64,000 nt of DNA from the IMG/VR virus record IMGVR_UViG_3300029258_003380, positions 1 through 64,000 of that record. One strand, given 5' to 3'. The notes under the pieces are model-generated. The model made no database searches and was not told the origin of the DNA. It saw only the letters and a program-made list of their open reading frames with translations. The stretch is from a virus. Each line of letters begins with the position of its first letter. Position 1 is the first letter of the stretch. A program made the position numbers and the translations under genes. This document shows, piece by piece, positions 1-64,000 of this stretch.

Positions 1-36
1 CAGGATCAGGATCAGGATCAGGATCAGGATCAAGAA
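1..36 (+). repeat. CAGGAT hexamer repeat encoding Gln-Asp
   Basis: Five perfect CAGGAT units followed by a degenerate CAAGAA unit encode alternating Gln-Asp. The left window edge cuts the array, so the true copy number is unknown. Perfect short units like these change length easily by slippage, and the repeat stays in frame. Confidence 0.9.
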
Positions 37-480
37 CATAGTAAGCAGGGTGATGAGGTCAGGCGAGAATCGCCTTCCCTCCTGATACCGGATCCAGTTA
101 CTGGTCCACCGCCCCCCCCCAACGGAGCATCGGATAAACTCAAAGCGATATATCTGGCCATGCAGACTGTCAAATTCCTGGTACCCGGCAAGGGCGACGA
201 GACGATGTGGAAAAACATAGGCAACAAACGTGGTCCTGGATTGGCAGCTAAATTTGAGGATGCCTGCCCAGGTGTCCAGGTTGACAAGTTGATAACAAAC
301 CTTGCAGGATGGACATATGCGAACCCCCGAAAGGGAAAACGGGACTTGGGACGTTTTGTGTGGAACGCAGCAGTTAAAGAGCAAGATCAACCGAAGAGGT
401 CACCAGTGAACGATGCGTACCGCCATGGTGGTGATCTTGCAGACAAGATACAGCACACCAGAAGGGGAGGTTCTAGATAA
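1..480 (+). CDS. C-terminal part of possible replication protein (5' end outside window)
   Basis: The frame is open from base 1, so the start lies upstream and only the last 159 residues are visible. They begin with a Gln-Asp repeat made by five CAGGAT hexamers, pass through a Pro-rich linker (GPPPPPN) and end in a basic globular segment with GWTYANPRKGKRDLGRFV. A flexible linker followed by a small basic C-terminal domain directly before a DnaB-type helicase gene suggests a replication initiator or helicase loader, but I recognise no diagnostic motif. The stop overlaps the helicase start (TAATG). The function is inferred from position only. Confidence 0.7.
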   Translation, partial: QDQDQDQDQDQEHSKQGDEVRRESPSLLIPDPVTGPPPPPNGASDKLKAIYLAMQTVKFLVPGKGDETMWKNIGNKRGPGLAAKFEDACPGVQVDKLITNLAGWTYANPRKGKRDLGRFVWNAAVKEQDQPKRSPVNDAYRHGGDLADKIQHTRRGGSR

Positions 481-1946
481 TGGAAGGTCGAATTCCGCCG
501 TACGATGCGCATGCTGAAGCGGCATGTCTCGGAGCAATTCTGCTAAACAACGAAGCGTTGCCGATTGTAGGCGCCGCATTAAGTGATGCATCAGATTTCT
601 ATGTCGAATCAAACCGTAGGATTTTCGAGGCAATGGTGAAGCTATCTCGTGCTGGATCCGCCGTTGATCAGGTTACTCTTGGGGCCATGTTGATAGAAGA
701 TGGGAATTTGGAAAAAATCGGCGGCGCGATTGTGATACACAGACTGACCGAATCGGTCGCTACCGTGGCTAATGTTGAGCACTACGCTCGAATTATTACG
801 CAACACGCCGCTGTGAGAAGGATGATCTACGCTGCACAGGAAGTTGTTGCCGATGGATATCATAGAATTGAAAACACATCTGAGTATCTGGCTAAATCGC
901 GCAAATTGATCACGATGGCTGCTAGTTCTGGTGCTGTGGACGGACCAGTTCAGATCGGTGCTGAGATGTCGGAAACCATCAAAGAACTGGAATCAAAGCA
1001 GATGCCGAAAGGATTGGTTCGAACAGGTATAGGGAATGTCGATTCGCTTGTCGGTGGATTGTGGCCTGGGCTGCTACATATTCTTGGGGGTCGTCCCGGA
1101 ATGGGGAAATCGGCATACCTGCTCAACGTTCTGACCAATGCTGCGCTCGACGGCCGCAATGTCCTTTATATTCCGACAGAGGATGCCATGCGGTATGTTG
1201 TGCTGAGGGAACTAGCCCGGTTTGCAGACGTTGATCTGAACGATCTTATGATGCGGTCAGTGCACGACAACGATTGGGGACGAATCATTGATGCCGCAAA
1301 CACAGTGAGCAATATGCCACTGTGGATAGACGACACTCCTGGGCTGTCATCGGAGCGAATTGCTCAGGTAGCTGCTCTTCACAGCCAAGTGCACGGTCTT
1401 GATCTGCTGGTTGTGGATCATCTGGGCGAATTGACAGACAAGGGTGACAGCCAGACACATAGTATAGAGAAAGCCGCAATGGGGTGTCGCGACATAGCAA
1501 AAGAATTAGATATTCCAGTGATTCTGGCCTGCCAATTGAATCGCGAAGTAGAGTACCGTAAGGATAAGCGCCCAACGCTGCACGATCTTCGTCAGAGTGG
1601 CGCCATTGAACAGGCTGCACGAATAGTTTGGTTTGTGTATCGCCGTGGTTATTACCACCAGGGGTGTGACGAGGATCCGGATATGCAGTTGATCGTTGCG
1701 AAGTCGAGTCACGGCAAAACGGGCACGATACGGATGTGGTCTGACATGAGCAGGATGTATATTCGTGGGTGGGAGATAGACAGAGACGGGCCTTTCCCGG
1801 ATGAGAACTCTGGCAAATATGCTCCGCCTCAACACAATTATGGACCACATAGTGGGCGGAACACCTCCGCACAACAGGAGGATTTTTTTAACGGACAGAA
1901 AAGGTCGGGGGTTAAGAAGCCACCCCATTGGACAGAAGAATATTGA
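480..1946 (+). CDS. dnaB: Replicative DNA helicase, DnaB family
   Basis: A 488-residue hexameric 5'-3' replicative helicase. Residues 1-150 match the DnaB N-terminal helical domain (HAEAACLGAIL near the start). The RecA-like motor carries Walker A GRPGMGKS (about 204-211), Walker B LLVVDHLGEL (about 309-318) and the QLNREVEYR...LRQSGAIEQAA region that holds the glutamine sensor and arginine elements. The length is normal for DnaB. The ATG overlaps the preceding stop, so the two are probably translationally coupled. It should unwind phage DNA at the fork together with a host or phage primase. Confidence 0.96.
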   Translation: MEGRIPPYDAHAEAACLGAILLNNEALPIVGAALSDASDFYVESNRRIFEAMVKLSRAGSAVDQVTLGAMLIEDGNLEKIGGAIVIHRLTESVATVANVEHYARIITQHAAVRRMIYAAQEVVADGYHRIENTSEYLAKSRKLITMAASSGAVDGPVQIGAEMSETIKELESKQMPKGLVRTGIGNVDSLVGGLWPGLLHILGGRPGMGKSAYLLNVLTNAALDGRNVLYIPTEDAMRYVVLRELARFADVDLNDLMMRSVHDNDWGRIIDAANTVSNMPLWIDDTPGLSSERIAQVAALHSQVHGLDLLVVDHLGELTDKGDSQTHSIEKAAMGCRDIAKELDIPVILACQLNREVEYRKDKRPTLHDLRQSGAIEQAARIVWFVYRRGYYHQGCDEDPDMQLIVAKSSHGKTGTIRMWSDMSRMYIRGWEIDRDGPFPDENSGKYAPPQHNYGPHSGRNTSAQQEDFFNGQKRSGVKKPPHWTEEY

Positions 1947-1960
1947 AAGGAGTCAATTAA

Positions 1961-3268
1961 ATGACAGCTAAAAAGAAAAAAATGAACACCAAGAAAAAAG
2001 CACCGACTAAGAAGGCGGCAACCAAGAAGGTAGCGAAGAAAAATCCAGCGAAGGCACCAGAGGAAACAAAACCTGAGATGAAGAAGCCAGTGGAGACACA
2101 GGAAAATCCTCCGGCCCCGGTTGCGTCGAAGCCGCCGGCAGGGGGCAAGCCCACGTTGGAATCCATGATCATTGCCTGCCAGTGCGGATCTGCACGGTAC
2201 GAAGTCAAGAAGCGTACCAAGACATCGGTCAGTCTGATATGTGCCAAATGTGGATTGCGTTGCAGCGTCAAGGGTAACGTGGCACAGGTACGTGTCGGTC
2301 AACAGGAGGTCCTATACGCTTTGGCCCATACCGTGATTACCCCTGACGATACGCCCGAAGATTCGGGGCCTGGAGTGGCACCTGGCGAGAAGGTCGGAGA
2401 TGGCACAGGCGGATTTGGTGCAAAGAAGAAAACATGGCGGTGCCAACTCATGGATGGAGATCAGTGGAACGTTGTAGCCGATGCGATGGAACTTGCCAGG
2501 ATCATGAATTGCAACTCCGATGAATTTCGTGAGCAAACGTGGCAAGGACATGCCTTTGAGTTTATATGCGCAGATTTCAGATCAGGTGTTCCACAGGATG
2601 CGTTGCAAATCCTGGAGGCAATGAAAGCATCAGAGGCAGACGCGAAGAGAATAGCTGCTCAGGACAGCAAGCCCGAACCCACTGCTAGGAAGATACGCGA
2701 CATCAGGGCGAATGTGCGGGATAAGCTGGCTTACGAGTCGGGTTACCTCACAGCAGAAAAGATGGGTGGGGATGCTCGTACGTTGGACCTTCCCGGGGTG
2801 GATGATAACAAAGGGGTGCAGAACGAAGACAGTGAAGCAGAGAAACCTGAGCCCATCCAAGACGGTGGCCGTTTGATGCGTGCCGTTTCGAAAACATTGG
2901 AATCGTATGCAAGCGATGCAGCGGATATTGGTCTCGAGGGATCTGAACTGCCTGAGTTCGTTGTGCGTCAGGCATACATTCCTCCCAAGGACCTTATTGA
3001 AAAGTGGGCATCTGGGGGCGGTTACCTGGTAAGGATTCTGGGCAGTGATCGTACAATCGATCCCGATGGTGAGCGTGCAGTAGTTTGTGCCTGGGTATCG
3101 GTAGAACCTGCTGAGTTGGCGCTGGACTTCGAAATGGAGTACGATGACGCGGTGGAGGATATACTGACCACTGGGGCGGTTGAGGTCATTGAATTGCTGC
3201 CTCCGGACTACGACGATATTGAGCCATGGGACAAACCGCACTTTGCGGATAGAAGGGAGAAGCTATGA
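1961..3268 (+). CDS. Basic-tailed zinc-ribbon protein, unknown function
   Basis: 435 residues. The first 60 or so are a histone-H1-like Lys/Ala/Pro tail (KKAATKKVAKK) suited to binding nucleic acid. A Cys4 knuckle follows (ACQCGSARYE ... CAKCGLRC, about residues 72-98). The middle is hydrophilic, and the C-terminal third is acidic with a short conserved-looking block (AYIPPKDLIEKWASGGGYLV). The strong RBS AAAGGAG precedes the ATG by 8 bases. It sits directly after the helicase, so a role in replication or DNA binding is plausible, but I do not recognise the family. Confidence 0.85.
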   Translation: MTAKKKKMNTKKKAPTKKAATKKVAKKNPAKAPEETKPEMKKPVETQENPPAPVASKPPAGGKPTLESMIIACQCGSARYEVKKRTKTSVSLICAKCGLRCSVKGNVAQVRVGQQEVLYALAHTVITPDDTPEDSGPGVAPGEKVGDGTGGFGAKKKTWRCQLMDGDQWNVVADAMELARIMNCNSDEFREQTWQGHAFEFICADFRSGVPQDALQILEAMKASEADAKRIAAQDSKPEPTARKIRDIRANVRDKLAYESGYLTAEKMGGDARTLDLPGVDDNKGVQNEDSEAEKPEPIQDGGRLMRAVSKTLESYASDAADIGLEGSELPEFVVRQAYIPPKDLIEKWASGGGYLVRILGSDRTIDPDGERAVVCAWVSVEPAELALDFEMEYDDAVEDILTTGAVEVIELLPPDYDDIEPWDKPHFADRREKL

Positions 3269-3678
3269 ACGACACCAACACCAAGGAAAGTTCTGACGGA
3301 GTTGCCAACGATAGCGCGGAAAAGCCAGAAACCATGGAGGTCAAGATCAGACGTCGCATAGGTGCCGCTATTCAGGGCGAGGTGGACAGGCTCAACAAAT
3401 ACGCTGCAATAGCAAAGGATCAGAGGGGCGACGGCGCGTTCAAGCAGTATTGCCATGCCATTGAGTCGATTGCTTCTGTGAAAGGCCGTGCTGAGATGTA
3501 CTGTATCCAGGTCGAGATGGCGATGCAGACAGCTGCCATGGCTTCAGTCATGGGCGGTGTGATGGGTGGAGCAGCGAATAACAAAGGTCCGCGCAGTATG
3601 CCAACTGCACAGTCGGCACTTGAAGATCTGGTTCGTCGTGGCTCCAGTCCGGGACAGGAAACACCAAAAAAAGACTGA
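3265..3678 (+). CDS. Small hypothetical protein
   Basis: 137 residues, starting in an ATGA overlap with the previous stop. The N-terminus is polar and disordered. The middle is helical (IGAAIQGEVDRLNKYAAIAKDQ) and is followed by a Met/Ala/Gly-rich stretch (MASVMGGVMGGAANN) and a polar tail. There are no catalytic motifs and no family I recognise. It is probably cotranscribed with the helicase gene. Confidence 0.8.
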   Translation: MNDTNTKESSDGVANDSAEKPETMEVKIRRRIGAAIQGEVDRLNKYAAIAKDQRGDGAFKQYCHAIESIASVKGRAEMYCIQVEMAMQTAAMASVMGGVMGGAANNKGPRSMPTAQSALEDLVRRGSSPGQETPKKD

Positions 3679-3681
3679 ACG

Positions 3682-3701
3682 TGCTATTATTCTTTCGGTA
3701 G
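3682..3701 (+). promoter_or_regulatory. Candidate extended -10 promoter for lysis genes
   Basis: TGCTATTAT at 3682-3690 is a TGn-extended -10 (TATTAT at 3685-3690). GGTAG follows at 3697-3701, where transcription would start. No good -35 is visible 16-18 bases upstream. The downstream GGTAG also occurs after the -10 elements at 12145 and 21013. It would transcribe the amidase gene. Confidence 0.45.
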
Positions 3702-3724
3702 AAACTAGAAAGGAGAGTGCTGCT

Positions 3725-4639
3725 ATGGCAGTCACACAGAAGATTTCTCTCACGGGATCCCCGTTCAACGCTGACAATGCGCTCATCATAGATGGTGTTG
3801 CGATTGACATCGGCAATCGGGTCATCAAGTGGTACGAAGAGATAGGATACAGCCAATATCCCACGAATCGCTCAGTTCTCAAGACCGAGGATATGAAAAC
3901 TGGCAAGGTGAAGACGAGGGTAATTCAGGGCAAGCGGTACAAGGAGCGTCCCAAGGGCATCGCAGACATCCGACAGATACTGATACATCACTCAGGGGCG
4001 GATCGTGCAGACCCTGGTATTATGCGTGAAGTACTCCACAATCAACGTGGCCTGTCTGTTCCGTTTGCAATAGAAGATGATGGCAGGATCTTTCAGTTTC
4101 TGGACGCGGTAAAACTTGCCTATCACGCAGGTCGTATCCACAATAAGATCAGTATTGGCGCGGAGTGTTGTCTGTGGCCAGACGCAGGTGCACGGCCAAA
4201 CTACTACTCAGCATCCAACAGGAAACGCACCGGCAACCTTCCGCACAAGATCCGAACAGAGGTGCTACAGGGCATGAAGAAGGATGTGTTTTGCTTCCCG
4301 GTTCCACAGGTAGAGGCCACTGCGAAATGGGCAGCTAGTTTATGGCTTGCCGTATGTATGCTTGGGGGAAAACGCACTGGAGAATACAAAGTTCGTAACA
4401 GCCCAGTTGTTGAACTCGACCAAATGTTCAATGGGCCACCAAAATTTCCACGGAACGGAAAGGGAGAGATCCCCCGCAAGGTGTTTCCTCAACACTCGGA
4501 ACATGTGGGACTGATAGGACACCTCCAATGCAGCAAGCGCAAATGGGATCCGGCAGGATTTCCATGGGAGTCGTTTGAGCAAATGGTAGAAGAATATTTC
4601 TTGAAATACCGGAAAGAGTGGCGTGTCGAAAGGAGATAG
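3725..4639 (+). CDS. N-acetylmuramoyl-L-alanine amidase (endolysin)
   Basis: 304 residues. Residues 80-285 match the amidase_2/PGRP zinc amidase fold: ILIHHSGAD (His88-His89), FAIEDDGRIFQFLD, AYHAG, SIGAECC and the C-terminal ligand block IGHLQCSKRKWDP. These enzymes cut the bond between MurNAc and the L-Ala of the peptide stem. No signal peptide is seen, so export would need a holin. The ATG at 3725 is chosen because AAAGGAG precedes it at good spacing; an upstream in-frame ATG overlaps the previous gene. The next gene encodes a transglycosylase, forming a two-enzyme lysis unit. Confidence 0.92.
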   Translation: MAVTQKISLTGSPFNADNALIIDGVAIDIGNRVIKWYEEIGYSQYPTNRSVLKTEDMKTGKVKTRVIQGKRYKERPKGIADIRQILIHHSGADRADPGIMREVLHNQRGLSVPFAIEDDGRIFQFLDAVKLAYHAGRIHNKISIGAECCLWPDAGARPNYYSASNRKRTGNLPHKIRTEVLQGMKKDVFCFPVPQVEATAKWAASLWLAVCMLGGKRTGEYKVRNSPVVELDQMFNGPPKFPRNGKGEIPRKVFPQHSEHVGLIGHLQCSKRKWDPAGFPWESFEQMVEEYFLKYRKEWRVERR

Positions 4640-4640
4640 C

Positions 4641-5459
4641 ATGAGGAATGTATTGACTTATTCGATGATCGGAATTGTGGCGGCAGTATTTCTAATAGCG
4701 AGCACGGTGAACAATCGTGGTGATGCAGAGGCCGAGCCGCTGATTGATGAGAGAGCCCAGGAGGCGCTTGTGTTCGACGAACACTGCTGTACATGTGATG
4801 ACTGCGAACAGAACGGATGTGATGATGAAATAGAGGCAGTTGACCGTGCCGAATTTGAGATCAGCAGGGACCGGATGACACAGGAGGTCGAGTTACTCTG
4901 GCAGATGTGGTTTGACGACGAGAACGCGTCAATGACCGATCCACGCCGAGCACGCTTCACGGAATTTGCAGAATACGTCGCTGATGCTGTTATCATGTAT
5001 CAGGACACACCAACTGACGTCGGTGGCCAATTACCTGGACACAAGAACGATCACTTGATTATGGCATACATGATAGCCAAGGAGTCATCTGTAACTCACG
5101 ACGTAGTTGGGACATCCAACGAAGAGGTTGGGCTGATGCAATTGCACGGTGTATCTCTGGCTGGTTACTGCGATGAAAAGGTACAACACAATCCGAAACT
5201 GGGTGTTCTGCTCGGAGTCAGGTGGCTGACATCGATGTTGCCCAAATGCGCTAGCGAAAATTCGGGTGTGCTTGGTGCGGAGTATGACGCGTGGGATGAT
5301 TATGACTGGGTTGGTCCATTGTCTGTTTACGCTGGTGGACCGAGGGGATACGGCAAAAACGGTAAGTGCCTCCACTTCAAGACAATGCGAGAGCGTGTGG
5401 ACACGGTCCGGATCTATCGGACGAGAATCGATCACGAAATGGAATACTGGGAGGATTGA
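4641..5459 (+). CDS. Membrane-anchored lytic transglycosylase (SLT-like)
   Basis: 272 residues. Residues 8-22 are a membrane or signal-anchor segment (YSMIGIVAAVFLIAS). A short Cys cluster follows (CCTCDDC, 49-55), then an SLT/lysozyme-like domain with the catalytic-Glu motif AKESS (Glu148) and GLMQLHG (164-170). Such enzymes cleave the glycan chain of peptidoglycan. The N-terminal anchor means it can reach the periplasm without a holin. The start at 4641 follows AAAGGAG by the usual spacing, one base after the amidase stop. The Cys cluster is unusual for the family and might be oxidised in the periplasm. Confidence 0.82.
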   Translation: MRNVLTYSMIGIVAAVFLIASTVNNRGDAEAEPLIDERAQEALVFDEHCCTCDDCEQNGCDDEIEAVDRAEFEISRDRMTQEVELLWQMWFDDENASMTDPRRARFTEFAEYVADAVIMYQDTPTDVGGQLPGHKNDHLIMAYMIAKESSVTHDVVGTSNEEVGLMQLHGVSLAGYCDEKVQHNPKLGVLLGVRWLTSMLPKCASENSGVLGAEYDAWDDYDWVGPLSVYAGGPRGYGKNGKCLHFKTMRERVDTVRIYRTRIDHEMEYWED

Positions 5460-5460
5460 A

Positions 5461-5763
5461 GTGGGCATGCCTCTTATTGATACAATTGACAGGTTGCTGG
5501 AGGTGGCACGCCCCACGGGTCAGGCCCATCGCAGACTGCTCAAATATAGGGACCAGGTAACGCGCAATGTGTTTCTTGGACCGTCAGTGATGCGGTACAT
5601 CAACGGCCTGGTTGAAAAGCTGGACGACAAGATAGAATGTCGTTATCTCACACAACTAGGCAAATGCCGCAGCAAGAAGAGGGTATGTGATCATCTTGAC
5701 GACAACAGCGCGTGCCCGATCTATAAACCCAATAAAAAGGAAACAAATCGGAGGTACCAATGA
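5461..5763 (+). CDS. Small Cys-containing hypothetical protein
   Basis: 100 residues from a GTG start (5461), favoured because GGAGG lies 7 bases upstream; an ATG two codons later is possible but too far from it. The N-terminal half is helical (TIDRLLEVARPTGQAHRRLLKY). The C-terminal half has regularly placed cysteines (IECRYLTQLGKCRSKKRVCDHL...ACPI) that could bind a metal. No family recognised. Confidence 0.75.
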   Translation: MGMPLIDTIDRLLEVARPTGQAHRRLLKYRDQVTRNVFLGPSVMRYINGLVEKLDDKIECRYLTQLGKCRSKKRVCDHLDDNSACPIYKPNKKETNRRYQ

Positions 5764-6128
5764 AAAGTAATAACGCAGTAGTGGGAATCTACCGTCACGA
5801 TGCAGAGGGGCGTGGCAAAGAAGGACCGACGACATTGGTGGAGCGTGTGGAATTGGACATGCCAGTCAAGGCTCTTCTGCGCGGAAAAGGCTGGAAGGAT
5901 CGTGTGAGATCCGAAGGCGCAAAACGTGGGTTTCGTGTTTTGGCAGTGAGCGTTATCCATGGCGATGCAAATCTGGACATCGACATCGCACTGACAGTGG
6001 CGAAGATACCGGCTAAATTCGGAGAGAAGCGCAAAGCTGCAACCAAGTCAGGACGTCCAGTCGAGGGGCCCATAAAGACAGGGAAGACCATGGCAGCCAA
6101 ACGCAGAGCGGTCAGGGACGGGCAGTAA
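5760..6128 (+). CDS. Hypothetical basic protein
   Basis: 122 residues in an ATGA overlap with the previous gene. It has a compact core (FRVLAVSVIHGDANLDIDIALTVAKIP) and a Lys/Arg-rich C-terminal tail, consistent with nucleic-acid or envelope binding. I see no known domain. Its stop overlaps the next start (TAATG). Confidence 0.78.
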   Translation: MKSNNAVVGIYRHDAEGRGKEGPTTLVERVELDMPVKALLRGKGWKDRVRSEGAKRGFRVLAVSVIHGDANLDIDIALTVAKIPAKFGEKRKAATKSGRPVEGPIKTGKTMAAKRRAVRDGQ

Positions 6129-6949
6129 TGAATTGGCTTGAACTATTCGAGTCGTCCGAATACGAGCTGCCACTGGAGATGACAGGGGGAGATCAGTATA
6201 GAGGGGGCCCTGGCTATCCGGACGCTACAATACGAGAGTCCGAGTTGATGATTCCCACCCGCACCATTGTGCAGCGTGTTGAACTAGCTGCTACAGACTC
6301 CAGTGGTGAGAGGGAGGAGAAGATACGGATCTATCGAGTATTGGCTGAATTGGAAAATGGCGAGTTGGTAGAACTGACACGCAAGGCAGTCGCATCTGAG
6401 GCTCCCGATCCAGTCGATACCTCAGTGTGTGCAGCATGCCTTGGCAAAATACCTGACGGGCAGGCGAAGATCCAGGACGGCAAAGCCTACCATCGGATTT
6501 GTATTGGAGGCGGTGATGTGGTTGCAAGTTCTAGTGGCAATCGTGGTGGCGGTGTTCCTGCTGTCGATTCTGGTAGGAGTGATAACGGATCTTCTACGCC
6601 AGGGGACGCGCAGACAGCGGATGCAGTGGCACGAGAGGTTGAAACGCCGACGGTGACAAAAGTACTTGGTGATGACGTCAACACTGTATCACACCTCGTG
6701 TCTGTAACAAGCATTGACAAATACAGACAAGCTGTTACACTGTGGGCCATGATACACGGGACACGAAGTGGGACTGTTGTTGGGCGTTGGCCGTCTGGAT
6801 TATTCCACGGTGACATCCCAAGCAGGCACGACGTGGAGTACATCGATGATAAGTTTTTCGGATCCGACAGGGTGGTAACCGCGTCCGACCTGCGTGCGTG
6901 GAACGGCCTGTACAAGAAGGCCTTGAGCGAATTAAACCCGCCGCGCTGA
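6128..6949 (+). CDS. Hypothetical two-domain protein with Cys motif and disordered linker
   Basis: 273 residues. The N-terminal part ends in a LIM-like Cys/His cluster (VCAACLGKIPDG...AYHRIC, about 97-125). Residues 130-170 are a Gly/Ser-rich linker. The C-terminal part (about 185-273) is globular (YRQAVTLWAMIHGTRSGTVVG). The linker region is also open in the +1 frame and encodes a transmembrane peptide there (see 6516-6656). Function unknown. Confidence 0.8.
   Translation: MNWLELFESSEYELPLEMTGGDQYRGGPGYPDATIRESELMIPTRTIVQRVELAATDSSGEREEKIRIYRVLAELENGELVELTRKAVASEAPDPVDTSVCAACLGKIPDGQAKIQDGKAYHRICIGGGDVVASSSGNRGGGVPAVDSGRSDNGSSTPGDAQTADAVAREVETPTVTKVLGDDVNTVSHLVSVTSIDKYRQAVTLWAMIHGTRSGTVVGRWPSGLFHGDIPSRHDVEYIDDKFFGSDRVVTASDLRAWNGLYKKALSELNPPR
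6516..6656 (+). CDS. Embedded small membrane protein (candidate holin/antiholin)
   Basis: A 46-residue ORF lies wholly inside the 6128-6949 gene in another frame. It has its own Shine-Dalgarno GGAGG (6506-6510), 5 bases before the ATG. The product is one strong transmembrane helix (VLVAIVVAVFLLSILVGVI, residues 5-23) followed by an Arg-rich tail ending RLKRRR, so the C-terminus should stay cytoplasmic. It overlaps only the disordered linker of the host gene. The position between the lysis enzymes and the 8948 membrane protein suggests a lysis role. It could be spurious, but RBS, hydrophobicity and charge pattern agree. Confidence 0.5.
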   Translation: MWLQVLVAIVVAVFLLSILVGVITDLLRQGTRRQRMQWHERLKRRR

Positions 6950-6977
6950 AGCGGTTGGGCGGAAGGGGTAGAAGCAA

Positions 6978-7484
6978 ATGGGAACCAAGGATGACATCAT
7001 AGCTGCGATCCAGGTGGTCGCGGATGCAACCCTTGATGGGAACATGAGGATTTCGCTAGGAGCCCCTGGCGACAACGTAGAGAATAGCATCGGTGCATGG
7101 CAGCCAACTGGCGCTGCATGGGTGCCTGAGCCGAAGACATGGCCGGTGGTGGTCCAGGGATTTGCTAGTTGGATGGATAGCCATGGAGTTGGCAGGGCGG
7201 ACGTGTTCACAGCTGTCAATGTGTTCACAGTGAGCGGCAATATTACGATCAATCACTGGGTGGTGGAGATGAATGCGGCCGGTATAACGCTGACACTACC
7301 AGCGGCGAGTGCTGTACCGCGTGGCAAGCAAGTAATTGTCAAGGATGTTTTTGGTTCTCCTGCAAATGGTGTTGGTCCGACAGGTGTAGATACGATAGAC
7401 GGAGCACCTGGTCCGATTCTGACAGGACCGAATGGCGCGATCAGGCTATATAGCGACGGTGTATCGGATTGGAGGACATGGTGA
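6978..7484 (+). CDS. Fibre/spike-like structural protein
   Basis: 168 residues. The second half (ITLTLPAASAVPRGKQVIVK ... DTIDGAPGPILTG ... AIRLYSDGVSDW) matches the beta-rich C-terminal repeat often found at the ends of phage tail fibres and minor structural proteins. The N-terminal part is short and not recognised. Being far from the tail genes, it may be a small receptor-binding tip, a decoration protein or a fibre fragment. The stop overlaps the next start (TGATG). Confidence 0.7.
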   Translation: MGTKDDIIAAIQVVADATLDGNMRISLGAPGDNVENSIGAWQPTGAAWVPEPKTWPVVVQGFASWMDSHGVGRADVFTAVNVFTVSGNITINHWVVEMNAAGITLTLPAASAVPRGKQVIVKDVFGSPANGVGPTGVDTIDGAPGPILTGPNGAIRLYSDGVSDWRTW

Positions 7485-8116
7485 TGTTTCCCAAGTCGAA
7501 ACCGTACAGGTCGAAGGCATTCTTGAAATTCTGTCACGAAAACATGAAGCCGGCGCCTTGTTGTGTTTGTGGTGATCGCCCATGGGATCAACTTCACCAC
7601 TTCGGAGACGACGGGGGCCAGTCGTTGAAACCAAGTGACAACGAGGTAGCGCGTATTTGTATGCACTGCCACATGAAGTGGGATATGAAACGGAAAAGCC
7701 TGACCAAGCAGATTGATTATGAGAAACTAAGTATTTTGGAATCGTTCCAGAACGACGCGCTAAAGCTGAACCGTGCCTACATCGAACACCTCGAGGAAAT
7801 CAAGGAGCGTTCCACAGACAGCATGATACGCCATCTGCTCAAGGGCAACGATGAGTGTGCCCGGGAAGAGGCAGTCCAGCGTATATTTGGGCGCCACGGA
7901 CTTCATGGGCAGCATGGGATGGATGAGCAGGAATGGTGGGAGGCGTGGTCAATCAAACGATGTGGAAATATTCTCGACTATTTTGCCGATTATCTTAGGG
8001 AGATCGCAAACGAGTCCGACGGCGAACTGTCGCGAATTACTGCACAGGAAGCGTTGAAAAAAGTTGGGATGGAGGGGGAAGCACATGGGGAAAACAAAGA
8101 TCGAATGGTGCGATGA
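7484..8116 (+). CDS. HNH/Ref-like zinc-binding nuclease candidate
   Basis: 210 residues. The N-terminal domain has CCVCGDRPWDQLHHFGDDGG and ARICMHCHMKW, a Cys2...HH...CxxC arrangement like DUF968/Ref-type HNH nucleases. A long helical, charged C-terminal region follows. Of the possible starts, ATG 7484 has the best spacing (8 bases) from GGAGG at 7471-7475 and overlaps the previous stop. A DNA-nicking role in recombination or packaging is possible, but catalytic activity cannot be confirmed from the motif alone. Confidence 0.72.
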   Translation: MFPKSKPYRSKAFLKFCHENMKPAPCCVCGDRPWDQLHHFGDDGGQSLKPSDNEVARICMHCHMKWDMKRKSLTKQIDYEKLSILESFQNDALKLNRAYIEHLEEIKERSTDSMIRHLLKGNDECAREEAVQRIFGRHGLHGQHGMDEQEWWEAWSIKRCGNILDYFADYLREIANESDGELSRITAQEALKKVGMEGEAHGENKDRMVR

Positions 8117-8951
8117 GACGATCAACTTTATCACTGGTTGCCGTGGTAAATGTTCCTACTGCTACGCGAGAGGAACTGCTCAACGAAATGCACGCATGGG
8201 CTCGGCCAGGTACGTGGCAGTGGAGCAACTGACAGGAGATCCGTTCCACCCGACGTATCACCACAATGTGATGGAGCATGAACTGAAACGCTTGTCACGT
8301 GCGACGAAGCCGCGTGTTGTGTTCATAGGCTCCATGTCAGATCCGGCAACTACTGGGCCGTGGATGTATCTAGATGGTACTGGACGCGGGGGCAGGCATC
8401 AGGAGGTTTCTGACACGTGGGTACAGGAGATGATTATCGCGTTTGCTAAAGAGTTGCCACAACACACATTCATCCTGTTGACCAAACGTCCAGATAACCT
8501 GAAGATGGGGCCGTGGCCGAGTAACGTATGGATAGGAGTGTCTGCTGCGGACGAGGTGTCAGCAAATAGCAATATACCATATCTGATGAGCCAGACGCAG
8601 TGGAATGGTCGCGTGGACTGCATGGGACCAATGAGGCCTACGCTACAATGTGGTGGATTGTTTACAAGCATAGAACCATTGCAGGGTGGTCCAGATCCGA
8701 TGGACTTTGTTGATCCAGCGATATTCGATGATGTGATAACCAAACCAGGATGGATAGTGATCGGTTCGCAGAAACGTCCAAAGCTGGCACATGGACAAGG
8801 CAGGTTTGTTGTAAAGAACGCATTGGAGATCGTAGAATGGGCGCGTGTCAATGACGTTCCGTGTTTTATAAAAGATAACCTGATTCGGCTCGCACCGGAT
8901 TACAGCTGGCCGCGGCAATTCCCCGCGGCGTTTGGAAAGGCAGACAAATGA
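8085..8951 (+). CDS. DUF5131 (Gp37/Gp68-like) radical-SAM-type protein
   Basis: 288 residues. The N-terminus TKIEWCDETINFITGC followed by CRGKCSYCYA is the signature of the phage Gp37/Gp68 family (DUF5131). The CxxxCxxC spacing is that of radical-SAM iron-sulphur enzymes. Further family features are visible (FILLTKRPDNL, WIGVSA, SIEPLQG, WIVIG). The substrate is unknown. ATG 8085 is chosen for the upstream GGAGG; it overlaps the previous gene by 32 bases. Confidence 0.88.
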   Translation: MGKTKIEWCDETINFITGCRGKCSYCYARGTAQRNARMGSARYVAVEQLTGDPFHPTYHHNVMEHELKRLSRATKPRVVFIGSMSDPATTGPWMYLDGTGRGGRHQEVSDTWVQEMIIAFAKELPQHTFILLTKRPDNLKMGPWPSNVWIGVSAADEVSANSNIPYLMSQTQWNGRVDCMGPMRPTLQCGGLFTSIEPLQGGPDPMDFVDPAIFDDVITKPGWIVIGSQKRPKLAHGQGRFVVKNALEIVEWARVNDVPCFIKDNLIRLAPDYSWPRQFPAAFGKADK

Positions 8952-9289
8952 CAAGCAAGGAACGAAAAGAACTGGGCAACAATTACGAGAAGCGATGGTA
9001 TCACAGCAAGAAATTCCTGGCCTTCTTGCTGATGGAGTTGTTGCTTGCGGCGATGTCAATGGTGGCGCTGTTCACGCAGCAGCCAGCAGGCTGGCCTTTA
9101 GCTGCGTTCATGACTGGCATAGTTGTCACGATGGGCAGCATAGCACTAACATTCAATGGATATCAGGCAAAGCTGGACATGTATGTGCGCGGCATGGCGC
9201 TCACCGGTGATCCACCAAAGAGTTTGATGGACAAGCTGCTTGGTAGAAAGGAACCGCAGGATCCTGACGACGAAGACGGTGAAATATGA
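8948..9289 (+). CDS. Two-helix membrane protein (candidate holin)
   Basis: 113 residues. After a charged N-terminus there are two transmembrane helices (KFLAFLLMELLLAAMSMVAL and a second around AAFMTGIVVTMGSIAL) joined by a short loop (TQQPAGWP), then an acidic cytoplasmic tail (QDPDDEDGEI). The size and hairpin topology fit a class II holin. It lies immediately before a spanin-like gene pair. It starts in an ATGA overlap with the DUF5131 gene. Confidence 0.72.
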   Translation: MTSKERKELGNNYEKRWYHSKKFLAFLLMELLLAAMSMVALFTQQPAGWPLAAFMTGIVVTMGSIALTFNGYQAKLDMYVRGMALTGDPPKSLMDKLLGRKEPQDPDDEDGEI

Positions 9290-9675
9290 TGTTACCGATT
9301 CCGACATGGAGACTATTGAAAGATCTGTGGCCAGTGTTGGTTTTGCTGATCGCTGGTGGTGCGATCATGGTAGCCGGCGCATTGTTTGCAGTCCGAGGGT
9401 GCAGCACAGAACCACCTGAAGATGGGTTGCTTGTCGCCAGGGATCAGATCTTGGATCAGGTTCGTCGCGAACGGGAAGAGAACGCTAAGAAGTTGGAAGT
9501 ACTGGGGCAGCAACTTGACTCGCTACGATTCCAGGTGGATCAACTCGATCTGGAAATTGCAAACTCCGCCAGGGAGAGAGAGGAAATACACGATGCGATT
9601 GACAATGCTACATCTATTGGTGACGTTGACAGTGCTCTTAAGCGCGGCGGCCGCGTTGGCAGACGAGGACGTTGA
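9286..9675 (+). CDS. i-spanin-like protein
   Basis: 129 residues. One N-terminal transmembrane helix (WPVLVLLIAGGAIMVAGALF, about 15-34), a Cys just outside it, then a long heptad-rich coiled coil (LDQVRREREENAKKLEVLGQ onward) and a short basic end. This is the layout of inner-membrane spanins (Rz-like), which join with an outer-membrane partner to disrupt the outer membrane. The next gene starts inside it in another frame, as is typical of Rz/Rz1 pairs. Assignment rests on architecture, not on sequence family. Confidence 0.65.
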   Translation: MMLPIPTWRLLKDLWPVLVLLIAGGAIMVAGALFAVRGCSTEPPEDGLLVARDQILDQVRREREENAKKLEVLGQQLDSLRFQVDQLDLEIANSAREREEIHDAIDNATSIGDVDSALKRGGRVGRRGR

Positions 9676-10153
9676 TGGTGGTGTCGATGGTGGTATGTCG
9701 GCAGATCCGGAGGCAGTACGGCCGGCTGCTCTGATCGATGTACCTCCAGGTGTTGTGTTGACACCACGTGACGAAAATAACCGCCGTACAACGTTTCGCC
9801 CAGAACAGGAGTACAAATGCTTCCCGGTGGACCAATGGATTCAGTTAGGCAACTTGATCACGGATTACCGGTGGTTCTGGTACTACTCGATGCGTCTCGA
9901 GTCAAAGATTGCGTTGCTAGAGTCTCAGATTGGTAATTTGGAGATACAACTCGTGATATGGAAAGACACGCACGAGTCGACACAGCGCGCTCTGCTGTCC
10001 GTGAGTGGTCTGTTGGATAAGGAGCACGACGCCAGACTGCACACAGCGGCACGAGATAATCTGGAGCTATGGGGGTGGCGCATAAGTACTGTTCTGGGAT
10101 TGGTTGCCGCTGGCGCATTTGGCGCTGCGTGGGGAGTGGAGCGAGCCAAATGA
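9593..10153 (+). CDS. Exported protein overlapping the spanin-like gene (possible partner)
   Basis: 186 residues. It begins with a clear signal peptide (MRLTMLHLLVTLTVLLSAAA, likely cut after ALA), then an acidic stretch, a central helical region with heptads (LESKIALLESQIGNLEIQL) and a C-terminal transmembrane helix (ISTVLGLVAAGAFGAAWG). There is no lipobox, so it is not a classic Rz1 lipoprotein. ATG 9593 follows AGAGAGGA. The 83-base overlap with the 9286 gene in a different frame suggests a functional pair. Its tail shares the ATGA junction with the next gene. Confidence 0.7.
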   Translation: MRLTMLHLLVTLTVLLSAAAALADEDVDGGVDGGMSADPEAVRPAALIDVPPGVVLTPRDENNRRTTFRPEQEYKCFPVDQWIQLGNLITDYRWFWYYSMRLESKIALLESQIGNLEIQLVIWKDTHESTQRALLSVSGLLDKEHDARLHTAARDNLELWGWRISTVLGLVAAGAFGAAWGVERAK

Positions 10154-10824
10154 GGTACTGGGAACACGTCGCAGAGACATTCAACCAAGATGGTGTCGAG
10201 ACATTGACCAACAAGCTCACGATCGTAGATGGTGAGAAATGCGGGCACGACTTTTATGTGAAGGTTGGATGGTGGCGTGGACGTCCGGTATGGATAGATA
10301 TTACAAAGGCGCGTCACTCCACGGAGGGGATTGGAGACACGGAGAACATCCATGGGGACGAACTATTGGTCGTTGTGGAGTTGCGCCGGCGCTTAATGGA
10401 TGTGACCAGGACGTCCCTAGAATTGATCTGTCGTGAGGCATCGCTGCTTCTTACGTCTCGCCGGTCGACATTGGATGACATGGCTCAATTGTGGCGTGTC
10501 ACGACGATGGAACCGAAGGGGCGATGTTCACAGGTAGCTGACGAACTAGGTGACAGGGTGACAGGCCCGTTGGATGCGGTGGCCAAACTGATAAAACTCA
10601 GAGGTGGCGAGTGGGAGGCGAAGATGGCACATACTTATACTGAGGATCAGATCGAATTGATGCTCGAGAATTGCCAAGCGGCCGTGGAAGAGCGTAGGGA
10701 TGATTTCACTGCCTGGGAGTTGAAGTTCATAGAGGAAGTCGAAGACGCAAACCAGACGCTGCACCTCACTGAAAACCAGATCGAGAAACTCGAGCAGATA
10801 TGGGAAGAGCGTGGCTGTGGGTGA
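10150..10824 (+). CDS. TSCPD (NrdJ C-terminus)-like protein
   Basis: 224 residues. Residues 30-150 resemble the TSCPD domain found at the C-terminus of B12-dependent ribonucleotide reductases: a Cys followed by FYVKVGWWRGRPVWIDIT, a helical block and TTMEPKG, which mirrors the family's TRFEPSG element. The rest is a small helical module (AWELKFIEEVEDANQTLHLT ... EKLEQIWEERG) seen in many phage proteins. It could regulate or assist nucleotide reduction, but no catalytic reductase is visible in the window. Start shares ATGA with the previous gene. Confidence 0.55.
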   Translation: MRYWEHVAETFNQDGVETLTNKLTIVDGEKCGHDFYVKVGWWRGRPVWIDITKARHSTEGIGDTENIHGDELLVVVELRRRLMDVTRTSLELICREASLLLTSRRSTLDDMAQLWRVTTMEPKGRCSQVADELGDRVTGPLDAVAKLIKLRGGEWEAKMAHTYTEDQIELMLENCQAAVEERRDDFTAWELKFIEEVEDANQTLHLTENQIEKLEQIWEERGCG

Positions 10825-11344
10825 TATAAAACAGATAGAGATTTCTAATCCTGAATCGATTGCCGATTATCTCATGGGCTCAGACAGTGTGTGTACGGAA
10901 GACGCAGACGTCACGGCCGATGGGATGTGGTTGTGCAAGATCCGAGACGGTCAAGTAACAGCGATTGGCTGTGATCATCCCAGGCATGGATGTCACCCTA
11001 AATACCGAGAGGCGTACGCTAAAGTGCGAAAGATCCTGTCGAAGTTACGCAAGGAACTAGATACTGGCCCGTGCCCGAAGTGTGGTGGCGCGGGGTGGCT
11101 GGACAACAACACGGCTGAGGCACGGCACACTATGTTGATGGCACTGACGTTTGGAATGTGGCGAGGAATCTCGTTCACACCAAGAGGGTTGCAACCTGGA
11201 AGTGCTGCTGATACAATGGATTCGCTTCTGGCGGATCAATCATCCGCTGGTGCCTCTTCCGCCCCGGTAGGGATGGCTGCTCCCGCCGGGGCTTTTTTAC
11301 AAGTTGAAGGCAAAGGAGAGGGTAATGGAAAAGACGACGGTTGA
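10811..11344 (+). CDS. Zinc-ribbon hypothetical protein with terminator in its 3' end
   Basis: 177 residues from GTG 10811, preceded by GGGAAGAG. Cysteines appear as C...C (about 28-42), CDHPRHGC and a DnaJ-type CPKCGGAG knuckle (about 88-95). The C-terminal 40 residues are Ala/Ser/Gly-rich and are encoded by an intrinsic terminator hairpin at 11261-11298, so this tail may be a by-product of the terminator. Function unknown. Confidence 0.75.
   Translation: MAVGDIKQIEISNPESIADYLMGSDSVCTEDADVTADGMWLCKIRDGQVTAIGCDHPRHGCHPKYREAYAKVRKILSKLRKELDTGPCPKCGGAGWLDNNTAEARHTMLMALTFGMWRGISFTPRGLQPGSAADTMDSLLADQSSAGASSAPVGMAAPAGAFLQVEGKGEGNGKDDG
11261..11298 (+). terminator. Rho-independent terminator inside a coding region
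   Basis: GCCCCGG (11261-11267) pairs with CCGGGGC (11286-11292), reinforced by inner GGGA/TCCC pairing, and six T residues follow (11293-11298). This is a strong intrinsic terminator on the + strand. It closes the lysis and small-gene block but lies before the stop of the 10811 gene and about 27 bases ahead of the next start codon. Confidence 0.85.
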
Positions 11345-11777
11345 TGAGCAGGTTGGCAACGTGCAGGTAGATGTTACATGTTCCAACGAAACGAAGGTTG
11401 TAGGAAGGATCACAGTGCCTACGAACGCAGGAACAAAGGGTTTTCTTTTGAGTTCGCGAGCGGTGTGGTCAGGATACAGGCCATTGCTTGAGGAGTACAG
11501 ACTGCCACAAAAGATGCAGGGAGACGGTCAGAGTCTCCAGTGTCCACGGTGTGGTGGTTTACTATGTATCCAGGGCGAGACGAAAACGGCAAATGAAGCC
11601 GAACGTTTGAGCCGTGGAGGGAATGACACCAGATTGCGTGACGCGGCGCGTCGGAGGGCTATGGACGCTGCCAATCAAATGAAGGAGGGCAGTGTCGACA
11701 TGCACATGCCCGCAGCTGGAATCAGTCCGGACATGATGCCGATCACACTGGGTAAGACCAGGATCGAGGCTCGTTGA
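11325..11777 (+). CDS. Zinc-knuckle hypothetical protein
   Basis: 150 residues; ATG 11325 follows AAAGGAGAG. A beta-rich N-terminal part (VDVTCSNETKVVGRITVPTN) leads to a CPRCGGLLC knuckle (about 84-92) and a basic helix (RLRDAARRRAMDAANQMK). No family recognised. It lies just after the intrinsic terminator, so its expression depends on read-through or on translation masking the hairpin. Confidence 0.78.
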   Translation: MEKTTVDEQVGNVQVDVTCSNETKVVGRITVPTNAGTKGFLLSSRAVWSGYRPLLEEYRLPQKMQGDGQSLQCPRCGGLLCIQGETKTANEAERLSRGGNDTRLRDAARRRAMDAANQMKEGSVDMHMPAAGISPDMMPITLGKTRIEAR

Positions 11778-12007
11778 TGGGCAGGGAGAAGAATTGGGAA
11801 ACGATGACCCCAGAGGAAATCCAGGCGGAGAATTCGCGACTTGAACGCGAACTTTACCAAGCGTTGCACAGCAACGATAGACTGGCCAGGGAACTGGAGA
11901 TGGTAAGGCGAGAGTTCAGAGCGGCGAAAGAGAATTGGTCAAAGAAGTGGCGAGGAATAGCGACCACAACCGCACGGATCCGTCCATCGACAGAACTTCC
12001 TGTCTAA
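11777..12007 (+). CDS. Short coiled-coil protein
   Basis: 76 residues. The start overlaps the previous stop (TGATGG). Nearly all of residues 10-55 is a charged heptad helix (ENSRLERELYQALHSNDRLA ... LEMVRREF). No other feature is visible. A structural or oligomerisation role is possible. Confidence 0.75.
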   Translation: MGREKNWETMTPEEIQAENSRLERELYQALHSNDRLARELEMVRREFRAAKENWSKKWRGIATTTARIRPSTELPV

Positions 12008-12050
12008 GTCTGAACGCACAACTCCATTCATAAATATTACCCACACATGT

Positions 12051-12060
12051 TGTGGCCACA
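12051..12060. promoter_or_regulatory. TGTGGCCACA palindrome upstream of a promoter
   Basis: A perfect 10-base palindrome lies in a gene-free stretch about 60 bases upstream of the -35 at 12123. The same 10-mer is the core of a 16-base palindrome at 16007-16022. It could be an operator, or chance. Confidence 0.3.
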
Positions 12061-12122
12061 GGTCTGAGTTCTAGTGGTCATCGGTGCCGGTAATAAAATA
12101 TACAATCAAATCATAAAAAAGG

Positions 12123-12150
12123 TTGACACGCACGGCGAAGGCTGTAATAT
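12123..12150 (+). promoter_or_regulatory. Sigma70-type promoter
   Basis: TTGACA (12123-12128), a 16-base spacer, then TAATAT (12145-12150), with an A-rich stretch upstream and GGTAG at 12156-12160 near the expected start. The 12008-12195 interval has no other gene. It should drive the small genes from 12196. Confidence 0.8.
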
Positions 12151-12195
12151 GAACAGGTAGTGATGATTTGCGTGAATGCGCGGAAGGAGTTTCGG

Positions 12196-12396
12196 ATGGA
12201 TGAATGTCAAAAAGCAGCTTTTGTATTTGCACAGGCAGTCGCAGCAATGGCGGAGATTGAGGGTATGAAGGCGGCTAATGCTAGTCAGGCAATGAAAAAT
12301 GATTTTCCATTGTACGATGAGAAGAAATTCATGGCCGTGATCGACGAGTATGGGTTGGGCTACAACACGCTCATGTCCGAACTGCGAGGGGGATGA
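12196..12396 (+). CDS. Small hypothetical protein
   Basis: 66 residues. ATG 12196 follows GGAAGGAG at 7 bases; a GTG at 12160 would fall at the start of transcription and has no RBS. The product is Ala/Met-rich and helical (FVFAQAVAAMAEIEGMKAAN). It is the first gene after the 12123 promoter, so it is probably expressed strongly and early. Function unknown. Confidence 0.75.
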   Translation: MDECQKAAFVFAQAVAAMAEIEGMKAANASQAMKNDFPLYDEKKFMAVIDEYGLGYNTLMSELRGG

Positions 12397-12408
12397 AAGG
12401 GGATGCCA

Positions 12409-12717
12409 ATGAGTAGCGATACTAAGCCAAATGGTGGAACAATGTCTCGATGCTCTGGCGACGATTGCTTTCACTGTGACCTGCTGAAAGAGGCAGAAGC
12501 AGAGATCGAAGTCGAAGAAGAGAAGGATTGGTACTTCACATTTGGTTTCGGTCATATGTACAGACTTCAGTCAATGGCAGGCAAGTATGCAGTCTTCCAT
12601 GGCACGTACGAAAGCGCCCGCGAGAAGATGATCGAGAAGTACCTTTTTAGGTGGGCCTTCCAGTACGGTTCGGCCGAAGAAGCTGGCGTCGATAGATGGA
12701 ATTTAAAGAAAGTTTGA
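12409..12717 (+). CDS. Conserved phage hypothetical protein
   Basis: 102 residues. The middle and C-terminus (WYFTFGFG ... VFHGTYESAREKMIEKYLFR ... WAFQYGSAEEAGV) match a small protein family I have seen in many phages; its function is not known to me. AAAGGGG precedes two possible starts (12403 and 12409), and 12409 has the better spacing. A CxxC sits near the N-terminus (CFHCDLL). Confidence 0.82.
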   Translation: MSSDTKPNGGTMSRCSGDDCFHCDLLKEAEAEIEVEEEKDWYFTFGFGHMYRLQSMAGKYAVFHGTYESAREKMIEKYLFRWAFQYGSAEEAGVDRWNLKKV

Positions 12718-12752
12718 AGCACCGAGCTTAAACAAGTGAGGAAATAGACAGT

Positions 12753-13169
12753 ATGAAACCTTGTGATCAAATTGATATTTCAAAGAATTCTGGCGATTGT
12801 TTCCGTGCTGTAATAGCCAGCATATTGGAGTTGCATCTCTGTGAAGTTCCACACGTCTATCGTGATCATCCTGATAGTAGGGATGCTTGGAAAGCATTCC
12901 AAAGATGGGCGGCGACAGTTGGATTTAGCGTGGTTGAGATAGATACTAAATACACAAAAGAGGGTTGGTTTTTACCAGCTGAGGGGCAGCAATGTTGGCT
13001 GTGCGGTCCTTCACCGAGATTCGATGGTGTACAGCACGCGGTGGTTGGGAAATGGGAGAATGGACAGTACGTTATGACTCATGACCCACATCCAAGCCGC
13101 GCAGGGATTCCATCATTTGAGCAGGCCGGATTTTTTATCCAGATCGAACCATCAATCAGAAACAATTAA
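12753..13169 (+). CDS. Papain/C39-like fold candidate, conserved phage protein
   Basis: 138 residues. NSGDCFRAVIASILEL (about 11-26), then GVQHAVVG and THDPHPSRAG, gives an ordered Cys-His-Asp set as in papain-like or C39-like peptidases, and the same blocks recur in phage hypothetical proteins. Activity is not proven. Gene spacing to neighbours is small and there is no signal peptide, so it acts in the cytoplasm. Confidence 0.7.
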   Translation: MKPCDQIDISKNSGDCFRAVIASILELHLCEVPHVYRDHPDSRDAWKAFQRWAATVGFSVVEIDTKYTKEGWFLPAEGQQCWLCGPSPRFDGVQHAVVGKWENGQYVMTHDPHPSRAGIPSFEQAGFFIQIEPSIRNN

Positions 13170-13184
13170 TTTTGGAGAAGAAGA

Positions 13185-13862
13185 ATGACACGACGAGACT
13201 TTGACAACTATGGCACACACCCAGGGATTGCGCGATGGGCAGTTGGGCACGCTACCAGATTGTGCGGGAAATACCATGATGGAAGGATCTTGGAGCCGTG
13301 TTGCGGCGATGACGCGCCTTTTGCATCGGCCGGCAAGGAGGCTGGGCTATTTCCATTTGGATATGACATCCGTGATGTTGCCCCTGAACTATGGAGTGGA
13401 CGGGATGCAGACTACGTGTATCCCGATACGTCCGTGAATGAGTTCGCAACGCAGTGGTGGGATGGAAGGTTGTTTGACATAATAGCAACGAATCCGCCGT
13501 TTAGAATCGGGGAGAATGTTATTCGTAAGTCATTGGAGCTTTTGTCACCGTTTGGCTCCGCTGTTTTTCTAGTTAAGATGGCTTTCTTGGGCACGCAGGA
13601 ACGTTCTAAGATGTACATAGAACGGCCACCGGCGGAGATACACATTCTCACAAAGCGCCCATCTTTCTCAGGTGATGGCAAGACAGACGTGGCACAGGAG
13701 TACTGCCTTGTGTTCTGGCTAGGGGACGAACTGGACCGTATGTGGCGAAGGTGGAATAGACCGACGATGATCTCATGGCTGGACAACAAACCGTTGATGA
13801 CAGACGCACAAGCGAAGCCACGCACTGTTGTCGAGAAAGGTGAAGAAGATGGCACGCAATGA
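13185..13862 (+). CDS. DNA adenine N6-methyltransferase-like protein
   Basis: 225 residues with a class I SAM-methyltransferase fold. Motif I is LEPCCGDDAPFA (36-47), a motif II-type acidic residue lies in GYDIRD, and catalytic motif IV is FDIIATNPPF (97-106), with NPPF typical of amino-methyltransferases acting on adenine. RBS TTGGAGAAG. It may protect phage DNA from restriction. There is no separate target-recognition domain, so the sequence specificity cannot be read. The 3' end overlaps the next gene. Confidence 0.85.
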   Translation: MTRRDFDNYGTHPGIARWAVGHATRLCGKYHDGRILEPCCGDDAPFASAGKEAGLFPFGYDIRDVAPELWSGRDADYVYPDTSVNEFATQWWDGRLFDIIATNPPFRIGENVIRKSLELLSPFGSAVFLVKMAFLGTQERSKMYIERPPAEIHILTKRPSFSGDGKTDVAQEYCLVFWLGDELDRMWRRWNRPTMISWLDNKPLMTDAQAKPRTVVEKGEEDGTQ

Positions 13863-14193
13863 TCAGATCCCATTGCCTGAATTCGATCCGATCACAGAGG
13901 CAAGCGAGTCGGACCTTGGCAAGAAGTTCCGTCAGTTCCACAGGATAAATCCCTGGGTGTACAAGGAGTTGCGAAGGTTGTCGCTTGAGATGGTGAAGCG
14001 AGGTCACAAGCACTACGGGATAGCTGGGCTGTTCGAGGTTCTGCGTTGGCAACGAGCAATGTCTACGTCGATGCAGGATGGTTTCAAACTGAATAACAAC
14101 CACAAATCTTTCTACTCTCGGATGTTGATGGCCAACGAGTCAACCCTGGAGGGGTTCTTTCGTCTGAGAGCGAGTGAGGCCGACAATGAGTAG
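13849..14193 (+). CDS. Conserved phage hypothetical protein
   Basis: 114 residues; ATG 13849 follows GAAAGGTGAAG and overlaps the methyltransferase 3' end. The pattern FRQFHRINPWVYKELRRLSL ... HYGIAGLFEVLRW ... FKLNNNHKSFYSRMLM is a family recurrent in phages with no known role to me. It is helical and basic. Confidence 0.85.
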   Translation: MARNDQIPLPEFDPITEASESDLGKKFRQFHRINPWVYKELRRLSLEMVKRGHKHYGIAGLFEVLRWQRAMSTSMQDGFKLNNNHKSFYSRMLMANESTLEGFFRLRASEADNE

Positions 14194-14614
14194 ACGCAAA
14201 ATCAAGAAAGGCGATCACAAACCAAAGGTGCGTGGCCATCGAGGACAACAGGCTGTCCAGCGTAACGAACGGGAACGGACACGACGGATCATGCAGGAGC
14301 AAACCCGTCGCCGTCGGATGACCAGAGTGGATGAAAGCACAGGGGAGGAATACACTCTCTCACGTTTGACACTACAAAACAAGGATGACGGCTGGAAGTA
14401 CAAGGATGCGCTGGACGCAGCCGTAGGTGCCGCTGATGTTACCGTGGAGGCGCAGGCAACTGCGATCCAGGAATTCATCCAAAGCTGGGTAGACGATAAG
14501 CGTCTCGTTCCTATTCCATGTGGCGTTAAAGAGATCCCTGTGTGCAAGGTGTACGGCGGCGAGAACAAGCGTGTTGTTGTTATGCGGCAAGACGTCCCAG
14601 GTGTAGTGCGATGA
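14186..14614 (+). CDS. Basic hypothetical protein
   Basis: 142 residues. The first 55 are extremely Arg/Lys-rich (RRKIKKGDHKPKVRGHRGQQ), suggesting nucleic-acid binding. The remainder is a small mixed domain ending KRVVVMRQDVPGVVR. ATG 14186 overlaps the previous stop. Not recognised. Confidence 0.78.
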   Translation: MSRRKIKKGDHKPKVRGHRGQQAVQRNERERTRRIMQEQTRRRRMTRVDESTGEEYTLSRLTLQNKDDGWKYKDALDAAVGAADVTVEAQATAIQEFIQSWVDDKRLVPIPCGVKEIPVCKVYGGENKRVVVMRQDVPGVVR

Positions 14615-15459
14615 TGTCTTCTCGTCACAAAAGAATCGAGGCGTTGCGACGGTTGGCTATAGATCCCGGTGCGACCAGTGCTGAAAAGGAGAATGCACAG
14701 CGACGAATCGCGGAACACGAAGAGAAGTATGGTCATCATCATCGATCCGACCATGGCCCGAGGGTTCGCACTAGTAGGGTTAACGATGTCGGAGTCAACT
14801 GGGATATATTTGTGAATATGGTCAAAAGGGGTGTTGTATGGCCTGGACAAACTCCGTTCGACTACGCCGACTTCAGAGGCAGTACTGCTCCTGCAGAACC
14901 TGCTCCTGTAGATTATGACAAGCCGTTTACCGGGCGCAAGCTTTCTGAGTTCGCAGACTATGTGTGCGGACGATGGAGGGCGAGCACGGCGGGTTCCGGA
15001 AGTTTCGGGATTGCTACTGGTGTTGCTTGTGATTCAATAACATCCGAGCATGTTACATTCTCTTGGAATTGCCCACAATGCGGCAGCAAAGCCACCAACA
15101 AGGTTCCATGGCAGGAGGCATCGTACGCGGCCGCAGAACCTGTGGCTATGGATAAGTTGCTGGGTAGGCTTTTCGCGATATGGAATGGTGAGTCAAACAA
15201 TTGGTGTGAAAAATGTAGAAGGGAACGTGCTGGAGCACGGCATGGATCAGTATCTGCTTTCGAGAAAACATGGATAGCTGATTGCACTAGTGACGACAGC
15301 AATGTGGACGCGGAGATTGTCTTCCCTGATGGTTCGAAGGCAAAAGTGACAAGGTTCAGTTGTACCATTGGCCATGAAGAGGATGATCCAGAGATGCTAT
15401 CACGTGGTCGTGCTGACGAGGTGAAGATTGCAACTCTTTTTGGAAAGGACAAGAAATGA
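14611..15459 (+). CDS. DUF2786-like hypothetical protein with zinc motif
   Basis: 282 residues. The N-terminus (RIEALRRLAIDPGATSAEKE NAQRR) resembles the helical start of DUF2786-type phage proteins. The middle has a Cys4 site (WNCPQCGSKA ... WCEKCRRE). The C-terminus is beta-rich. It begins with two tandem ATGs overlapping the previous stop (ATGATG). Function unknown. Confidence 0.78.
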   Translation: MMSSRHKRIEALRRLAIDPGATSAEKENAQRRIAEHEEKYGHHHRSDHGPRVRTSRVNDVGVNWDIFVNMVKRGVVWPGQTPFDYADFRGSTAPAEPAPVDYDKPFTGRKLSEFADYVCGRWRASTAGSGSFGIATGVACDSITSEHVTFSWNCPQCGSKATNKVPWQEASYAAAEPVAMDKLLGRLFAIWNGESNNWCEKCRRERAGARHGSVSAFEKTWIADCTSDDSNVDAEIVFPDGSKAKVTRFSCTIGHEEDDPEMLSRGRADEVKIATLFGKDKK

Positions 15460-15989
15460 AGGCAATAACACTATGGCCGGAGTGGGCATGGGCCATTTGC
15501 CGTCTCGGTAAGAACGTCGAGAACCGTACATGGAAGCCTCCGAAGTCAATTGTGGATGGAACTCCAATTGCGATCCATGCCGGTGTCACGTTAGGCGGTG
15601 GTCAACTGAGAGGCAAATTCAGTGCGGAGCAAGTATTTCAGCCAGTGGTCGAGATGGCTGAGAGGGCTGGGTGGCGCGTAGGTTTCGACATTGCGGAGAA
15701 CATGATCAAGGCCTACTCGATACGAGAACCGATATCTCTTGGCGACAGGATGCTGTCCATTGGCAAAGGGTGTGTGGTTGCCGTCGGTGAGTTTGACGGG
15801 TTGCTCATCCCTGGCGTGGACGATCCGAGGGACTGGCCTTGGTGGGCTCCGGATCAGTTCGGATGGCGTTTGCGTAACATCCAGCAGCTGAAAAACAAAG
15901 TTCCGTGCCGAGGGCGTCAGCGTCTTTGGGGATTACCAGAAAACGCGCTTCAGCAAGTACTCGATAATTGCGATTTGTCAGATGGTTGA
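15456..15989 (+). CDS. ASCH/PUA-like domain protein
   Basis: 177 residues. The opening KAITLWPEWAWAICRLGKNV followed by ENRTWKPP, then IAIHAG, is characteristic of ASCH domains, a PUA-like fold that binds RNA or modified bases. The central GCVVAVGEFDGLLIPG and the closing CRGRQRLWGLPE also fit. Its role may lie in RNA or modified-nucleotide recognition. ATGA overlap with the previous gene. Confidence 0.82.
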   Translation: MKAITLWPEWAWAICRLGKNVENRTWKPPKSIVDGTPIAIHAGVTLGGGQLRGKFSAEQVFQPVVEMAERAGWRVGFDIAENMIKAYSIREPISLGDRMLSIGKGCVVAVGEFDGLLIPGVDDPRDWPWWAPDQFGWRLRNIQQLKNKVPCRGRQRLWGLPENALQQVLDNCDLSDG

Positions 15990-16548
15990 TAAGACGCAAG
16001 ACTTGAGTTTGTGGCCACAAACCAGTAATATAACTCCCATGGAACATGTTATAGGAATCGACCCTGGTGCCAGTTCTGGATGGGGAGCAGTTTCAGTAGC
16101 TCCAAACCCTGCACTCTTGTTGTTCGACTCGATCACGTGGCCAAAACCAGGCACCAAAAAGGATCTGCCATCTAATACGCCCAGCGCCATCGTGGAAGAA
16201 TTAGTGGGCAAGGTCGGGCAGTTAGGCCATACGATAGTGTGTGCGGCAATCGAGGATCAGTACCTCAGTGTGAATCCAGATTCCATGAAGAAGCTTGCAC
16301 GCAATGGTGGCCGCTGGGAGGAGAGTTTCAGGCGTCTCGGAATACCTGTAGTGTGGATCAACACGCAGAAGTGGCAAAGCGCGGAGCTGGGTACGGCACG
16401 GATCAAAAGCGATGAGGTCAAGCGCCGATGTGCCATGAAGGTCCGAGGGTTGTGGAATGTCAAGATCGGACAACACGCAGCGGATGCAACTCTAATAGCC
16501 AGATACCATGCGGTGCGATTGGCGTACAGAAAGATGCGTGGCCAATGA
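15982..16548 (+). CDS. RuvC-like Holliday junction resolvase
   Basis: 188 residues with an RNase H-like fold: VIGIDPGASSGWG (first Asp, about 27), AAIEDQYL (Glu about 91) and GQHAADATLIA near the C-terminus (His/Asp pair). These are the metal-binding residues of RuvC-family resolvases, which cut four-way junctions before packaging. ATG 15982 overlaps the previous stop; ATG 16039 is an alternative, and neither has a strong RBS. A perfect 16-base palindrome lies between the two candidate starts. Confidence 0.85.
   Translation: MVDKTQDLSLWPQTSNITPMEHVIGIDPGASSGWGAVSVAPNPALLLFDSITWPKPGTKKDLPSNTPSAIVEELVGKVGQLGHTIVCAAIEDQYLSVNPDSMKKLARNGGRWEESFRRLGIPVVWINTQKWQSAELGTARIKSDEVKRRCAMKVRGLWNVKIGQHAADATLIARYHAVRLAYRKMRGQ
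16007..16022. repeat. Perfect 16-base palindrome GTTTGTGGCCACAAAC
   Basis: This self-complementary sequence lies at the 5' end of the RuvC-like gene, between its two possible start codons. Its 10-base core TGTGGCCACA also occurs at 12051-12060. It could be an operator or an RNA hairpin that affects initiation. Confidence 0.5.
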
Positions 16549-16802
16549 ATGTGAACTGCCCACATTGCGGTAACTCTATCCAGATCGACGATGTGACAAC
16601 AGACGAGCAGCGTGATGTTGGATTGATATATCTGAGCACAAAATGTGGATGGTGCAGTACCCGCATCGATGCCGCAGGCGTCGGGCTTGACGAGGCTAAG
16701 AGGGACATGTGGAACAAGATCAAGGAACGCAAGGGCGCATCACCTGAGCGTTGGAAGATCAAGACCAGAAAGACACGTATGGGACGCAGGAGCAGAAGGT
16801 GA
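16545..16802 (+). CDS. Small zinc-ribbon protein
   Basis: 85 residues in an ATGA overlap with the resolvase gene. CPHCGNSIQI (5-8) and KCGWC (about 34-38) form a Cys4 ribbon. Residues 50-85 are strongly basic (WKIKTRKTRMGRRSRR). The layout suits a small nucleic-acid-binding protein. The family is not known to me. Confidence 0.8.
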   Translation: MNVNCPHCGNSIQIDDVTTDEQRDVGLIYLSTKCGWCSTRIDAAGVGLDEAKRDMWNKIKERKGASPERWKIKTRKTRMGRRSRR

Positions 16803-16963
16803 CAAAAAAATCAAACAGAGATCAAATGCTGAAATTGAGAGTGACGCCTGAAGAGCGTGAGCGCCTGGAAACGCTGGCGTCCGATGCAGGCATGAGCTTG
16901 TCCGAATACATGCGTAGAAGAGGGCTGATGAAGTCGATAAAAAGAAATAAGGGATTTAGATGA
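16799..16963 (+). CDS. Ribbon-helix-helix DNA-binding protein (MobC/Arc-like)
   Basis: 54 residues from GTG 16799, which overlaps the previous stop (GTGA) and follows GGAG. MLKLRVTPEERERLETLASD followed by AGMSLSEYMRRR is the beta-strand plus two-helix pattern of RHH proteins, close to MobC-type relaxosome proteins. It is probably a dimeric regulator or nicking-accessory protein. Confidence 0.8.
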   Translation: MTKKSNRDQMLKLRVTPEERERLETLASDAGMSLSEYMRRRGLMKSIKRNKGFR

Positions 16964-17208
16964 GTGAGGACGCCAAATTGGTAGAGCAAGGACAGTGTCC
17001 GTCGTGTGAGCAATGGTTTGATGTCGAACAGGAAGTATTCATTGTTCCGTACGATGATGTTGATAGCGATGGAAACGAGACTGTTGATGTTTGTCTTGCG
17101 TGTGCTCCCACCTGGTGGAAGGACAATACGAACGGGGGCGGGTGTCCTGGCTGTGGTTCAATCATATTGGTTGAGAGTGAATGCAATTTTCGGAGGGTAA
17201 GTGGATAA
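16960..17208 (+). CDS. Small protein with three CxxC motifs
   Basis: 82 residues, ATGA overlap. CPSC (about 13-16), CLAC (45-48) and CPGC (62-65), plus a final Cys, suggest one or two zinc sites. It is acidic and lies between an RHH regulator and a nuclease gene. Function unknown. Confidence 0.78.
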   Translation: MSEDAKLVEQGQCPSCEQWFDVEQEVFIVPYDDVDSDGNETVDVCLACAPTWWKDNTNGGGCPGCGSIILVESECNFRRVSG

Positions 17209-17941
17209 GGTAACTGAGCAGGAGATTGCTGCCGTCGTTGTTATGTATCTGGAGCAACTAGGATGGGATGTTTTCCATGAGGTCGAATATGGGTCGCGCA
17301 GGGCGGACATCGTGGCAACGAATGGCCCACTGGTTCGTGTCATCGAGGTAAAGACGTCGTTTACAGCAGCACTAATCGAGCAGGCCTGGCACTGGAGGGG
17401 CCTTGCCAACTTAGTACACGTTGCCGTTCCTCGTTTGAAGACGTCCTCCCATGTCCGGGGCCGAAGGGTCCTGACCCGATTTTGTAACGATCATGGGATC
17501 GGCGTGTTTGCTGTTGATGATACTTGTATGCGCAAAAGTCGTGGCGACTACACATCAGTTAGAAGAGTCGTTGAGACGGAACAGGCACGGCTCGAAAGGC
17601 GTATCCCAGACTGGTTGCGATCCGCACTTCGTGATGAACACAAAAAGTGGGGGCAGGCTGGCAATGCAAATAATAGGTATTGGACACCGTTCAAAGGGAC
17701 GTGTGAACAGTGGAGACGATACGTAGAAAGTAACCCAGGTTGCACTCTCAAAGAGATTGTCAAAGCAGTGGATCACCATTACGCGTCCGACAATTCTGCA
17801 AAAGGATCCATGATTGGGTTAATCCAAAGGGGCATCGTTCCTGGTATCGAGTCACGGCGTGACGGCAGGAAATGGACACTATGGCCGAAGAAGGACCCGC
17901 CAAGAATAGCAGGTCACGGGAGAGAAGGGACTAAAATTTAA
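17201..17941 (+). CDS. PD-(D/E)XK nuclease-fold protein
   Basis: 246 residues from GTG 17201 preceded by GGAGG. YGSRRADIVAT followed by VRVIEVKTSF gives the catalytic pattern Asp36...Glu49-x-Lys51 of PD-(D/E)XK enzymes, similar to MmcB/VRR-type repair nucleases. The second half is basic and helical with a possible winged-helix segment (TLKEIVKAVDHHY). It may process recombination or repair intermediates with the nearby resolvase. Confidence 0.8.
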   Translation: MDKVTEQEIAAVVVMYLEQLGWDVFHEVEYGSRRADIVATNGPLVRVIEVKTSFTAALIEQAWHWRGLANLVHVAVPRLKTSSHVRGRRVLTRFCNDHGIGVFAVDDTCMRKSRGDYTSVRRVVETEQARLERRIPDWLRSALRDEHKKWGQAGNANNRYWTPFKGTCEQWRRYVESNPGCTLKEIVKAVDHHYASDNSAKGSMIGLIQRGIVPGIESRRDGRKWTLWPKKDPPRIAGHGREGTKI

Positions 17942-17943
17942 TT

Positions 17944-18219
17944 ATGGAACAGCAAGGATCAAGACTGCCGGCGATTGTAACACCGGCGGATCTGGAAAAA
18001 GCACTTGGGCTGTGGATGTTTGTTGTCAGACATCACGACGGACAATCTGGAAAAATCGAACTACGTTTGCGGCGACCATGGCATATTCTCGGGCGACGGT
18101 TCCACCTGTGGGTGGCGCAGAAGGTCAGTGCCATTGTTGCGTGGAGACTTCCGATTGGTGTGAGTCTGTGCGTTTGGCGAAACTACAAGAAAGATAAGAA
18201 GACGGTCTCACAGGAGTAG
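17944..18219 (+). CDS. Paralogous small protein A (upstream of methyltransferase)
   Basis: 91 residues. The core (LEKALGLWMFVVRHHDGQSG then KIELRLRRPWHILGRRFH) is clearly paralogous to the protein at 19290-19613 on the other side of the methyltransferase. There is no known domain. The central IELRLRRPW-ILG-RFH-WV block is the most conserved part between the two copies. Confidence 0.8.
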   Translation: MEQQGSRLPAIVTPADLEKALGLWMFVVRHHDGQSGKIELRLRRPWHILGRRFHLWVAQKVSAIVAWRLPIGVSLCVWRNYKKDKKTVSQE

Positions 18220-18222
18220 ACA

Positions 18223-19275
18223 ATGGGTTACGTCATCGGAGATGCGCTCACTGAACTGAAGAACTTGGAGCCCAACACCTTCAACTGTGTTGTCACGTCT
18301 CCCCCATATTGGGGACTTCGAGACTACGGCACCGGCCGATGGACTGGAGGGGATCCGGACTGTCGTCACGATAGTCGAGAGGGAGTATGCGCGTCGTGTG
18401 GAGCGCGTCATGTGGATTTCCAGTTGGGATTGGAGCAGACGCTGGAAGAATACCTCGAGAGAATGGTCGAGGTGTTTGCTGAGGTTCATCGAGTACTGCG
18501 GGATGACGGAACCCTGTGGTTGAATATCGGAGATTCATACATCCGAAGTAGCACTTCAGGTTCTCGCGATTCAAACAGATGGCCTAAGCAGAGTTGTAAG
18601 TTAATTAATCCAAAGCGGACTAATAGTCCTCACGGGTCACTGAAGATAAAGGACATTGCCGGAGTACCGTGGAGACTGGCCTTTGCTCTCCAGGATTATG
18701 GCTGGTATTTACGCCAGGACATTATATGGCACAAATTAAACCCCATGCCGGAGAGCGTGAGAGATAGGTGTTGCAAATCTCATGAGTACATATTTCTGCT
18801 CACCAAGAATGAGCAGTATCATTTCGATGCCGATGCCATCAAGGAGCCAGTCACGGGGACCGCCCATAGTAGAGGGAGTGGTGTCAATCCGAAAGCCAGG
18901 AAGAGCAATACTGGTGTTGGATGGGGATATACTGAAGGCAAACCAAAACCCAGAGCCAAGCAGAACTCGTCATTCTCAGCAGCAGTCAGTGGTCTGGTAG
19001 ATTCTAGAAATAAACGCTCTGTCTGGCAGGTAGCCACTCATCCCTATAAAGGATCCCATTTCGCGACGTTTCCCCCTGAACTTATCAATCCGTGTATTCT
19101 GGCAGGGTGCCCGGTAGGAGGGAAAGTACTCGATCCTTTCCTGGGCAGCGGGACAGTCGGAGAAGTATGTGAGAGATTGGGAAGGGATTGGTTTGGGATC
19201 GAACTGAACCCAGACTATGAATCGTTGATTCAGGAACGAACAGCTCAGATTGGACTGTTCAATACCGAGAGATGA
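18223..19275 (+). CDS. DNA N4/N6 amino-methyltransferase, beta-class
   Basis: 350 residues. Catalytic motif IV TSPPYWGLRDYG (25-36) comes first, and the SAM-binding motif I LDPFLGSGTVGEVC lies near residue 310, which is the beta-class order. A Cys/His insertion (CRHDSREGVCASCG, about 47-60) is typical of a phage and mobile-element subgroup. WLNIGDSY and RQDIIWHKLNPMPES are further family landmarks. It methylates exocyclic amines of cytosine or adenine, probably against host restriction. It is flanked by a duplicated gene pair. Confidence 0.93.
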   Translation: MGYVIGDALTELKNLEPNTFNCVVTSPPYWGLRDYGTGRWTGGDPDCRHDSREGVCASCGARHVDFQLGLEQTLEEYLERMVEVFAEVHRVLRDDGTLWLNIGDSYIRSSTSGSRDSNRWPKQSCKLINPKRTNSPHGSLKIKDIAGVPWRLAFALQDYGWYLRQDIIWHKLNPMPESVRDRCCKSHEYIFLLTKNEQYHFDADAIKEPVTGTAHSRGSGVNPKARKSNTGVGWGYTEGKPKPRAKQNSSFSAAVSGLVDSRNKRSVWQVATHPYKGSHFATFPPELINPCILAGCPVGGKVLDPFLGSGTVGEVCERLGRDWFGIELNPDYESLIQERTAQIGLFNTER

Positions 19276-19289
19276 AAGAGGATCTGACG

Positions 19290-19613
19290 ATGAAAGATTC
19301 AGTACGAGAATGCTGGGAAATAAGCAAGGAACAGAACAGCGAAACGGATAATATGCCAAGAGGTAAAGTCGTAACAGATGCAGAACTTAGGAAGGCACTC
19401 GGATGGTGGATGTTTGTCCTGGATCATTATGGGGGACATACGTGCCACATCGAACTCCGCTTGCGGAGACCATGGCGCATCCTTGGTAAACGGTTTCACC
19501 AATGGGTAACATTTAAGGTCGGACACATTGTTGCAGGATTGATGATAGACAAAATTCGCCAGACTCCTGCGGGGCAATTGCCGGCACCTGTAAATTTGTA
19601 TATCTGGCGATAA
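19290..19613 (+). CDS. Paralogous small protein B (downstream of methyltransferase)
   Basis: 107 residues. Residues 25-85 (LRKALGWWMFVLDHYGGHTC then HIELRLRRPWRILGKRFH) are paralogous to the 17944 protein, with a short insertion before the closing NLYIWR. The N-terminus MKDSVRECWEISKEQ also resembles the start of the next gene (MKNTVQEGWESYKKQ), which supports ATG 19290 over ATG 19272, where an ATGA overlap exists. This looks like repeated local duplication. Confidence 0.78.
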   Translation: MKDSVRECWEISKEQNSETDNMPRGKVVTDAELRKALGWWMFVLDHYGGHTCHIELRLRRPWRILGKRFHQWVTFKVGHIVAGLMIDKIRQTPAGQLPAPVNLYIWR

Positions 19614-19630
19614 CCGAGGGGGATCCGAAG

Positions 19631-19903
19631 ATGAAGAACACAGTACAAGAGGGTTGGGAATCCTATAAGAAACAAGTAATGAATCCAGAAGCGTCCAAGG
19701 AGCAGGAACAGACAATGGAGGAGACCTTTTATGGTGGTGCGCTTTGGATGTTTGGGATGATGATGGGTATTGATGACGATCTGTCTACGGAAACTTTTGT
19801 TCAAATATTGCGAGGCATTAAGGATGAGTTTCGTAGGTTCTCGGAGAAGAAGATGCCTTCTACGGAACACGGCAAAAGTTCTGACAGGGAATCAATGATC
19901 TAG
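19631..19903 (+). CDS. Small protein sharing its N-terminus with the preceding gene
   Basis: 90 residues. The first 16 residues (MKNTVQEGWESYKKQV) and their upstream GGATC-type leader resemble those of the 19290 gene, then the sequences diverge. The rest is helical with a Met-rich patch (LWMFGMMMGI). Function unknown. Confidence 0.75.
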   Translation: MKNTVQEGWESYKKQVMNPEASKEQEQTMEETFYGGALWMFGMMMGIDDDLSTETFVQILRGIKDEFRRFSEKKMPSTEHGKSSDRESMI

Positions 19904-19919
19904 CGAAAGGCGGTGATCA

Positions 19920-20912
19920 ATGTTTGTTCTTTTATTGGCATTAGTTTTGTGTGGTTGCGAAGTTTCAACCAGGACTGGCTGGATGGTGGACGGCAACCTT
20001 GGAGCCTCATCTGATACTGACACCGACGCTGATGCTGACGCTGATGCTGACGCTGACGCTGACACTGACGCTGACACTGATACCGATACCGATACCGATA
20101 CGGATACTGACGCAGATGCCGACAGCGACACCGACACCGACAGCGACTCTGACGCCGATTCTGATGCTGACAGTGATACTGACACTGATTCGGATACAGA
20201 CGCCGATAGCGACGCTGACACTGACGCTGACAGTGACACAGATAGTGATGCCGATAGTGATGCCGACACCGATGCGGACTCGGACACCACATATTGCATC
20301 GACAACGGAGCGGAGTGCCACGGCACGGTCCTAGTAGAGTGTATTTCAGGGGAGTGGCATATGTGGAGAGACTGTGCCGATACCGAACGAATCTGCAAGC
20401 AGGGCCAGTGTGAATCGACAGCCGGCGATGCTGACACCGACAGCGATTCTGATACTGACGCTGATAGCGACACCGATTCTGATACAGACACGGATACAGG
20501 CACCGGGACAGGCACCACACTTTGTGATGGTGCGCCTATTGATCCGGGTCTATGGTGCGATCCTGACAGTGGTTATTTGTGGGAGATTGACGGTCCAAGT
20601 TCGGCGGTGGCCAGTTACTATATCCATGAGGCGCGTTGTGAGGCGTTGACACTTGGCGGTCTCGACACATGGCGACTGCCCGAATATTACAGCGAACTGG
20701 TAACAATGATCGAACCGGAGGGACCACTTGGTTGCCACTGGAACGAGGATGTGTTCGGCGGCGAGTGTGCCGCTAAAATATTCTGGACAGCGCCATATGA
20801 CCCGGACAACCCGATACAGCAGACTCTTGGTATGAACTTCAACACGGGGTCAGCAGTGGGGATCAGTTTTCTGACATACAAAGCACGTGCGATTTGCATC
20901 GGTGAGTTTTAG
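19920..20912 (+). CDS. Asp-rich repeat lipoprotein with DUF1566-like C-terminus
   Basis: 330 residues. An N-terminal lipoprotein signal (MFVLLLALVLCGCEVS, lipidation at the Cys of LCGC) is followed by about 92 residues of alternating Asp with Ser, Thr or Ala, a small Cys-containing module (YCIDNGAECHG...C...C), a second Asp repeat, then a DUF1566/Lcl-like domain (CEALTLGGLDTWRLPEYYSE ... FWTAPY ... ICIGEF). The acidic runs may bind calcium and act as a stalk. The whole design resembles surface lipoproteins of Myxococcota and relatives, so it is probably host-derived cargo displayed on the infected cell. Confidence 0.85.
   Translation: MFVLLLALVLCGCEVSTRTGWMVDGNLGASSDTDTDADADADADADADTDADTDTDTDTDTDTDADADSDTDTDSDSDADSDADSDTDTDSDTDADSDADTDADSDTDSDADSDADTDADSDTTYCIDNGAECHGTVLVECISGEWHMWRDCADTERICKQGQCESTAGDADTDSDSDTDADSDTDSDTDTDTGTGTGTTLCDGAPIDPGLWCDPDSGYLWEIDGPSSAVASYYIHEARCEALTLGGLDTWRLPEYYSELVTMIEPEGPLGCHWNEDVFGGECAAKIFWTAPYDPDNPIQQTLGMNFNTGSAVGISFLTYKARAICIGEF
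20013..20288 (+). repeat. Degenerate GAY-NCN hexanucleotide repeat (Asp-Thr/Ser/Ala)
   Basis: About 46 in-frame six-base units encode Asp plus a small residue. Third positions vary, so the protein pattern, not the DNA pattern, appears to be under selection. Confidence 0.9.
20427..20516 (+). repeat. Second Asp-repeat block grading into Gly-Thr
   Basis: A second stretch of the same six-base unit separates two globular parts of the lipoprotein and ends in TGTGTGT. It has the same codon style as the first block. Confidence 0.85.
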
Positions 20913-20990
20913 TCAGTTGGGAATATCAGATACCGCACTAAACGCAATACTTGCCAATTGATAAAAATAATAGACGGATAAGAAAAAACA

Positions 20991-21018
20991 TTGACACACA
21001 GGAACGGCCATGTATTAT
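20991..21018 (+). promoter_or_regulatory. Sigma70-type promoter
   Basis: TTGACA (20991-20996), a 16-base spacer and TATTAT (21013-21018), with GGTAG at 21023-21027 and A-rich DNA upstream. It lies in the 150-base gap after the lipoprotein gene and should drive the 21066 gene and its followers. Confidence 0.82.
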
Positions 21019-21065
21019 TGTCGGTAGATGATGATTCACACGCTGGCAAGGGGAGGGAACAGCAG

Positions 21066-21860
21066 ATGGAACTTTTGGAATTGGCCGACATCGTAAGGGC
21101 GAACGCTGTATTGCATAGATATAAAAATACGGACAAGCCTTGGTTCGCGTCTTTCGAGAATTGTGAAATAAAAGAAGACGGGGTATTAATCACGGTTTCC
21201 GGGAATGGACACTCTCCTTGTGCTGCTCTTGCTAATTATGCGGAGAAGATACGCGGCAAAACAATTGTTCTAAACGCGTCGAAAGGTGCGCGTAGGGAAT
21301 TTGACGTTCCGGACAGTCTGGCTGCAGACGAAGAAGAGAATTTCTTGTGCATGACTGCACAGGATGAGTCACCGTTAAGTGAGGAAAATGAATCACTTCG
21401 TAATCAACTAGAGTCCCTACAGGCCAAGCTCAAGTGGGCACGGGCTGAACGAGACTACTTGCTTGGCTTTATTGACACTGAGGTGAGAGGTTCCGCAGAC
21501 GGCGTTGTTCAGGTCTATGAAGACGAACTACGAAAAGAGATCGAGCCTTTTTTTATTGAGAATTCACAGGAATATACAATTAGGGGAATGGTGCGTCGAG
21601 CAGCTGCTACTAAACAGGCAATCGAAGGTAATGGGAATGGTGCAATTCTGATTACAAAGAGTGAGTTAGATGAACTGCCAGAACATTCAAAATCTCTTCC
21701 ACAAGTTGCTGTAATTGGTAAAAAATGGAAGCGGCGCAGAGATATCAACGACGAGTCCAAGGGATGGATGCTCGGCGAGTACGTCGAGTCTTCCGATGAC
21801 CAGGATGGCGTAGACATCTTCTGGATGGATCTGACGATCGTGGATTTCACGACGACGTAA
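21066..21860 (+). CDS. Conserved phage hypothetical protein with coiled coil
   Basis: 264 residues; ATG 21066 follows GGGGAGGG, and an earlier in-frame TTG belongs to the promoter. The N-terminal 80 residues (FASFENCEIKEDGVLITVSG ... AALANYAEKIRGKTIVLNAS) match a small phage protein family common as a stand-alone gene. A coiled-coil segment follows (ENESLRNQLESLQAKLKWAR), then a mixed C-terminus with a basic patch. It looks like a fusion of that domain to an extra C-terminal part. Role unknown. Confidence 0.82.
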   Translation: MELLELADIVRANAVLHRYKNTDKPWFASFENCEIKEDGVLITVSGNGHSPCAALANYAEKIRGKTIVLNASKGARREFDVPDSLAADEEENFLCMTAQDESPLSEENESLRNQLESLQAKLKWARAERDYLLGFIDTEVRGSADGVVQVYEDELRKEIEPFFIENSQEYTIRGMVRRAAATKQAIEGNGNGAILITKSELDELPEHSKSLPQVAVIGKKWKRRRDINDESKGWMLGEYVESSDDQDGVDIFWMDLTIVDFTTT

Positions 21861-21918
21861 TCTGGCCAGTAGATGGAGATGACCGAACGAAACAATACGA
21901 TATAAGGAACAACGAAAA

Positions 21919-22359
21919 ATGAAAAAGAGAGAATCAGAGAAACAGATCTTCGAAACACAAATAATACACTTGAAGACACCTGCAAACGGCGGTGTGACAT
22001 TGGCAGTTCGAGAGAGCGAAATATTCGATGATCCGAATGGTATCGATGTTGGAGCGGCATTCTGTTCACCGACTGAAAAACAATTCAACAAGAAGAAAGG
22101 CAGAATTATCGCAGAGGGGCGTCTTGCGGCAAGACGCAATGGATTTCTGTGTTATTGCCATTATGGGAAGGATGATCAGCGGTGCAAGCTAACTGACAAC
22201 AGTAAGGAACTGCTTGAAGTCCTTGTGCAGGTAGGGACCAGATGTCACCGTGGCACAGGCGTTCGTGGGCCGCTTTGGTGGCCAGGTTTCATACTGTCAA
22301 TACGCAGACAGTTTGGCATCCGCAGAACACGTGAAGAGAGGGCAGCAGGCGTTCTATGA
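21919..22359 (+). CDS. Basic hypothetical protein
   Basis: 146 residues. It starts with a charged segment, then a central region with GIDVGAAFCSPTEKQFNKKK, a Cys-containing stretch (FLCYCHYGKDDQRCK) and a highly basic tail (SIRRQFGIRRTREERAAG). No known family. Confidence 0.72.
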   Translation: MKKRESEKQIFETQIIHLKTPANGGVTLAVRESEIFDDPNGIDVGAAFCSPTEKQFNKKKGRIIAEGRLAARRNGFLCYCHYGKDDQRCKLTDNSKELLEVLVQVGTRCHRGTGVRGPLWWPGFILSIRRQFGIRRTREERAAGVL

Positions 22360-22432
22360 TGAGGCAGCGGGACTGCTGAGTGCCCAATCGGTGAGGAGCT
22401 AACGATTCATAAGAAATTCAGAGGGGCAAAGA

Positions 22433-22882
22433 ATGATTGAAGACCGAATGGAAAGAGAAAGAAGGGGGAAGGTGTTTAACCTATTCAGTGGATTTTTTAT
22501 TACTCTTAGTTGTGTTCTAGTGGTCTTTCTGTATAGCGAGCGGAAGCAAAGGATTGGTCTCGAGTCCCAGTTAGAAGCACTTGAGACGTCGTCTAAAACA
22601 TCTATAAAAACAATCAAAACACAGAGTTACAAGAATTGCATGAAGAGACGTTCGTACAACTTTGAGAAATGCAAAGGCGTGAGCCAGAGGGTATTCAGTG
22701 CTCTTGAGGCGTGCGTTATCTTGTATGAGGAGGAGGGGGATTCTGTCCCATTGGATGCTGAAGGGTATCGTCAATATAGTGCAATGGAACGTTTAGTATC
22801 AGAAACATATGCTGAGTACTACGAACTTTATGGTGATGAGGAAGGTCTTAAACAGTGGTCTAGGACCGGATATATAATGTGA
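22433..22882 (+). CDS. Single-pass membrane protein
   Basis: 149 residues. One transmembrane helix near the start (FNLFSGFFITLSCVLVVFLY, about 15-34) with basic residues before it, then a short coiled-coil stretch (LESQLEALETSS) and a soluble domain. The basic N-terminus should stay inside. Paired cysteines (NCMKRRSYNFEKC, AC) lie in the outer part. Function unknown. Confidence 0.76.
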   Translation: MIEDRMERERRGKVFNLFSGFFITLSCVLVVFLYSERKQRIGLESQLEALETSSKTSIKTIKTQSYKNCMKRRSYNFEKCKGVSQRVFSALEACVILYEEEGDSVPLDAEGYRQYSAMERLVSETYAEYYELYGDEEGLKQWSRTGYIM

Positions 22883-22926
22883 CAATCGTGCGATTCTAGG
22901 GACAGATGACTGAAGGAGAGTTGAAA

Positions 22927-23574
22927 ATGACGGTTAAGGCTGGGACTACATTCGAAATCAATGGTTGCAAGTATGAGGTTGTCAAAAAGTGCGTGGGGCC
23001 CAACGCCGGATACGTTTTTGTCAATCCAGAAATTGGTGAGTCTGCACCGAGGACGCTCATGGTTCCCGAGGCGTTTGTCGAGGCGATTATGGGTAAATGT
23101 TCTCCGGCGATTGATGCACTGGCCAAGCGCAACACAGAACTCCAGCACCAGTTGGAACAGATGACACTGCGCAGGGCAGAAGCCATTCGGATCATAGAGG
23201 AGAAACGCGAGGAAATACGTGTTTTAAAAGGTGATACCAGCAAGTTGTCTGTCGACTTGGCAACTGAGCTAAAGGACGCAACCGGCGTGAGCGAATGGGA
23301 AATTGTTGATGGCGTGAAAACACTGAAAGCGCATTCTGTTTTTTTGAATGAGGAGCATCAAAAGCGCCTTCTAGCGGCATTGAAGGATCCGCCCCAGACG
23401 CTAGAGAGTGCAGATCGAATTATTGACGATATTAGGATATTGGTCGATGAGCACCTTGAGCGCATGTATCAGCTTGGCTATTTTAAAGAACGCATTCCCC
23501 CAGCACCAGATGGGGACTGTCTTGATCATGAAGCGTGTACCGATGATGGCGGTTGCGATGGATCCGATGAGTAG
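22927..23574 (+). CDS. Hypothetical protein with coiled coil and acidic Cys tail
   Basis: 215 residues; ATG 22927 is favoured over 22906 because GAAGGAG lies 9 bases upstream. The N-terminus forms a compact KAGTTFEINGCKYEVVKKCV module. The middle is a coiled coil (RNTELQHQLEQMTLRRAEAI), and the end is acidic with cysteines (DCLDHEACTDDGGCDGSDE). No family recognised. Confidence 0.78.
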   Translation: MTVKAGTTFEINGCKYEVVKKCVGPNAGYVFVNPEIGESAPRTLMVPEAFVEAIMGKCSPAIDALAKRNTELQHQLEQMTLRRAEAIRIIEEKREEIRVLKGDTSKLSVDLATELKDATGVSEWEIVDGVKTLKAHSVFLNEEHQKRLLAALKDPPQTLESADRIIDDIRILVDEHLERMYQLGYFKERIPPAPDGDCLDHEACTDDGGCDGSDE

Positions 23575-23612
23575 GCCAGAAGGCATTTTAGACGAGGAAG
23601 GTGGAACCAACG

Positions 23613-24032
23613 ATGGTTGATGAAATATTCAGAACAGTGGCGGACTTCCTCTTGATTGGGGTTTCAGTTGCCTGTGCGTTACTTGTGTTGTTTTATGTTT
23701 TTCTAGACATATACGAACTGGTTTCACAGTGGCCGCACAAACGTCGACACAGGGCGTGCAACGATTCTTCCACCAAATTGTCTGACAACTCAGCAGCCGA
23801 GCAAACTGGACACGACGAGATAGAGTCGATGCTTGGCAAGGAAGAAACGTTTGTCTACTGTGCGGAGTGTATCTACTCAGGGTGGCGCCAATTTGCAGAT
23901 ACTTACCACGGCAAGTGTTTCGGAGAGCAGTCCAAAAACTACGGGTTTGATATATATCGGATCGATGACTTGACCGGAAAGCAGGTTGGAACAGGTTGTT
24001 ACGACGGTAATAAGGGGGCATCGGATGGGTAA
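23613..24032 (+). CDS. Membrane protein with Cys-rich soluble tail, type 1
   Basis: 139 residues. One transmembrane segment (VSVACALLVLFYVFLDIYEL) is followed by a polar linker and a C-terminal module FVYCAECIYSG ... GKCFG ... VGTGCYDG. The same Cys layout (FVxCxxC...GxC...GTGC) ends the membrane protein at 34547-35068, so the two are probably diverged paralogues. The module may bind metal. Start at ATG 23613 after GGTGG. Confidence 0.76.
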   Translation: MVDEIFRTVADFLLIGVSVACALLVLFYVFLDIYELVSQWPHKRRHRACNDSSTKLSDNSAAEQTGHDEIESMLGKEETFVYCAECIYSGWRQFADTYHGKCFGEQSKNYGFDIYRIDDLTGKQVGTGCYDGNKGASDG

Positions 24033-24579
24033 GTCAAAAAGCATTTTGGAAGAGTATAGAGAACGGCTACCTAAATACATTGACACAAATTCTCGCAATT
24101 GTGGCGAGGCCATGGGAATTCTATGTACGATACTGGATGAGCGGTTAGAACGAATTCAGAACTCACAGCAAATAGAAAACGAAATTACAGCGAATGACGA
24201 ACCAGACGATAGACCATGCTACCACATCGAAATCGATGGTGTATGTGTTTGCAGGTTCTCAGAACCTACACATATGGTTAGATGTCAATTTTATAGCAGA
24301 AAAGAGGCAGACAAAGAATGTCGCATCTATAGCAAGATCAGGGAAAACACTGTTGTAGTTGATGGCAAGTGTCCTCACGATCGGTCGGAAAGCATACAGA
24401 AACCTACCAATGGAGACACTGTGGTGGTGAACAAGGTTGCATTGGAACAGATATTAGACTCTTATTCAGATAATGTACAATGTGGAGATTGTGCGGTGCC
24501 TTGGAGAAGATTGAAATGCCAAAAATCGCTGCCTAAAGAATGTCTCCATATACTGCGTGGAAAGTTAGGGATTAAGTAA
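24025..24579 (+). CDS. Cys-rich hypothetical protein
   Basis: 184 residues; ATG 24025 follows GGGGG and overlaps the previous stop. Cysteines occur in CYHIEIDGVCVC, MVRCQFYSRKEADKECR, KCPH and QCGDC...LKCQ...ECLH. The spacing suggests several metal or disulphide sites. It overlaps the next gene (TAATG). No family known. Confidence 0.76.
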   Translation: MGKSKSILEEYRERLPKYIDTNSRNCGEAMGILCTILDERLERIQNSQQIENEITANDEPDDRPCYHIEIDGVCVCRFSEPTHMVRCQFYSRKEADKECRIYSKIRENTVVVDGKCPHDRSESIQKPTNGDTVVVNKVALEQILDSYSDNVQCGDCAVPWRRLKCQKSLPKECLHILRGKLGIK

Positions 24580-25004
24580 TGACCAAACTAACTGAGCGAC
24601 AAAAAAACATCCGGTCCGCAATCGTGTTCGGGATAGGAAAGTGGAAGGCTTTAAGGGACAGCGAAAGCACACTGGTGGAAGGCATCGCATGGTGCTCTCT
24701 CTGCTATCTATTTATGGATCGAGATAAACAGAAATGCATCGATTGTCCCTTGGATAAGGCGGGGAAACACTGTCTAACAGATGGCGGCTATTTTGATAAA
24801 TTTTACACAAATGCGGCTCGTCCTGGAATGACTGAAAAAGCTGGTCTCAACCTATATTGTGAAATTGAGCATGGATGCGAGATGTATCTTGAAAATCTCG
24901 ACGGCGAGTTGAAAGTCGAAACCGCTGCCTTAATCGACGGCATGATTTCCGATCTGAACCTGGCATTGAAGTGGTTTGATGATGGTGGTTACAGCGAATA
25001 CTAG
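24579..25004 (+). CDS. Duplicated Cys-rich protein, copy 1
   Basis: 141 residues, paralogous to 36184-36588. It has WCSLCYLF, CIDCPLDKAGKHCL and a conserved C-terminus (LENLDGELKVETAALIDGMI onward). The last 116 coding bases are about 90% identical to the other copy, the first 42 of them fully identical, while the N-terminal half has diverged. The Cys pattern CxxC...CxxCPLD-AGKHCL could bind zinc. Function unknown. Confidence 0.82.
   Translation: MTKLTERQKNIRSAIVFGIGKWKALRDSESTLVEGIAWCSLCYLFMDRDKQKCIDCPLDKAGKHCLTDGGYFDKFYTNAARPGMTEKAGLNLYCEIEHGCEMYLENLDGELKVETAALIDGMISDLNLALKWFDDGGYSEY
24888..25003 (+). repeat. Copy 1 of a 116-base near-identical repeat
   Basis: This matches 36472-36587 with roughly a dozen differences, and the first 42 bases are identical. 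The two paralogous genes differ more elsewhere, which suggests recent gene conversion or strong constraint on this part. Confidence 0.85.
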
Positions 25005-25069
25005 GTTTGCTGGACTATTGGAGTGTAGATCCTACACCGACTGAAAATATGCATTGAAAGGTTTAGACA

Positions 25070-25513
25070 ATGATGAGTGAAAACGTAGTAAAAAAGCCTC
25101 CCAAGGTGGTAGTGATCTGTGGTTCGTCCAGGTTCATCGATGTCATGATGGTCTGTGGCTGGTTTCTAGAGAGAGACGAGGGCGCTATCGTGATGGGTCT
25201 CCATTTGCTTCCAGGTTGGTACTCCGAGGAGAACATTCCACACCATCTGGCAGAGCACGAAGGTGTAGCTGATGCGCTGGACAACTTGCATCTTCGGAAG
25301 ATCGATCTCGCCGTGCACGCCAGGGAGACAATGGGCTGCGAGGCAGAGATTTTCGTGACCAACGTGAAACACTACATCGGCAAAAGCACCACACGAGAGG
25401 TGCAGTACGCCAAGGACAAGGGGGTTCCGATTCGTTGGTATACCGATGATCCGATTGGTGTTCTGGTAGATGAGAGAATCCGTGTTGCATGTGTTAGGGA
25501 CGGGATTAAATAG
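25070..25513 (+). CDS. DUF4406 / nucleoside 2-deoxyribosyltransferase-like protein
   Basis: 147 residues. VVVICGSSRF near the start, HLRKIDLA in the middle, then VKHYIGKSTTREVQYAKDKG and VPIRWY, match the Rossmann-like family containing DUF4406 and nucleoside 2-deoxyribosyltransferases. The family acts on nucleotides or senses them. A nucleotide-salvage or signalling role is possible. Two tandem ATGs (25070, 25073) follow AAAGG. Confidence 0.82.
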   Translation: MMSENVVKKPPKVVVICGSSRFIDVMMVCGWFLERDEGAIVMGLHLLPGWYSEENIPHHLAEHEGVADALDNLHLRKIDLAVHARETMGCEAEIFVTNVKHYIGKSTTREVQYAKDKGVPIRWYTDDPIGVLVDERIRVACVRDGIK

Positions 25514-25600
25514 GCCAAATGTCAGGGGAGGCAAATCAATCTTCTTTAGGATCGCGCATGGGGTGTGATTCTAGATGATAAACCGATACAGGAGGAAGAC

Positions 25601-25885
25601 ATGTCGATAGAACAGCATTTCAGTAAATTAGGCAAACGCGCCAAGGATGTCGTAACAGGCGCCGAAGGGGTCATTGAAACAATCAGTTTTGATCTCTACG
25701 GATGTATTCAGGTAATCTTGAAACCACCGGTAGACAAAGACGGGAAGATTCAGGATGGTCGCTGGTGTGACATCTCACGTATTGTCATCATTGATGATGA
25801 GCCAGTAATGCCCGTACCAGACTTCAACTCTGGTGGTCCGGTTGCTGAAGGAAAGAAAGGTCCTGCCGACAAACCAGTTCCTTAG
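25601..25885 (+). CDS. Conserved small phage protein
   Basis: 94 residues; ATG 25601 follows GGAGGAAG. FSKLGKRAKDVVTGAEGVIE and FDLYGCIQVILKPPVDKDGK with WCDISRI match a small phage family with a beta-barrel-like (SH3 or Tudor type) pattern. Its tail is Pro/Gly-rich. Function not known to me. Confidence 0.85.
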   Translation: MSIEQHFSKLGKRAKDVVTGAEGVIETISFDLYGCIQVILKPPVDKDGKIQDGRWCDISRIVIIDDEPVMPVPDFNSGGPVAEGKKGPADKPVP

Positions 25886-25940
25886 ATGACACCGTAGGGC
25901 ATGATCAGGCATGGGGGCAAAACACGTAAAGGACTTTCCG

Positions 25941-26450
25941 ATGAAACGAACAAGAGTACTGACATATCTGTGGACACTGCAATGGGACCTGCTGGTTTGG
26001 CTCGTGGCGCTGATCGTATTTGCGATCAAGGGAGGCAGGTTGGCCTGGCAGGATCTTGGATTGTGGGCAGTGTTGCCGGATCCGGAGGATTGGCAAGGAA
26101 GCGGATGGCTTGGAATAACGTTGGGGCACGGCGGCGTGTTGACGGCAAAGGCCTTTGGTACTAGGCAGGACACAACAGGAACAGAGCGGCACGAGGGTGT
26201 CCACGTGGAGCAGTATGAAGCTATGGCGCTTGCCGGCTTTGTCCTTGGTCTGATCGTATTCGGTGTGGTCGCCCTGTCTGGCTTGCCTGTCACCGGCGCG
26301 CTTCTGGGTGAATTGGTGTGGCTAGGGGCTTTTCCAGCAGTGATTGGCGCTGGGCATATCGTAGCCAAGGTGCGTGGTGAGGATCTGTACTGGGGCGCGA
26401 CTCATGAAGAGGCGGCCCGGGCGATTTCCGAGAAGCAATCGGGATGTTGA
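25941..26450 (+). CDS. Multi-pass membrane protein with HEXXH motif
   Basis: 169 residues; ATG 25941 follows AAAGGA, and an upstream ATG (25911) has a poorer RBS. Hydrophobic segments lie near residues 10-30, 94-113 and 117-137. The sequence ERHEGVHVEQYEAM contains HEGVH, a zinc-protease HEXXH motif, between membrane segments, in a protein family also found in bacteria and phages. Whether it is catalytic is unclear. Confidence 0.74.
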   Translation: MKRTRVLTYLWTLQWDLLVWLVALIVFAIKGGRLAWQDLGLWAVLPDPEDWQGSGWLGITLGHGGVLTAKAFGTRQDTTGTERHEGVHVEQYEAMALAGFVLGLIVFGVVALSGLPVTGALLGELVWLGAFPAVIGAGHIVAKVRGEDLYWGATHEEAARAISEKQSGC

Positions 26451-26821
26451 CGGCGATAACAGAACAATGCTGGGCGAAGAAGCCGCCAGGGTGGACAATG
26501 GGCGACGGATGGGGCGATGCCACTTCATGGCACAACCACAAGAAGGGCTTAGCTGTTCTAGGTGGTGTCGAGGAAATAGACGGCGAGAAATGGCTTCACG
26601 TGTCGATTTCACATCAGAAGCGCATGCCGACATACGACGAAATGGTATATCTGAAGCGTCATTGGTTTGGTAATGAGGCCACTGCGTTGGAGATACATCC
26701 ACCTCGAAGCGAGCATGTAAACCTTCACAAGTTCTGCCGTCATTTATGGACAAATCTGGAAAGACGGGTTGTTCCAGATCTGCGCAGAGTGTGTTCAATA
26801 ACAGGGGACAAATCTATTTGA
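26444..26821 (+). CDS. Conserved phage/bacterial hypothetical protein
   Basis: 125 residues overlapping the previous gene by 7 bases. The pattern KWLHVSISHQKRMPTYDEMV ... PPRSEHVNLHKFCRHLW matches a small family found in phages (I recall it as DUF7694). Its role is not known to me. The overlap suggests coupled expression with the membrane protein upstream. Confidence 0.82.
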   Translation: MLTAITEQCWAKKPPGWTMGDGWGDATSWHNHKKGLAVLGGVEEIDGEKWLHVSISHQKRMPTYDEMVYLKRHWFGNEATALEIHPPRSEHVNLHKFCRHLWTNLERRVVPDLRRVCSITGDKSI

Positions 26822-26869
26822 GCGCCGCAGCCAGGCGTGAAGAGAAAGAACCAATGGGAGGAGACACCT

Positions 26870-27874
26870 ATGAAGGAAAAGTTTTGTGATAAGAAATTCA
26901 GAGAGACAACCCTGCAATTGATAGAAACATGTGCGGGGATCTTGGACGAATATCAGTCTGAAGGATACAAGTTGACGTTGCGTCAGTTGTATTACCGCAT
27001 AGTTGCGTTGGATTTATTCCCTGATGACAGGAGATGGCGTTGGGACCATGACCGCCGCAAATGGTACAGGGATCTCAATGGAACAAAAAACGCTCTACCC
27101 AATTACAAATGGCTTGGTGGAATAGTTTCTGACGCTAGAATGGCCGGATTATTTGACTGGGATATGATTGTTGATCGTGGTCGCGAGACCATAGAAAACT
27201 CACACTGGAGGCATCCTGGTGAGATTCTCAAGGACGCGAAGGCATCGTTCGGTATAGATAAATGGCGAGAACAGCCATGTCATGTAGAGGTGATGTGCGA
27301 GAAACAGGCGTTGGAAGGTATACTTGAGCCTGTCTGTCTTGAACTGGACGTTCCATTCTGTTCAAACAAAGGGTATTCATCGCAGAGTTTTATGTATCGA
27401 AAAGGCAAAGAACTAAGAATACACGCCGATAACGAAAAGAGTATTCATGTCCTATACTTTGGGGATCATGATCCGAGTGGTTTGGACATGGACAGAGATG
27501 TGGAGGAGCGTATCGGTTTGTTTTGTAACTATGAAGCATTTGGTGGTTATTACGAGTTGAAGCGAATTGCACTTACAATGCCGCAGATCGATCTCTACGA
27601 TCCTCCTGAGAATCCAGCGAAGCAAACAGACAGCAGATTCGCCGAGTACCAAAAGAGACACGGCGATTCCAGTTGGGAATTGGATGCACTTGAGCCAAAG
27701 GTTCTGGCTAGATTGGTGCGGAATTCTGTTGAAGATCTGCGTAACGAACAACTTTGGCAACAGGCGTGCGAAGATGAAGAAAATATGCGTTGTGAGTTGG
27801 AAGAAATATTCAAAGGATACAATCCTGCCAAGTGGTTTAAACTGTGGAAGAAAAGGTTGGAACTGGAAAGATAA
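26870..27874 (+). CDS. Spo11/TopoVI-A-like TOPRIM protein
   Basis: 334 residues; ATG 26870 follows GGGAGGAG. A winged-helix region with YKLTLRQLYYRIVA (34-46) and SDARMAGLFDWDMIVDRGRE is followed by a TOPRIM domain with CEKQALEG (Glu144) and LYFGDHDPSGLDMDRD (195-210), and a C-terminal part with QIDLYDPPENPAKQTDSRFA and WELDALEP. This is a recognisable phage family related to topoisomerase VI subunit A. No tyrosine can be assigned as catalytic with certainty. It may cut or bind DNA in repair or replication. Confidence 0.88.
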   Translation: MKEKFCDKKFRETTLQLIETCAGILDEYQSEGYKLTLRQLYYRIVALDLFPDDRRWRWDHDRRKWYRDLNGTKNALPNYKWLGGIVSDARMAGLFDWDMIVDRGRETIENSHWRHPGEILKDAKASFGIDKWREQPCHVEVMCEKQALEGILEPVCLELDVPFCSNKGYSSQSFMYRKGKELRIHADNEKSIHVLYFGDHDPSGLDMDRDVEERIGLFCNYEAFGGYYELKRIALTMPQIDLYDPPENPAKQTDSRFAEYQKRHGDSSWELDALEPKVLARLVRNSVEDLRNEQLWQQACEDEENMRCELEEIFKGYNPAKWFKLWKKRLELER

Positions 27875-27891
27875 TATTGGAGGGAAAAACG

Positions 27892-28587
27892 ATGGTAGAG
27901 GCAGAAAAGAATGTATTGTTGGTGTCGATAACGACCGAACCTGGATGTTGTTTTGATGAAGGCGAATTCCTGCTGGCTATTTACAGTATCGAAGAAGGCT
28001 GGATTGGGGAGGAAGATTTTGATCTGGTTGACGAATGCGTAGTTGAGAACTTGTCTTCGGGAGACCTTCCTGAAGAGGGTTCAACATGTTTTAAATTAAC
28101 AGAAACCGGGGAATGGGAAGACGTCCGCTGGCTCAAGTACTACGAAATAACGGAGAGGCTTGGGGTGGCTAGCGAGGAATCTGGGTTGCTACTTGTTTCA
28201 GATGACAGCACTAGTAGTGAGAAAGAGAAAAAAACTATTGAGCGAGCCCAGAAAGAAATACTTCGGCTTCGTAAACTGATAAGAGAGGATCATCCTGGTA
28301 TCGGTCTGAGCAATATTGCCATGGCGCTTAGCGAACCGATGGAGTGTGGGCACCACGTGGACTGTCTCGATGACGATACAAGCGAATGTGGGTATTGTAA
28401 GGCGATAGCCGGTCGGGACGCGTTGCGCGAGGTCATGGAAGAGATCTCAATGACATCGACTTCTATGGCACCAGGATACAATGATGAAGTATCACATTAT
28501 CGGCAAATCGCGCTTAATCTCATCGGCAAAGGCACTTGCGCGATCATGGATGTATTTGGGGAGGAAGACGCGGGGGAAGAGGGGTAA
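27892..28587 (+). CDS. Hypothetical acidic protein
   Basis: 231 residues; ATG 27892 follows GGAGGG. An N-terminal globular part (VLLVSITTEPGCCFDEGEFL ... WLKYYEI) resembles the common phage DUF pattern for gene-edge proteins, followed by a helical segment (KKTIERAQKEILRLRKLIRE) and a Cys-containing C-terminal region (CGHHVDCLDDDTSECGYCKA). The stop overlaps the methyltransferase start (TAATG). Function unknown. Confidence 0.78.
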   Translation: MVEAEKNVLLVSITTEPGCCFDEGEFLLAIYSIEEGWIGEEDFDLVDECVVENLSSGDLPEEGSTCFKLTETGEWEDVRWLKYYEITERLGVASEESGLLLVSDDSTSSEKEKKTIERAQKEILRLRKLIREDHPGIGLSNIAMALSEPMECGHHVDCLDDDTSECGYCKAIAGRDALREVMEEISMTSTSMAPGYNDEVSHYRQIALNLIGKGTCAIMDVFGEEDAGEEG

Positions 28588-29183
28588 TGCGTGAGCTGGC
28601 ACTTTTCGCGGGCGCTGGTGGAGGAATACTTGGAGGCAAACTCCTTGGATGGCGCACTGTTTGCGCTGTTGAAATCGAACCATATGCCCGAGACATATTG
28701 CTGGCTAGACAGAACGACGGAAACCTTGAGCCTTTTCCAATATGGGACGATGTCAAAACCTTCGACGGCCGGCCCTGGCGAGGAATTGTTGACGTGGTTT
28801 CGGGAGGGTTTCCGTGCCAAGACATCTCATGCGCTGGAAAGGGCGCAGGTATCGAGGGAGAAAGATCTGGACTTTGGGGCGAAATGGCAAGAATTATCGG
28901 TGAGGTACGACCGCCGTTTGCATTTATGGAGAACGTTCCGTCACTTCGGTTACGTGGTCTTGCCGTGGTCATCGCGGACTTGGCCGGCCTGGGGTACGAT
29001 GCGAGCTGGTGTCGTGTATCGGCGGAGAACGTCGGAGCGCCCCATCGCAGGGACCGAATCTGGCTTGTTGCCCACTCCAACAAAGAGCGCGGCAAGCCAG
29101 GGACAGAATCAACCGGACGGAAAACGTGGGCAGACTCTAGTGGGAGCGGCCCGGGGGCAGACGTGGCCGACACCAAGAAATAG
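28587..29183 (+). CDS. Cytosine-C5 DNA methyltransferase, catalytic part (frame 1)
   Basis: 198 residues with canonical m5C motifs: I LFAGAGGGI (6-14), IV GGFPCQDIS with catalytic Cys77, VI MENVPS (114-119) and VIII APHRRDRIWLVAHS (151-164). It stops at 29181-29183 before any target-recognition domain or motif X. Those parts are found in the +1 frame, in the 28591-29580 ORF. So either two polypeptides assemble, or a +1 frameshift joins them, or an indel is present. The start overlaps the previous stop. Confidence 0.88.
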   Translation: MRELALFAGAGGGILGGKLLGWRTVCAVEIEPYARDILLARQNDGNLEPFPIWDDVKTFDGRPWRGIVDVVSGGFPCQDISCAGKGAGIEGERSGLWGEMARIIGEVRPPFAFMENVPSLRLRGLAVVIADLAGLGYDASWCRVSAENVGAPHRRDRIWLVAHSNKERGKPGTESTGRKTWADSSGSGPGADVADTKK

Positions 29184-29580
29184 TACTGGACTGGACAAAT
29201 CAAAGAGGCACTTGAATCTGCAAGGGGCAGTGAAGTTGTGGCCAACGCCGATCAAGACCGATGCACTCAAAAGGGGGAAGGTATCTCCACGTCCCGGAGC
29301 AATGGGATTATCCGAGACACTGGGAGGACAGTTGAATCCTGAATGGGTTGAATTGCTGATGGGTTGGCCGTTGAATTGGACGAGTATGATTCCAATGAAC
29401 AGGGAAGAATACGAAAGATGGCTCAGTACGATAGAAGACAGATTTGCAGACGATTCTTGGGAGGACGGCATCTCCAGAGTTACTAAAACAAAGGACAATA
29501 GTGTACAACGACTCAAGTGCTTGGGCAACGGACAGGTGCCGTTATCGGCGGCAGTAGCATGGAAGATACTCAAAGAGTAA
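28591..29580 (+). CDS. Cytosine-C5 methyltransferase C-terminal part, fully overlapping in +1 frame
   Basis: Open for 329 codons from GTG 28591. Its last third is a standard m5C C-terminus: WPTPRN and WPTPIKTDA, GGQLNPEWVELLMGWPLNW (245-263) and motif X RLKCLGNGQVPLSAAVAW (307-324). Upstream, LHLWRTF ... SSRTWPAWGTMRAGVVYRRR ... ESGLLPTPTKS also looks like the phage family segment between catalytic and C-terminal parts, yet the same bases encode motifs VI-VIII in frame 1. The true start is uncertain; only the part after about 29100 must be coding in this frame. Confidence 0.72.
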   Translation: MSWHFSRALVEEYLEANSLDGALFALLKSNHMPETYCWLDRTTETLSLFQYGTMSKPSTAGPGEELLTWFREGFRAKTSHALERAQVSREKDLDFGAKWQELSVRYDRRLHLWRTFRHFGYVVLPWSSRTWPAWGTMRAGVVYRRRTSERPIAGTESGLLPTPTKSAASQGQNQPDGKRGQTLVGAARGQTWPTPRNSTGLDKSKRHLNLQGAVKLWPTPIKTDALKRGKVSPRPGAMGLSETLGGQLNPEWVELLMGWPLNWTSMIPMNREEYERWLSTIEDRFADDSWEDGISRVTKTKDNSVQRLKCLGNGQVPLSAAVAWKILKE

Positions 29581-29620
29581 ACGAAAAGCTAAATACAAGA
29601 AAAAAAGTACGTGTACATAC

Positions 29621-29648
29621 TTGACTTTCGAAATCAGATGGCTACAAT
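29621..29648 (+). promoter_or_regulatory. Sigma70-type promoter
   Basis: TTGACT (29621-29626), a 16-base spacer and TACAAT (29643-29648), in the gap after the methyltransferase. The small palindrome GTACGTGTAC-like element just upstream (29606-29616) could be a regulator site. It serves the exported protein at 29707. Confidence 0.72.
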
Positions 29649-29706
29649 GAGAGAGTAATGTTTAGAGAATCTACAGACCAATTTGCAAGTAACGGAAGGA
29701 GGACCG

Positions 29707-30072
29707 ATGAAGAACTTCGGAATCATGATGTTGTTCTGCATACTGGCGACGGCATTATTCGCATCGAGCGCGATGGCCAACGTCGATATGAACGAACCGA
29801 CGCTGGGAAAGGGGGTGACCGCCGAAATTGTTCCGATGGTCACCACTGCCATGCCGGCAGTACAAGAGGCGAAAGCGATCGCGATCCGCGGCGCAGACGT
29901 CGAGGTAACTGTGCTGAAGTGTTTTACGGGACCCGCCGCAATGGCGAAACAACACATAAGAAATCAGATAGTTGCCAGCGAAGATCAATACACAACGAAC
30001 AGAAACTTGCCCATGCTATGGCGAGGATCTACAGCCCAAGACTCCCCTATCCACCAATGGATCAAATCCTGA
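29707..30072 (+). CDS. Small exported protein
   Basis: 121 residues; ATG 29707 follows AAGGAGG. A clear Sec signal peptide (MKNFGIMMLFCILATALFAS, likely cut after AMA) leaves a mature protein of about 97 residues with AEIVPMVTTAMPAVQEAKAI and one Cys. It has its own promoter, so it is likely expressed in a defined window and sent to the periplasm. Possible superinfection-exclusion or envelope role; not recognised. Confidence 0.8.
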   Translation: MKNFGIMMLFCILATALFASSAMANVDMNEPTLGKGVTAEIVPMVTTAMPAVQEAKAIAIRGADVEVTVLKCFTGPAAMAKQHIRNQIVASEDQYTTNRNLPMLWRGSTAQDSPIHQWIKS

Positions 30073-30123
30073 CGTAAGACGTCCAAAACCGATCCCAGGC
30101 CCAGAAAAGATTAATCGACATAC

Positions 30124-30153
30124 TTGACAGCCCGATAGGCCCTGTTGTATATA
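30124..30153 (+). promoter_or_regulatory. Promoter for a leaderless RHH gene
   Basis: TTGACA (30124-30129) with TATATA at 30148-30153 (18-base spacer; overlapping GTATAT would give 17). Transcription would start near 30160, next to the ATG at 30161. No Shine-Dalgarno is present, so the mRNA may be leaderless. Confidence 0.65.
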
Positions 30154-30160
30154 CACCAAT

Positions 30161-30364
30161 ATGGCTTCTAGACCAAAAAAAACCAGAACAGAGCAGATAA
30201 ACATACGCCTCACCCCAGAGGAAAAAGAGATGATCCAGGGCTTTGCAGAGGCCATGGAAATCACAATCACACAACTCATGGTGGAAGCCACCTATGACAA
30301 GATGGAGAAAGAGACCGGCCAGACTTTCAAGGGAACTCTGCGCCGATTCGTCGAAGGTAACTAG
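30161..30364 (+). CDS. Ribbon-helix-helix DNA-binding protein
   Basis: 67 residues. EQINIRLTPEEKEMIQGFAE followed by AMEITITQLMVEAT matches the RHH fold (strand 11-17, two helices). It probably binds DNA as a dimer and may regulate its own promoter, which lies against the start codon. It precedes a candidate small terminase gene by 2 bases. Confidence 0.82.
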   Translation: MASRPKKTRTEQINIRLTPEEKEMIQGFAEAMEITITQLMVEATYDKMEKETGQTFKGTLRRFVEGN

Positions 30365-30366
30365 GG

Positions 30367-31011
30367 ATGCCTATCAAAAGAAACAAAAATGGGAGATGGG
30401 TCAAACCGCCTAAGAGCAGGCGAACTGGGATGGCTCCTGGAAAGGGGGGCATCAAGTCAAAGCCAGGTAGCACTAGGGGCCCAGGGATAAAGCCGGCCAC
30501 TTATAACAAGCTCATGGACGCGTTTTTCGTACACCAAAGTATCCAAAAAGCAGCCGATACGGCCGGGGTTGGTTGGAAGTGCGCGAAGTTCTATATCGAT
30601 GGTCCCGGGAAGCCTCAGAACGGGATGGGACCGATCCGACAGGCCTACCTGGACGTGCAGGTCGAAGCCCAGGAGAAGAAGCAACTGACGTTGTTACGGT
30701 TTCATGAGGAGCAGACTAAGGAACTGGAAGAGATATTGGCCGTGACCCTTGCCGAGTTGCGTCTGATTAAAGCGGAGATATTGGAACGCGCCAAAGAATT
30801 TCATGACAGTAATGGAAAGACAATCAAGACCGGGGCAACGCTGGGGTCGGCTCTAAAGACGTACGAGAGAGGGGCGAAACTGATGGAGCGGTTCCTCGGT
30901 GGGCCCGACCAGATACACGAACATCGTGTTGACGATACCTATGCCAACTGGACAGATGAGGAGTTGGTGGAATTCATGACTACCGGCAAGATGCCGGATC
31001 ACGCCCGCTAG
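30367..31011 (+). CDS. Candidate terminase small subunit
   Basis: 214 residues. A basic Gly/Lys/Pro N-terminus, then a helix-turn-helix-like region (YNKLMDAFFVHQSIQKAADT followed by AGVGWKCAKFYIDG), a long helical middle (KKQLTLLRFHEEQTKELEEI) and an acidic C-terminus WTDEELVEFMTTGKMPDH of the type that ends many phage small terminases. It would recognise phage DNA for packaging with the large subunit at 40074. The 9-kb separation from that gene is unusual, so another DNA-binding role is possible. Confidence 0.6.
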   Translation: MPIKRNKNGRWVKPPKSRRTGMAPGKGGIKSKPGSTRGPGIKPATYNKLMDAFFVHQSIQKAADTAGVGWKCAKFYIDGPGKPQNGMGPIRQAYLDVQVEAQEKKQLTLLRFHEEQTKELEEILAVTLAELRLIKAEILERAKEFHDSNGKTIKTGATLGSALKTYERGAKLMERFLGGPDQIHEHRVDDTYANWTDEELVEFMTTGKMPDHAR

Positions 31012-31026
31012 GGCGGAGGGGGGGAT

Positions 31027-31515
31027 ATGGTAAAGGAAAAGCGTTTGAGTAACTCTTGGATACTCGAGGAACTCAGGAAGTTCGTTGATCGATGCGGCTT
31101 GTTTGAAGGTGATCCTAACTTTGAGCAAGTAGATCAGGCCCACTTTGGTTATCTGAATACTGACCTGCTTAGGTCTCTTGATCCGGACACCAAAGATGGG
31201 ATGTTTGGTATGTGGTTAATAGACGAGCTTGAGGGTATCGACTTTATTGGGGAGATAAAGTCAGCAGGAGCGGTTACGATAGAACATCCGCGCGATGCAC
31301 CTAAAATAATGCTGCACACGGTGTTTAGTGCCATGACCAAAGAGTTGGCGAAATATTCGGATGAAATACCAGGACCAGAGGACGGTCGTTTATGTATCAA
31401 GACGCAGGTACCTATCAAGGTTAGCCCGTTTATAATAAAGCCACCTGCTGTTCATGAAAATGATGTTGGTTTTTGTGTCAAAATACGCGTTACGTGCGCA
31501 AGAAGTGGGATGTAG
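31027..31515 (+). CDS. Hypothetical protein
   Basis: 162 residues; RBS GGAGGGGG. The central region (GMFGMWLIDELEGIDFIGEI then KSAGAVTIEHPRDAPKIM) looks like a compact mixed alpha/beta domain, and the C-terminus is beta-rich (VPIKVSPFIIKPPAV). No known family or motif. Confidence 0.76.
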   Translation: MVKEKRLSNSWILEELRKFVDRCGLFEGDPNFEQVDQAHFGYLNTDLLRSLDPDTKDGMFGMWLIDELEGIDFIGEIKSAGAVTIEHPRDAPKIMLHTVFSAMTKELAKYSDEIPGPEDGRLCIKTQVPIKVSPFIIKPPAVHENDVGFCVKIRVTCARSGM

Positions 31516-31568
31516 TCCCGGACGTTCTCGGCTCGGCAAGCAAAAACACGGACAAGGGATAAAAAGTA

Positions 31569-31596
31569 TTGACAGGCCAAGCGAAGGTGGTATTGT
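31569..31596 (+). promoter_or_regulatory. Sigma70-type promoter
   Basis: TTGACA (31569-31574), a 16-base spacer and TATTGT (31591-31596) in the 118-base gap after 31515. It matches the spacing of the promoters at 12123, 20991 and 29621. It serves the Lar-like gene at 31634. Confidence 0.7.
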
Positions 31597-31633
31597 GGGT
31601 TTGTAAGGATGATTCATAAAGGGGAGTGGAAAA

Positions 31634-32218
31634 TTGAGTAATTCTAGAGAAAATCCAGGCAATTCGGAACAAGAGATAAAGCCGTGCCCATACAGACTCT
31701 TTGATGAAGAGCATCTGACAATATGTGCTTCTAAGACAATGGAACACGGACTTGTTGAAACTCGGTTATATTGGGTTGAATGTTCCAGTTGTGGCGCGAG
31801 GGGCCCGCGCCGTATGGACCCGACAATAGCCATTGGATTCTGGAACTCCGTTGCTAAAAGTGGAGAATGCACTTTTAGGCCCGACATCGAGCGCAGAAAT
31901 GTTTTTGAAGTTGAAGTCACCGCAGATGAGGTTGAGAAAGGTGTGCTTGAGACAACGAATGGTCTTGGTTCGGCAGTAGGTACAGAGCCAGAGAGTGTAA
32001 AACACGCATTCAATGAGCAAGTCTATGAAAATGCGCTGTATATTGTCGATGTTAGCAAAGAAATGCTCGCACATATGATGGGACTCACTCCATGGTCTCT
32101 CTATCTCCGTGTGGTCGGCACGCTAGGATGGTCATCCGAAGAACTGAAATTGCTCTCTAAAATTCTTCAGGTTCCGTGGGAGCAGTTACTTATAACTCAT
32201 GAGCAATCTGAGAAATAG
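31634..32218 (+). CDS. Lar-like zinc-ribbon protein 1
   Basis: 194 residues from TTG 31634, preceded by GGGGAG at 7 bases. KPCPY...YWVECSSCGARGPRR ... AIGFWNS matches the zinc-ribbon pattern of Lar-type restriction-alleviation proteins. The C-terminal half is a helical domain (SKEMLAHMMGLTPWSLYLRV) resembling a small HTH. A 10-codon ATG ORF (31609) overlaps the start and may be a leader. Lar proteins lessen type I restriction; activity here is inferred. Confidence 0.72.
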   Translation: MSNSRENPGNSEQEIKPCPYRLFDEEHLTICASKTMEHGLVETRLYWVECSSCGARGPRRMDPTIAIGFWNSVAKSGECTFRPDIERRNVFEVEVTADEVEKGVLETTNGLGSAVGTEPESVKHAFNEQVYENALYIVDVSKEMLAHMMGLTPWSLYLRVVGTLGWSSEELKLLSKILQVPWEQLLITHEQSEK

Positions 32219-32226
32219 GAGTTGAA

Positions 32227-32466
32227 ATGGCACTAATTACATGCGGGCAGATTGCAAGGTCGGCAGAAAAATTCATCAATGAGCATAATGACGATTTACC
32301 GATAAGGATAGGAGTAACGGTAATTGACAATATTGTACCAGGTGAGGCTGGCCTGTTGCTGATGGAGAACCCCCCAACTGCTTTTCTGGCTACGATGTTA
32401 TACGGCGCTGGTGTTTCCCTTTTGCGGACTGCCAAACGGGTGGAACAGCGGGCAAGGAAGCAATGA
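32227..32466 (+). CDS. Small hypothetical protein
   Basis: 79 residues. It has a compact core (LPIRIGVTVIDNIVPGEAGL) and a helical end with a basic tail (LLRTAKRVEQRARKQ). No motif. It is closely spaced with its neighbours. Confidence 0.75.
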   Translation: MALITCGQIARSAEKFINEHNDDLPIRIGVTVIDNIVPGEAGLLLMENPPTAFLATMLYGAGVSLLRTAKRVEQRARKQ

Positions 32467-32476
32467 GAGGAATATC

Positions 32477-32659
32477 ATGGGAATCTTCGATTTCGTAGAG
32501 GATGTGATTGATTCGGCAGTGGAAACACCGGGTAAAGTGGTGGAGGTGGTTTCGGAGGCAGTGGCTCGAACACATGAGACTGCCGTCAAGACGGTGGCAG
32601 GAGTTGCCAAGGGAGTGGAGAAGGCTATTAGAAAGGCCGAAGAGGCACTGGGGGATTAG
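32477..32659 (+). CDS. Amphipathic helical peptide
   Basis: 60 residues; ATG 32477 follows GAGAGGAA. Almost all of it is one Val/Ala-rich amphipathic helix (VEDVIDSAVETPGKVVEVVS then EAVARTHETAVKTVAGVAKG). Such repeats can associate with membranes or lipid surfaces. No family known. Confidence 0.75.
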   Translation: MGIFDFVEDVIDSAVETPGKVVEVVSEAVARTHETAVKTVAGVAKGVEKAIRKAEEALGD

Positions 32660-32679
32660 ATGCTACGAGTAGGGAGGGG

Positions 32680-32988
32680 ATGATGGAGAAGAATCAGACG
32701 GCTGAGGCCATCATGAAGAGAATAGGTCAGCATGTCGACAATCTCGACAGTACTCGCGGTCCCCGTACTAAGATAAAGATTCTGGGTGATCCTTCGGTAG
32801 CGTCTGAACTTGTCGAGATTACGATGGTGCAGGCCGTACCTCGAAGATACGAGGCCAAGGGCCCCTATTTCCCAGGTGAACAGACAGGCGAGGGGGCCAC
32901 CGAAGAAGATGCCAAGAGTGATCTGATTCGGAAAGTGGCTCAATACGTATTAAATTCGGGCAACGGCAATCCAATCGCGGTGATCTAG
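32680..32988 (+). CDS. Hypothetical protein
   Basis: 102 residues; two tandem ATGs follow GGGAGGGG. The middle is beta-rich (KIKILGDPSVASELVEITMV) and the rest mixed. No domain seen. Confidence 0.75.
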   Translation: MMEKNQTAEAIMKRIGQHVDNLDSTRGPRTKIKILGDPSVASELVEITMVQAVPRRYEAKGPYFPGEQTGEGATEEDAKSDLIRKVAQYVLNSGNGNPIAVI

Positions 32989-33049
32989 CAGACCAAGGCG
33001 AACGAAAGTTGGTTCTATGGGGGCCGAATAAAGTGCGGGAGGGATCGAG

Positions 33050-33340
33050 ATGATAGAAGTGCCAGGACGTGACATGCGACCGAAACTGGGATTCTGGGCA
33101 CCAGGTCACTACCTGCGGGGATGTATTCTGTGTGATGGCAAGTTCATCGGAGATAAACGCGCACAAGTTTGTGCGGACTGTGCCTACGTCCCTGGCAACT
33201 CATCATTACTGGTGCGTGGTGCCATTATAGTGTCTGGGTTTGCTCAAGAGATGTACGCCAAGTATTTAATGCTGAAGGTTCGGCATATTGTGGAACAACG
33301 CAAGAAACGACAGGAGACTGGAGGAGGGGACAATGGGTAA
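33050..33340 (+). CDS. Small zinc-binding protein
   Basis: 96 residues. GCILCDGKFIG ... VCADCAY forms a Cys4 site (about residues 25-46). The C-terminal half is helical and basic (YLMLKVRHIVEQRKKRQET). RBS GGGAGGG. No family known. Confidence 0.76.
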   Translation: MIEVPGRDMRPKLGFWAPGHYLRGCILCDGKFIGDKRAQVCADCAYVPGNSSLLVRGAIIVSGFAQEMYAKYLMLKVRHIVEQRKKRQETGGGDNG

Positions 33341-34256
33341 GCGCACAAGTGAACAGTGGATAGAATGTTTTAAATCACATCCTTTGACTGCAACTCTAGC
33401 AAGGCACCAGATGATGGATCTGGCTAGAGCATTGGAGGGATCAGATCCGACTCTGGACACGGACGAAGAGGTCCAACTTTGTATGTGTCCGTTTTGTCTC
33501 AAATGGGGACCGGATGCGTTTTTTGTAGAAAACGACAAAGCCAAAGCACAAGTTGTGACTGACTATGAAGTTGGACATTGGGTTGTGTGTCGTCATTGTC
33601 TGACAAGGGGGCCTATTAAAAGGTCGCATGATGACGCAGTTAGGGCGTGGAATGATCGTGAGTTACCTGAACTAACCGGTGTTGAAGATGTAGCCACCGA
33701 GGAACTCTATTACATCAGCAGTGGTGATATAATATCTGAAAGAATCCTGTGGATAGTGAAAGGTAATCAGATTTGTAGTTCAGATCTGGCTGGTGCTTCG
33801 GTTTTTACCCTGGATGAAGCTATGGCATACTTGCAGGACGAGAACGGCTGGCGTTACTGGAAGATTTTTCCAAAGAAGTACGTAGACCAGCAATGTGGCA
33901 GGGTCGTGTTGAGTAGTAATTTTGACGATTCGATGGCGATAGAAGCAGAACATCGAGACGTAGTCAAAGGCGATGAGACAGAGGACGATATAGAAGAACC
34001 TTTGAGCAGGAAGTACAAACAACTGAAGCACGACTATCAGGCTCTACAAAACCAGGAAATGCTAAAGAGCAAGGATCTCAGAAGATATGGTGCGTTGGAT
34101 CTATCAGAGTTTGAGACACATTTAATGGAAACTGTTTCACAGTGCATTCCGGATGAAGGTGTCGAGCGACATCTGAAGAGGCAACTGGACTTGGTTCATA
34201 AACTACAATCAAAGTACAAAAGAGGTGGGGACGATGAAAGAACAAGAACTACGTGA
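33333..34256 (+). CDS. Lar-like zinc-ribbon protein 2 with long C-terminal part
   Basis: 307 residues; ATG 33333 follows GGAGGAGGGG. MCPFCLKWG ... WVVCRHCLTRGPIKRSHDDA then VRAWN is a Lar-type ribbon (about 63-110). The middle has a beta-rich module, and the end carries a coiled-coil-like stretch (LKHDYQALQNQEMLKSKDLR). It could be a restriction-alleviation protein fused to an extra domain. Confidence 0.72.
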   Translation: MGKRTSEQWIECFKSHPLTATLARHQMMDLARALEGSDPTLDTDEEVQLCMCPFCLKWGPDAFFVENDKAKAQVVTDYEVGHWVVCRHCLTRGPIKRSHDDAVRAWNDRELPELTGVEDVATEELYYISSGDIISERILWIVKGNQICSSDLAGASVFTLDEAMAYLQDENGWRYWKIFPKKYVDQQCGRVVLSSNFDDSMAIEAEHRDVVKGDETEDDIEEPLSRKYKQLKHDYQALQNQEMLKSKDLRRYGALDLSEFETHLMETVSQCIPDEGVERHLKRQLDLVHKLQSKYKRGGDDERTRTT

Positions 34257-34560
34257 AAGAGCAACGTGCGGAGTCTGTAGGAAAAGAATCGGTCATACAG
34301 GGCTGCCCATGTTCTGGACTTTAAAAATCGAGAGGCACGGGTTGAAGGCCGATGCGATGCGACGCCAGGACGGCTTGGCTGCGATACTTGGCAATAGCGT
34401 TCTAGCCAGTGTCATGGGTCCGCACGAGGAGATGACAACTCCACTCATGGATAAGCCGGTGACAGTGACGGTGTGCGAATCCTGTGCCGTGGAACGTGTG
34501 TGCATCGCTCAGATTGCCGAAGAGCATGGCAAGAATGATGACGAAGATGAGGAAATCTAA
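34234..34560 (+). CDS. Conserved phage zinc-binding protein
   Basis: 108 residues; ATG 34234 follows GGTGGGG and overlaps the previous gene. TCGVCRKRIGHTGLPMFW with IERHGLKADAMRRQDGLAAI, MGPHEEMTTPLMDKP and VCESCAVER match a well-spread phage family with a split CxxC...CxxC site. Its function is not known to me. Confidence 0.86.
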   Translation: MKEQELRERATCGVCRKRIGHTGLPMFWTLKIERHGLKADAMRRQDGLAAILGNSVLASVMGPHEEMTTPLMDKPVTVTVCESCAVERVCIAQIAEEHGKNDDEDEEI

Positions 34561-35068
34561 AAAAGAGCGATTGAACAATGGGATGTTTGTGTTTTCAATA
34601 ACACTTGCTCTGATTGTATCTACAACGGTGTCAGTGGCTGATATTATTTGCGCCCAGTATGACATGGTTCGAGACGTTGTGTTTGAGATTTTGATCATTG
34701 CTGTTTCTGTGATTTATGCAATGGTTCTGCTGTTTTATGTCGTTGCGCGAGCTTCTGAACCTGTGGCCGGCTGGATATTGGAACGCCTTGGTAAACATCG
34801 GGGGAATCGTAAACACAAAGAATCCGGACGTGTTGGGATGCCACCATATCATCATAATTGTCGATCACTGATTTTGCCACTAACCGACGTCGGAACACTT
34901 GGTTTTGTGCATTGCGAGGATTGCAGACATTCCGTTAAAACTCACGATGTGAGTGACGTCATTGGCATTTGCTGCAATGGTAAAAGCCCCGAATTCAGCA
35001 AACAAATACAACTGTTTCAGAAAGGGACCGGTTGTTCAGCAGGAGAAACGCGGGAATGGGAGATATGA
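34547..35068 (+). CDS. Membrane protein with Cys-rich soluble tail, type 2
   Basis: 173 residues if ATG 34547 is the start; ATGs at 34535 and 34583 are alternatives and none has a strong RBS. Two transmembrane helices (MFVFSITLALIVSTTVSVAD and EILIIAVSVIYAMVLLFYVV) precede a basic linker and a module FVHCEDCRHS ... GICCNG ... KGTGCSAG that parallels the end of the 23613 protein. It overlaps the previous gene's end. Function unknown. Confidence 0.72.
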   Translation: MRKSKKERLNNGMFVFSITLALIVSTTVSVADIICAQYDMVRDVVFEILIIAVSVIYAMVLLFYVVARASEPVAGWILERLGKHRGNRKHKESGRVGMPPYHHNCRSLILPLTDVGTLGFVHCEDCRHSVKTHDVSDVIGICCNGKSPEFSKQIQLFQKGTGCSAGETREWEI

Positions 35069-35071
35069 AGC

Positions 35072-35149
35072 ATGAGTAGATTTCCAAGACCGTGGTATCG
35101 AGGCGATTGTTGCGGCAAGTACGTCTGGTGCTGCACTTGTTGGCTGTAG
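35072..35149 (+). CDS. Cys-rich 25-residue micropeptide
   Basis: ATG 35072 follows GGGAG at 9 bases. The product MSRFPRPWYRGDCCGKYVWC then CTCWL has five cysteines, several aromatic residues and a basic N-terminus. Such a peptide could bind metal or a membrane surface. It sits between two solid genes in an otherwise unexplained gap. Being this short, it may be spurious. Confidence 0.45.
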   Translation: MSRFPRPWYRGDCCGKYVWCCTCWL

Positions 35150-35159
35150 GAGGGGAGTT

Positions 35160-35531
35160 ATGAGCAATGCGATCAATGAATCCGGAGCGATGTCGATGTT
35201 GCGTGAGATGGCCAGGATTCTCGCCAAAAAGATAGACACGGATGGGCTACTGATGGCTGAAGACTATGCTACGCGAGCAGTAGCTGTTATCCGGAGATTG
35301 GAGAAAGAGCGCGTTGACCTGACCGACAAGATCCTCAAGCAAGAGGCCATAATCGAAGAGATGGGCGGTGCTGTTACGACTGCCATGTTGCGCCAGGGGA
35401 TACTGGCTACGCACGAGGATTGTCCGAAGTGCGGTACGCGTGGGTTCGAAAATGGTGTGGCCTGTGAGGAATGTGGAGGAGTTGGACGAAGGAAGCTCGA
35501 TAAACAAGTTCGGCAGCGGAGTGAGCCATAA
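35160..35531 (+). CDS. Zinc-knuckle hypothetical protein
   Basis: 123 residues; RBS AGGGGAG. A helical N-terminus (MLREMARILAKKIDTDGLLM) and a coiled-coil stretch (RRLEKERVDLTDKILKQEAI) precede a DnaJ-like site CPKCGTRGFENGVACEECGG (about 91-110). A role in binding RNA or proteins is possible; no family recognised. Confidence 0.78.
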   Translation: MSNAINESGAMSMLREMARILAKKIDTDGLLMAEDYATRAVAVIRRLEKERVDLTDKILKQEAIIEEMGGAVTTAMLRQGILATHEDCPKCGTRGFENGVACEECGGVGRRKLDKQVRQRSEP

Positions 35532-35551
35532 AAGACGGATGGAGGTTCGTA

Positions 35552-36157
35552 ATGATCAAACAAACAACGACAGTACAAGAGGTAGTGGAACTACTTAACG
35601 ATCTAACAAAGCGCGACAGGGAAGGAATGGAGACGCTGGTAAACACTAGAGTCTCTGTAGAAGCGCCCATTGCCGACCATTCCACAGTCCAGGTCATGGT
35701 TCACAAAGCGGACGACGGGCGCACGTTGTATCTTATCGGCGCGTTGGGATTGCTCAACGGGCTCTTCGGGGTAGACGAGTCGACAGGGATGGGCGCTATT
35801 GCCGCTGTATTCGGAGTCCAGTGTCCAAAATGCGGATCCGATGACAACGATGGACGTGTCGTTGGTGATAACTGTAGCGACTGCGGCGAAGCATTGGTAT
35901 TGGGCAAGCTTCAGGGGTTCGCGCTTACGAATGTGGCGCCTTTGGTGTTCGACGATGACGATATCGAAGATATTTGGGCTATGGAGGACGACAACGGTGG
36001 GGACGACCTATACCTATTGACATGTCGTGACCGTGGTTTAATCGGCGGTGATACGATCAGTATTGTGAGCATTGGTGACTACGATGGCAATTATACAGTC
36101 GTGAATGTCTCTCCGGCGACTGATGGGTTCGTTCGGATCACACTGAGGCTGTTGTAG
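35552..36157 (+). CDS. Conserved phage hypothetical protein with zinc ribbon
   Basis: 201 residues. The first 75 residues (ELLNDLTKRDREGMETLVNT then RVSVEAPIADHSTVQV ... GALGLLNGLFGV) match a phage family that normally stands alone. A Cys4 ribbon (CPKCGSDDND ... CSDCGEA, about 90-113) and an acidic beta-rich C-terminus follow, so this looks like an enlarged version. Function unknown. Confidence 0.82.
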   Translation: MIKQTTTVQEVVELLNDLTKRDREGMETLVNTRVSVEAPIADHSTVQVMVHKADDGRTLYLIGALGLLNGLFGVDESTGMGAIAAVFGVQCPKCGSDDNDGRVVGDNCSDCGEALVLGKLQGFALTNVAPLVFDDDDIEDIWAMEDDNGGDDLYLLTCRDRGLIGGDTISIVSIGDYDGNYTVVNVSPATDGFVRITLRLL

Positions 36158-36183
36158 TATAAAAATGGAGAGGGGTGGTGAAG

Positions 36184-36588
36184 ATGTCGACCAAATTAAC
36201 AAAGCGACAAAAACAAGTTCGTACAGCAATCGTACTCGGGCTAGGAAAGTGGAATGATTTAAAAAGCAGTAAATTAGATTTGTCGAATGGTACTATCTGG
36301 TGTGGTCTTTGCGACATATTTATGTTCGGAACTAGAATGTGCACCAATTGTCCTTTGGATCTCGCGGGCAAACACTGTTTGGCGGAGAATGGTTATTACG
36401 ACAAATTCGCAACGAATGAAGATGATGGGTGGGGATTGTATTACGATCACGAAAACGATAGCGATAAGCGTCTTGAAAATCTCGACGGCGAGTTGAAAGT
36501 CGAAACCGCTGCCCTAATCGACGGCATGATTTCGGATCTGGAATTGGCGTTGAAGTGGTTCGATGATGGGGGCTATCGTGAATACTGA
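36184..36588 (+). CDS. Duplicated Cys-rich protein, copy 2
   Basis: 134 residues; ATG 36184 follows GGAGAGGGG. It is a paralogue of 24579-25004: RQKQVRTAIVLGLGKWNDLK versus RQKNIRSAIVFGIGKWKALR at the start, CTNCPLDLAGKHCL in the middle and a nearly identical C-terminus. The two copies are 11.6 kb apart. The N-terminal coiled or HTH-like start and the Cys clusters suggest a small regulatory protein. Confidence 0.82.
   Translation: MSTKLTKRQKQVRTAIVLGLGKWNDLKSSKLDLSNGTIWCGLCDIFMFGTRMCTNCPLDLAGKHCLAENGYYDKFATNEDDGWGLYYDHENDSDKRLENLDGELKVETAALIDGMISDLELALKWFDDGGYREY
36472..36587 (+). repeat. Copy 2 of a 116-base near-identical repeat
   Basis: Matches 24888-25003 with about 12 differences clustered toward the 3' end. 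The neighbouring parts of the two genes are less similar. It could serve as a site for recombination between the paralogues. Confidence 0.85.
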
Positions 36589-36748
36589 GAACAAAGAAGA
36601 GGCTCACAAGCATGATGACTGCTGTTGGGGGTTTGAACGGAAGTCCGGGGAGGGTGGATACGATCGTTGTGCTATTTGCATTCATGCCGACATCCAATGG
36701 GAGGGCATCTATTGCTTACGAGGCGCAGTGAAAAAGGGTGATAAATGA
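36578..36748 (+). CDS. Small Cys-containing protein
   Basis: 56 residues from GTG 36578 (ATG 36563 is possible); it overlaps the previous gene. CCWGFERKSG ... YDRCAICIHAD ... IYCLRG gives a CxxC-type site resembling the Cys modules of the 23613 and 34547 proteins. ATGA overlap with the next gene. Confidence 0.68.
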   Translation: MNTENKEEAHKHDDCCWGFERKSGEGGYDRCAICIHADIQWEGIYCLRGAVKKGDK

Positions 36749-37125
36749 GATTTATCAAAGGGCAATTCGACACGATCAACACTACTGAGCAAATATTCGA
36801 GAAACTGATGGCGCAGATAAAGCCCCCTAAGCTAGTAGGCAACGTCATGGGAATGGATTTATACGAATCTGAGCACATGCGGGAAGGCGTTGTTGCAATT
36901 ATTAATAAGTCCGGGGGTGTTGTGGGCGTTATTGACGCAAGGGGGGAAGATAAAAACGAAGAAGATGGTGTAGTTCCGATGAAACCTCATCCGAGCGAGT
37001 GTCCCAGTTGTAGTTGTGAGGTGGTGTATTACGGGCGATTCGGTAACGAGTATTACTGCGATGATTGCGGTTGGAGCATGGATGCGACTACCGGCGAGAT
37101 AACCTATGAAGGCGAACCCGACTGA
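36745..37125 (+). CDS. Zinc-ribbon hypothetical protein
   Basis: 126 residues. An N-terminal region with a beta core (GVVAIINKSGGVVGVIDARG) is followed by a classical ribbon CPSCSCEVVYYGRFGNEYYC then DDCGW (about 90-112). The start overlaps the previous stop. No family known. Confidence 0.78.
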   Translation: MRFIKGQFDTINTTEQIFEKLMAQIKPPKLVGNVMGMDLYESEHMREGVVAIINKSGGVVGVIDARGEDKNEEDGVVPMKPHPSECPSCSCEVVYYGRFGNEYYCDDCGWSMDATTGEITYEGEPD

Positions 37126-37142
37126 GTTAAGGATCAATAAAG

Positions 37143-37526
37143 ATGGCAACTAGAAAAGAAGCATTGATGAATTTGATAAGCGAAATAGATGATGACGCAA
37201 ATACAATCCTGATAGAGCACAGTCAAACCGAATGCAAATGGAAGATGGCTTATTCATACGACTATAAAGTTGCTAAGGAATTGTCTGGTGGTAGTGCTAT
37301 TCATGGATGGAGATTTCACCATTCCTACGACCCGCCAAGGAAACCTGTACCAAGAGGCGGGTGGGCATTAGCATGGGATGATGACGAGTCAAAAGCTGAT
37401 GCCTTAATATCAACTGGAAAGGTTGAATCTGGGCAGTTGCGCTGTTGTTTAGACCCACCAGGTGGACCGGTGGAATCAACAAAATTGTACTCAAACTGGA
37501 AACATTTGGTGGTGAAGGATGACTAA
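37143..37526 (+). CDS. Hypothetical protein
   Basis: 127 residues, mostly polar with Trp and Pro blocks (HHSYDPPRKPVPRGGWALAW). No motif. The end overlaps the start of the next gene by 8 bases. Confidence 0.74.
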   Translation: MATRKEALMNLISEIDDDANTILIEHSQTECKWKMAYSYDYKVAKELSGGSAIHGWRFHHSYDPPRKPVPRGGWALAWDDDESKADALISTGKVESGQLRCCLDPPGGPVESTKLYSNWKHLVVKDD

Positions 37527-37938
37527 GAAAAAGTATGCAGTCACTGTACATATAAATCAGGCCGATGGATACCAGGTTTACGGCATCGAAGCAGAGAGTG
37601 AGGAGGAAGCCAGAAATAATTGGTACAACGGAGACATCATATTTGAAGAGTACGAAACTGGATGGGACAAAGGCTATGGATCAGAGCCAGAACCGGAGGT
37701 TGAGGAGGTTTCTGAATTTGATTATGGATGCGACCAGAGAGCCACGCATGATCTGAAAACAGCCAATGAGAAGATAAAGATTCTCGAAAAACGAATTGAT
37801 GATCTAATAAAAGAATCCGGCATTGTAGAAATGAGAGCCCAGTCACTGATGGTGGCCAATTTATACAATATACCGGAGCGGTTGGGAGCCTTGGAACAAG
37901 CAATTGTGCATCAGAGGCGAGTCCTAAGGGGGGATTAA
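37519..37938 (+). CDS. Coiled-coil hypothetical protein
   Basis: 139 residues. A small beta module (KYAVTVHINQADGYQVYGIE) of the type found in phage proteins with an EAESEEEA motif is followed by an acidic stretch and a heptad helix (LKTANEKIKILEKRIDDLIK). Function unknown. Confidence 0.78.
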   Translation: MTKKKYAVTVHINQADGYQVYGIEAESEEEARNNWYNGDIIFEEYETGWDKGYGSEPEPEVEEVSEFDYGCDQRATHDLKTANEKIKILEKRIDDLIKESGIVEMRAQSLMVANLYNIPERLGALEQAIVHQRRVLRGD

Positions 37939-38475
37939 ATGTCAAAAGAATATTTCAACGAAACAGAAGATCATTACGCTATAGACATTGAGGTCGAGTG
38001 CTCTAATTGCAAGGGCACCGGCCTTTATGTTGGGATGAGCGAGCGTGACGGTGCGGCGGTAGTCTGCCATACCTGTGCTGGTTCTGGTAAAGTCACGTTT
38101 AAACGCGAGTTCCCAAAGTTCGTAGGGCGTAAGCGTCGGGACAATGTGAAGCGTGTCTACAAGTCAGGAGCAGGTTACACGATTTCCGCCAGCGATGTTA
38201 CAACGAAAGATGGTAAGCTCATACGTTTTTCACAAGCTGGATCCGACTACGACAAGTGGTTGTGGGGGGCCGTTCCAAAGCCCATTGAAGATCTCCACTG
38301 TCCTTATATGCATACAAATCAGAATATGCAGTTGTCCGACCATGAGGCGCACGCCGTCTACGAGGAGTATTGTATGGCGCAAGGCTTATGGGGTTGCCTT
38401 GTTTCTGATTGTAAGCGTTTTGAGAATAAAGCCGAGTGTTGGCGTCGTTACCACGAGTTGTTGGAGGCTAAGTAA
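37939..38475 (+). CDS. DnaJ-type zinc finger phage protein
   Basis: 178 residues. CSNCKGTGLYVG and CHTCAGSGKV (about 21-60) are CxxCxGxG repeats as in DnaJ. The C-terminal part (WLWGAVPKPIEDLHCPYMHT ... GCLVSDCKRFENKAECWRRY) carries four more cysteines in a pattern I know from other phages. It may act as a chaperone-like or RNA-binding adaptor. It abuts the previous stop and overlaps the next start. Confidence 0.82.
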   Translation: MSKEYFNETEDHYAIDIEVECSNCKGTGLYVGMSERDGAAVVCHTCAGSGKVTFKREFPKFVGRKRRDNVKRVYKSGAGYTISASDVTTKDGKLIRFSQAGSDYDKWLWGAVPKPIEDLHCPYMHTNQNMQLSDHEAHAVYEEYCMAQGLWGCLVSDCKRFENKAECWRRYHELLEAK

Positions 38476-38657
38476 TGCCACGAAAACCAACTAGACTCTC
38501 GCTGATCAAGAAGGCGCTCAAGAAGTTGCAACAACACATGTACGCATGCAGGCTGACAAGTGGTACGCGTGCATGTAAGAAATGTTCAGCTGCAGATGTC
38601 TGCTCGCAGTACTCGGTAGAGACAACACTCAAAGAAGCGATCAAATTGGATGATTGA
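38475..38657 (+). CDS. Small basic Cys-containing peptide
   Basis: 60 residues, TAATG overlap. A basic helix (SLIKKALKKLQQHMYACRL) is followed by ACKKCSAADVC. It may bind nucleic acid or zinc. Not recognised. Confidence 0.72.
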   Translation: MPRKPTRLSLIKKALKKLQQHMYACRLTSGTRACKKCSAADVCSQYSVETTLKEAIKLDD

Positions 38658-38940
38658 AATCAAGAATGCAGAAAGAGAAGAGTTGGCAAAGTGTTTTTGC
38701 GGCTGCAACGATAAGCGTTTGAGGGTTCGTTGTATAGTCTTTAGGAAAAGGCATTCAATGATGTTTGCGTCAAGAGTTGCCCATTACCAGGTGCGCTGTT
38801 CTGCTTGCGGTAGAGAGGATCCGTGGTGTGAAGATATCGATGAAGCGATATGTACTTGGAATGAGATACACAAAAAGAAACTATTGCGATGCAAGGCTTT
38901 TGTGGTAAGAATAATAAAAAGAGTTTTCAGATTGATCTAA
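38650..38940 (+). CDS. Lar-like zinc-ribbon protein 3
   Basis: 96 residues. CFCGCND and QVRCSACGREDPWCEDIDEA then ICTWNEIH match the Lar-type ribbon ending in a WN motif. The C-terminus is strongly basic (CKAFVVRIIKRVFRLI) and could be membrane-associated. It overlaps the previous gene by 8 bases. Confidence 0.7.
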   Translation: MIEIKNAEREELAKCFCGCNDKRLRVRCIVFRKRHSMMFASRVAHYQVRCSACGREDPWCEDIDEAICTWNEIHKKKLLRCKAFVVRIIKRVFRLI

Positions 38941-38958
38941 AGGGAGGGGGCCATCAGC

Positions 38959-39249
38959 ATGGGAGCGTTAATTGATCCAAACAAAGACAACAAGAATGAC
39001 CAGAGAACAGCCTATGTATTCGATAAGACAAAGGAACATTATGTGAAGGTCGATTTCATGGATATAAAGAGAGGCGATATTTTTGTTTTAATCGAGCCTG
39101 ATGGTACGCCTGTGGCAAACTTAGTCAGAGGGAGCGTGGCATCAATAGCAGTGGATAATGTCTTTGTACAAGACGGAGTAGAAGGTGTTCGGGCTATACC
39201 GTACAGAGAACCAAGCGAGATTGACGTTGCTAAGGAAGCGAAGATTTAG
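38959..39249 (+). CDS. Hypothetical protein
   Basis: 96 residues; RBS GGGAGGGGG. A beta-rich core (DIKRGDIFVLIEPDGTPVAN) resembles a small barrel. No family known. Confidence 0.75.
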   Translation: MGALIDPNKDNKNDQRTAYVFDKTKEHYVKVDFMDIKRGDIFVLIEPDGTPVANLVRGSVASIAVDNVFVQDGVEGVRAIPYREPSEIDVAKEAKI

Positions 39250-39281
39250 GCGAATAAAGATCAGAAAGTAGGTATAAAATA

Positions 39282-39488
39282 TTGGGAGAACGCACCGATA
39301 ATTGGAATGAACGAAAAGTGAAGTCCGAGTCTTGGATTTGTCCAGACTGTGGATCGGCGCTCAAAGAGATCCCTGCAAAGGATATGCATCCTGTGTACAG
39401 TGATGACGCAAAGGCACGAGGCTGTACTAATCAGGAATGCAACTTCAAGTGTTTCATTTCGCAGGAGGTAACAGATGCCCAAACTTAA
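39282..39488 (+). CDS. Small zinc-ribbon protein
   Basis: 68 residues from a probable TTG start at 39282, with only a weak RBS; GTG 39318 is an alternative. CPDCGSALKEIPAK ... CTNQECNFKC forms a Cys4-5 site. It overlaps the ParB-like gene that follows. Confidence 0.62.
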   Translation: MGERTDNWNERKVKSESWICPDCGSALKEIPAKDMHPVYSDDAKARGCTNQECNFKCFISQEVTDAQT

Positions 39489-40074
39489 CGACGCACGCTG
39501 GGTTAAACTCAGTGTGGACAAACTAGTTGCAGCTGACTGGAATTACAAGGTCGAGGATCCGGACCAAGAGGAAAAGCTGATTGCGAACATCAAGCGCAAC
39601 GGCCAGGTGGAAAACATCCTGGTAAGAGAACTTGAGTCAGGTTTCTACGAGGTGATCAACGGGAATCACCGGTTGGATGCGTTTAAGAAGCTCGGTATTC
39701 CCACTGCAATTTGCTACAACTTTGGCGAGACATCGGATGCGCAGGCACGGCGGATTGCAGTAGAAACCAACGAGCCAAAGTTCCGCCGCGATGACGCCAA
39801 GTTGGCCGTCCTTATCAAGGAGATGATGGATGGTCCTGGCAGTGAATTTACGCTGGAAGATCTGAGTACCACGATGCCCTTTGACCGAACTGCTCTGGAA
39901 GGGCTCGTGACTATTCCTGGCTTCGACTTGGACAAGTTCAAAAAATCTAACGATAAAGAATTGGCGAACCTTGCCAAGAAAAAAGAGAAGAAAACCCCTG
40001 GCGTATCCATCACCGTGCATGCCACATGTCCTGACTGCGGACGTAAATTCAAGGTGAGCGGCAAGAAGAAGTAG
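39475..40074 (+). CDS. ParB-like nuclease-domain protein
   Basis: 199 residues. QEEKLIANIKRNGQVENILV then YEVINGNHRLDAFKKLGIPT is the ParB/sulfiredoxin-like N-terminal domain (CTP or DNA binding). The C-terminal half is helical and ends in a CPDCGRKFKVSGKKK knuckle. ParB-like proteins often sit beside terminase genes and may take part in packaging or modification. The stop overlaps the terminase GTG. Confidence 0.85.
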   Translation: MPKLNDARWVKLSVDKLVAADWNYKVEDPDQEEKLIANIKRNGQVENILVRELESGFYEVINGNHRLDAFKKLGIPTAICYNFGETSDAQARRIAVETNEPKFRRDDAKLAVLIKEMMDGPGSEFTLEDLSTTMPFDRTALEGLVTIPGFDLDKFKKSNDKELANLAKKKEKKTPGVSITVHATCPDCGRKFKVSGKKK

Positions 40075-41651
40075 TGACCGAGGCGATACACAAAGACTTT
40101 CGGCCGCCCCTAGGCCACCTTCCACGTGTGATCCAGGACGAGATGGTTCGGCCGCCATCGAGGGAGCGCCTTGTAAAACGTATCGCAGCGATGAAGGCGC
40201 ACCACATCAACATGGCGCGAAAGTCTTCGTCAGCGTTCATGGAGTATGCCTTCTTGGACGAGGACACAGGCTTGCCCTATGAGCAGCAGTGGTTTCATGA
40301 CGAGTGGCATCTGGCTTGGGACCGTTATCAACGTGTGATGGTGATTGCTCCACGAGACCATGCCAAGACCAGTAATGTCGTGGGACGGGTAATCTGGGAG
40401 TTGGGCAGCAATCCGAATCTGCGTACGAAGGTAGTATGTGCCAGCGATGGGAAGGCTAAGGAGCGACTTTATGAGATAGATCAGCACATCACTACCAATC
40501 CCAGGGTACGAGAAGTCTTCCCTGAACTGATGCCAAACCCCAATGCCCAATGGAACGCGCACCACCTGGTTCTGAAGCGTACGGCAAGACACAGAGACGC
40601 CTCTGTTGAGGCTCTTGGTATTACGTCGTCAGCGACAGGCGGACGCGCCGACCTGCTGCTTGCTGACGATGTGGTAGACCGTCGTAACGCGCTCACAATG
40701 CCTGCACTGCGCGCACAGATTAAACAAGCATGGAAGTCGGACTGGGTAAATCTGCTAGAACCGACTGGCCGTCTCTTTTATATCTGTACATTGTGGCATC
40801 CGGGAGATCTGTCACATGAGATATTGGAAGGAAACACCTTCCATGTGCTCCGATACGACATAGACGATAATTTTGGCGCGATGTGGCCGTCCAAGTGGAG
40901 CGAAGCTGCGCTTAGAATGCGGTATAACGAGATCCTGAGCATCGAGTTCAACCGAGCATTTCGTAACCAGGCTATCGATCTGGATTCTGCCATGGTGCAG
41001 CCCTCGTGGTTTCAGTTCTGTGATTTGCGTACAGATGAACGGTTTGCTGAACTAGTGGAGCAGGATAGCCTTGTATTTTTCACATCTTACGACCCGGCCG
41101 GAACACCGACTGGCAAGAAAGATCAGGACTATACAGCGGCTTGCATTGGAGCAGTAGACAAAGATCGGGGAGTTCTGTACATCGTCGACGCCTGGCGTCA
41201 GCGAATGTCCATAAAATCACTGGTAGATACAATCTTTGTCGAGGCAACGACATACGACCCGTGGCTTGTCCTGATCGAGAAGGTTGGTCAAGCCACAGTG
41301 GACGACTGGGTGATTAACGAATACCCACAGATGGAAGGACACATCAAGGTAACGAAGCCTCGGATTAGCAAGCAGATGCGTCTCCTAGGAACTACACCAC
41401 TCCTGGAAAAAGGGAAGGTTGTGTTCTCGGCGCACTTGGATCCGAATAGTAAATTATTTGATGGTGCCAGGGGCTCTCTTGTAGACGAAATGATCGAGTT
41501 TCCATTTTCCAAGCATGACGACATGGTGGACTCGTTTTCACAGCTTGTTGCTGTCGCACGAACACACTTCCTTGACGTGGACGCCGACGGCGGCGAAGAT
41601 GTAATGGAGATCCGCATTGGCGACGAAGAGGAAGATGACTACGTATTCTAA
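40074..41651 (+). CDS. terL: Terminase large subunit
   Basis: 525 residues from GTG 40074. The ATPase has an atypical Walker A APRDHAKTS (92-100) and Walker B ADLLLADDVV (192-201). The RNase H-like nuclease has the first Asp in FFTSYDPAGTP and the closing acidic pair in SKHDDMVDSF. It cuts concatemeric DNA and drives it into the prohead through the portal. The length is normal. It is the anchor for the structural module that follows. Confidence 0.95.
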   Translation: MTEAIHKDFRPPLGHLPRVIQDEMVRPPSRERLVKRIAAMKAHHINMARKSSSAFMEYAFLDEDTGLPYEQQWFHDEWHLAWDRYQRVMVIAPRDHAKTSNVVGRVIWELGSNPNLRTKVVCASDGKAKERLYEIDQHITTNPRVREVFPELMPNPNAQWNAHHLVLKRTARHRDASVEALGITSSATGGRADLLLADDVVDRRNALTMPALRAQIKQAWKSDWVNLLEPTGRLFYICTLWHPGDLSHEILEGNTFHVLRYDIDDNFGAMWPSKWSEAALRMRYNEILSIEFNRAFRNQAIDLDSAMVQPSWFQFCDLRTDERFAELVEQDSLVFFTSYDPAGTPTGKKDQDYTAACIGAVDKDRGVLYIVDAWRQRMSIKSLVDTIFVEATTYDPWLVLIEKVGQATVDDWVINEYPQMEGHIKVTKPRISKQMRLLGTTPLLEKGKVVFSAHLDPNSKLFDGARGSLVDEMIEFPFSKHDDMVDSFSQLVAVARTHFLDVDADGGEDVMEIRIGDEEEDDYVF

Positions 41652-42228
41652 GTCGGGTACACTTGTGGATGTAGAGACCGGAGGGCAATTCTGCCGGCAT
41701 GATCATGGAGGTGCCATTGTGACAACCGAAATCGCGCAACATCCGTTTCTCATCTTAGATGGCAAAGCGTTTGTGACGTTGACAGATACCACCATTGTCA
41801 CCATAAGAGACAGCAAATGGAACAGCATACTTGGGACGTGGATGCGCCTACCCGGTGGGTGTGAAGTCGACGTGGATAGTGACGAGATAAAGAGCGCCAT
41901 GAAAGAAATCGAATCATGTGGCCAGCAATGGGACGAAGCTGCGGTTATTCGTCCCGACCTCTTTACCATTTGTGAAGGCGGGATGGAACTCCTGGTCCCT
42001 TGCGTGGTTCGAGACGGAGATCTTCCGCCCGTGCATGTCATGGTACCAGTCAGTGACATCCAGGAGTCATTTCAACAGATAGAGATAGGAACCGGGGCTC
42101 ACGTGGACGTGCAATCGAAATGCAAACACACAGGCGCGCAGATCGGTACCACGAATTGCCGTTGTTGCGCTCGTAGATGGTGGCAGGCTGCCGTCCAGAA
42201 GCTGGAGGAACACGATGGCGAAAAGTGA
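41635..42228 (+). CDS. Hypothetical protein between terminase and portal
   Basis: 197 residues; ATG 41635 follows AGAGGAAG and overlaps the terminase end. It is beta-rich in the first half (HPFLILDGKAFVTLTDTTIV) and has a small Cys/His cluster at the end (CKHTGAQIGTTNCRCCARRW). It could be a head-associated protein. Not recognised. Confidence 0.76.
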   Translation: MTTYSKSGTLVDVETGGQFCRHDHGGAIVTTEIAQHPFLILDGKAFVTLTDTTIVTIRDSKWNSILGTWMRLPGGCEVDVDSDEIKSAMKEIESCGQQWDEAAVIRPDLFTICEGGMELLVPCVVRDGDLPPVHVMVPVSDIQESFQQIEIGTGAHVDVQSKCKHTGAQIGTTNCRCCARRWWQAAVQKLEEHDGEK

Positions 42229-42751
42229 GCAAGCACCGCCGCGTGTGAGACTATCGAAAAGCATCGATCTTGGTAAGGCCAAGGATGGTTGCAAGCGATG
42301 TAACGGCCGGGGGATAACGGGATACAAGGAAGCAGACCTTGGCGATGGCGAGGGAACACAGAATATCCCAATCATCTGTAGGTGTGTGAGCCGTGGTGGC
42401 GGGGTGGCACCAGACGAACTTGACAGGATACTGGCAGAAGCAAAGAAGAATATCGACGATGGTGTGTTTCATGAGCACGTAGTTGCTGACTTCCACGCTA
42501 CATCGGACGAGCAGAAGCCAAGGATTGTCGCTGCGTTCCTCCGGGACGTGGTCGATGATCGCAAGGACAGTGTTTCAAAGGAAGCAATTGGAAAGGTGTT
42601 GGAGTTGATACGCCGGCGCAAAGACTGGAACGATCTGCGAGTGGAGGCGACAAGGATACTGATGCGCCAGGCAGCAGATCCACTTGCGGAGCAAGATACG
42701 CGGGACTTGGCCCACAAGGCTATGGCACAGTCCAGAGAAAATATGAACTAA
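42215..42751 (+). CDS. Hypothetical helical protein with Cys knuckle
   Basis: 178 residues. An N-terminal CKRCNGRGITG ... CRC site (about 26-50) resembles a single DnaJ-type knuckle. The rest is helical and charged. It lies just before the structural genes; a scaffolding or assembly role is possible but unproven. Confidence 0.76.
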   Translation: MAKSEQAPPRVRLSKSIDLGKAKDGCKRCNGRGITGYKEADLGDGEGTQNIPIICRCVSRGGGVAPDELDRILAEAKKNIDDGVFHEHVVADFHATSDEQKPRIVAAFLRDVVDDRKDSVSKEAIGKVLELIRRRKDWNDLRVEATRILMRQAADPLAEQDTRDLAHKAMAQSRENMN

Positions 42752-42761
42752 GGAGGACACG

Positions 42762-43079
42762 ATGGCATTTCCAGAAATCAGACTTTATGAATTTGATGAG
42801 AACCCGGCCGGCACTTTGCCACTTGGCGATGGTCACGTACACGACGTGAGGCAGATGTCGGACAAGGGTTATGAGTTCAAGACGGCCCTTGGTTGCGCTG
42901 CGGTCTTTACTCTCGAGGGATCCGTAGCCGGCAGCGTATGGACGACGATACAGGCCGGGATAGGTGCGGCTGATGCTCAGGGTTCTATTGGAGACGAATA
43001 CAACTACGTGCGAGTCAATGGGACGACTGCGGGTGTGTTGTTAGGCGCTGAACTGAAGATAGCAGGGAAGGTACTGTAA
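42762..43079 (+). CDS. Small beta-rich protein, possible virion component
   Basis: 105 residues; RBS AAGGAGG. The sequence alternates polar and hydrophobic residues (GYEFKTALGCAAVFTLEGSV) as in small decoration or trimer proteins. TAATG overlap with the portal gene. The assignment is by position. Confidence 0.7.
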   Translation: MAFPEIRLYEFDENPAGTLPLGDGHVHDVRQMSDKGYEFKTALGCAAVFTLEGSVAGSVWTTIQAGIGAADAQGSIGDEYNYVRVNGTTAGVLLGAELKIAGKVL

Positions 43080-44995
43080 TGGCCCCCCGGGTAAGGAAGA
43101 GCGGCAAAGCCGGGGCTACAAGAAAAAGTAACGACCCAGCGTTCCACGTGGACGTTCGCGAGATACTGGCCAAGGCATCTGTGATGACCGGTCGTGAGGT
43201 TAACGAGTCCTCTGCCATTGCTGCTCTTGACACACGGCGTGACATGTACGGCGATTCAGGCGCCGTTGAGCCGCCATATGATCCGGAGTCACTGCTGAAC
43301 TACATCGAATTGACACCACACCTCGCGCCCAATATCGCCAGCTACCAGACGAACATCGAGGGGTATGGCTACCAAGCTGTAGTGAAAGTGCCTTGGATGG
43401 AAGATCTGGACAGCGAAGAAGCGACGGAGGCTATCCGTAACGCACTCCAGATCGAGAGGTATGTGGACCAGGAGGAGGCGATTTTAGCAGCGGCTGAAAA
43501 GGCAGAAGACGATGCGCCAGTGGATGTGGACGACGGCGGCGAAGTGACCGACGAAGAAGTGGATGAGGTGCGCAAGAAGTTGGCAATTGGCCTACGCAGG
43601 GAAGAGTACTTCTTCAATGCATTCTTCGATACCTGTTGCAGCACGATGTCGTTCATCAAGCTTCGCCGAATCACTAGATTTGACATCGAGGGCAATGGGT
43701 GGGGCGCGTGGGAAATGCTCGAGGATGGTTATGGTAGACTCAAGCGGCTCAACTACATCCCAGGATACACAGTGCGCCCAATGCGTGACGAGGGAGAACT
43801 AGTCGAGACAACGGAAGACGACCCGATTACACCATTGTCAGAGGGACGTGAGATCCCTGTGCATCGCCGGTTCCGTCGGTATGTCCAGATAGTTGGAGAT
43901 CGGAAGTCTTATTACAAATCCCCCAATGATCCCAGAGTGATAAGTGCCACTACGGGCAAGATCTACAAGTCAGTGGAGGAAATGCGCAAGCCCAAAGACG
44001 ATGGCGGCGAAGGAAAGAATGCCAGAGAAGCCAACGAGTTGATCTACATACCGCTCCATGACCCGCGTACGCCGTGCCCTCCACCTCGCTGGATAGGCAA
44101 CCTGCTGGCAGTACTTGGTGTACGAGAGGCAGACGAGACCAACTACTTCTATCTGGACAGTAGTGCGATACCACCAGGCATCTTGTTTGTTGGAGGCGGC
44201 AAGGTACCACGGGATATGAAGGACCGACTCGAGCAGCGGATGACACAGGAGTTTGGTGGTAGCGAGAACCGTCACAAGATCTTAGTTGTGGAGGCGCATC
44301 CGATGAAGCAAAAGGGTGAGGAGCGGACCCTGATGCCGACAATGGAGTTTGAGTCACTTCGTGGAGCACAGCAGTCTGACGCCACATTCACGAACTACGA
44401 CGAACGCAGTGCCGACAGGATAGGTGCTTCGTTTCGGTTGCCTCCGATGCTGCGTGGTTACACACCAAAGAATCTGAATCGTGCAACTGCCATCGCGGCA
44501 CTTTCGTTTGCTGAGGAACAGGTTTTCGAGCCAGAGCGCGAGGACATCGACTGGATCATCAACAAGTACATATTGCCACGGATCGGTGTGACTCTTCATA
44601 CCTTCAGGTCAAACTCTCCACCGACCCGTAGTCCGGAGGAAATTGCCGAGCTGATCAAGGTTGCAGCGCCTAATGGTGGATTGCTTCCATATGAGATTCG
44701 TTCGTTATTGGGCGATGCCCTGAACCGTGGCCTAGCGAAAGTCGAAGAGGAGTGGGCTCGGTGGCCAATGCCGATGACACTTGCAGGGATTGGCGATGGC
44801 GGACAGGTCACACCAGAAGAGGGTGATGAAGAAGCCGTTCTTTCAATGGGCCAAGTGACAAACCAGCTAGATCAGCTCACAAAGCGTGTCGAAGCGATCT
44901 TGACCGATGAGTTGCGCCAGGCCGGGTTTGATTTGGATCTTGAGGTTTCAGCGCGTAATATAGACGAGCTGCCCGTGGAAGGCGACGATGAATAG
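43079..44995 (+). CDS. Portal protein
   Basis: 638 residues. The order and content fit phage portal proteins: an N-terminal wing with VEPPYDPESLLNYIELTPHL, a central part LIYIPLHDPRTPCPPPRWIG and NYFYLDSSAIPPGILFVGGG, and a C-terminal helical region with DRIGASFRLPPMLRGYTPKN. It forms the dodecameric DNA gate at the head vertex. It is larger than average because of an acidic helix-rich insertion (about 125-165) and tail. Confidence 0.9.
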   Translation: MAPRVRKSGKAGATRKSNDPAFHVDVREILAKASVMTGREVNESSAIAALDTRRDMYGDSGAVEPPYDPESLLNYIELTPHLAPNIASYQTNIEGYGYQAVVKVPWMEDLDSEEATEAIRNALQIERYVDQEEAILAAAEKAEDDAPVDVDDGGEVTDEEVDEVRKKLAIGLRREEYFFNAFFDTCCSTMSFIKLRRITRFDIEGNGWGAWEMLEDGYGRLKRLNYIPGYTVRPMRDEGELVETTEDDPITPLSEGREIPVHRRFRRYVQIVGDRKSYYKSPNDPRVISATTGKIYKSVEEMRKPKDDGGEGKNAREANELIYIPLHDPRTPCPPPRWIGNLLAVLGVREADETNYFYLDSSAIPPGILFVGGGKVPRDMKDRLEQRMTQEFGGSENRHKILVVEAHPMKQKGEERTLMPTMEFESLRGAQQSDATFTNYDERSADRIGASFRLPPMLRGYTPKNLNRATAIAALSFAEEQVFEPEREDIDWIINKYILPRIGVTLHTFRSNSPPTRSPEEIAELIKVAAPNGGLLPYEIRSLLGDALNRGLAKVEEEWARWPMPMTLAGIGDGGQVTPEEGDEEAVLSMGQVTNQLDQLTKRVEAILTDELRQAGFDLDLEVSARNIDELPVEGDDE

Positions 44996-45227
44996 CCTGT
45001 TTTCAAAACCTCGAGGAGTGTCTGTTGGAGACGTATTTATCAACAAGGAATTGGAGGCGAAGGGTGAGCCTCATCCGATGCGCGTAGTTCGTGTGAAACG
45101 GGTAGACGATACAGGAATGATCCTGCTTGTATCGAATATTTACGGGATTGGTGGCATGGAGCATACAGTAACCAACGAAACACTACGTAAAGAATATCGA
45201 AGTGAAAAAGAAGGAAATGACAAGTGA
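44988..45227 (+). CDS. Small hypothetical protein
   Basis: 79 residues overlapping the portal gene's end. A small beta-barrel-like core (VSVGDVFINKELEAKGEPHP then MRVVRVKRVDDTGMILLV). Not recognised. It begins a block of accessory genes placed between portal and minor head protein. Confidence 0.74.
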   Translation: MNSLFSKPRGVSVGDVFINKELEAKGEPHPMRVVRVKRVDDTGMILLVSNIYGIGGMEHTVTNETLRKEYRSEKEGNDK

Positions 45228-46342
45228 TTTCGAAACTCACAAGTGACAACATCCAGGGAATGCTTAACGCACTTGATCATCCCGTGGCAGCGAAGATCAA
45301 TGAGATCATCGACATGGTGAACGCAGGTGGCATTCTTCAGGACCTCCAGAGCGTTCTCGACACCGGAAGCGTGGCTGCTATCACCACGCCGTTCGACATC
45401 GGCTTCGGGATGCTCGACGTCTTCGACCTCGTTGCAGGTCACGGCACGGTCCACGGAGCCTTTGACATATCCAGTACTAACACCTATGGACCGGCGTACC
45501 CACCAAGGGACCCAACTGCTGCCCTTGGACCGTCGTCGTTCGCGGCTGGATTTCTTAACGAGGTCACTGGGTACGCCGCAGCTGCCTTTGCGGGAACCAG
45601 CAAAGCCACAGGCTCATATGCCTTCGCTCAGGGCGAGAACTGTGAGGCATCTGGGTATGCTAGCCGCGCTGTCGGAGATCAGTGCAAGGCGGCTCACTCT
45701 TACACCGAGGCCAGGGGCTTCAACTGCGAGGCATCGTACTATTCGGCGCTGGCGATGGGGGGGTTCTGTCGAGCTACTGCGGCGTCGGCAACAGCGATAG
45801 GAAATGGCTACTGGAATGGTGGTTCTATCTACAGGTGGCTCCAGGCTCACGGTCAAGGCGCGTTCAATTTGTCATCGGTCAATGGGTCATACGGTGCTGC
45901 ACAGACCGGAGCCTCTGGTGCAAGGTCTTTCATCTTGGGGGGAGTCAACCACGAGACCGAGGCCGGATCTGCCGATGCGATGATTCTTGGCGGAGGGAAC
46001 GTCAAGATGGAGACCAGCGCCTTACGGTCTGTCGCCATCGGCCTTATGAATGCCGTCATAGCTGACCCAGACAAGGTATACCTCCGGAACTTGAACCTAT
46101 GGGATGCGGTGCCACGGGATGACTCCCTCACTGAGTTGTTGGCCTACAAGCCTGCCGACAAGTCAGTTCAGTACGTGGACAAGACTTCTGTCTCAATGCA
46201 CCTGGGCTACGGAGCAACAGGAGCGAGGCCGGCAGGCCTAGTCGGGACTGATACTGGCAAGCAATATTTCGACACCACCGTTGGAGCGCCGATTTGGTGG
46301 AACGGATCCGGGTGGGTTGACGCTAGCGGCTCGCCCATCTAG
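45224..46342 (+). CDS. Tail fibre/spike with YadA-head-like repeats
   Basis: 372 residues from GTG 45224 (GTGA overlap). The centre has repeated short blocks of the trimeric-adhesin head type (GSYAFAQGENCEASGYASRA, AVGDQCKAAHSYTEARGFNC, ALAMGGFCRATAASATAIGN). The C-terminus ends like phage fibre tips (GKQYFDTTVGAPIWWNGSGW). It is probably a trimeric host-binding or decoration protein. Its place between portal and minor head genes suggests an inserted receptor-recognition cassette. Confidence 0.82.
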   Translation: MISKLTSDNIQGMLNALDHPVAAKINEIIDMVNAGGILQDLQSVLDTGSVAAITTPFDIGFGMLDVFDLVAGHGTVHGAFDISSTNTYGPAYPPRDPTAALGPSSFAAGFLNEVTGYAAAAFAGTSKATGSYAFAQGENCEASGYASRAVGDQCKAAHSYTEARGFNCEASYYSALAMGGFCRATAASATAIGNGYWNGGSIYRWLQAHGQGAFNLSSVNGSYGAAQTGASGARSFILGGVNHETEAGSADAMILGGGNVKMETSALRSVAIGLMNAVIADPDKVYLRNLNLWDAVPRDDSLTELLAYKPADKSVQYVDKTSVSMHLGYGATGARPAGLVGTDTGKQYFDTTVGAPIWWNGSGWVDASGSPI

Positions 46343-46353
46343 AGGAGGAAGAC

Positions 46354-46425
46354 ATGAACAAGATAGACGACAAACCGAAACCGGGGCAGCCCGACCCTAA
46401 GAAGTGGCCACCCGAGTGCGACTAG
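46354..46425 (+). CDS. Pro/Lys-rich 23-residue micropeptide
   Basis: ATG 46354 is preceded by GAGGAGGAAGAC, an excellent RBS. The product MNKIDDKPKPGQPDPKKWPP then ECD is polar and probably unstructured. It follows the fibre gene by 11 bases and could be a small accessory peptide or a remnant. Confidence 0.42.
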   Translation: MNKIDDKPKPGQPDPKKWPPECD

Positions 46426-46450
46426 TAGTGTGATGACAAGTAACTATAAT

Positions 46451-46570
46451 GTGTCGTTGGCGGAATGTTATACGCAGCCCTCAGGTAAGGGGCTCGTTGA
46501 AAATGGTGGAACATCTGTTGTTGAACAGTATTAAACCTCAACGATGCAGGTGCGAATCCTGCACGGCACA
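46451..46570 (+). tRNA. tRNA-Leu-like element with expanded variable arm
   Basis: A 7-base acceptor stem (GTGTCGT 46451-46457 with ACGGCAC 46563-46569, one G-T pair) encloses T8-G9, a Leu-type D arm (GCGGAATGTTATACGC, 46460-46475), an anticodon-like stem AGCCC/GGGCT around TCAGGTAAG, a 7-pair variable-arm stem (46494-46500 with 46538-46544) holding a 37-base insert with its own hairpin, and a T arm GCAGG-TGCGAAT-CCTGC (46546-46562). At about 120 bases it is longer than any normal tRNA. The D loop lacks the second G, the T loop has TGC for TTC, and the anticodon register is ambiguous. It is probably a degenerate or repurposed tRNA; no CCA is encoded. Confidence 0.52.
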
Positions 46571-46639
46571 CTACGCAGACATTATAACCATCCACGAAAG
46601 GAGGACAGCATGTTGAAATAGAAAAAGGAGAAGTGCAGA

Positions 46640-46867
46640 ATGTCGCACCACAAAAGACGTAAACCTAGGAATCAACGCGCCGGATGTAAGCAGTGCAAGC
46701 CATGGAAAATAAACGGGGTTGGTAAAGACAAACCAATTTCGGAAGCATGGTCTGATTACAAGCGCAGACAATTTAAAATGCGAGACATGAAAGAAGACAT
46801 CGCAGGACAAGATTCAATCATCGTAGCCAATTGCCGGGAGGAGAAGCAAAATGGGAACCTTCCCTGA
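46640..46867 (+). CDS. Conserved small basic phage protein
   Basis: 75 residues; RBS AAAAAGGAG. SHHKRRKPRNQRAGCKQCKP with WKINGV is a familiar small phage sequence containing a CxxC. The remainder is polar and helical. Function not known to me; binding to DNA or RNA is likely given the charge. Confidence 0.82.
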   Translation: MSHHKRRKPRNQRAGCKQCKPWKINGVGKDKPISEAWSDYKRRQFKMRDMKEDIAGQDSIIVANCREEKQNGNLP

Positions 46868-47345
46868 TCGACTGGATCCAATTACTGTTCCGCTGCCGAT
46901 TATGATACCGGGCAGTGAAGGTGCGCCAGACATAACAGAACTGACATTCACCGTCACAAAGGTGCTCGAGCGTGAATACGGGGACGGCGTTTACATCATG
47001 GCCTCGGCCCGATATGAAATGGTGACAGATCTAGAGACGCAAGAATTTGGTTTTGTAACAAATCGGAACACGGGCAAGATCCAGGAGGCTTCGGAGGCCA
47101 TCTTCTTTTCTGCCGCTAAGTATGCAGCGTTTGTGCTGGCATATACAAAGCAGACACCACCATTACCGTTGCCAGACAACCCAGGACTGTTCTCGCCATG
47201 GTCCAGCGCAGTCATTGACACAGTGGATGGGACATCACCATTCCGTGGTTTCTGTGCCGGCATCCACTCATTGGCGTCGGATGCAGTAGAAACTGCGGAG
47301 ATCTTATTCCGTTCAATGTGGCACGAAGAACCGCATGGAGATTAA
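46851..47345 (+). CDS. Hypothetical protein
   Basis: 164 residues overlapping the previous gene by 17 bases; RBS GGGAGGAG. Beta-rich N-terminus (LTFTVTKVLEREYGDGVYIM) and a helical C-terminus. It precedes the minor head gene and may be a virion component. No family recognised. Confidence 0.72.
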   Translation: MGTFPDRLDPITVPLPIMIPGSEGAPDITELTFTVTKVLEREYGDGVYIMASARYEMVTDLETQEFGFVTNRNTGKIQEASEAIFFSAAKYAAFVLAYTKQTPPLPLPDNPGLFSPWSSAVIDTVDGTSPFRGFCAGIHSLASDAVETAEILFRSMWHEEPHGD

Positions 47346-47347
47346 TG

Positions 47348-47728
47348 ATGGCGCAAAAAGAATGGTACAATGGTCCGTACAAAGTTGTAGATGGAATAGA
47401 CACATTGGGGCGCCGTCCGAGCCCCGGACTAGGTGATATTATCGCACATCGCAGTGGTGCCTTGGTATTGCGGTGTCCCAAATGCCATGCGATGCAGTTC
47501 ACCCGGGCCGTTGTCTACAATAGCAAGGAGAACCCAACACTGGACCGTCCGATACATTGCGGCAGCGGTCATTGCAAGAAGTGCGGGATATGGTTCAGTA
47601 TTACCGGCGGAACATCAGAGCAGGTAGATGAACCTGTGAAAGCAACGAGGCCAATTCCACGCAAGCTCGCCAAGGCCGGCGTGCATCCATCTCCAAAGAT
47701 CAAGATCAAACAACCACAGGATTCATAA
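47348..47728 (+). CDS. Zinc-ribbon protein before the minor head gene
   Basis: 126 residues; ATG 47348 is 7 bases from GGAG, with ATG 47345 just before it. LRCPKCHAMQFTRAV ... HCGSGHCKKCGIWF gives a Cys4-type ribbon (about 42-86), and the tail is basic and Pro-rich. TAATG overlap with the next gene. Function unknown. Confidence 0.75.
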   Translation: MAQKEWYNGPYKVVDGIDTLGRRPSPGLGDIIAHRSGALVLRCPKCHAMQFTRAVVYNSKENPTLDRPIHCGSGHCKKCGIWFSITGGTSEQVDEPVKATRPIPRKLAKAGVHPSPKIKIKQPQDS

Positions 47729-50700
47729 TGCTTGGCGTGTATTCCAATCCAGCACGTGGCTTCATGACTTTATATCCGGTAGCTGATCTTGGTGATGACG
47801 CTGTCGTTGCGTTGTGGAAAGTTGGTGTGCGCGCCAAGAGTCAGATTTGCAAAGCAGAAGGTTTTGCTCTTCTGGTCATGTCCTGCGATAGGGTGCTTCC
47901 CATACGAATCAACTCCAAGACAGTCCAGCAGGCACGCCAGGAAGCGATCAAGTGTGTTCGCTCAGGGGAGGTCACCCTGCTCAAGTCCAGATACAGGGGA
48001 CGGCACACGGTGTTTGAGAGGGTAGAGACGATCAGCGTGATGAGACCGGGAGTTGCTGAGTTGGACAAAGCCGCCAGTCTCGTTGCTCCGAGCGGTGTAT
48101 TGCTGGAGAAGGCGCTATCTCCGCAGGATCCAACCGATGCTCGTATGATCGCTAAACGTCTCGGAAGTCAGTTGCGGTTTGCAGAACAAAAGGTATTGGG
48201 AAACAAACTGGAGAAGTACGTTAAGCGCCTGAATGTAGACTGGCCAAACCTATCTCACAAGGAAACATCGAGACATCTGGCGAGTATTCGTGGAGAACTC
48301 CGAAAGATGCTTGGTACGGCGGCCGTTGAGGTAATGCCCACATGGAGTGGCAAGATAGAAACCAGATTGAAAGGTGTCTTTGCGAATGCACGAAAGGTGG
48401 TCCAGAGCAACTTCCTTCCTAGTGTGGGTGTGTCACTACGCCAGCCAGATGTTGTGGCAATCGGAGCAATTGCAGATCAGAGCGGTTGGTGGATGCGCGA
48501 TGCCGCAGGCGTCCGGTCGGACAGACTAACTGCACGTGCACGCAAAGTGGTGGCACAGGGGCTGCGCGATGGACTAGGCCGTCATGACATTGGGGAGATG
48601 CTGCAGAAGACCTTGCCCAAAGCGTGGCAGGCCATGGGGTCCAACTACTTCACTGTTGTTGCAGCAGCTGCGGTAAACAGAGCACGCTCATATTCGGAAG
48701 TCAGTGGTTACATCGAAGTTGGTATCGAGGCGCTGGAGGTGCAGGCAGTACTCGATGAGCGCACGACGGAAATATGCCGATGTCTGGACGGACAGGTCAT
48801 CGATACGCATGTGGTCAGTCAGCAAATTGTAGGCGCCATGAACGTGGCACGTCCGGAGGACATCCGTGATGCCTCTCCATTCCTGAAGGAGATTACCAAC
48901 CAAAAGACTGGTGTGCGCAGCATTGTCACCGCGAATAACGGGACCAAAATTGCGGATGTAGTTCGCAGCGGTGTTGGGCGCGTCGATGATCGTGGAATAT
49001 TCAAATACTTCAAGGCCGGCAACCAGCTCGCCGATGCCAACATAGGACCGCCTCCTTATCACCACATTTGCAGATCATGGACGATACCTGTCACTACGAC
49101 AGTGTCCGTTCCGAGAAATAAAATGGCTCGGGCAGGCGGCGGCGCACCTACTGCACCTAAGATAGTTCCAAAGGGTGGGAAGCCACGTCCAGGGGTTGGA
49201 CCACGGCCGCAGATTATGCATCCCAAGCCGACTACCAGGGAGCAACCGCTTGTCGGTGATCCAGACCTGATCGAACGCTATCCGTTTACACAGGATTTTG
49301 TTACGCCAGGCAATCTTCCAGCTCGTTGGTACAAGGATGCTGCTACGGGAGAACTCAAGCATGCAGCGGTATACCAGCGGTATCAGTACGACCCACAGAG
49401 CCGCGTCATTCGCGGGCTCGGTAGACCGTCGCAGGTAGCCAAACCCAAAGATCCGCTTAAGGACGTGTTGTCCGATCTGTCCAGGAAACTGAAACTATCT
49501 GCAGATACAAACGGCGTAGTAATGAATGTCGAGAAGCTGGGCACTAGAACTACGAAGGACTTTGTGCTCGCCGAAACTAAACAGCCAGCTGCCCATCGGG
49601 TCTACACGGTACGGAGCACTACAACGGGTGAGCTAGAATATTTGAAATTCAACAGTGACCTGCGTCGCAAATCCAGAAATGCTCTGTCAGATCTACGCCA
49701 TGCAGAATCGGCAGCTAAGATGGAACAGGCGTTGGCACGCATGGAGAAACAGGGATACCTGATCCGTACCAAGGACGCATCCACGGTTACTTTTGGGAAA
49801 CCAGCACCGAAGATGGCTCCCAAGGCCAGCCCTGGTCCAAAGCGTCCCCCCGCTACTCCACCTAAAAAGACGCCAAAGAAAAAGCCAACAGACCCAACGA
49901 TTGCACCGAAGCCAAAACCGAAGATTGTGGCACCCAATAAGAAGCCTCCAAAAAAGAAACCGCCACAACCCCCAGAGCCACAACAGCCCGCATCAGGTAA
50001 GGTAGATGACTATAGTGAATATGGATTGATAGAAAACAAACCTGTCACGGAGCAGTTGCAAAAACGAATAGAGATGGAAGGGGCTCGTCTATCCGATTAT
50101 TTGTCCAATGAAACGGCAAAGATGCAGTCAAGGTTTGGACGGAATCTTTTTGACCATGAACGGGCAGATAGAATCAGAGATTTTGTTGCGGCAGAGACAG
50201 GCAGTGTCAGTAAGTTTACAAGAAAAGTCATCACCGACAACACGGAGGCTCCTAATTCTTTTACAAAGGCAGTTTTGAAAAGGACCACCCAGCGCAAGGT
50301 GCGCCGTGGCTCGATGGGAGCGAACGTATTACCGTCGAAGGTAGGATTGAGGAAAGTCTCAATATCAGATACGGCCAAGTTGTATAACGATGCCTTTGAA
50401 CATCTCAGTCAGCGTGTTATGGATGCAGCCTTGGACAAGGGACTTCCTCGAGTGTTTTACGCAACCAAAGTCCGAGGTGGCGCATATCACTCCCATAATT
50501 TTAACGCGATTGTTTTGCCAGGAGAAGCCAGTGCGGCGGAGATTAAACGAATATTCCGTCATGAGTTCGGTCATTATGTAGATACTTTGGGAAAAGGAAA
50601 GGAAGCGGCCATTGAATTTCGAGAGATATACGCCACTCATGGTGGGCGGGTATTTACCAAGACGTATCCCAGTGGTTTCAGTTACAAATACAAACGAGGA

Positions 50701-50877
50701 AAGTGGGAAGACGAGTATTGCGGCAGAGTGTATGAGCATGCCGCTGCGGAAACAAATTCAGTGATGTCAGAGTCGTTCGCAGAGAGCACAAAACTCAAGC
50801 TAAATAAGATGTACGAAGCCAATCCAGACCATGTTGGCTACTACATGGCACAGGCAAAGGGGAGTTTCATACCATGA
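47728..50877 (+). CDS. Minor head protein (Mu gpF/SPP1 gp7-like) fused to zincin metalloprotease
   Basis: 1049 residues, far longer than usual for the family. Residues 270-455 are the head-morphogenesis domain (LDERTTEICRCLDGQVI about 342-358; PPPYHHICRSW about 440-450). A Lys/Pro-rich linker spans about 688-756. The C-terminal domain has RIFRHEFGHYVDTLG (HEFGH at 945-949) and a downstream SESFAE glutamate site, a zincin layout as in toxin metalloproteases. The head part is built into the capsid; the protease part may be carried in and injected. The overlapping 50874 gene could be a partner. Confidence 0.9.
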   Translation: MLGVYSNPARGFMTLYPVADLGDDAVVALWKVGVRAKSQICKAEGFALLVMSCDRVLPIRINSKTVQQARQEAIKCVRSGEVTLLKSRYRGRHTVFERVETISVMRPGVAELDKAASLVAPSGVLLEKALSPQDPTDARMIAKRLGSQLRFAEQKVLGNKLEKYVKRLNVDWPNLSHKETSRHLASIRGELRKMLGTAAVEVMPTWSGKIETRLKGVFANARKVVQSNFLPSVGVSLRQPDVVAIGAIADQSGWWMRDAAGVRSDRLTARARKVVAQGLRDGLGRHDIGEMLQKTLPKAWQAMGSNYFTVVAAAAVNRARSYSEVSGYIEVGIEALEVQAVLDERTTEICRCLDGQVIDTHVVSQQIVGAMNVARPEDIRDASPFLKEITNQKTGVRSIVTANNGTKIADVVRSGVGRVDDRGIFKYFKAGNQLADANIGPPPYHHICRSWTIPVTTTVSVPRNKMARAGGGAPTAPKIVPKGGKPRPGVGPRPQIMHPKPTTREQPLVGDPDLIERYPFTQDFVTPGNLPARWYKDAATGELKHAAVYQRYQYDPQSRVIRGLGRPSQVAKPKDPLKDVLSDLSRKLKLSADTNGVVMNVEKLGTRTTKDFVLAETKQPAAHRVYTVRSTTTGELEYLKFNSDLRRKSRNALSDLRHAESAAKMEQALARMEKQGYLIRTKDASTVTFGKPAPKMAPKASPGPKRPPATPPKKTPKKKPTDPTIAPKPKPKIVAPNKKPPKKKPPQPPEPQQPASGKVDDYSEYGLIENKPVTEQLQKRIEMEGARLSDYLSNETAKMQSRFGRNLFDHERADRIRDFVAAETGSVSKFTRKVITDNTEAPNSFTKAVLKRTTQRKVRRGSMGANVLPSKVGLRKVSISDTAKLYNDAFEHLSQRVMDAALDKGLPRVFYATKVRGGAYHSHNFNAIVLPGEASAAEIKRIFRHEFGHYVDTLGKGKEAAIEFREIYATHGGRVFTKTYPSGFSYKYKRGKWEDEYCGRVYEHAAAETNSVMSESFAESTKLKLNKMYEANPDHVGYYMAQAKGSFIP

Positions 50878-51176
50878 AGGGGCAGATACCGATAATTGAC
50901 AAAAAAGGGGATGTGGTGGCAAGACTCAGTTGGAAGGGCGATGAAAGAAAAGGCACCGGTACATGGTGGTATGCTACAAAGGATGTAGAAAAGTCGATTA
51001 TCAATTTGATAGAATTCAATGCAGATCTCAAGAAGGTTGGTTATGCTGACATGACCCACGATGCAGGAACTGTGAGGGGTTGGACGGGGTTCGCAGGCAA
51101 CTACCAGGCGCTCTGTTCGTCGTTGCCGAGCATAGGATTAGATGTTGACGACGAGAATATTACGTGGCCAATGTAA
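50874..51176 (+). CDS. Small protein coupled to the metalloprotease gene (possible inhibitor)
   Basis: 100 residues in an ATGA overlap. RLSWKGDERKGTGTWWYATK and a compact mixed fold, with no signal peptide. Tight coupling to a gene with a toxin-like C-terminal domain is the arrangement of toxin-immunity pairs, so an inhibitor role is a fair guess. No family is recognised; it could also be a head-assembly factor. Confidence 0.7.
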   Translation: MKGQIPIIDKKGDVVARLSWKGDERKGTGTWWYATKDVEKSIINLIEFNADLKKVGYADMTHDAGTVRGWTGFAGNYQALCSSLPSIGLDVDDENITWPM

Positions 51177-51221
51177 GGTCACGGTTGACGCAGTCCGTCA
51201 GGAAGGGTTAGGCTGTAAGGA

Positions 51222-51590
51222 ATGGAAGTGCTGATACAAAAACCTTTGGGGTCGTCTACAGGTGGACCATTTGCACAATTATTGCTAGAACCACACCAGG
51301 CTGTACGTGCAGCCCGGATGTTCGAGCGCGTGTTGCGCGAATCCTTTGAATACGACGAGAAAACCATGGGAAAGCCCTTCCGGGAACGGGTTCAAAACGG
51401 AACAGAGATGAAGAGACGTGCGCAAAAGATGGCACGATGGTTTAGGGTGTTCCGTGCCGACCTGGGGTATTCTATTTCCAGGATCGAAGCTGAGTTGGCG
51501 CAAGCGTTGCGCTGCGAACTAGACGGAGGAATCTACACGCCGGCTCCAAGTCGGGGTTCTTATGGCGTGCCGGAAGGAGACACACAATGA
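51222..51590 (+). CDS. Hypothetical structural-module protein
   Basis: 122 residues from ATG 51222. Helical and basic in the middle (VQNGTEMKRRAQKMARWFRV). The end overlaps the next gene. It lies between the minor head and scaffold-like genes; no domain recognised. Confidence 0.72.
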   Translation: MEVLIQKPLGSSTGGPFAQLLLEPHQAVRAARMFERVLRESFEYDEKTMGKPFRERVQNGTEMKRRAQKMARWFRVFRADLGYSISRIEAELAQALRCELDGGIYTPAPSRGSYGVPEGDTQ

Positions 51591-52507
51591 AAAAGAAATT
51601 TATGGAGCTTGTAAAACGTCAAACAGTACTCGCTGCGAAAGCTGCCAGCGGTACCGCGTCCAAAGTGGAGGTTGCAGAACTTGCCAAGATCACAACGGCG
51701 ATCAAGGCTGCCACTGACGATGACAACGACACACAGGCCACCACACTCACAACCATGACACTCACCGAGTTCCGTACCTGGCACGACAAGGCGGTCAAGG
51801 CCATCGAAGACGGTGACGCGGAACTGCTGCCGCTGGTCAAGAAGAACTTGGCCTCCATCAAAACACAGGCGAAGACCGACGGTGAGGATATCGTAGCGGT
51901 CGAGATGCCGGTGGAGAAGTCCGAGACCGACCGTATCGCAGAACTCGAGGCCAGGATCAAGGCGCTTGAGTCGGAGGATGAAGATGGCGATACCGGCGGT
52001 GAAGGAGATGATCCTGAAGGAGCAGCTGCCGCATCCAAGGAAGCGAAACCCACAGCGCAGGCTCTGGCCTTGGAAGCGATAGACACATTGCTCGCCAAGT
52101 ATGAAGAGGTTAAGACTGCAATCGAAGCCGGTGGTGTTACCAAGGAGCAATTGGACGCGATGTGGGACGACTGGCTCCTCAAGGATGCGATTCGCACGAG
52201 TGCCGCCATTATGGCCAAATGCGAGGAACTTAAGACTTGCGTTACCGATGTGATGCCAGTCCTTGAGAAGTTGGATGACGGAGAAGATGGCGGGGACGGC
52301 GATGGTGATGGCGGCGACGGAGACGGTGGTGACGGTGAAGAAGATGACGCCGGTGGTGAGGGTGACGGCGGAGACGGTGGGGAAAATGACGTCAACAAAT
52401 CAGGTCCTTCCAGTGCATGGCTTGGCGGCCGGGATTTGGCGGCGAAGAACCAGACACCAGAGGAACAAGTTGCGGCGATAAAAGCGGCTAAGGAAAAAGG
52501 TCGGTAA
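51587..52507 (+). CDS. Acidic scaffold-like protein
   Basis: 306 residues. A helical N-terminus, a Glu/Asp-rich coiled-coil middle (TDRIAELEARIKALESEDED) and a C-terminal run of Gly-Asp repeats (DGGDGDGDGGDGDGGDGE) before a short end. Acidic, helical, low-complexity proteins next to the protease and capsid genes are commonly prohead scaffolds or cores. The Gly-Asp repeat might bind divalent cations. Assigned by composition and place. Confidence 0.7.
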   Translation: MKKKFMELVKRQTVLAAKAASGTASKVEVAELAKITTAIKAATDDDNDTQATTLTTMTLTEFRTWHDKAVKAIEDGDAELLPLVKKNLASIKTQAKTDGEDIVAVEMPVEKSETDRIAELEARIKALESEDEDGDTGGEGDDPEGAAAASKEAKPTAQALALEAIDTLLAKYEEVKTAIEAGGVTKEQLDAMWDDWLLKDAIRTSAAIMAKCEELKTCVTDVMPVLEKLDDGEDGGDGDGDGGDGDGGDGEEDDAGGEGDGGDGGENDVNKSGPSSAWLGGRDLAAKNQTPEEQVAAIKAAKEKGR

Positions 52508-52534
52508 TAGGTCTCAACGTTCCGGAGGTACACC

Positions 52535-53566
52535 TTGGAAATCGGAATCTTTACATCGAGCCAGAAGAACGACGATGGCGTGCCGATATCTTTTTTCGGC
52601 ATGAACGACACCCACATTTTGGCGGCACTGTATAAAGCTGCGACAGCGATTGCTGGTCCTGGCATGGACTCATTTGATCCGCCGGCAGGCATGAAGGTGC
52701 ACAAGGTCGGTTCTGTTTCGGTGGAGGGAGTCGACGACGAGTCGGTGTATGTTATTCAGGCCGATGATGCTGCCAAGCCAGAGGGTGGTCGCATGCCAGG
52801 TGGTGCCAACGGGACATGGGCCATACAGTCGCTTATCTTTAGCAAAGATGAATTCACCGTTGAGACCGCGCGCAAATGGGTAACCGACCACGATGGCTTC
52901 GGTGACTATGGCGTGGACGAGACCGAGACTTCGTTTAGATTCCGTCAGTACGACCCTGAATATTTCGATGAGTTCCGCACGATAACAGTGGACACGGGCA
53001 TATCGGCCTCCTATGGCAAGATTGACAAAGAGACGGATACCACGACAGAAGATGCAGCCAAATCTTTGGAGGCGTCTATCCGCAAGTGGGAAGCTGTTCA
53101 CAACGTCAACAAGGCGATCATGGCCTCTGGGCTAAAGGTCCTTTCCGAGACGGCAGTTGTGACCAAAGGCGAGGATGGCGAATCCGAGGAACGCTTTGTC
53201 ATGTCCCTAGTGTTGGAGCCGAACGACGGCCAAGACGGGGCTCCTCTTAAGCCTGATACACAGGGTGACATTTACAGCGCGGCAGATGTACGCAAAGCGG
53301 CTCATGCTTGGATGGAGCACCACGGCGCGATAGATCTGCGCCATTCCTGGAAGGCACTTGGCAAGGACGAGGTCCGGCCACTCGAGACATACGTGGCTCC
53401 TGTAGATTTCACATTGGGTGAAGGGGACAATGCGTACGACGTAATCAAAGGAACATGGCTGCTAGGTGTTCGTATCGTAGACGATAAATTATGGGACGAA
53501 GTCAAAGACGGCGAACTAGGGGCTTATAGCATCGGTGGCACCGCCATCCGTGAGCCAGCAGAGTAG
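52535..53566 (+). CDS. XkdF-like prohead protease
   Basis: 343 residues from TTG 52535, 8 bases after GGAGG. The C-terminal half (DTQGDIYSAADVRKAAHAWM ... GTWLLGVRIVDDKLWDEVKD then GELGAYSIGG) matches the putative serine protease family XkdF, which matures capsids. The N-terminal half is less familiar (a DUF2213-like style). It sits just upstream of the scaffold and capsid genes, the expected place for a maturation protease. Confidence 0.85.
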   Translation: MEIGIFTSSQKNDDGVPISFFGMNDTHILAALYKAATAIAGPGMDSFDPPAGMKVHKVGSVSVEGVDDESVYVIQADDAAKPEGGRMPGGANGTWAIQSLIFSKDEFTVETARKWVTDHDGFGDYGVDETETSFRFRQYDPEYFDEFRTITVDTGISASYGKIDKETDTTTEDAAKSLEASIRKWEAVHNVNKAIMASGLKVLSETAVVTKGEDGESEERFVMSLVLEPNDGQDGAPLKPDTQGDIYSAADVRKAAHAWMEHHGAIDLRHSWKALGKDEVRPLETYVAPVDFTLGEGDNAYDVIKGTWLLGVRIVDDKLWDEVKDGELGAYSIGGTAIREPAE

Positions 53567-53575
53567 GAGTTAAGA

Positions 53576-54619
53576 ATGACTATTCCACGCAGTTGGAGCA
53601 ATAAGGGCGCCGACGATCAGAAGAATGTTTTTCGTCTAACGGATATGGATCCGGAGTTTGTTTCCCTAGTCACAGCAGGAGCTAATCGCCAAAAGCAGTT
53701 TCAGGTAGTCAAGGCGGACGATGCCTCTGATGATGTTCCCGGGGACGACGCGGACAACGACACAAAGGTGAAGACCCATAAAGCACGTGCCGAACATTTT
53801 GGAATCGAAATGCGTGAAGACGGCAACTTGTCATACCCAAGCGGAGAGCCAACGACGAAGTCCCTTTATGGAGACCCGGTCAATCTCATGTATCCGCTTG
53901 GAGTGAATGGCAACGAGGCAGATGGTGAGCTGATCAGCAAAGCCATCGCTCTATTTGAAAAAGACTCGGATAAGTACAAAGATATGATATCCAAGGTAGG
54001 AGTTTTTGCACGAATCATAACGGCTGCGTTGGCAGCAGATGTCGATGTGACCTGCCAAAAAGATGACGAGATATACGAGGCGCTACCCGCTGAAATCAAG
54101 GAGCGCATCAAAGAAAAGGCGGCAGCTGGTGAAGACGGCGGCGACGATGAAACCGATGGCAACGGGAACACCTCTCAGGGCGAAGATCTCTCGTCCTGGC
54201 TACAAGATGCAGGTGACCACGTGCAGACGCTCTCTCTGGATGTAGCAATCCAGAACGCGCTGGACGCCCAGGCCGACGGAGACGCACCTGAACACGCAGC
54301 AGCCAAAGGGGCGCAAGAGATCAACACCACGGCGGCGCCTCCCGTGGCGAAGGTTGGGGTACAGGCAGACAGTGACGGGCAGAATTTACAAGATGCCAAG
54401 ATTGCCAAGCTCGAGGGTGAGCTTAAGAAAGCGCGGAGGGAAATCGTCGCGTTTAAGGCTAAGGTATCGCGCCTGTCCAAGGGTGTGGGCAAATCCAGTG
54501 TTATGTTGACCGGCGAAGTCGGAGCACCAAGCACATCTGCTCATACTGAAAAATCAAGTCCTTCTCACGGTGCATTTAGCGCCGGAGGTGACATCGCTGC
54601 GGCGATTAGAGAGGACTAA
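53576..54619 (+). CDS. Scaffold/prohead core-like protein
   Basis: 347 residues. The start (FRLTDMDPEFVSLVTAGANR then QKQFQVVK) resembles the N-terminus of phage protease/scaffold proteins. The rest is acidic and coiled-coil-rich (IAKLEGELKKARREIVAFKA). It directly precedes the major capsid gene. It may be the substrate of the XkdF-like protease. Assigned from pattern and position. Confidence 0.74.
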   Translation: MTIPRSWSNKGADDQKNVFRLTDMDPEFVSLVTAGANRQKQFQVVKADDASDDVPGDDADNDTKVKTHKARAEHFGIEMREDGNLSYPSGEPTTKSLYGDPVNLMYPLGVNGNEADGELISKAIALFEKDSDKYKDMISKVGVFARIITAALAADVDVTCQKDDEIYEALPAEIKERIKEKAAAGEDGGDDETDGNGNTSQGEDLSSWLQDAGDHVQTLSLDVAIQNALDAQADGDAPEHAAAKGAQEINTTAAPPVAKVGVQADSDGQNLQDAKIAKLEGELKKARREIVAFKAKVSRLSKGVGKSSVMLTGEVGAPSTSAHTEKSSPSHGAFSAGGDIAAAIRED

Positions 54620-54651
54620 CACCAACAAGACCCACAAGGGAGGAACTAAAA

Positions 54652-55590
54652 ATGGCAACTGCAAATCAAACAATCATGGCCAAAGCGGACATGGAGGTCG
54701 CTGACCTCATCGCCGATGGTGGATATCTTCAAGCCGAGCAATCTGAGAAGTTTGTCGTAGACATGATCAAAGCATCCGTGCTTATGAGCATGATCAACGT
54801 GCAGACTACGAAGTCGCACACCAAGCAAATCGACAAGGTCGGGATCAGTGGCCGCGTACTGCGCCCTGGTACCAGTGGACATGCACTCGCAGCGGCGGAC
54901 AGGGTAAAACCCACCACCGACAACGAGACATTGCACACGCATCTAATGAAGTCCGAGATCAACCTCAACGACGAGGTACTCGAAGACAACATCGAGGGCG
55001 GAAACTTCAAAACGACGGTCATGGCCATGATGGCAGATCATACGGCCCTGGACCTGGACGACCTCCTGGCCAACGGCGACACCACTTCGGCCGACCCGTT
55101 GCTCGCGCTGCTCGACGGCATGATCGTGTCGGCAACGTCGCACATCGTGAACGCAGCTGGTGTACCAATTGCGAAGTCGATGCTGAAGGATGCGATCAAG
55201 GCGATGCCATCGCAGTACAACCGCATGAAACGGAACCAGCGATTCCTGACGTCGGAAGATGCGCAGATCGACTACCACGACTACCTGGCCGACCGAGCCA
55301 CTGTCCTGGGTGACAAGAAAGTTCAGGACGACTCGCCAGATCGCTACGGCAACAGGGCGATCACGGGTATTCCGGTATTCCCGGACGACTTGGGCGTTGG
55401 TAGTGACGAGACAGCGGTTCTGTTACTGGATCCCAAACTGGCGATCTGGGGATTCTGGCGCAAGGTCAAGGTCGAGACCGATAGGGATATTCGCACAGGC
55501 GAATGGATCATGGTCACGTCCTTGCGTGGTGGATTCCTCTACAAAGAGGAAGACGCGGTCGTCAAAATCATAGGCGTCAAGACTCAGTAG
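54652..55590 (+). CDS. Major capsid protein
   Basis: 312 residues; RBS GGGAGG. Features of HK97-fold capsids of myo- and siphophages are visible: an N-terminal arm, KSEINLNDEVLEDNIEGG (E-loop to spine region), MKRNQRFLTSEDAQIDYHDY and the C-terminal GEWIMVTSLRGGFLYKEEDA. It comes right after the protease and scaffold genes, and codons are well optimised. It assembles the icosahedral shell. Confidence 0.9.
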   Translation: MATANQTIMAKADMEVADLIADGGYLQAEQSEKFVVDMIKASVLMSMINVQTTKSHTKQIDKVGISGRVLRPGTSGHALAAADRVKPTTDNETLHTHLMKSEINLNDEVLEDNIEGGNFKTTVMAMMADHTALDLDDLLANGDTTSADPLLALLDGMIVSATSHIVNAAGVPIAKSMLKDAIKAMPSQYNRMKRNQRFLTSEDAQIDYHDYLADRATVLGDKKVQDDSPDRYGNRAITGIPVFPDDLGVGSDETAVLLLDPKLAIWGFWRKVKVETDRDIRTGEWIMVTSLRGGFLYKEEDAVVKIIGVKTQ

Positions 55591-55654
55591 TCCATAGCGT
55601 CACAGTTGTTCGAACGAATACGGCGTAATATTCGCCTAAAAATGGAGGAATAAA

Positions 55655-56008
55655 ATGGCCCTTGGAGCAATTACAATTCATGCCGTAAGGCAAACAGAGG
55701 CGGGTGGACAAGCACTGGTATGCAGTTGTGCAGGTGATGGTGCGTACGTGGCCGGCGGAACAGCCGACTTCAACGCATCTCTTCGCGCCGCGATCAAAAC
55801 ACTTCACGCCGCAGCAACCGACAAGAACGTGCGCGGTGAAGAAAATGTCTCGTGTCTCTACGTTGTCCCGGCAAGGGCAGGCGTTTACGTGCCCAGTTAT
55901 GACTACGCGAACGACAAGCTGTTCGTGTATGACAACAGCACAGACGCAGAGTCCATCGTCGCAAACATGAGCGGCACAACTTTCGAATTCGTCGCGGTTT
56001 GTAAGTAA
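55655..56008 (+). CDS. Small capsid-associated protein
   Basis: 117 residues. A beta-rich N-terminus (AITIHAVRQTEAGGQALVCS) and a compact C-terminal part. Position directly after the capsid gene suggests head decoration, but no family is recognised. Confidence 0.72.
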   Translation: MALGAITIHAVRQTEAGGQALVCSCAGDGAYVAGGTADFNASLRAAIKTLHAAATDKNVRGEENVSCLYVVPARAGVYVPSYDYANDKLFVYDNSTDAESIVANMSGTTFEFVAVCK

Positions 56009-56036
56009 GAATCGCGTTCGACAGACCTACGGGGAA

Positions 56037-56089
56037 GCGGCGGCCCTCCGCCCAAGTGATCCCCCCCCACATCAACGGGGGGTCGCCGC
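56037..56089 (+). other. GC-rich stem structure after the decoration gene
   Basis: GCGGCG (56037-56042) can pair with CGCCGC (56084-56089), enclosing an inner hairpin of a C run (56061-56068) and GGGGGG (56077-56082). There is no T run afterwards, so it is not a standard intrinsic terminator. It lies in the 126-base gap before the 56135 gene and may act as an mRNA processing or stability element. Confidence 0.6.
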
Positions 56090-56134
56090 CAAACTGTACA
56101 GGGGTTGAAGAGTAGTAAAGAAAAGGAGAATCGC

Positions 56135-56749
56135 ATGATCACGGCAGTTAGACTATTAGAATACGACAAGCGCAAGAATCATTGTCTGCGGACCTACACC
56201 TCTGGGGCGACAGGTACTAAGTACACGTCTGGGTCGGTGGCAAGCCCGTCGGCATTTCGCGTCGTCCGCAACAGGAATGAACTGCAGGAGCTTTCCAGTT
56301 TTCCACAGTTTGAAATCAAACAGTTTGAAGATCTGGATCATCTGCATGAGTTCGTGCAGCACGAGATGGAACAGCGTGCACGAGTTGGTTTGCCAGCGGT
56401 ACGTGCTGCAGTAATGGGAGGACCGTCAGGAAACGCAAGTGGCAAGCATGTACGACCTACAGTAGAAAGCCGTCTGCCACGTGCCGCATCCGGACCTCCA
56501 TCTGATCACACCAAGACGAACACAGGTCGTCAGCCATTGGTTCCGAACACCAAAGAAGATGGTGCCAACCGAGCCGATGGAGGGGACGCGAAGAAGACAG
56601 AAGAGAAAAATGAAAAGAAGGTCCAGGAACCGTCGACGGGCAAAAAGACTCCGCCAAAGAAGTCCGGCAAGGGCAAGGGCGGAAAGAAGACCAGTAATAA
56701 AAAGGCTGCGAGAAAACGAGCGGTGAAACCAGCGGACAACGACAAATAG
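56135..56749 (+). CDS. Structural-module protein with basic low-complexity tail
   Basis: 204 residues; ATG 56135 follows AAAAGGAG. A small N-terminal domain (VRLLEYDKRKNHCLRTYTSG ... LHEFVQHEMEQRARVG) is followed by a long Lys/Pro/Gly tail with KKSGKGKGGKKTSNKKAARK. The tail has 23 bases identical to the end of the 60156 gene. It may bind DNA or the capsid interior. Confidence 0.74.
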   Translation: MITAVRLLEYDKRKNHCLRTYTSGATGTKYTSGSVASPSAFRVVRNRNELQELSSFPQFEIKQFEDLDHLHEFVQHEMEQRARVGLPAVRAAVMGGPSGNASGKHVRPTVESRLPRAASGPPSDHTKTNTGRQPLVPNTKEDGANRADGGDAKKTEEKNEKKVQEPSTGKKTPPKKSGKGKGGKKTSNKKAARKRAVKPADNDK

Positions 56750-56761
56750 TCGGAGGAAGTT

Positions 56762-57037
56762 ATGGGACAAACACCGCAGCCGCGACACGCGGCGATACGA
56801 GACACTGGGGACTTGGCACTAGCTGCCTTTGCCCACATGGAAGGTTTTCGGGTTGTCAAGGCAGAGGAGAACAAACGTGGCCGCATCACTGAGTACAGGT
56901 TTACTATCGAGGATCCTGACGAGCGGTGGGAATCACTTTGTTTGGACTTTGCAAACTCAGAGGCACAGCGACACGACGCATCTGTGCGCATGTTGAAGCG
57001 CCTCTGTAAACGTTCGGCCCGTAACGGGGGTCATTGA
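56762..57037 (+). CDS. Conserved phage hypothetical protein
   Basis: 91 residues; RBS GGAGG. The pattern DTGDLALAAFAHMEGFRVVK ... YRFTIEDPDERWESLCLDFA then NSEAQRHDASVRMLK matches a small phage and bacterial family (a DUF5659-like type). It is often found in structural or packaging neighbourhoods. Function not known to me. Confidence 0.84.
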   Translation: MGQTPQPRHAAIRDTGDLALAAFAHMEGFRVVKAEENKRGRITEYRFTIEDPDERWESLCLDFANSEAQRHDASVRMLKRLCKRSARNGGH

Positions 57038-57050
57038 CTGAGGATGACAC

Positions 57051-58103
57051 GTGGCGATTGCGAATATTAGATGGCAGGTTGATGCGGTAACACTGGCGGC
57101 GCTGGTTGCTGCCGGGTTCGACGCATGGCTTGTCGAGCGCCAAGACGGACCATTCTGGGCAGAAATATCCTACGAGACAACACGACCACCAATAAACGCA
57201 GCGGCACTAACCTATCTGTACACAGATCCTTCAGGTCCTGTCGATGCCATTACTGGTGAGGCCAGCGGTAACTACAGGGCCACACCTTATCGTACAAGTG
57301 ATGCAGCGACAGACGTACCCATCGGTGCGACCAAGGCAAGGCGCGGATACATAACACCCGATGACGTCTGGGCCGAGGGTTATGCAAACCCACCCTGGAC
57401 TCCTGCTTTGGTATGGCGAGGAATTGACAGGGCTACCAACACAATTGATGCCTTGTGCCGCCAGTGGTTTGAGCCGAGGTATTCGCAGTTTAGTTTCGAC
57501 GGAACAGGCCATGATCAATTATGGCTGGACCTGCCGATAGCCGCACTTCACGCCATGCTGTATCAAGACGACACAGTTGTGGAGGTTGACGACTTTGAGG
57601 TGTACAATCGTCATCTCACAAGGGGGCAGCTAAACCCTGACGACCGTGCGAGTCCTAAAGTTACATACGCAGATGATCTGTTCTTAGGATCCCGTCGCCG
57701 TCGTAGTAGCAGATATAGGGACGGAGCATTGTTTGGATCTGGCAGGAAGAACGTAATCCTCAAGGGCATATTTGGATACACGGAACTTGGCCCCGGCGAT
57801 ATAGCGGCCGAGACAGTTGTACACTCCCAGATTCCAATAAGCTATGGCCAGACGCCGTCGGAGATAGTCCGTGCCTGTTTATTGCTGACACTGACATACA
57901 TGCTGCCGGCAGATGAACAACAGGAAGCTGCACTGGCCAGTAGGATAACCAAGGTGAAGACGAGGGACCAGTGGATGGAGTTCGCAGATCCTGGCGGCGG
58001 CGGTGCTAATCCAGACGCGAGTTATGGTCTGACTGGCAACATCGAGGTGGACAACATTTTGATGAGATATTCTGGTCCGATTCGAATGGGTGGAATTGGA
58101 TAA
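57051..58103 (+). CDS. Head-tail connector-like protein
   Basis: 350 residues from GTG 57051. A helical-plus-beta pattern (VWRGIDRATNTIDALCRQWF EPRYSQ then FDGTGHDQLWLDLPIAALHA) resembles the adaptor region that follows capsid genes in many phages. It lies in the correct place between capsid and tail completion. The family match is not certain. Confidence 0.7.
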   Translation: MAIANIRWQVDAVTLAALVAAGFDAWLVERQDGPFWAEISYETTRPPINAAALTYLYTDPSGPVDAITGEASGNYRATPYRTSDAATDVPIGATKARRGYITPDDVWAEGYANPPWTPALVWRGIDRATNTIDALCRQWFEPRYSQFSFDGTGHDQLWLDLPIAALHAMLYQDDTVVEVDDFEVYNRHLTRGQLNPDDRASPKVTYADDLFLGSRRRRSSRYRDGALFGSGRKNVILKGIFGYTELGPGDIAAETVVHSQIPISYGQTPSEIVRACLLLTLTYMLPADEQQEAALASRITKVKTRDQWMEFADPGGGGANPDASYGLTGNIEVDNILMRYSGPIRMGGIG

Positions 58104-58633
58104 TGGGTATCGTTACACGAGGCCGTCTGATCAATAAATTCGTGGCTGTGATCATGCGCTTGGACACAGAGGCTACGTCTCTTGTTGCCGGTGGAGGATA
58201 TGATCCAGAATTTGACGCTACGATACCGGTCAGCGATGGCACACAACTTGGCTCGACGTCTCGGAGAGAAATGGCAGCGTTGCGTCTCAATGTTCAACTA
58301 GATCGGAAGTCCTGGGGTGAACAGAACATGACACGGGGCGGTCGCCAGATAGTGGCTGATATTGTGCTTGTGTTCCATTGGCCCGACCTGGAGAACATGG
58401 GACTGATCAATGCAGATGGCGAGTGCACCTTGAAAAAGGGCGACAGAATCGACCGTATCGAAACTCGCAAAGGAGCAATCGAGGCGACATTCGATAATCC
58501 ACCTGGGATGTTCATCGATGGTTTCGAACGCGCCGGCCATGGGCTTGCACCGTTTGGAACGCCGAGAACAAATCTGTTATACACATACTGCGCATACGAC
58601 CGAGTGGCCGGTGTTGCCGCTGGAGGTGTATAA
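58103..58633 (+). CDS. Head-tail joining protein candidate
   Basis: 176 residues in a TAATG overlap. Beta-rich core (QIVADIVLVFHWPDLENMGL) with a compact C-terminus; its position between the connector and the virion-morphogenesis gene fits a head-completion (stopper) protein. Not recognised by motif. Confidence 0.66.
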   Translation: MGIVTRGRLINKFVAVIMRLDTEATSLVAGGGYDPEFDATIPVSDGTQLGSTSRREMAALRLNVQLDRKSWGEQNMTRGGRQIVADIVLVFHWPDLENMGLINADGECTLKKGDRIDRIETRKGAIEATFDNPPGMFIDGFERAGHGLAPFGTPRTNLLYTYCAYDRVAGVAAGGV

Positions 58634-59178
58634 TGACGGTACGAATCTCAGTGACTCAGCACGGTATAGATAGGATGTTCCAATCTGTAGAACGTTGGGC
58701 CCGCAAGTCCGAGGGTGCAGTGGCGCGTACAACTGGGAAACTGGCGCAGGAACTCCGGAAGGACATTGTCACCGGCATAAAGAGCCAGGCACCGGGAGGG
58801 ATGCAGTTTGTTCCGTTGAAAGCGGCGACGATAGCAGCCAAAGGTAGCAGCAAGGCACTCATCGACAACGGCGATATGCTCAGGTCTGTGAATGTTACCA
58901 AACTGAACCCATTGGCCTACTTTGTAGGAATTCACCGCGCAGTTAAAACACGAGACGGCAAGTCGATGGTGAACCTTGCCGAGGTGCACGAATATGGTTC
59001 TAAGAAAGCCAACATACCACCTCGGCCGTTCCTTGTCCCTTCGTACAACGCATGGGCATATGAAGTGCAGAAGCGTTTTGCGGAGATGGTAGCACGTGAC
59101 ATCGGCGTTCCAATGATCGGTTCGCTACAGGGCAACGTAGGCAGTCGCATGGGCGGCGTCACGTTTGGAGACGGCTAA
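58633..59178 (+). CDS. Phage virion morphogenesis / tail completion protein
   Basis: 181 residues. PLKAATIAAKGSSKALIDNG followed by DMLRSVNV and AEVHEYGSKKANIPPRPF matches the virion-morphogenesis family (Mu gpG / P2 gpS / HK97 gp10-like) used in tail completion. Its place before the tail genes agrees. It overlaps both neighbours at TAATG junctions. Confidence 0.85.
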   Translation: MTVRISVTQHGIDRMFQSVERWARKSEGAVARTTGKLAQELRKDIVTGIKSQAPGGMQFVPLKAATIAAKGSSKALIDNGDMLRSVNVTKLNPLAYFVGIHRAVKTRDGKSMVNLAEVHEYGSKKANIPPRPFLVPSYNAWAYEVQKRFAEMVARDIGVPMIGSLQGNVGSRMGGVTFGDG

Positions 59179-60146
59179 TGGCAGTCCCAACCGTAACAGG
59201 CGTGAACCCAGCGAGCGGGAGCACCCGAGGTAAGAACGTGATTCGTATAGAGGGTACTAATTTCAGGCTTCCGGATCCTCCGCCTTTAACTGGCGAAGTA
59301 CAGTCCGAACAACAGAAGACGGTATCTGTGCAGTTCGAGGGTGAAGAATCAGAGTGGGCATACAGCGCGAGCGATTCGCTCATATTGGCCCGTGTGCCAA
59401 CATGGAATGGGCCCTATGATATAACCTTCCCGGCACAACTAGATGTGCGTGTGGCCAACCTGGACAACAGCGGCGTGGAGATCCCCGGTGAGAACGCCAC
59501 ATTAGCTGACGCCTATTCGATCAACAGGCCTTCCCTTCAAAACGAGTCATATTTGCAACGTGTTGTGCGCGAGGTGATTCGTTTATTCAGACGCCACGTG
59601 CTGGAGAACACACACCACACGACCTCCAGGGACTTCTCGTTGTCACCTGCTACACAGGAGACGCTTCGTGCAGAGGGGCCCCTGGTACAACTAGGAGGGC
59701 CCAGTCTCGTACTGAACAGGTTTCATACCATAGAGCGCGAGACCGTAGAGGAAGACCCTTTGGGTGGCGTAGACGGCAGGATGCGTCGCAAACCTCCTGT
59801 GACTGTTGACATGAATTTCTTGACAACGGTCTGGGCAAACAACATCTACCATCTCGAGGGACTTGTTCAGGCACTCTTGTTGTTTCAACGCGACATAAAA
59901 CTGGTCAAGGTTCCGAGAGATCCGACAAATCCTGCCGCTGGCACGAAGGACTATGAGTTCCGGATGTCCTGGGATTCGTATCCAGATATCAATTCCGACC
60001 CAACAACTGATGATCTGATGTACGCCGCGGCAACATTTTTCGTAAGAGGCGTGCATATTGACGAAGATATTGGTACCATAGTCGAGCGTGGCTGGATAAT
60101 TACGCAGAACAACGGGGATCCCGTGCTGCAAGTCCAGTCACACTAG
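59178..60146 (+). CDS. Tail protein with IPT/TIG-like N-terminal domain
   Basis: 322 residues. The N-terminal 110 residues (GVNPASGSTRGKNVIRIEGT NF then VSVQFEGEE) form an IPT/TIG immunoglobulin-like domain. The rest (NNIYHLEGLVQALLLFQRDI ... ADLMYAAATFFVRGVHIDED-like) resembles a tail terminator or completion domain. Ig-like additions often decorate virion proteins and bind carbohydrates. It sits upstream of the sheath. Confidence 0.76.
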   Translation: MAVPTVTGVNPASGSTRGKNVIRIEGTNFRLPDPPPLTGEVQSEQQKTVSVQFEGEESEWAYSASDSLILARVPTWNGPYDITFPAQLDVRVANLDNSGVEIPGENATLADAYSINRPSLQNESYLQRVVREVIRLFRRHVLENTHHTTSRDFSLSPATQETLRAEGPLVQLGGPSLVLNRFHTIERETVEEDPLGGVDGRMRRKPPVTVDMNFLTTVWANNIYHLEGLVQALLLFQRDIKLVKVPRDPTNPAAGTKDYEFRMSWDSYPDINSDPTTDDLMYAAATFFVRGVHIDEDIGTIVERGWIITQNNGDPVLQVQSH

Positions 60147-60155
60147 GAGGTCAAG

Positions 60156-60518
60156 ATGAAAACGGGACAAATTATTATTGAAAATCAAACAGAGCGGCAC
60201 GTCACGTACCGCATTGATCACAAGGCCGTGTGCGTAAAAATAGGCAAATGTTTCTGTCGCCAGGGGCGTCGAAGCCTGGTTGCCTATTCGTTCCACGTAC
60301 CCGGCGGTAAGGGTAAGCGGACTTTGCCGTTGCATCCAGGGGTCACAATGATTCCAGAGTTGAAACGGGATCTTGGTGGACGGAAACCAGCGATGAAAAT
60401 CGTTGGAGCGAAGCCCAGCGAGGAAGCCGCGGAGAAACTGGCTAACAAAGCGGCCAGTGGTGATAAGCCAAGTTCCAAGTCCGGCAAGGGCAAGGGCGGC
60501 AAGACGGGGCAGAAGTAG
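60156..60518 (+). CDS. Small structural-module protein with basic tail
   Basis: 120 residues; RBS AGGAGG. An N-terminal beta domain (IIIENQTERHVTYRIDHKAV ... RSLVAYSFHVPGGKG) is followed by a Lys/Gly tail ending SKSGKGKGGKTGQK, encoded by DNA with 23 bases identical to the 56135 gene. A small tail or head accessory protein is likely. Confidence 0.72.
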   Translation: MKTGQIIIENQTERHVTYRIDHKAVCVKIGKCFCRQGRRSLVAYSFHVPGGKGKRTLPLHPGVTMIPELKRDLGGRKPAMKIVGAKPSEEAAEKLANKAASGDKPSSKSGKGKGGKTGQK

Positions 60519-60565
60519 GACAACCACAATAGCAACCGCTTCCGCATGGAAGCAGGAGGACGACG

Positions 60566-62842
60566 ATGGGAGCAGAACTTCTTGCCAGTAAAGTCGTGAT
60601 CCTTGAGGAGGAGCCGTCAATCCCAACCATAGCAGCACTGCCGAGTGCAGTGACATTGTGCTTGGGAATTACGGAGCGCGGTCCCATCGCTGACCCGCAA
60701 CTCCTAACTTCGTTTGAGGATTACAATAGAATCTTCGGTGGGTTCACCCTGGATAGTGACGTAGCAGTTGCCGCGTACGGATTCTTTCGCCAGGGCGGTA
60801 CTTTCATGTGGGGTAGCCGTACGTGCCACTTCACCGATCTCACCGATCCAAACACAGCAACGGCCGAGAAAGGTAGTGTGATGCTGAACAACAGCGGATC
60901 GCTTGCCACGCCTGCGGTAGTGGGACCAGGCACAGGGGTGTCTCCGTTTGTGATGACCGACGGCATGCACATCGACATCGACATCGGTGCTGGTCCTGTC
61001 GTGGTGACATTCAACGGGACTCCGGCACAGGTGCCAAACGCGCCAGTGGTCGGGCCGTACGCTCTAATCGGTGGCGAGACGCTGCTGGTGGACGTGGATG
61101 GTGTGAGCCAAATCGTAACGTTCTTGCCAACAGACTTCGCAGTTCCAGGTGCAGCGACCGGTCTAGAAGTTGCAGCAAGGATCAACTCCGACCTGAGTGG
61201 AGCCAAGTGTATTCCTGTGGGCGTAGCTCCAGGACCATACGGTCTGATGCTGGAGACGGATGGATCTGGCAACGACTACTCGCTCAACGTCACCGGTGGA
61301 ACCGCTGCGCCAGTATTGCTGTTTGCTCCTGGTCTTGTAGTGGGACCTGGCAACGTTGGTAACATCGCGCTTGTCCTGGCAACAGAGGTCGAGGCGATTG
61401 TTGAGGCTACGGTTGGTTTGCTCGGTTTGATCGACGTGATCGTTGGTGGTGGTGTCCCAGGTGACATTACAATCGAGACGATTGCAACTGGTCTGTTGGC
61501 GCAGATCCAGGTCATGCCGGCATCCACAGTGGACTTCGGTCTGGACAACTTGGTTCACAATGGAGCCGATGCTGCGGTGCAGCCGACACTCTTGGTCGAG
61601 GGTAAAACACCCGGGAGTTACACAGACGACATCCGGATCATCATCGAAGCGGCCACCAACGGCATCGCCACATATTTCAACCTGAAGGTTGATGTGAGCG
61701 GTATCGTTAAAGAGACGTGGCCAAACTGCACAATGGACGACACATCTGCCGACTACGTTGAGACGTTGATGAACGACGTGAATCTTGGGTCTTTGCTGGT
61801 CAAGGTGGTCGATCAGGGTCTGGCACCGGTTGGTATCAAACGCCCCGCAGACGGAACGAGCGCGACGATGACAGGTGGAGACGATGGTCTTCTGGGGATC
61901 GCAGATGCCGACTACGTAGGGAACGTAGCAGGTCCAACTGGTCTCTACACATTTGACCGAATTCAGACCGGCCGGATACTGATCATTCCTGGTCTGTACA
62001 CGGAAGTTATTCACAAGGGCATGCTGGACTATGCGGAAATCGACCGTAACGGTTCCATGTTCTGCTTCTTGGACTGTCCGCCTCAGAACACGAAGACACA
62101 GGTCGTGACGTACCTGGTTGGTGCAGGATTGCTGGAGTACAGCGAATTCGGTGCCATCCACTGGCCTTGGATCAAGGTTGGCAACCCGCAGCCGGCGGTT
62201 TTTGGCACAGACAGCGAGATCACGATCCCGCCATCGGGTTGGATTGCTGGCAAGTGCGCAGCAAACGACCAGCGGCGAGGTGGAGTATACGAGGCACCCG
62301 CCGGCTACGGCGAGGGATGGGGCGTGATACGGGGCATGACCGATGTGGAAGATGATCCACAGGGTCAGACCGAGCACGAGGTACTGGACGAGAAGACACG
62401 AGACTATGTGTATCCGTACAGGATCAATCCATTCAACCGGACCAACGGAGGCCTGTGGTATATGGACGGGTCACGCACGTTGAAGTCCACTGGCAACTTC
62501 CCAAGCATCGGAGAGCGGCGCGGTGTGATCTTCATCGCAGAGTCGATCAAGGCAGGATTGCAGGTTTTCCGTCACCGATTCAACAACAGGGCGAACCGCA
62601 TGCGCGCAGAGAGGTCTACCAGGGTATTCCTCGAGGTAGAAATGAACAAGGGAGCATTCCGCAGCACGAATCCTGCGACTGCGTTCTTTGTGGACTTCTC
62701 GGATGCTCTGAACCCGGTGGCCAACGAGTTCGCGGGAATCATGACTGGTCGTATCGGTCTTGCCACAAACAAGCCGACTGACTGGATCATATTGCTAATT
62801 ACGCAGGACACGAGGGCACTAGAGGAAAGCCTCGCAGCCTAA
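60566..62842 (+). CDS. Tail sheath protein
   Basis: 758 residues. The pattern of the contractile sheath is visible: an N-terminal FGGFTLDSDVAVAAYGFFRQ with GGTFMWGSRTC, and a C-terminal conserved part (RINPFNRTNGGLWYMDGSRT LKSTGNF ... ERRGVIFIAESIKAGLQVFR). The middle holds a large beta-rich insertion (residues about 130-430) rich in Val/Thr/Gly, which explains the length. It contracts to drive the tube through the envelope and defines the phage as a myovirus type. Confidence 0.93.
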   Translation: MGAELLASKVVILEEEPSIPTIAALPSAVTLCLGITERGPIADPQLLTSFEDYNRIFGGFTLDSDVAVAAYGFFRQGGTFMWGSRTCHFTDLTDPNTATAEKGSVMLNNSGSLATPAVVGPGTGVSPFVMTDGMHIDIDIGAGPVVVTFNGTPAQVPNAPVVGPYALIGGETLLVDVDGVSQIVTFLPTDFAVPGAATGLEVAARINSDLSGAKCIPVGVAPGPYGLMLETDGSGNDYSLNVTGGTAAPVLLFAPGLVVGPGNVGNIALVLATEVEAIVEATVGLLGLIDVIVGGGVPGDITIETIATGLLAQIQVMPASTVDFGLDNLVHNGADAAVQPTLLVEGKTPGSYTDDIRIIIEAATNGIATYFNLKVDVSGIVKETWPNCTMDDTSADYVETLMNDVNLGSLLVKVVDQGLAPVGIKRPADGTSATMTGGDDGLLGIADADYVGNVAGPTGLYTFDRIQTGRILIIPGLYTEVIHKGMLDYAEIDRNGSMFCFLDCPPQNTKTQVVTYLVGAGLLEYSEFGAIHWPWIKVGNPQPAVFGTDSEITIPPSGWIAGKCAANDQRRGGVYEAPAGYGEGWGVIRGMTDVEDDPQGQTEHEVLDEKTRDYVYPYRINPFNRTNGGLWYMDGSRTLKSTGNFPSIGERRGVIFIAESIKAGLQVFRHRFNNRANRMRAERSTRVFLEVEMNKGAFRSTNPATAFFVDFSDALNPVANEFAGIMTGRIGLATNKPTDWIILLITQDTRALEESLAA

Positions 62843-62856
62843 GAAGGGAGTGAACG

Positions 62857-63312
62857 ATGGGAGAACCGACTTACTATGATAAAAAGTTCGCGTTCATCGT
62901 AGACATCGATGGAGTGGGCTGGGCAGGTTTTACGACGTGCAGCGAGATCGCTGGGGAGTTCGAGGATGTTGACCACCGCGAAGGTGGGAGGCGCCATAAG
63001 CACAAGGCTCCAGGGCTCGTAGACTTTCCGGATGTCACGCTGACGCGTGGTAGTACCGAAGACTTCGACCTCTACAACTGGTTCAAGGAGTGTTATGACG
63101 CTGCTGCTGGGACTGGCCAGGTACCCCCTGATCTGTTCCGTACAGTGGACGTGATACAATTGGACGAGGCAGGGAACGAGTTGCGTCGCTATCGTCTTTT
63201 CAAAGCATACTGCAAGCGTTGGTCTTCAGGAGACTGGGACAACAATGCAAGCGAGGCCTTGATGGAGTCGGTAGTTATCCGGTTTGACTACCCGGAGAAG
63301 AATCCGAGTTAG
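62857..63312 (+). CDS. Tail tube protein
   Basis: 151 residues; RBS AAGGGAG. The start (KKFAFIVDIDGVGWAGFTTC then SEIAGEFEDVDHREGG) and the mid-region TLTRGSTEDFDLYNWF match the T4 gp19-like tube family (PF06841). It lies directly after the sheath, the usual order in contractile tails. It polymerises into the inner tube. Confidence 0.93.
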   Translation: MGEPTYYDKKFAFIVDIDGVGWAGFTTCSEIAGEFEDVDHREGGRRHKHKAPGLVDFPDVTLTRGSTEDFDLYNWFKECYDAAAGTGQVPPDLFRTVDVIQLDEAGNELRRYRLFKAYCKRWSSGDWDNNASEALMESVVIRFDYPEKNPS

Positions 63313-63430
63313 AATATTTGCCGTTAAGCGGCGATAAGGCATAGGCAATGCCGGCGGTTGTCCCAATGATTGGGGTGGCCGTCGGCCGGTCCCTTCGGGG
63401 ATAGATAACAGTACAGGCAAAGGAGGGGTC
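63313..63430 (+). other. Structured intergenic RNA region
   Basis: A 118-base gap in an otherwise packed module. Visible hairpins are GCCG/CGGC (63320-63332), CCC/GGG (63362-63374) and a UUCG tetraloop stem TCCC-TTCG-GGGA (63390-63401). There is no terminator T run. It may control expression of the tail assembly gene, encode a small RNA or mark a processing site. Confidence 0.55.
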
Positions 63431-64000
63431 ATGAAGACCACGAACGTCAAGCTACCGTCAGGCGCAGTAATTGAGATCAGGAAAATCTCACTCCGTGATG
63501 AGAACTTCCTCGCTGGTGCGGCAAGATCCAAACGCAAGAACAATGACAAGGTTCTGATCGAGGTGATGTCCAGGTGCACAATTGGATTTGTGGAACCTGG
63601 CCCATACAAGGATGTGAACGCAGGAGACAAGGTTAAGTGGGACGACATGCTGTCCGGTGACTGGTTTGGGGCGATGATCGAACTTCGCAAATTCAGTTAC
63701 AGGGAGGGTTCCAGCTACGACATACAGGTACAATGTCCAGCCCTTGGATGCAATAACAAGTTTGGATGGAAGGTTGATCTGGACAAGGATTTATTTGTCA
63801 AGGGTCTACCGGAGGAGTCTGTAGAGGCGATGGCTGAGGGTAAGCCACTGTCGACGACAATCGATGGTCGTGTGGTGGAGTTCAACCTTGGATACGTCAA
63901 GGATAACGAAGCCCAGGATAAACTGGAGAAGCGATTTCCAGGTCGTGAGGTGTCGTGCATGCTCAGGTCCAGGATCGTCTCTGTGGAGGGTGTGGAACGT
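63431..64000 (+). CDS. T4-like baseplate hub/tail assembly protein (cut by window edge)
   Basis: ATG 63431 follows AAAGGAGGGG, and 190 codons are open to the end. ISLRDENFLAGAARSKRKNN, TIGFVEPGPYKDV, WDDMLSGDWFGAMIELRKFS and IQVQCPALGCNNKFGWKVDL match a family near tail tube genes that I associate with T4-type baseplate hub assembly (gp26/gp28-like). The CxxxxC site may bind zinc. Direct placement after the tube gene fits a baseplate or chaperone role. The 3' end is outside the window. Confidence 0.75.
   Translation, partial: MKTTNVKLPSGAVIEIRKISLRDENFLAGAARSKRKNNDKVLIEVMSRCTIGFVEPGPYKDVNAGDKVKWDDMLSGDWFGAMIELRKFSYREGSSYDIQVQCPALGCNNKFGWKVDLDKDLFVKGLPEESVEAMAEGKPLSTTIDGRVVEFNLGYVKDNEAQDKLEKRFPGREVSCMLRSRIVSVEGVER

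Follow-up and report, generated by a model that had tools for sequence, protein, structure and literature searches.

To our knowledge, long overlapping genes on the same strand have rarely been demonstrated in bacteria and phages, and automated annotation usually keeps just one of the two frames. In the methyltransferase M.EcoHK31I, the coding sequence of the small subunit lies within that of the large one, in another frame; M.EaeI is of the same type.

M.EcoHK31I is a natural two-polypeptide enzyme in which both chains are needed, the large subunit carrying motifs I–VIII, motif X and the target domain (TRD), and the small subunit motif IX (PMC3404938). M.AquI is also naturally divided, with motifs I–VIII in a large subunit and IX and X in a small one, and single-chain enzymes split between motif VIII and the target domain yield fragments that complement each other in vivo (PMC3404938). 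An overprinted two-subunit methyltransferase is thus already known in M.EcoHK31I, and the locus described here combines an EcoHK31I-like long overlap with an AquI-like partition. Our literature search, which covered open-access sources, returned no description of this methyltransferase family beyond mentions of M.EcoHK31I and M.AquI. Three aspects may be new: how frequent the arrangement is among phages and prophages, the apparent shift of motif X from one frame to the other, and the presence of another +1 overprint on single-chain enzymes of the type found in Streptococcus phage MM1.

The locus lies in a window of 64,000 nucleotides, the whole stretch of DNA that was analysed, taken from the start of a 97,966-base IMG/VR virus record (IMGVR_UViG_3300029258_003380). 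As in M.EcoHK31I, the frame for the second polypeptide (beta) overlaps that for the first (alpha). However, the large subunit of M.EcoHK31I keeps motif X and the target domain, whereas alpha of the window stops after motif VIII, leaving motif X to beta; the M.EcoHK31I layout is matched instead by nested relatives of the window (Acinetobacter phage ABMM1 and more than 200 loci). Judged by motif placement, and for motif IX by pattern only, alpha would correspond to the I–VIII subunit of M.AquI and beta to its IX–X subunit. Unlike in M.AquI, beta overprints nearly all of alpha, and the alpha gene also specifies a stretch of about 200 residues at the N terminus of beta. We conclude that the overlapping genes, both on the same strand, very probably specify the two subunits of a DNA (cytosine-5) methyltransferase, which are made separately and pair into one enzyme.

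The alpha and beta reading frames

The original prediction, made from the DNA letters alone, described two reading frames open together over about 590 bases, the first with motifs I, IV, VI and VIII followed by a stop, and the second with the C-terminal part and motif X. Both frames lie where it had placed them (Table 1), and its paired readings are exact, DLAGLGYDA over TWPAWGTMR as well as VADTKK over WPTPRN just before the frame-1 stop. Beta is in the +1 frame relative to alpha, and this frame is free of stops across the entire alpha gene. The overlap comprises the first 197 codons of beta (about 60%) and, starting at the second codon of alpha, almost the whole of that gene. Beta then extends 397 bases beyond the end of alpha as a single-coding C-terminal part, over which the alpha frame contains four stops. 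On the other side, the TAA of the upstream open reading frame overlaps the alpha ATG (TAATG).

Table 1 Features of the overlapping methyltransferase genes in the window
Feature	Position	Strand	Description
Alpha ORF (frame 1)	ATG 28587 to TAG 29181-29183	+	198 aa, m5C catalytic half; PF00145, phrog_363 and M.HhaI matches
Beta ORF (frame 2)	GTG 28591 to TAA 29578-29580	+	329 aa; phrog_1008, tblastn, 72-sequence alignment
Dual-coding zone	28591..29183	+	593 bases; both frames open
Twin start ATGCGTG	28587..28593	+	Alpha ATG and beta GTG 4 nt apart
Alpha motif I LFAGAGGG	28602..28625	+	From translation
Alpha motif IV GFPCQDIS	28806..28829	+	Catalytic Cys codon 28815-28817; beta frame reads GFRAKTS; from translation
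Alpha motif VI ENV	28929..28937	+	From translation
Alpha DLAGLGYDA over beta TWPAWGTMR	28977..29004	+	Gly136 codon GGG at 28992-28994
Alpha motif VIII GAPHRRDRIW	29034..29063	+	From translation
Beta motif IX-like LNPEWVELLMGWPLNWT	29332..29382	+	Near-invariant columns in alignment A2 (72 sequences); alignment A4
Beta motif X block SRVTKTKDNSVQRLKCLGNGQVPLSAAVAWKIL	29464..29571	+	BLASTP to ABMM1 alpha C terminus

Alpha is recognizable as the catalytic half of an m5C methyltransferase. It matches PF00145 (3.6e-32; 112.5 bits, cut-off 22) over profile positions 2–168 of 324, which cover motifs I–VIII, as well as phrog_363 (5e-60) and, through a PDB sequence match, M.HhaI (1.4e-12). The motifs that define the catalytic domain are all present: I, IV (PCQ), VI (ENV) and VIII. 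It is not a complete one-chain enzyme carrying IX and X as well; the PF00145 match breaks off at 168 of 324, and the protein stops directly after motif VIII, without target domain, IX or X. The score against TIGR00675, 85.3 bits, falls under the cut-off of 100.65.

Beta gave no match in Pfam or NCBIfam. It belongs to phrog_1008, annotated 'DNA methyltransferase' (1.9e-25, profile positions 18–317 of 329), and its portion upstream of 29160, by itself, still matches this family at 5.1e-11. Separate profile searches thus return relatives for both frames, including the part of frame 2 for which a lack of homologues had been named as evidence against overprinting. The X block of beta aligns with the C terminus of alpha from Acinetobacter phage ABMM1 (BLASTP, 2e-8, 43% over 37 aa). 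By this sequence comparison, a homologous X segment occupies the beta frame in the window and the alpha frame in ABMM1 and the nested relatives. The other candidate, an IX-like helix motif with the sequence LNPxWVEWLMGWP, is near-invariant in beta (family consensus LNPxWVEWLMGWPxGWT), but a profile–profile comparison with three canonical single-chain IX–X C termini was not significant (E 0.16), so the label 'motif IX' is based on the sequence pattern and on the assignment published for M.EcoHK31I. A further indication comes from Mycobacterium phage Nyxis, whose beta aligns with positions 409–489 of phrog_116 (6.6e-9), right after the stretch matched by alpha (212–388). This supports a correspondence between the C-terminal half of beta and that of ordinary methyltransferases. 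An AlphaFold2 model of beta alone was poor (pLDDT 56, pTM 0.26), and a PDB fold search with this low-confidence structure returned no match.

Constraint on the two frames

Relatives of the pair are common. With beta as the query, tblastn matched 113 phage records; an alpha query hit the same sites in the best 12 of these at 60–75% identity, indicating that both frames of one stretch are conserved. In IMG/VR, relatives of beta were recovered at a minimum of 521 loci and relatives of alpha at 292, and a scan of one genome per species yielded 122 loci, of which 80 were kept, in groups including Pseudomonas, Acinetobacter, Burkholderia, Bradyrhizobium, Verrucomicrobia and Planctomycetota. Wherever beta was matched (256 of 256 loci), it overlapped alpha in the +1 frame, and the sole locus without beta, out of 257, encodes a single-chain enzyme. 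Most of the public records that we examined have just one of the two frames annotated, leaving a half-enzyme missing from many annotations, and methyltransferases labelled 'orphan' or 'truncated' may be complete two-subunit enzymes. Some annotators did note a nested open reading frame, as in ORF14 of MM1 and the 'g55 internal gene' of Paenibacillus phage Shelly.

We measured the openness of the +1 frame against a null in which synonymous codons were permuted within each alpha gene, keeping protein and codon usage. For alpha of the window, shuffling left the 155-codon stretch of the +1 frame with 4.0 stops on average, and this stretch was open in none of 1,000 shuffles. Over the whole gene, the longest open +1 run is 198 codons, compared with a null mean of 78 (P<0.001). 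Our test set comprised the window and 80 loci fetched with alpha only, which avoids selecting on beta. Across these 81 loci, the +1 frame was open over the catalytic domain (155 codons) in 79, where shuffling predicts 6.2, whereas the +2 frame was open in none and the antisense frames matched expectation. Neighbouring open reading frames served as calibration and behaved as a clean null: 0 of 139 were open (0.35 expected), with 7.39 stops on average compared with 7.15 in the null. The open +1 frame over alpha is therefore beyond chance.

The residues of beta are constrained as well. In the overlap, the window keeps 23 of 26 family-conserved beta residues (conservation of 80% or more across 71 other sequences), whereas shuffled genes keep 15.8 ± 1.8, with a maximum of 22 in 5,000. 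At alpha Gly136 (LGYDA), whose codon also supplies the G of TWPxWG in beta, 116 of 118 sequences use GGG. The number of changes inferred there is 2, compared with a mean of 32 at fourfold sites; GGG accounts for 14% of Gly codons overall. Two measures were less informative. The ratio d3/d1 and fourfold identity did not distinguish the overlap from another set of phage methyltransferases, the MM1-type enzymes, but these proved to be overprinted themselves, so this third-position-rate control failed and the neighbouring open reading frames took its place. Pairwise identity in the +1 frame was not counted as proof, since the +2 frame also exceeded its null (z 122 for +1 and 73 for +2) through shared ancestry. 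Together, these data strongly support overprinting. Hundreds of phages and prophages retain the double coding, with two frames open over 500–900 bases and products that appear to be complementary parts of one enzyme.

Layouts of the gene pair and the position of motif X

Alpha finishes with motif X (LKAIGNGQVP) in 218 of the 257 loci, and in these beta lies inside alpha, terminating after LNPxWVEWLMGWPxGWTDLKPLxxDKF. The window belongs to a smaller group of about 19 loci in which alpha ends directly or shortly after motif VIII, and beta contains motif X, downstream of the IX-like segment. This layout was also found in the independent contigs L015, L061, L101, L127, L130, L150, L151 and L219. 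Among the remaining loci, about ten are interrupted and others are cut off or unclassified. On the DNA, IX and X nearly coincide in different frames in nested relatives and are about 140 bases apart in one frame in the window, so a one-base change does not convert one layout into the other. The original prediction had mentioned neither the recurrence of the window layout nor the kinship with M.EcoHK31I and M.AquI.

When 88 catalytic domains of alpha were placed in a tree, the window fell among relatives with the nested layout, and the loci sharing its own layout were scattered. Parsimony places at least 10 layout changes on this tree, 3 of them forced by well supported branches. Motif X has thus likely switched repeatedly between the overlapping frames, although the poor resolution of the tree (6 of 85 inner branches starred) makes the number of switches unsure. 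This apparent movement offers a natural series for how an overprinted pair divides an active site. A broader proposition, that +1 overprinting is deep and widespread in phage m5C methyltransferases, with an old out-of-frame gene on the catalytic domain of split and some single-chain enzymes, repeated movement of motif X, and overlapping genes exchanging active-site parts by frameshift, seems to us about evenly balanced.

Several loci depart from these layouts. In L013, L030, L097, L110 and L153, a block resembling GRVAxGVxxRVDRLKAIGNGQVP, normally in the alpha frame, is found in the beta frame of an unusually long beta open reading frame; these hybrids are possible intermediates of motif X switching. 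The motif X of alpha reads IRNGQVP or IRNGQIP, not IGNGQVP, in L007 (Pseudomonas phage phPA-G), L009 (Vibrio phages), L128 and L133, a distinct subgroup whose beta ends with FEEWMMGWP. Interrupted alpha or beta frames were seen in L069, L114, L115, L124, L141, L142, L146, L200, L233 and L249, which keep motif X downstream in some frame and are decayed or mis-assembled copies.

Actinophages contain pairs that are likewise divided into an alpha with motifs I–VIII and a +1 beta with IX- and X-like segments: Nyxis gp78/77, Streptomyces phage RemusLoopin gp34/35 and Arthrobacter phage RedFox gp42/43. These differ from the window in that the genes are annotated as adjacent or barely overlapping and the beta frame enters alpha less far. 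In each case, the beta frame is open upstream of the annotated start, into alpha (L174:1769-2515 for Nyxis gp77, L173:1589-2485 for RemusLoopin gp35 and L262:1355-2263 for RedFox gp43), and this upstream frame carries a beta-like TFPTSGMTRNG motif in Nyxis and RedFox, less clearly in RemusLoopin. The annotated beta starts of gp77, gp35 and gp43 are probably too far downstream.

The single-chain enzymes of RB43 and MM1 share the catalytic domain of alpha but carry IX (LTPRECxRLQGFPD) and X in the alpha frame. No +1 overprint was found on RB43 or on a Mycoplasma phage enzyme. By contrast, MM1-type enzymes (L258 and L263–L341) carry a different nested +1 open reading frame, spanning codons ~46–155 and open in 68 of 68 sequences where 2.7 were expected; ORF14 of MM1 (L258:1268-1693) matches phrog_16143 and, weakly, phrog_1008.

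Proposed translation of the two frames and alternative readings

In the arrangement we propose, ribosomes would initiate twice, at ATG 28587 for alpha, with the AdoMet site, the catalytic Cys and motifs I–VIII, and independently at GTG 28591 for beta. The C-terminal part of beta would then supply target recognition together with the IX and X segments absent from alpha, and the two chains would associate into one enzyme that methylates phage DNA. From the M.AquI and M.EcoHK31I precedents, the complementation of split fragments and the alignment of Nyxis beta to phrog_116, we infer a heterodimeric m5C methyltransferase, and with it translation of both proteins, their assembly, a role of beta in target recognition and methylation activity.

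The original prediction had left open whether the locus is overprinted or produces a full-length enzyme by +1 frameshifting. The former is borne out by constraint and homologues, and the latter has lost ground. Since frame 2 is +1 of frame 1, a single shift near the alpha stop would give a 330-aa chain with motifs I–VIII, IX and X, making the upstream half of frame 2 incidental, and several relatives end alpha with TGA followed by C, a weak stop context. However, this context is apparently a by-product of a conserved Ser/Thr/Ala-Asp in beta, no common slippery site was found around the alpha stops of 16 loci, relatives with the layout of the window, and alpha is complete without a shift in most relatives (218 of 257 loci). 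The upstream part of frame 2 also has its own homologues, conserved residues and a conserved start. A beta start codon 4 nt after the alpha start is kept in 157 of 169 loci (ATG 142, GTG 15), usually as ATGaATGAGC, giving MNEL in alpha and MSW in beta. A beta-frame stop directly precedes the beta start in 135 of 169 loci, in part because ATGA contains TGA. In E. coli, closely spaced starts (AUGUG, GUGUG) are usable for two overlapping frames (PMC9841429), an analogy to ATGCGTG in which the spacing differs. With a conserved beta start, a complete alpha in most relatives and no shared slippery site, two separately initiated proteins are more likely than a frameshift fusion, which we regard as decidedly improbable.

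Separate synthesis leaves the question of whether beta is a subunit or an independent overprinted protein, such as a regulator or an anti-restriction factor. The latter would fit the absence of a Pfam match and of a confident fold, and MM1-type enzymes keep a nested +1 open reading frame despite their own IX and X in alpha, so a +1 product may do something other than provide these motifs. Yet in the window it is beta that carries the motif X that alpha lacks, the small subunit of M.EcoHK31I holds motif IX (PMC3404938), and Nyxis beta matches phrog_116 in its C-terminal portion; we therefore consider an independent beta unlikely. Still less credence, to the point of being highly improbable, goes to a dead or mis-sequenced gene, that is, one methyltransferase broken by an indel with a chance overlap. 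Alpha is indeed shorter than most relatives and is followed by stops in its own frame, and about ten relatives do have interrupted frames, but the openness of the +1 frame, the recurrence of the layout in independent contigs and the fact that a one-base change does not interconvert the layouts all speak against decay, as the original prediction had judged. A one-base sequencing or assembly error was rejected, given the independent contigs.

No restriction endonuclease was recognized among the scanned neighbours of the putative two-subunit enzyme, which is likely to be an orphan protective or regulatory methyltransferase. The one neighbour with a named family is a topoisomerase-like gene upstream of the methyltransferase (26837-27874; phrog_6247, 3.1e-92).
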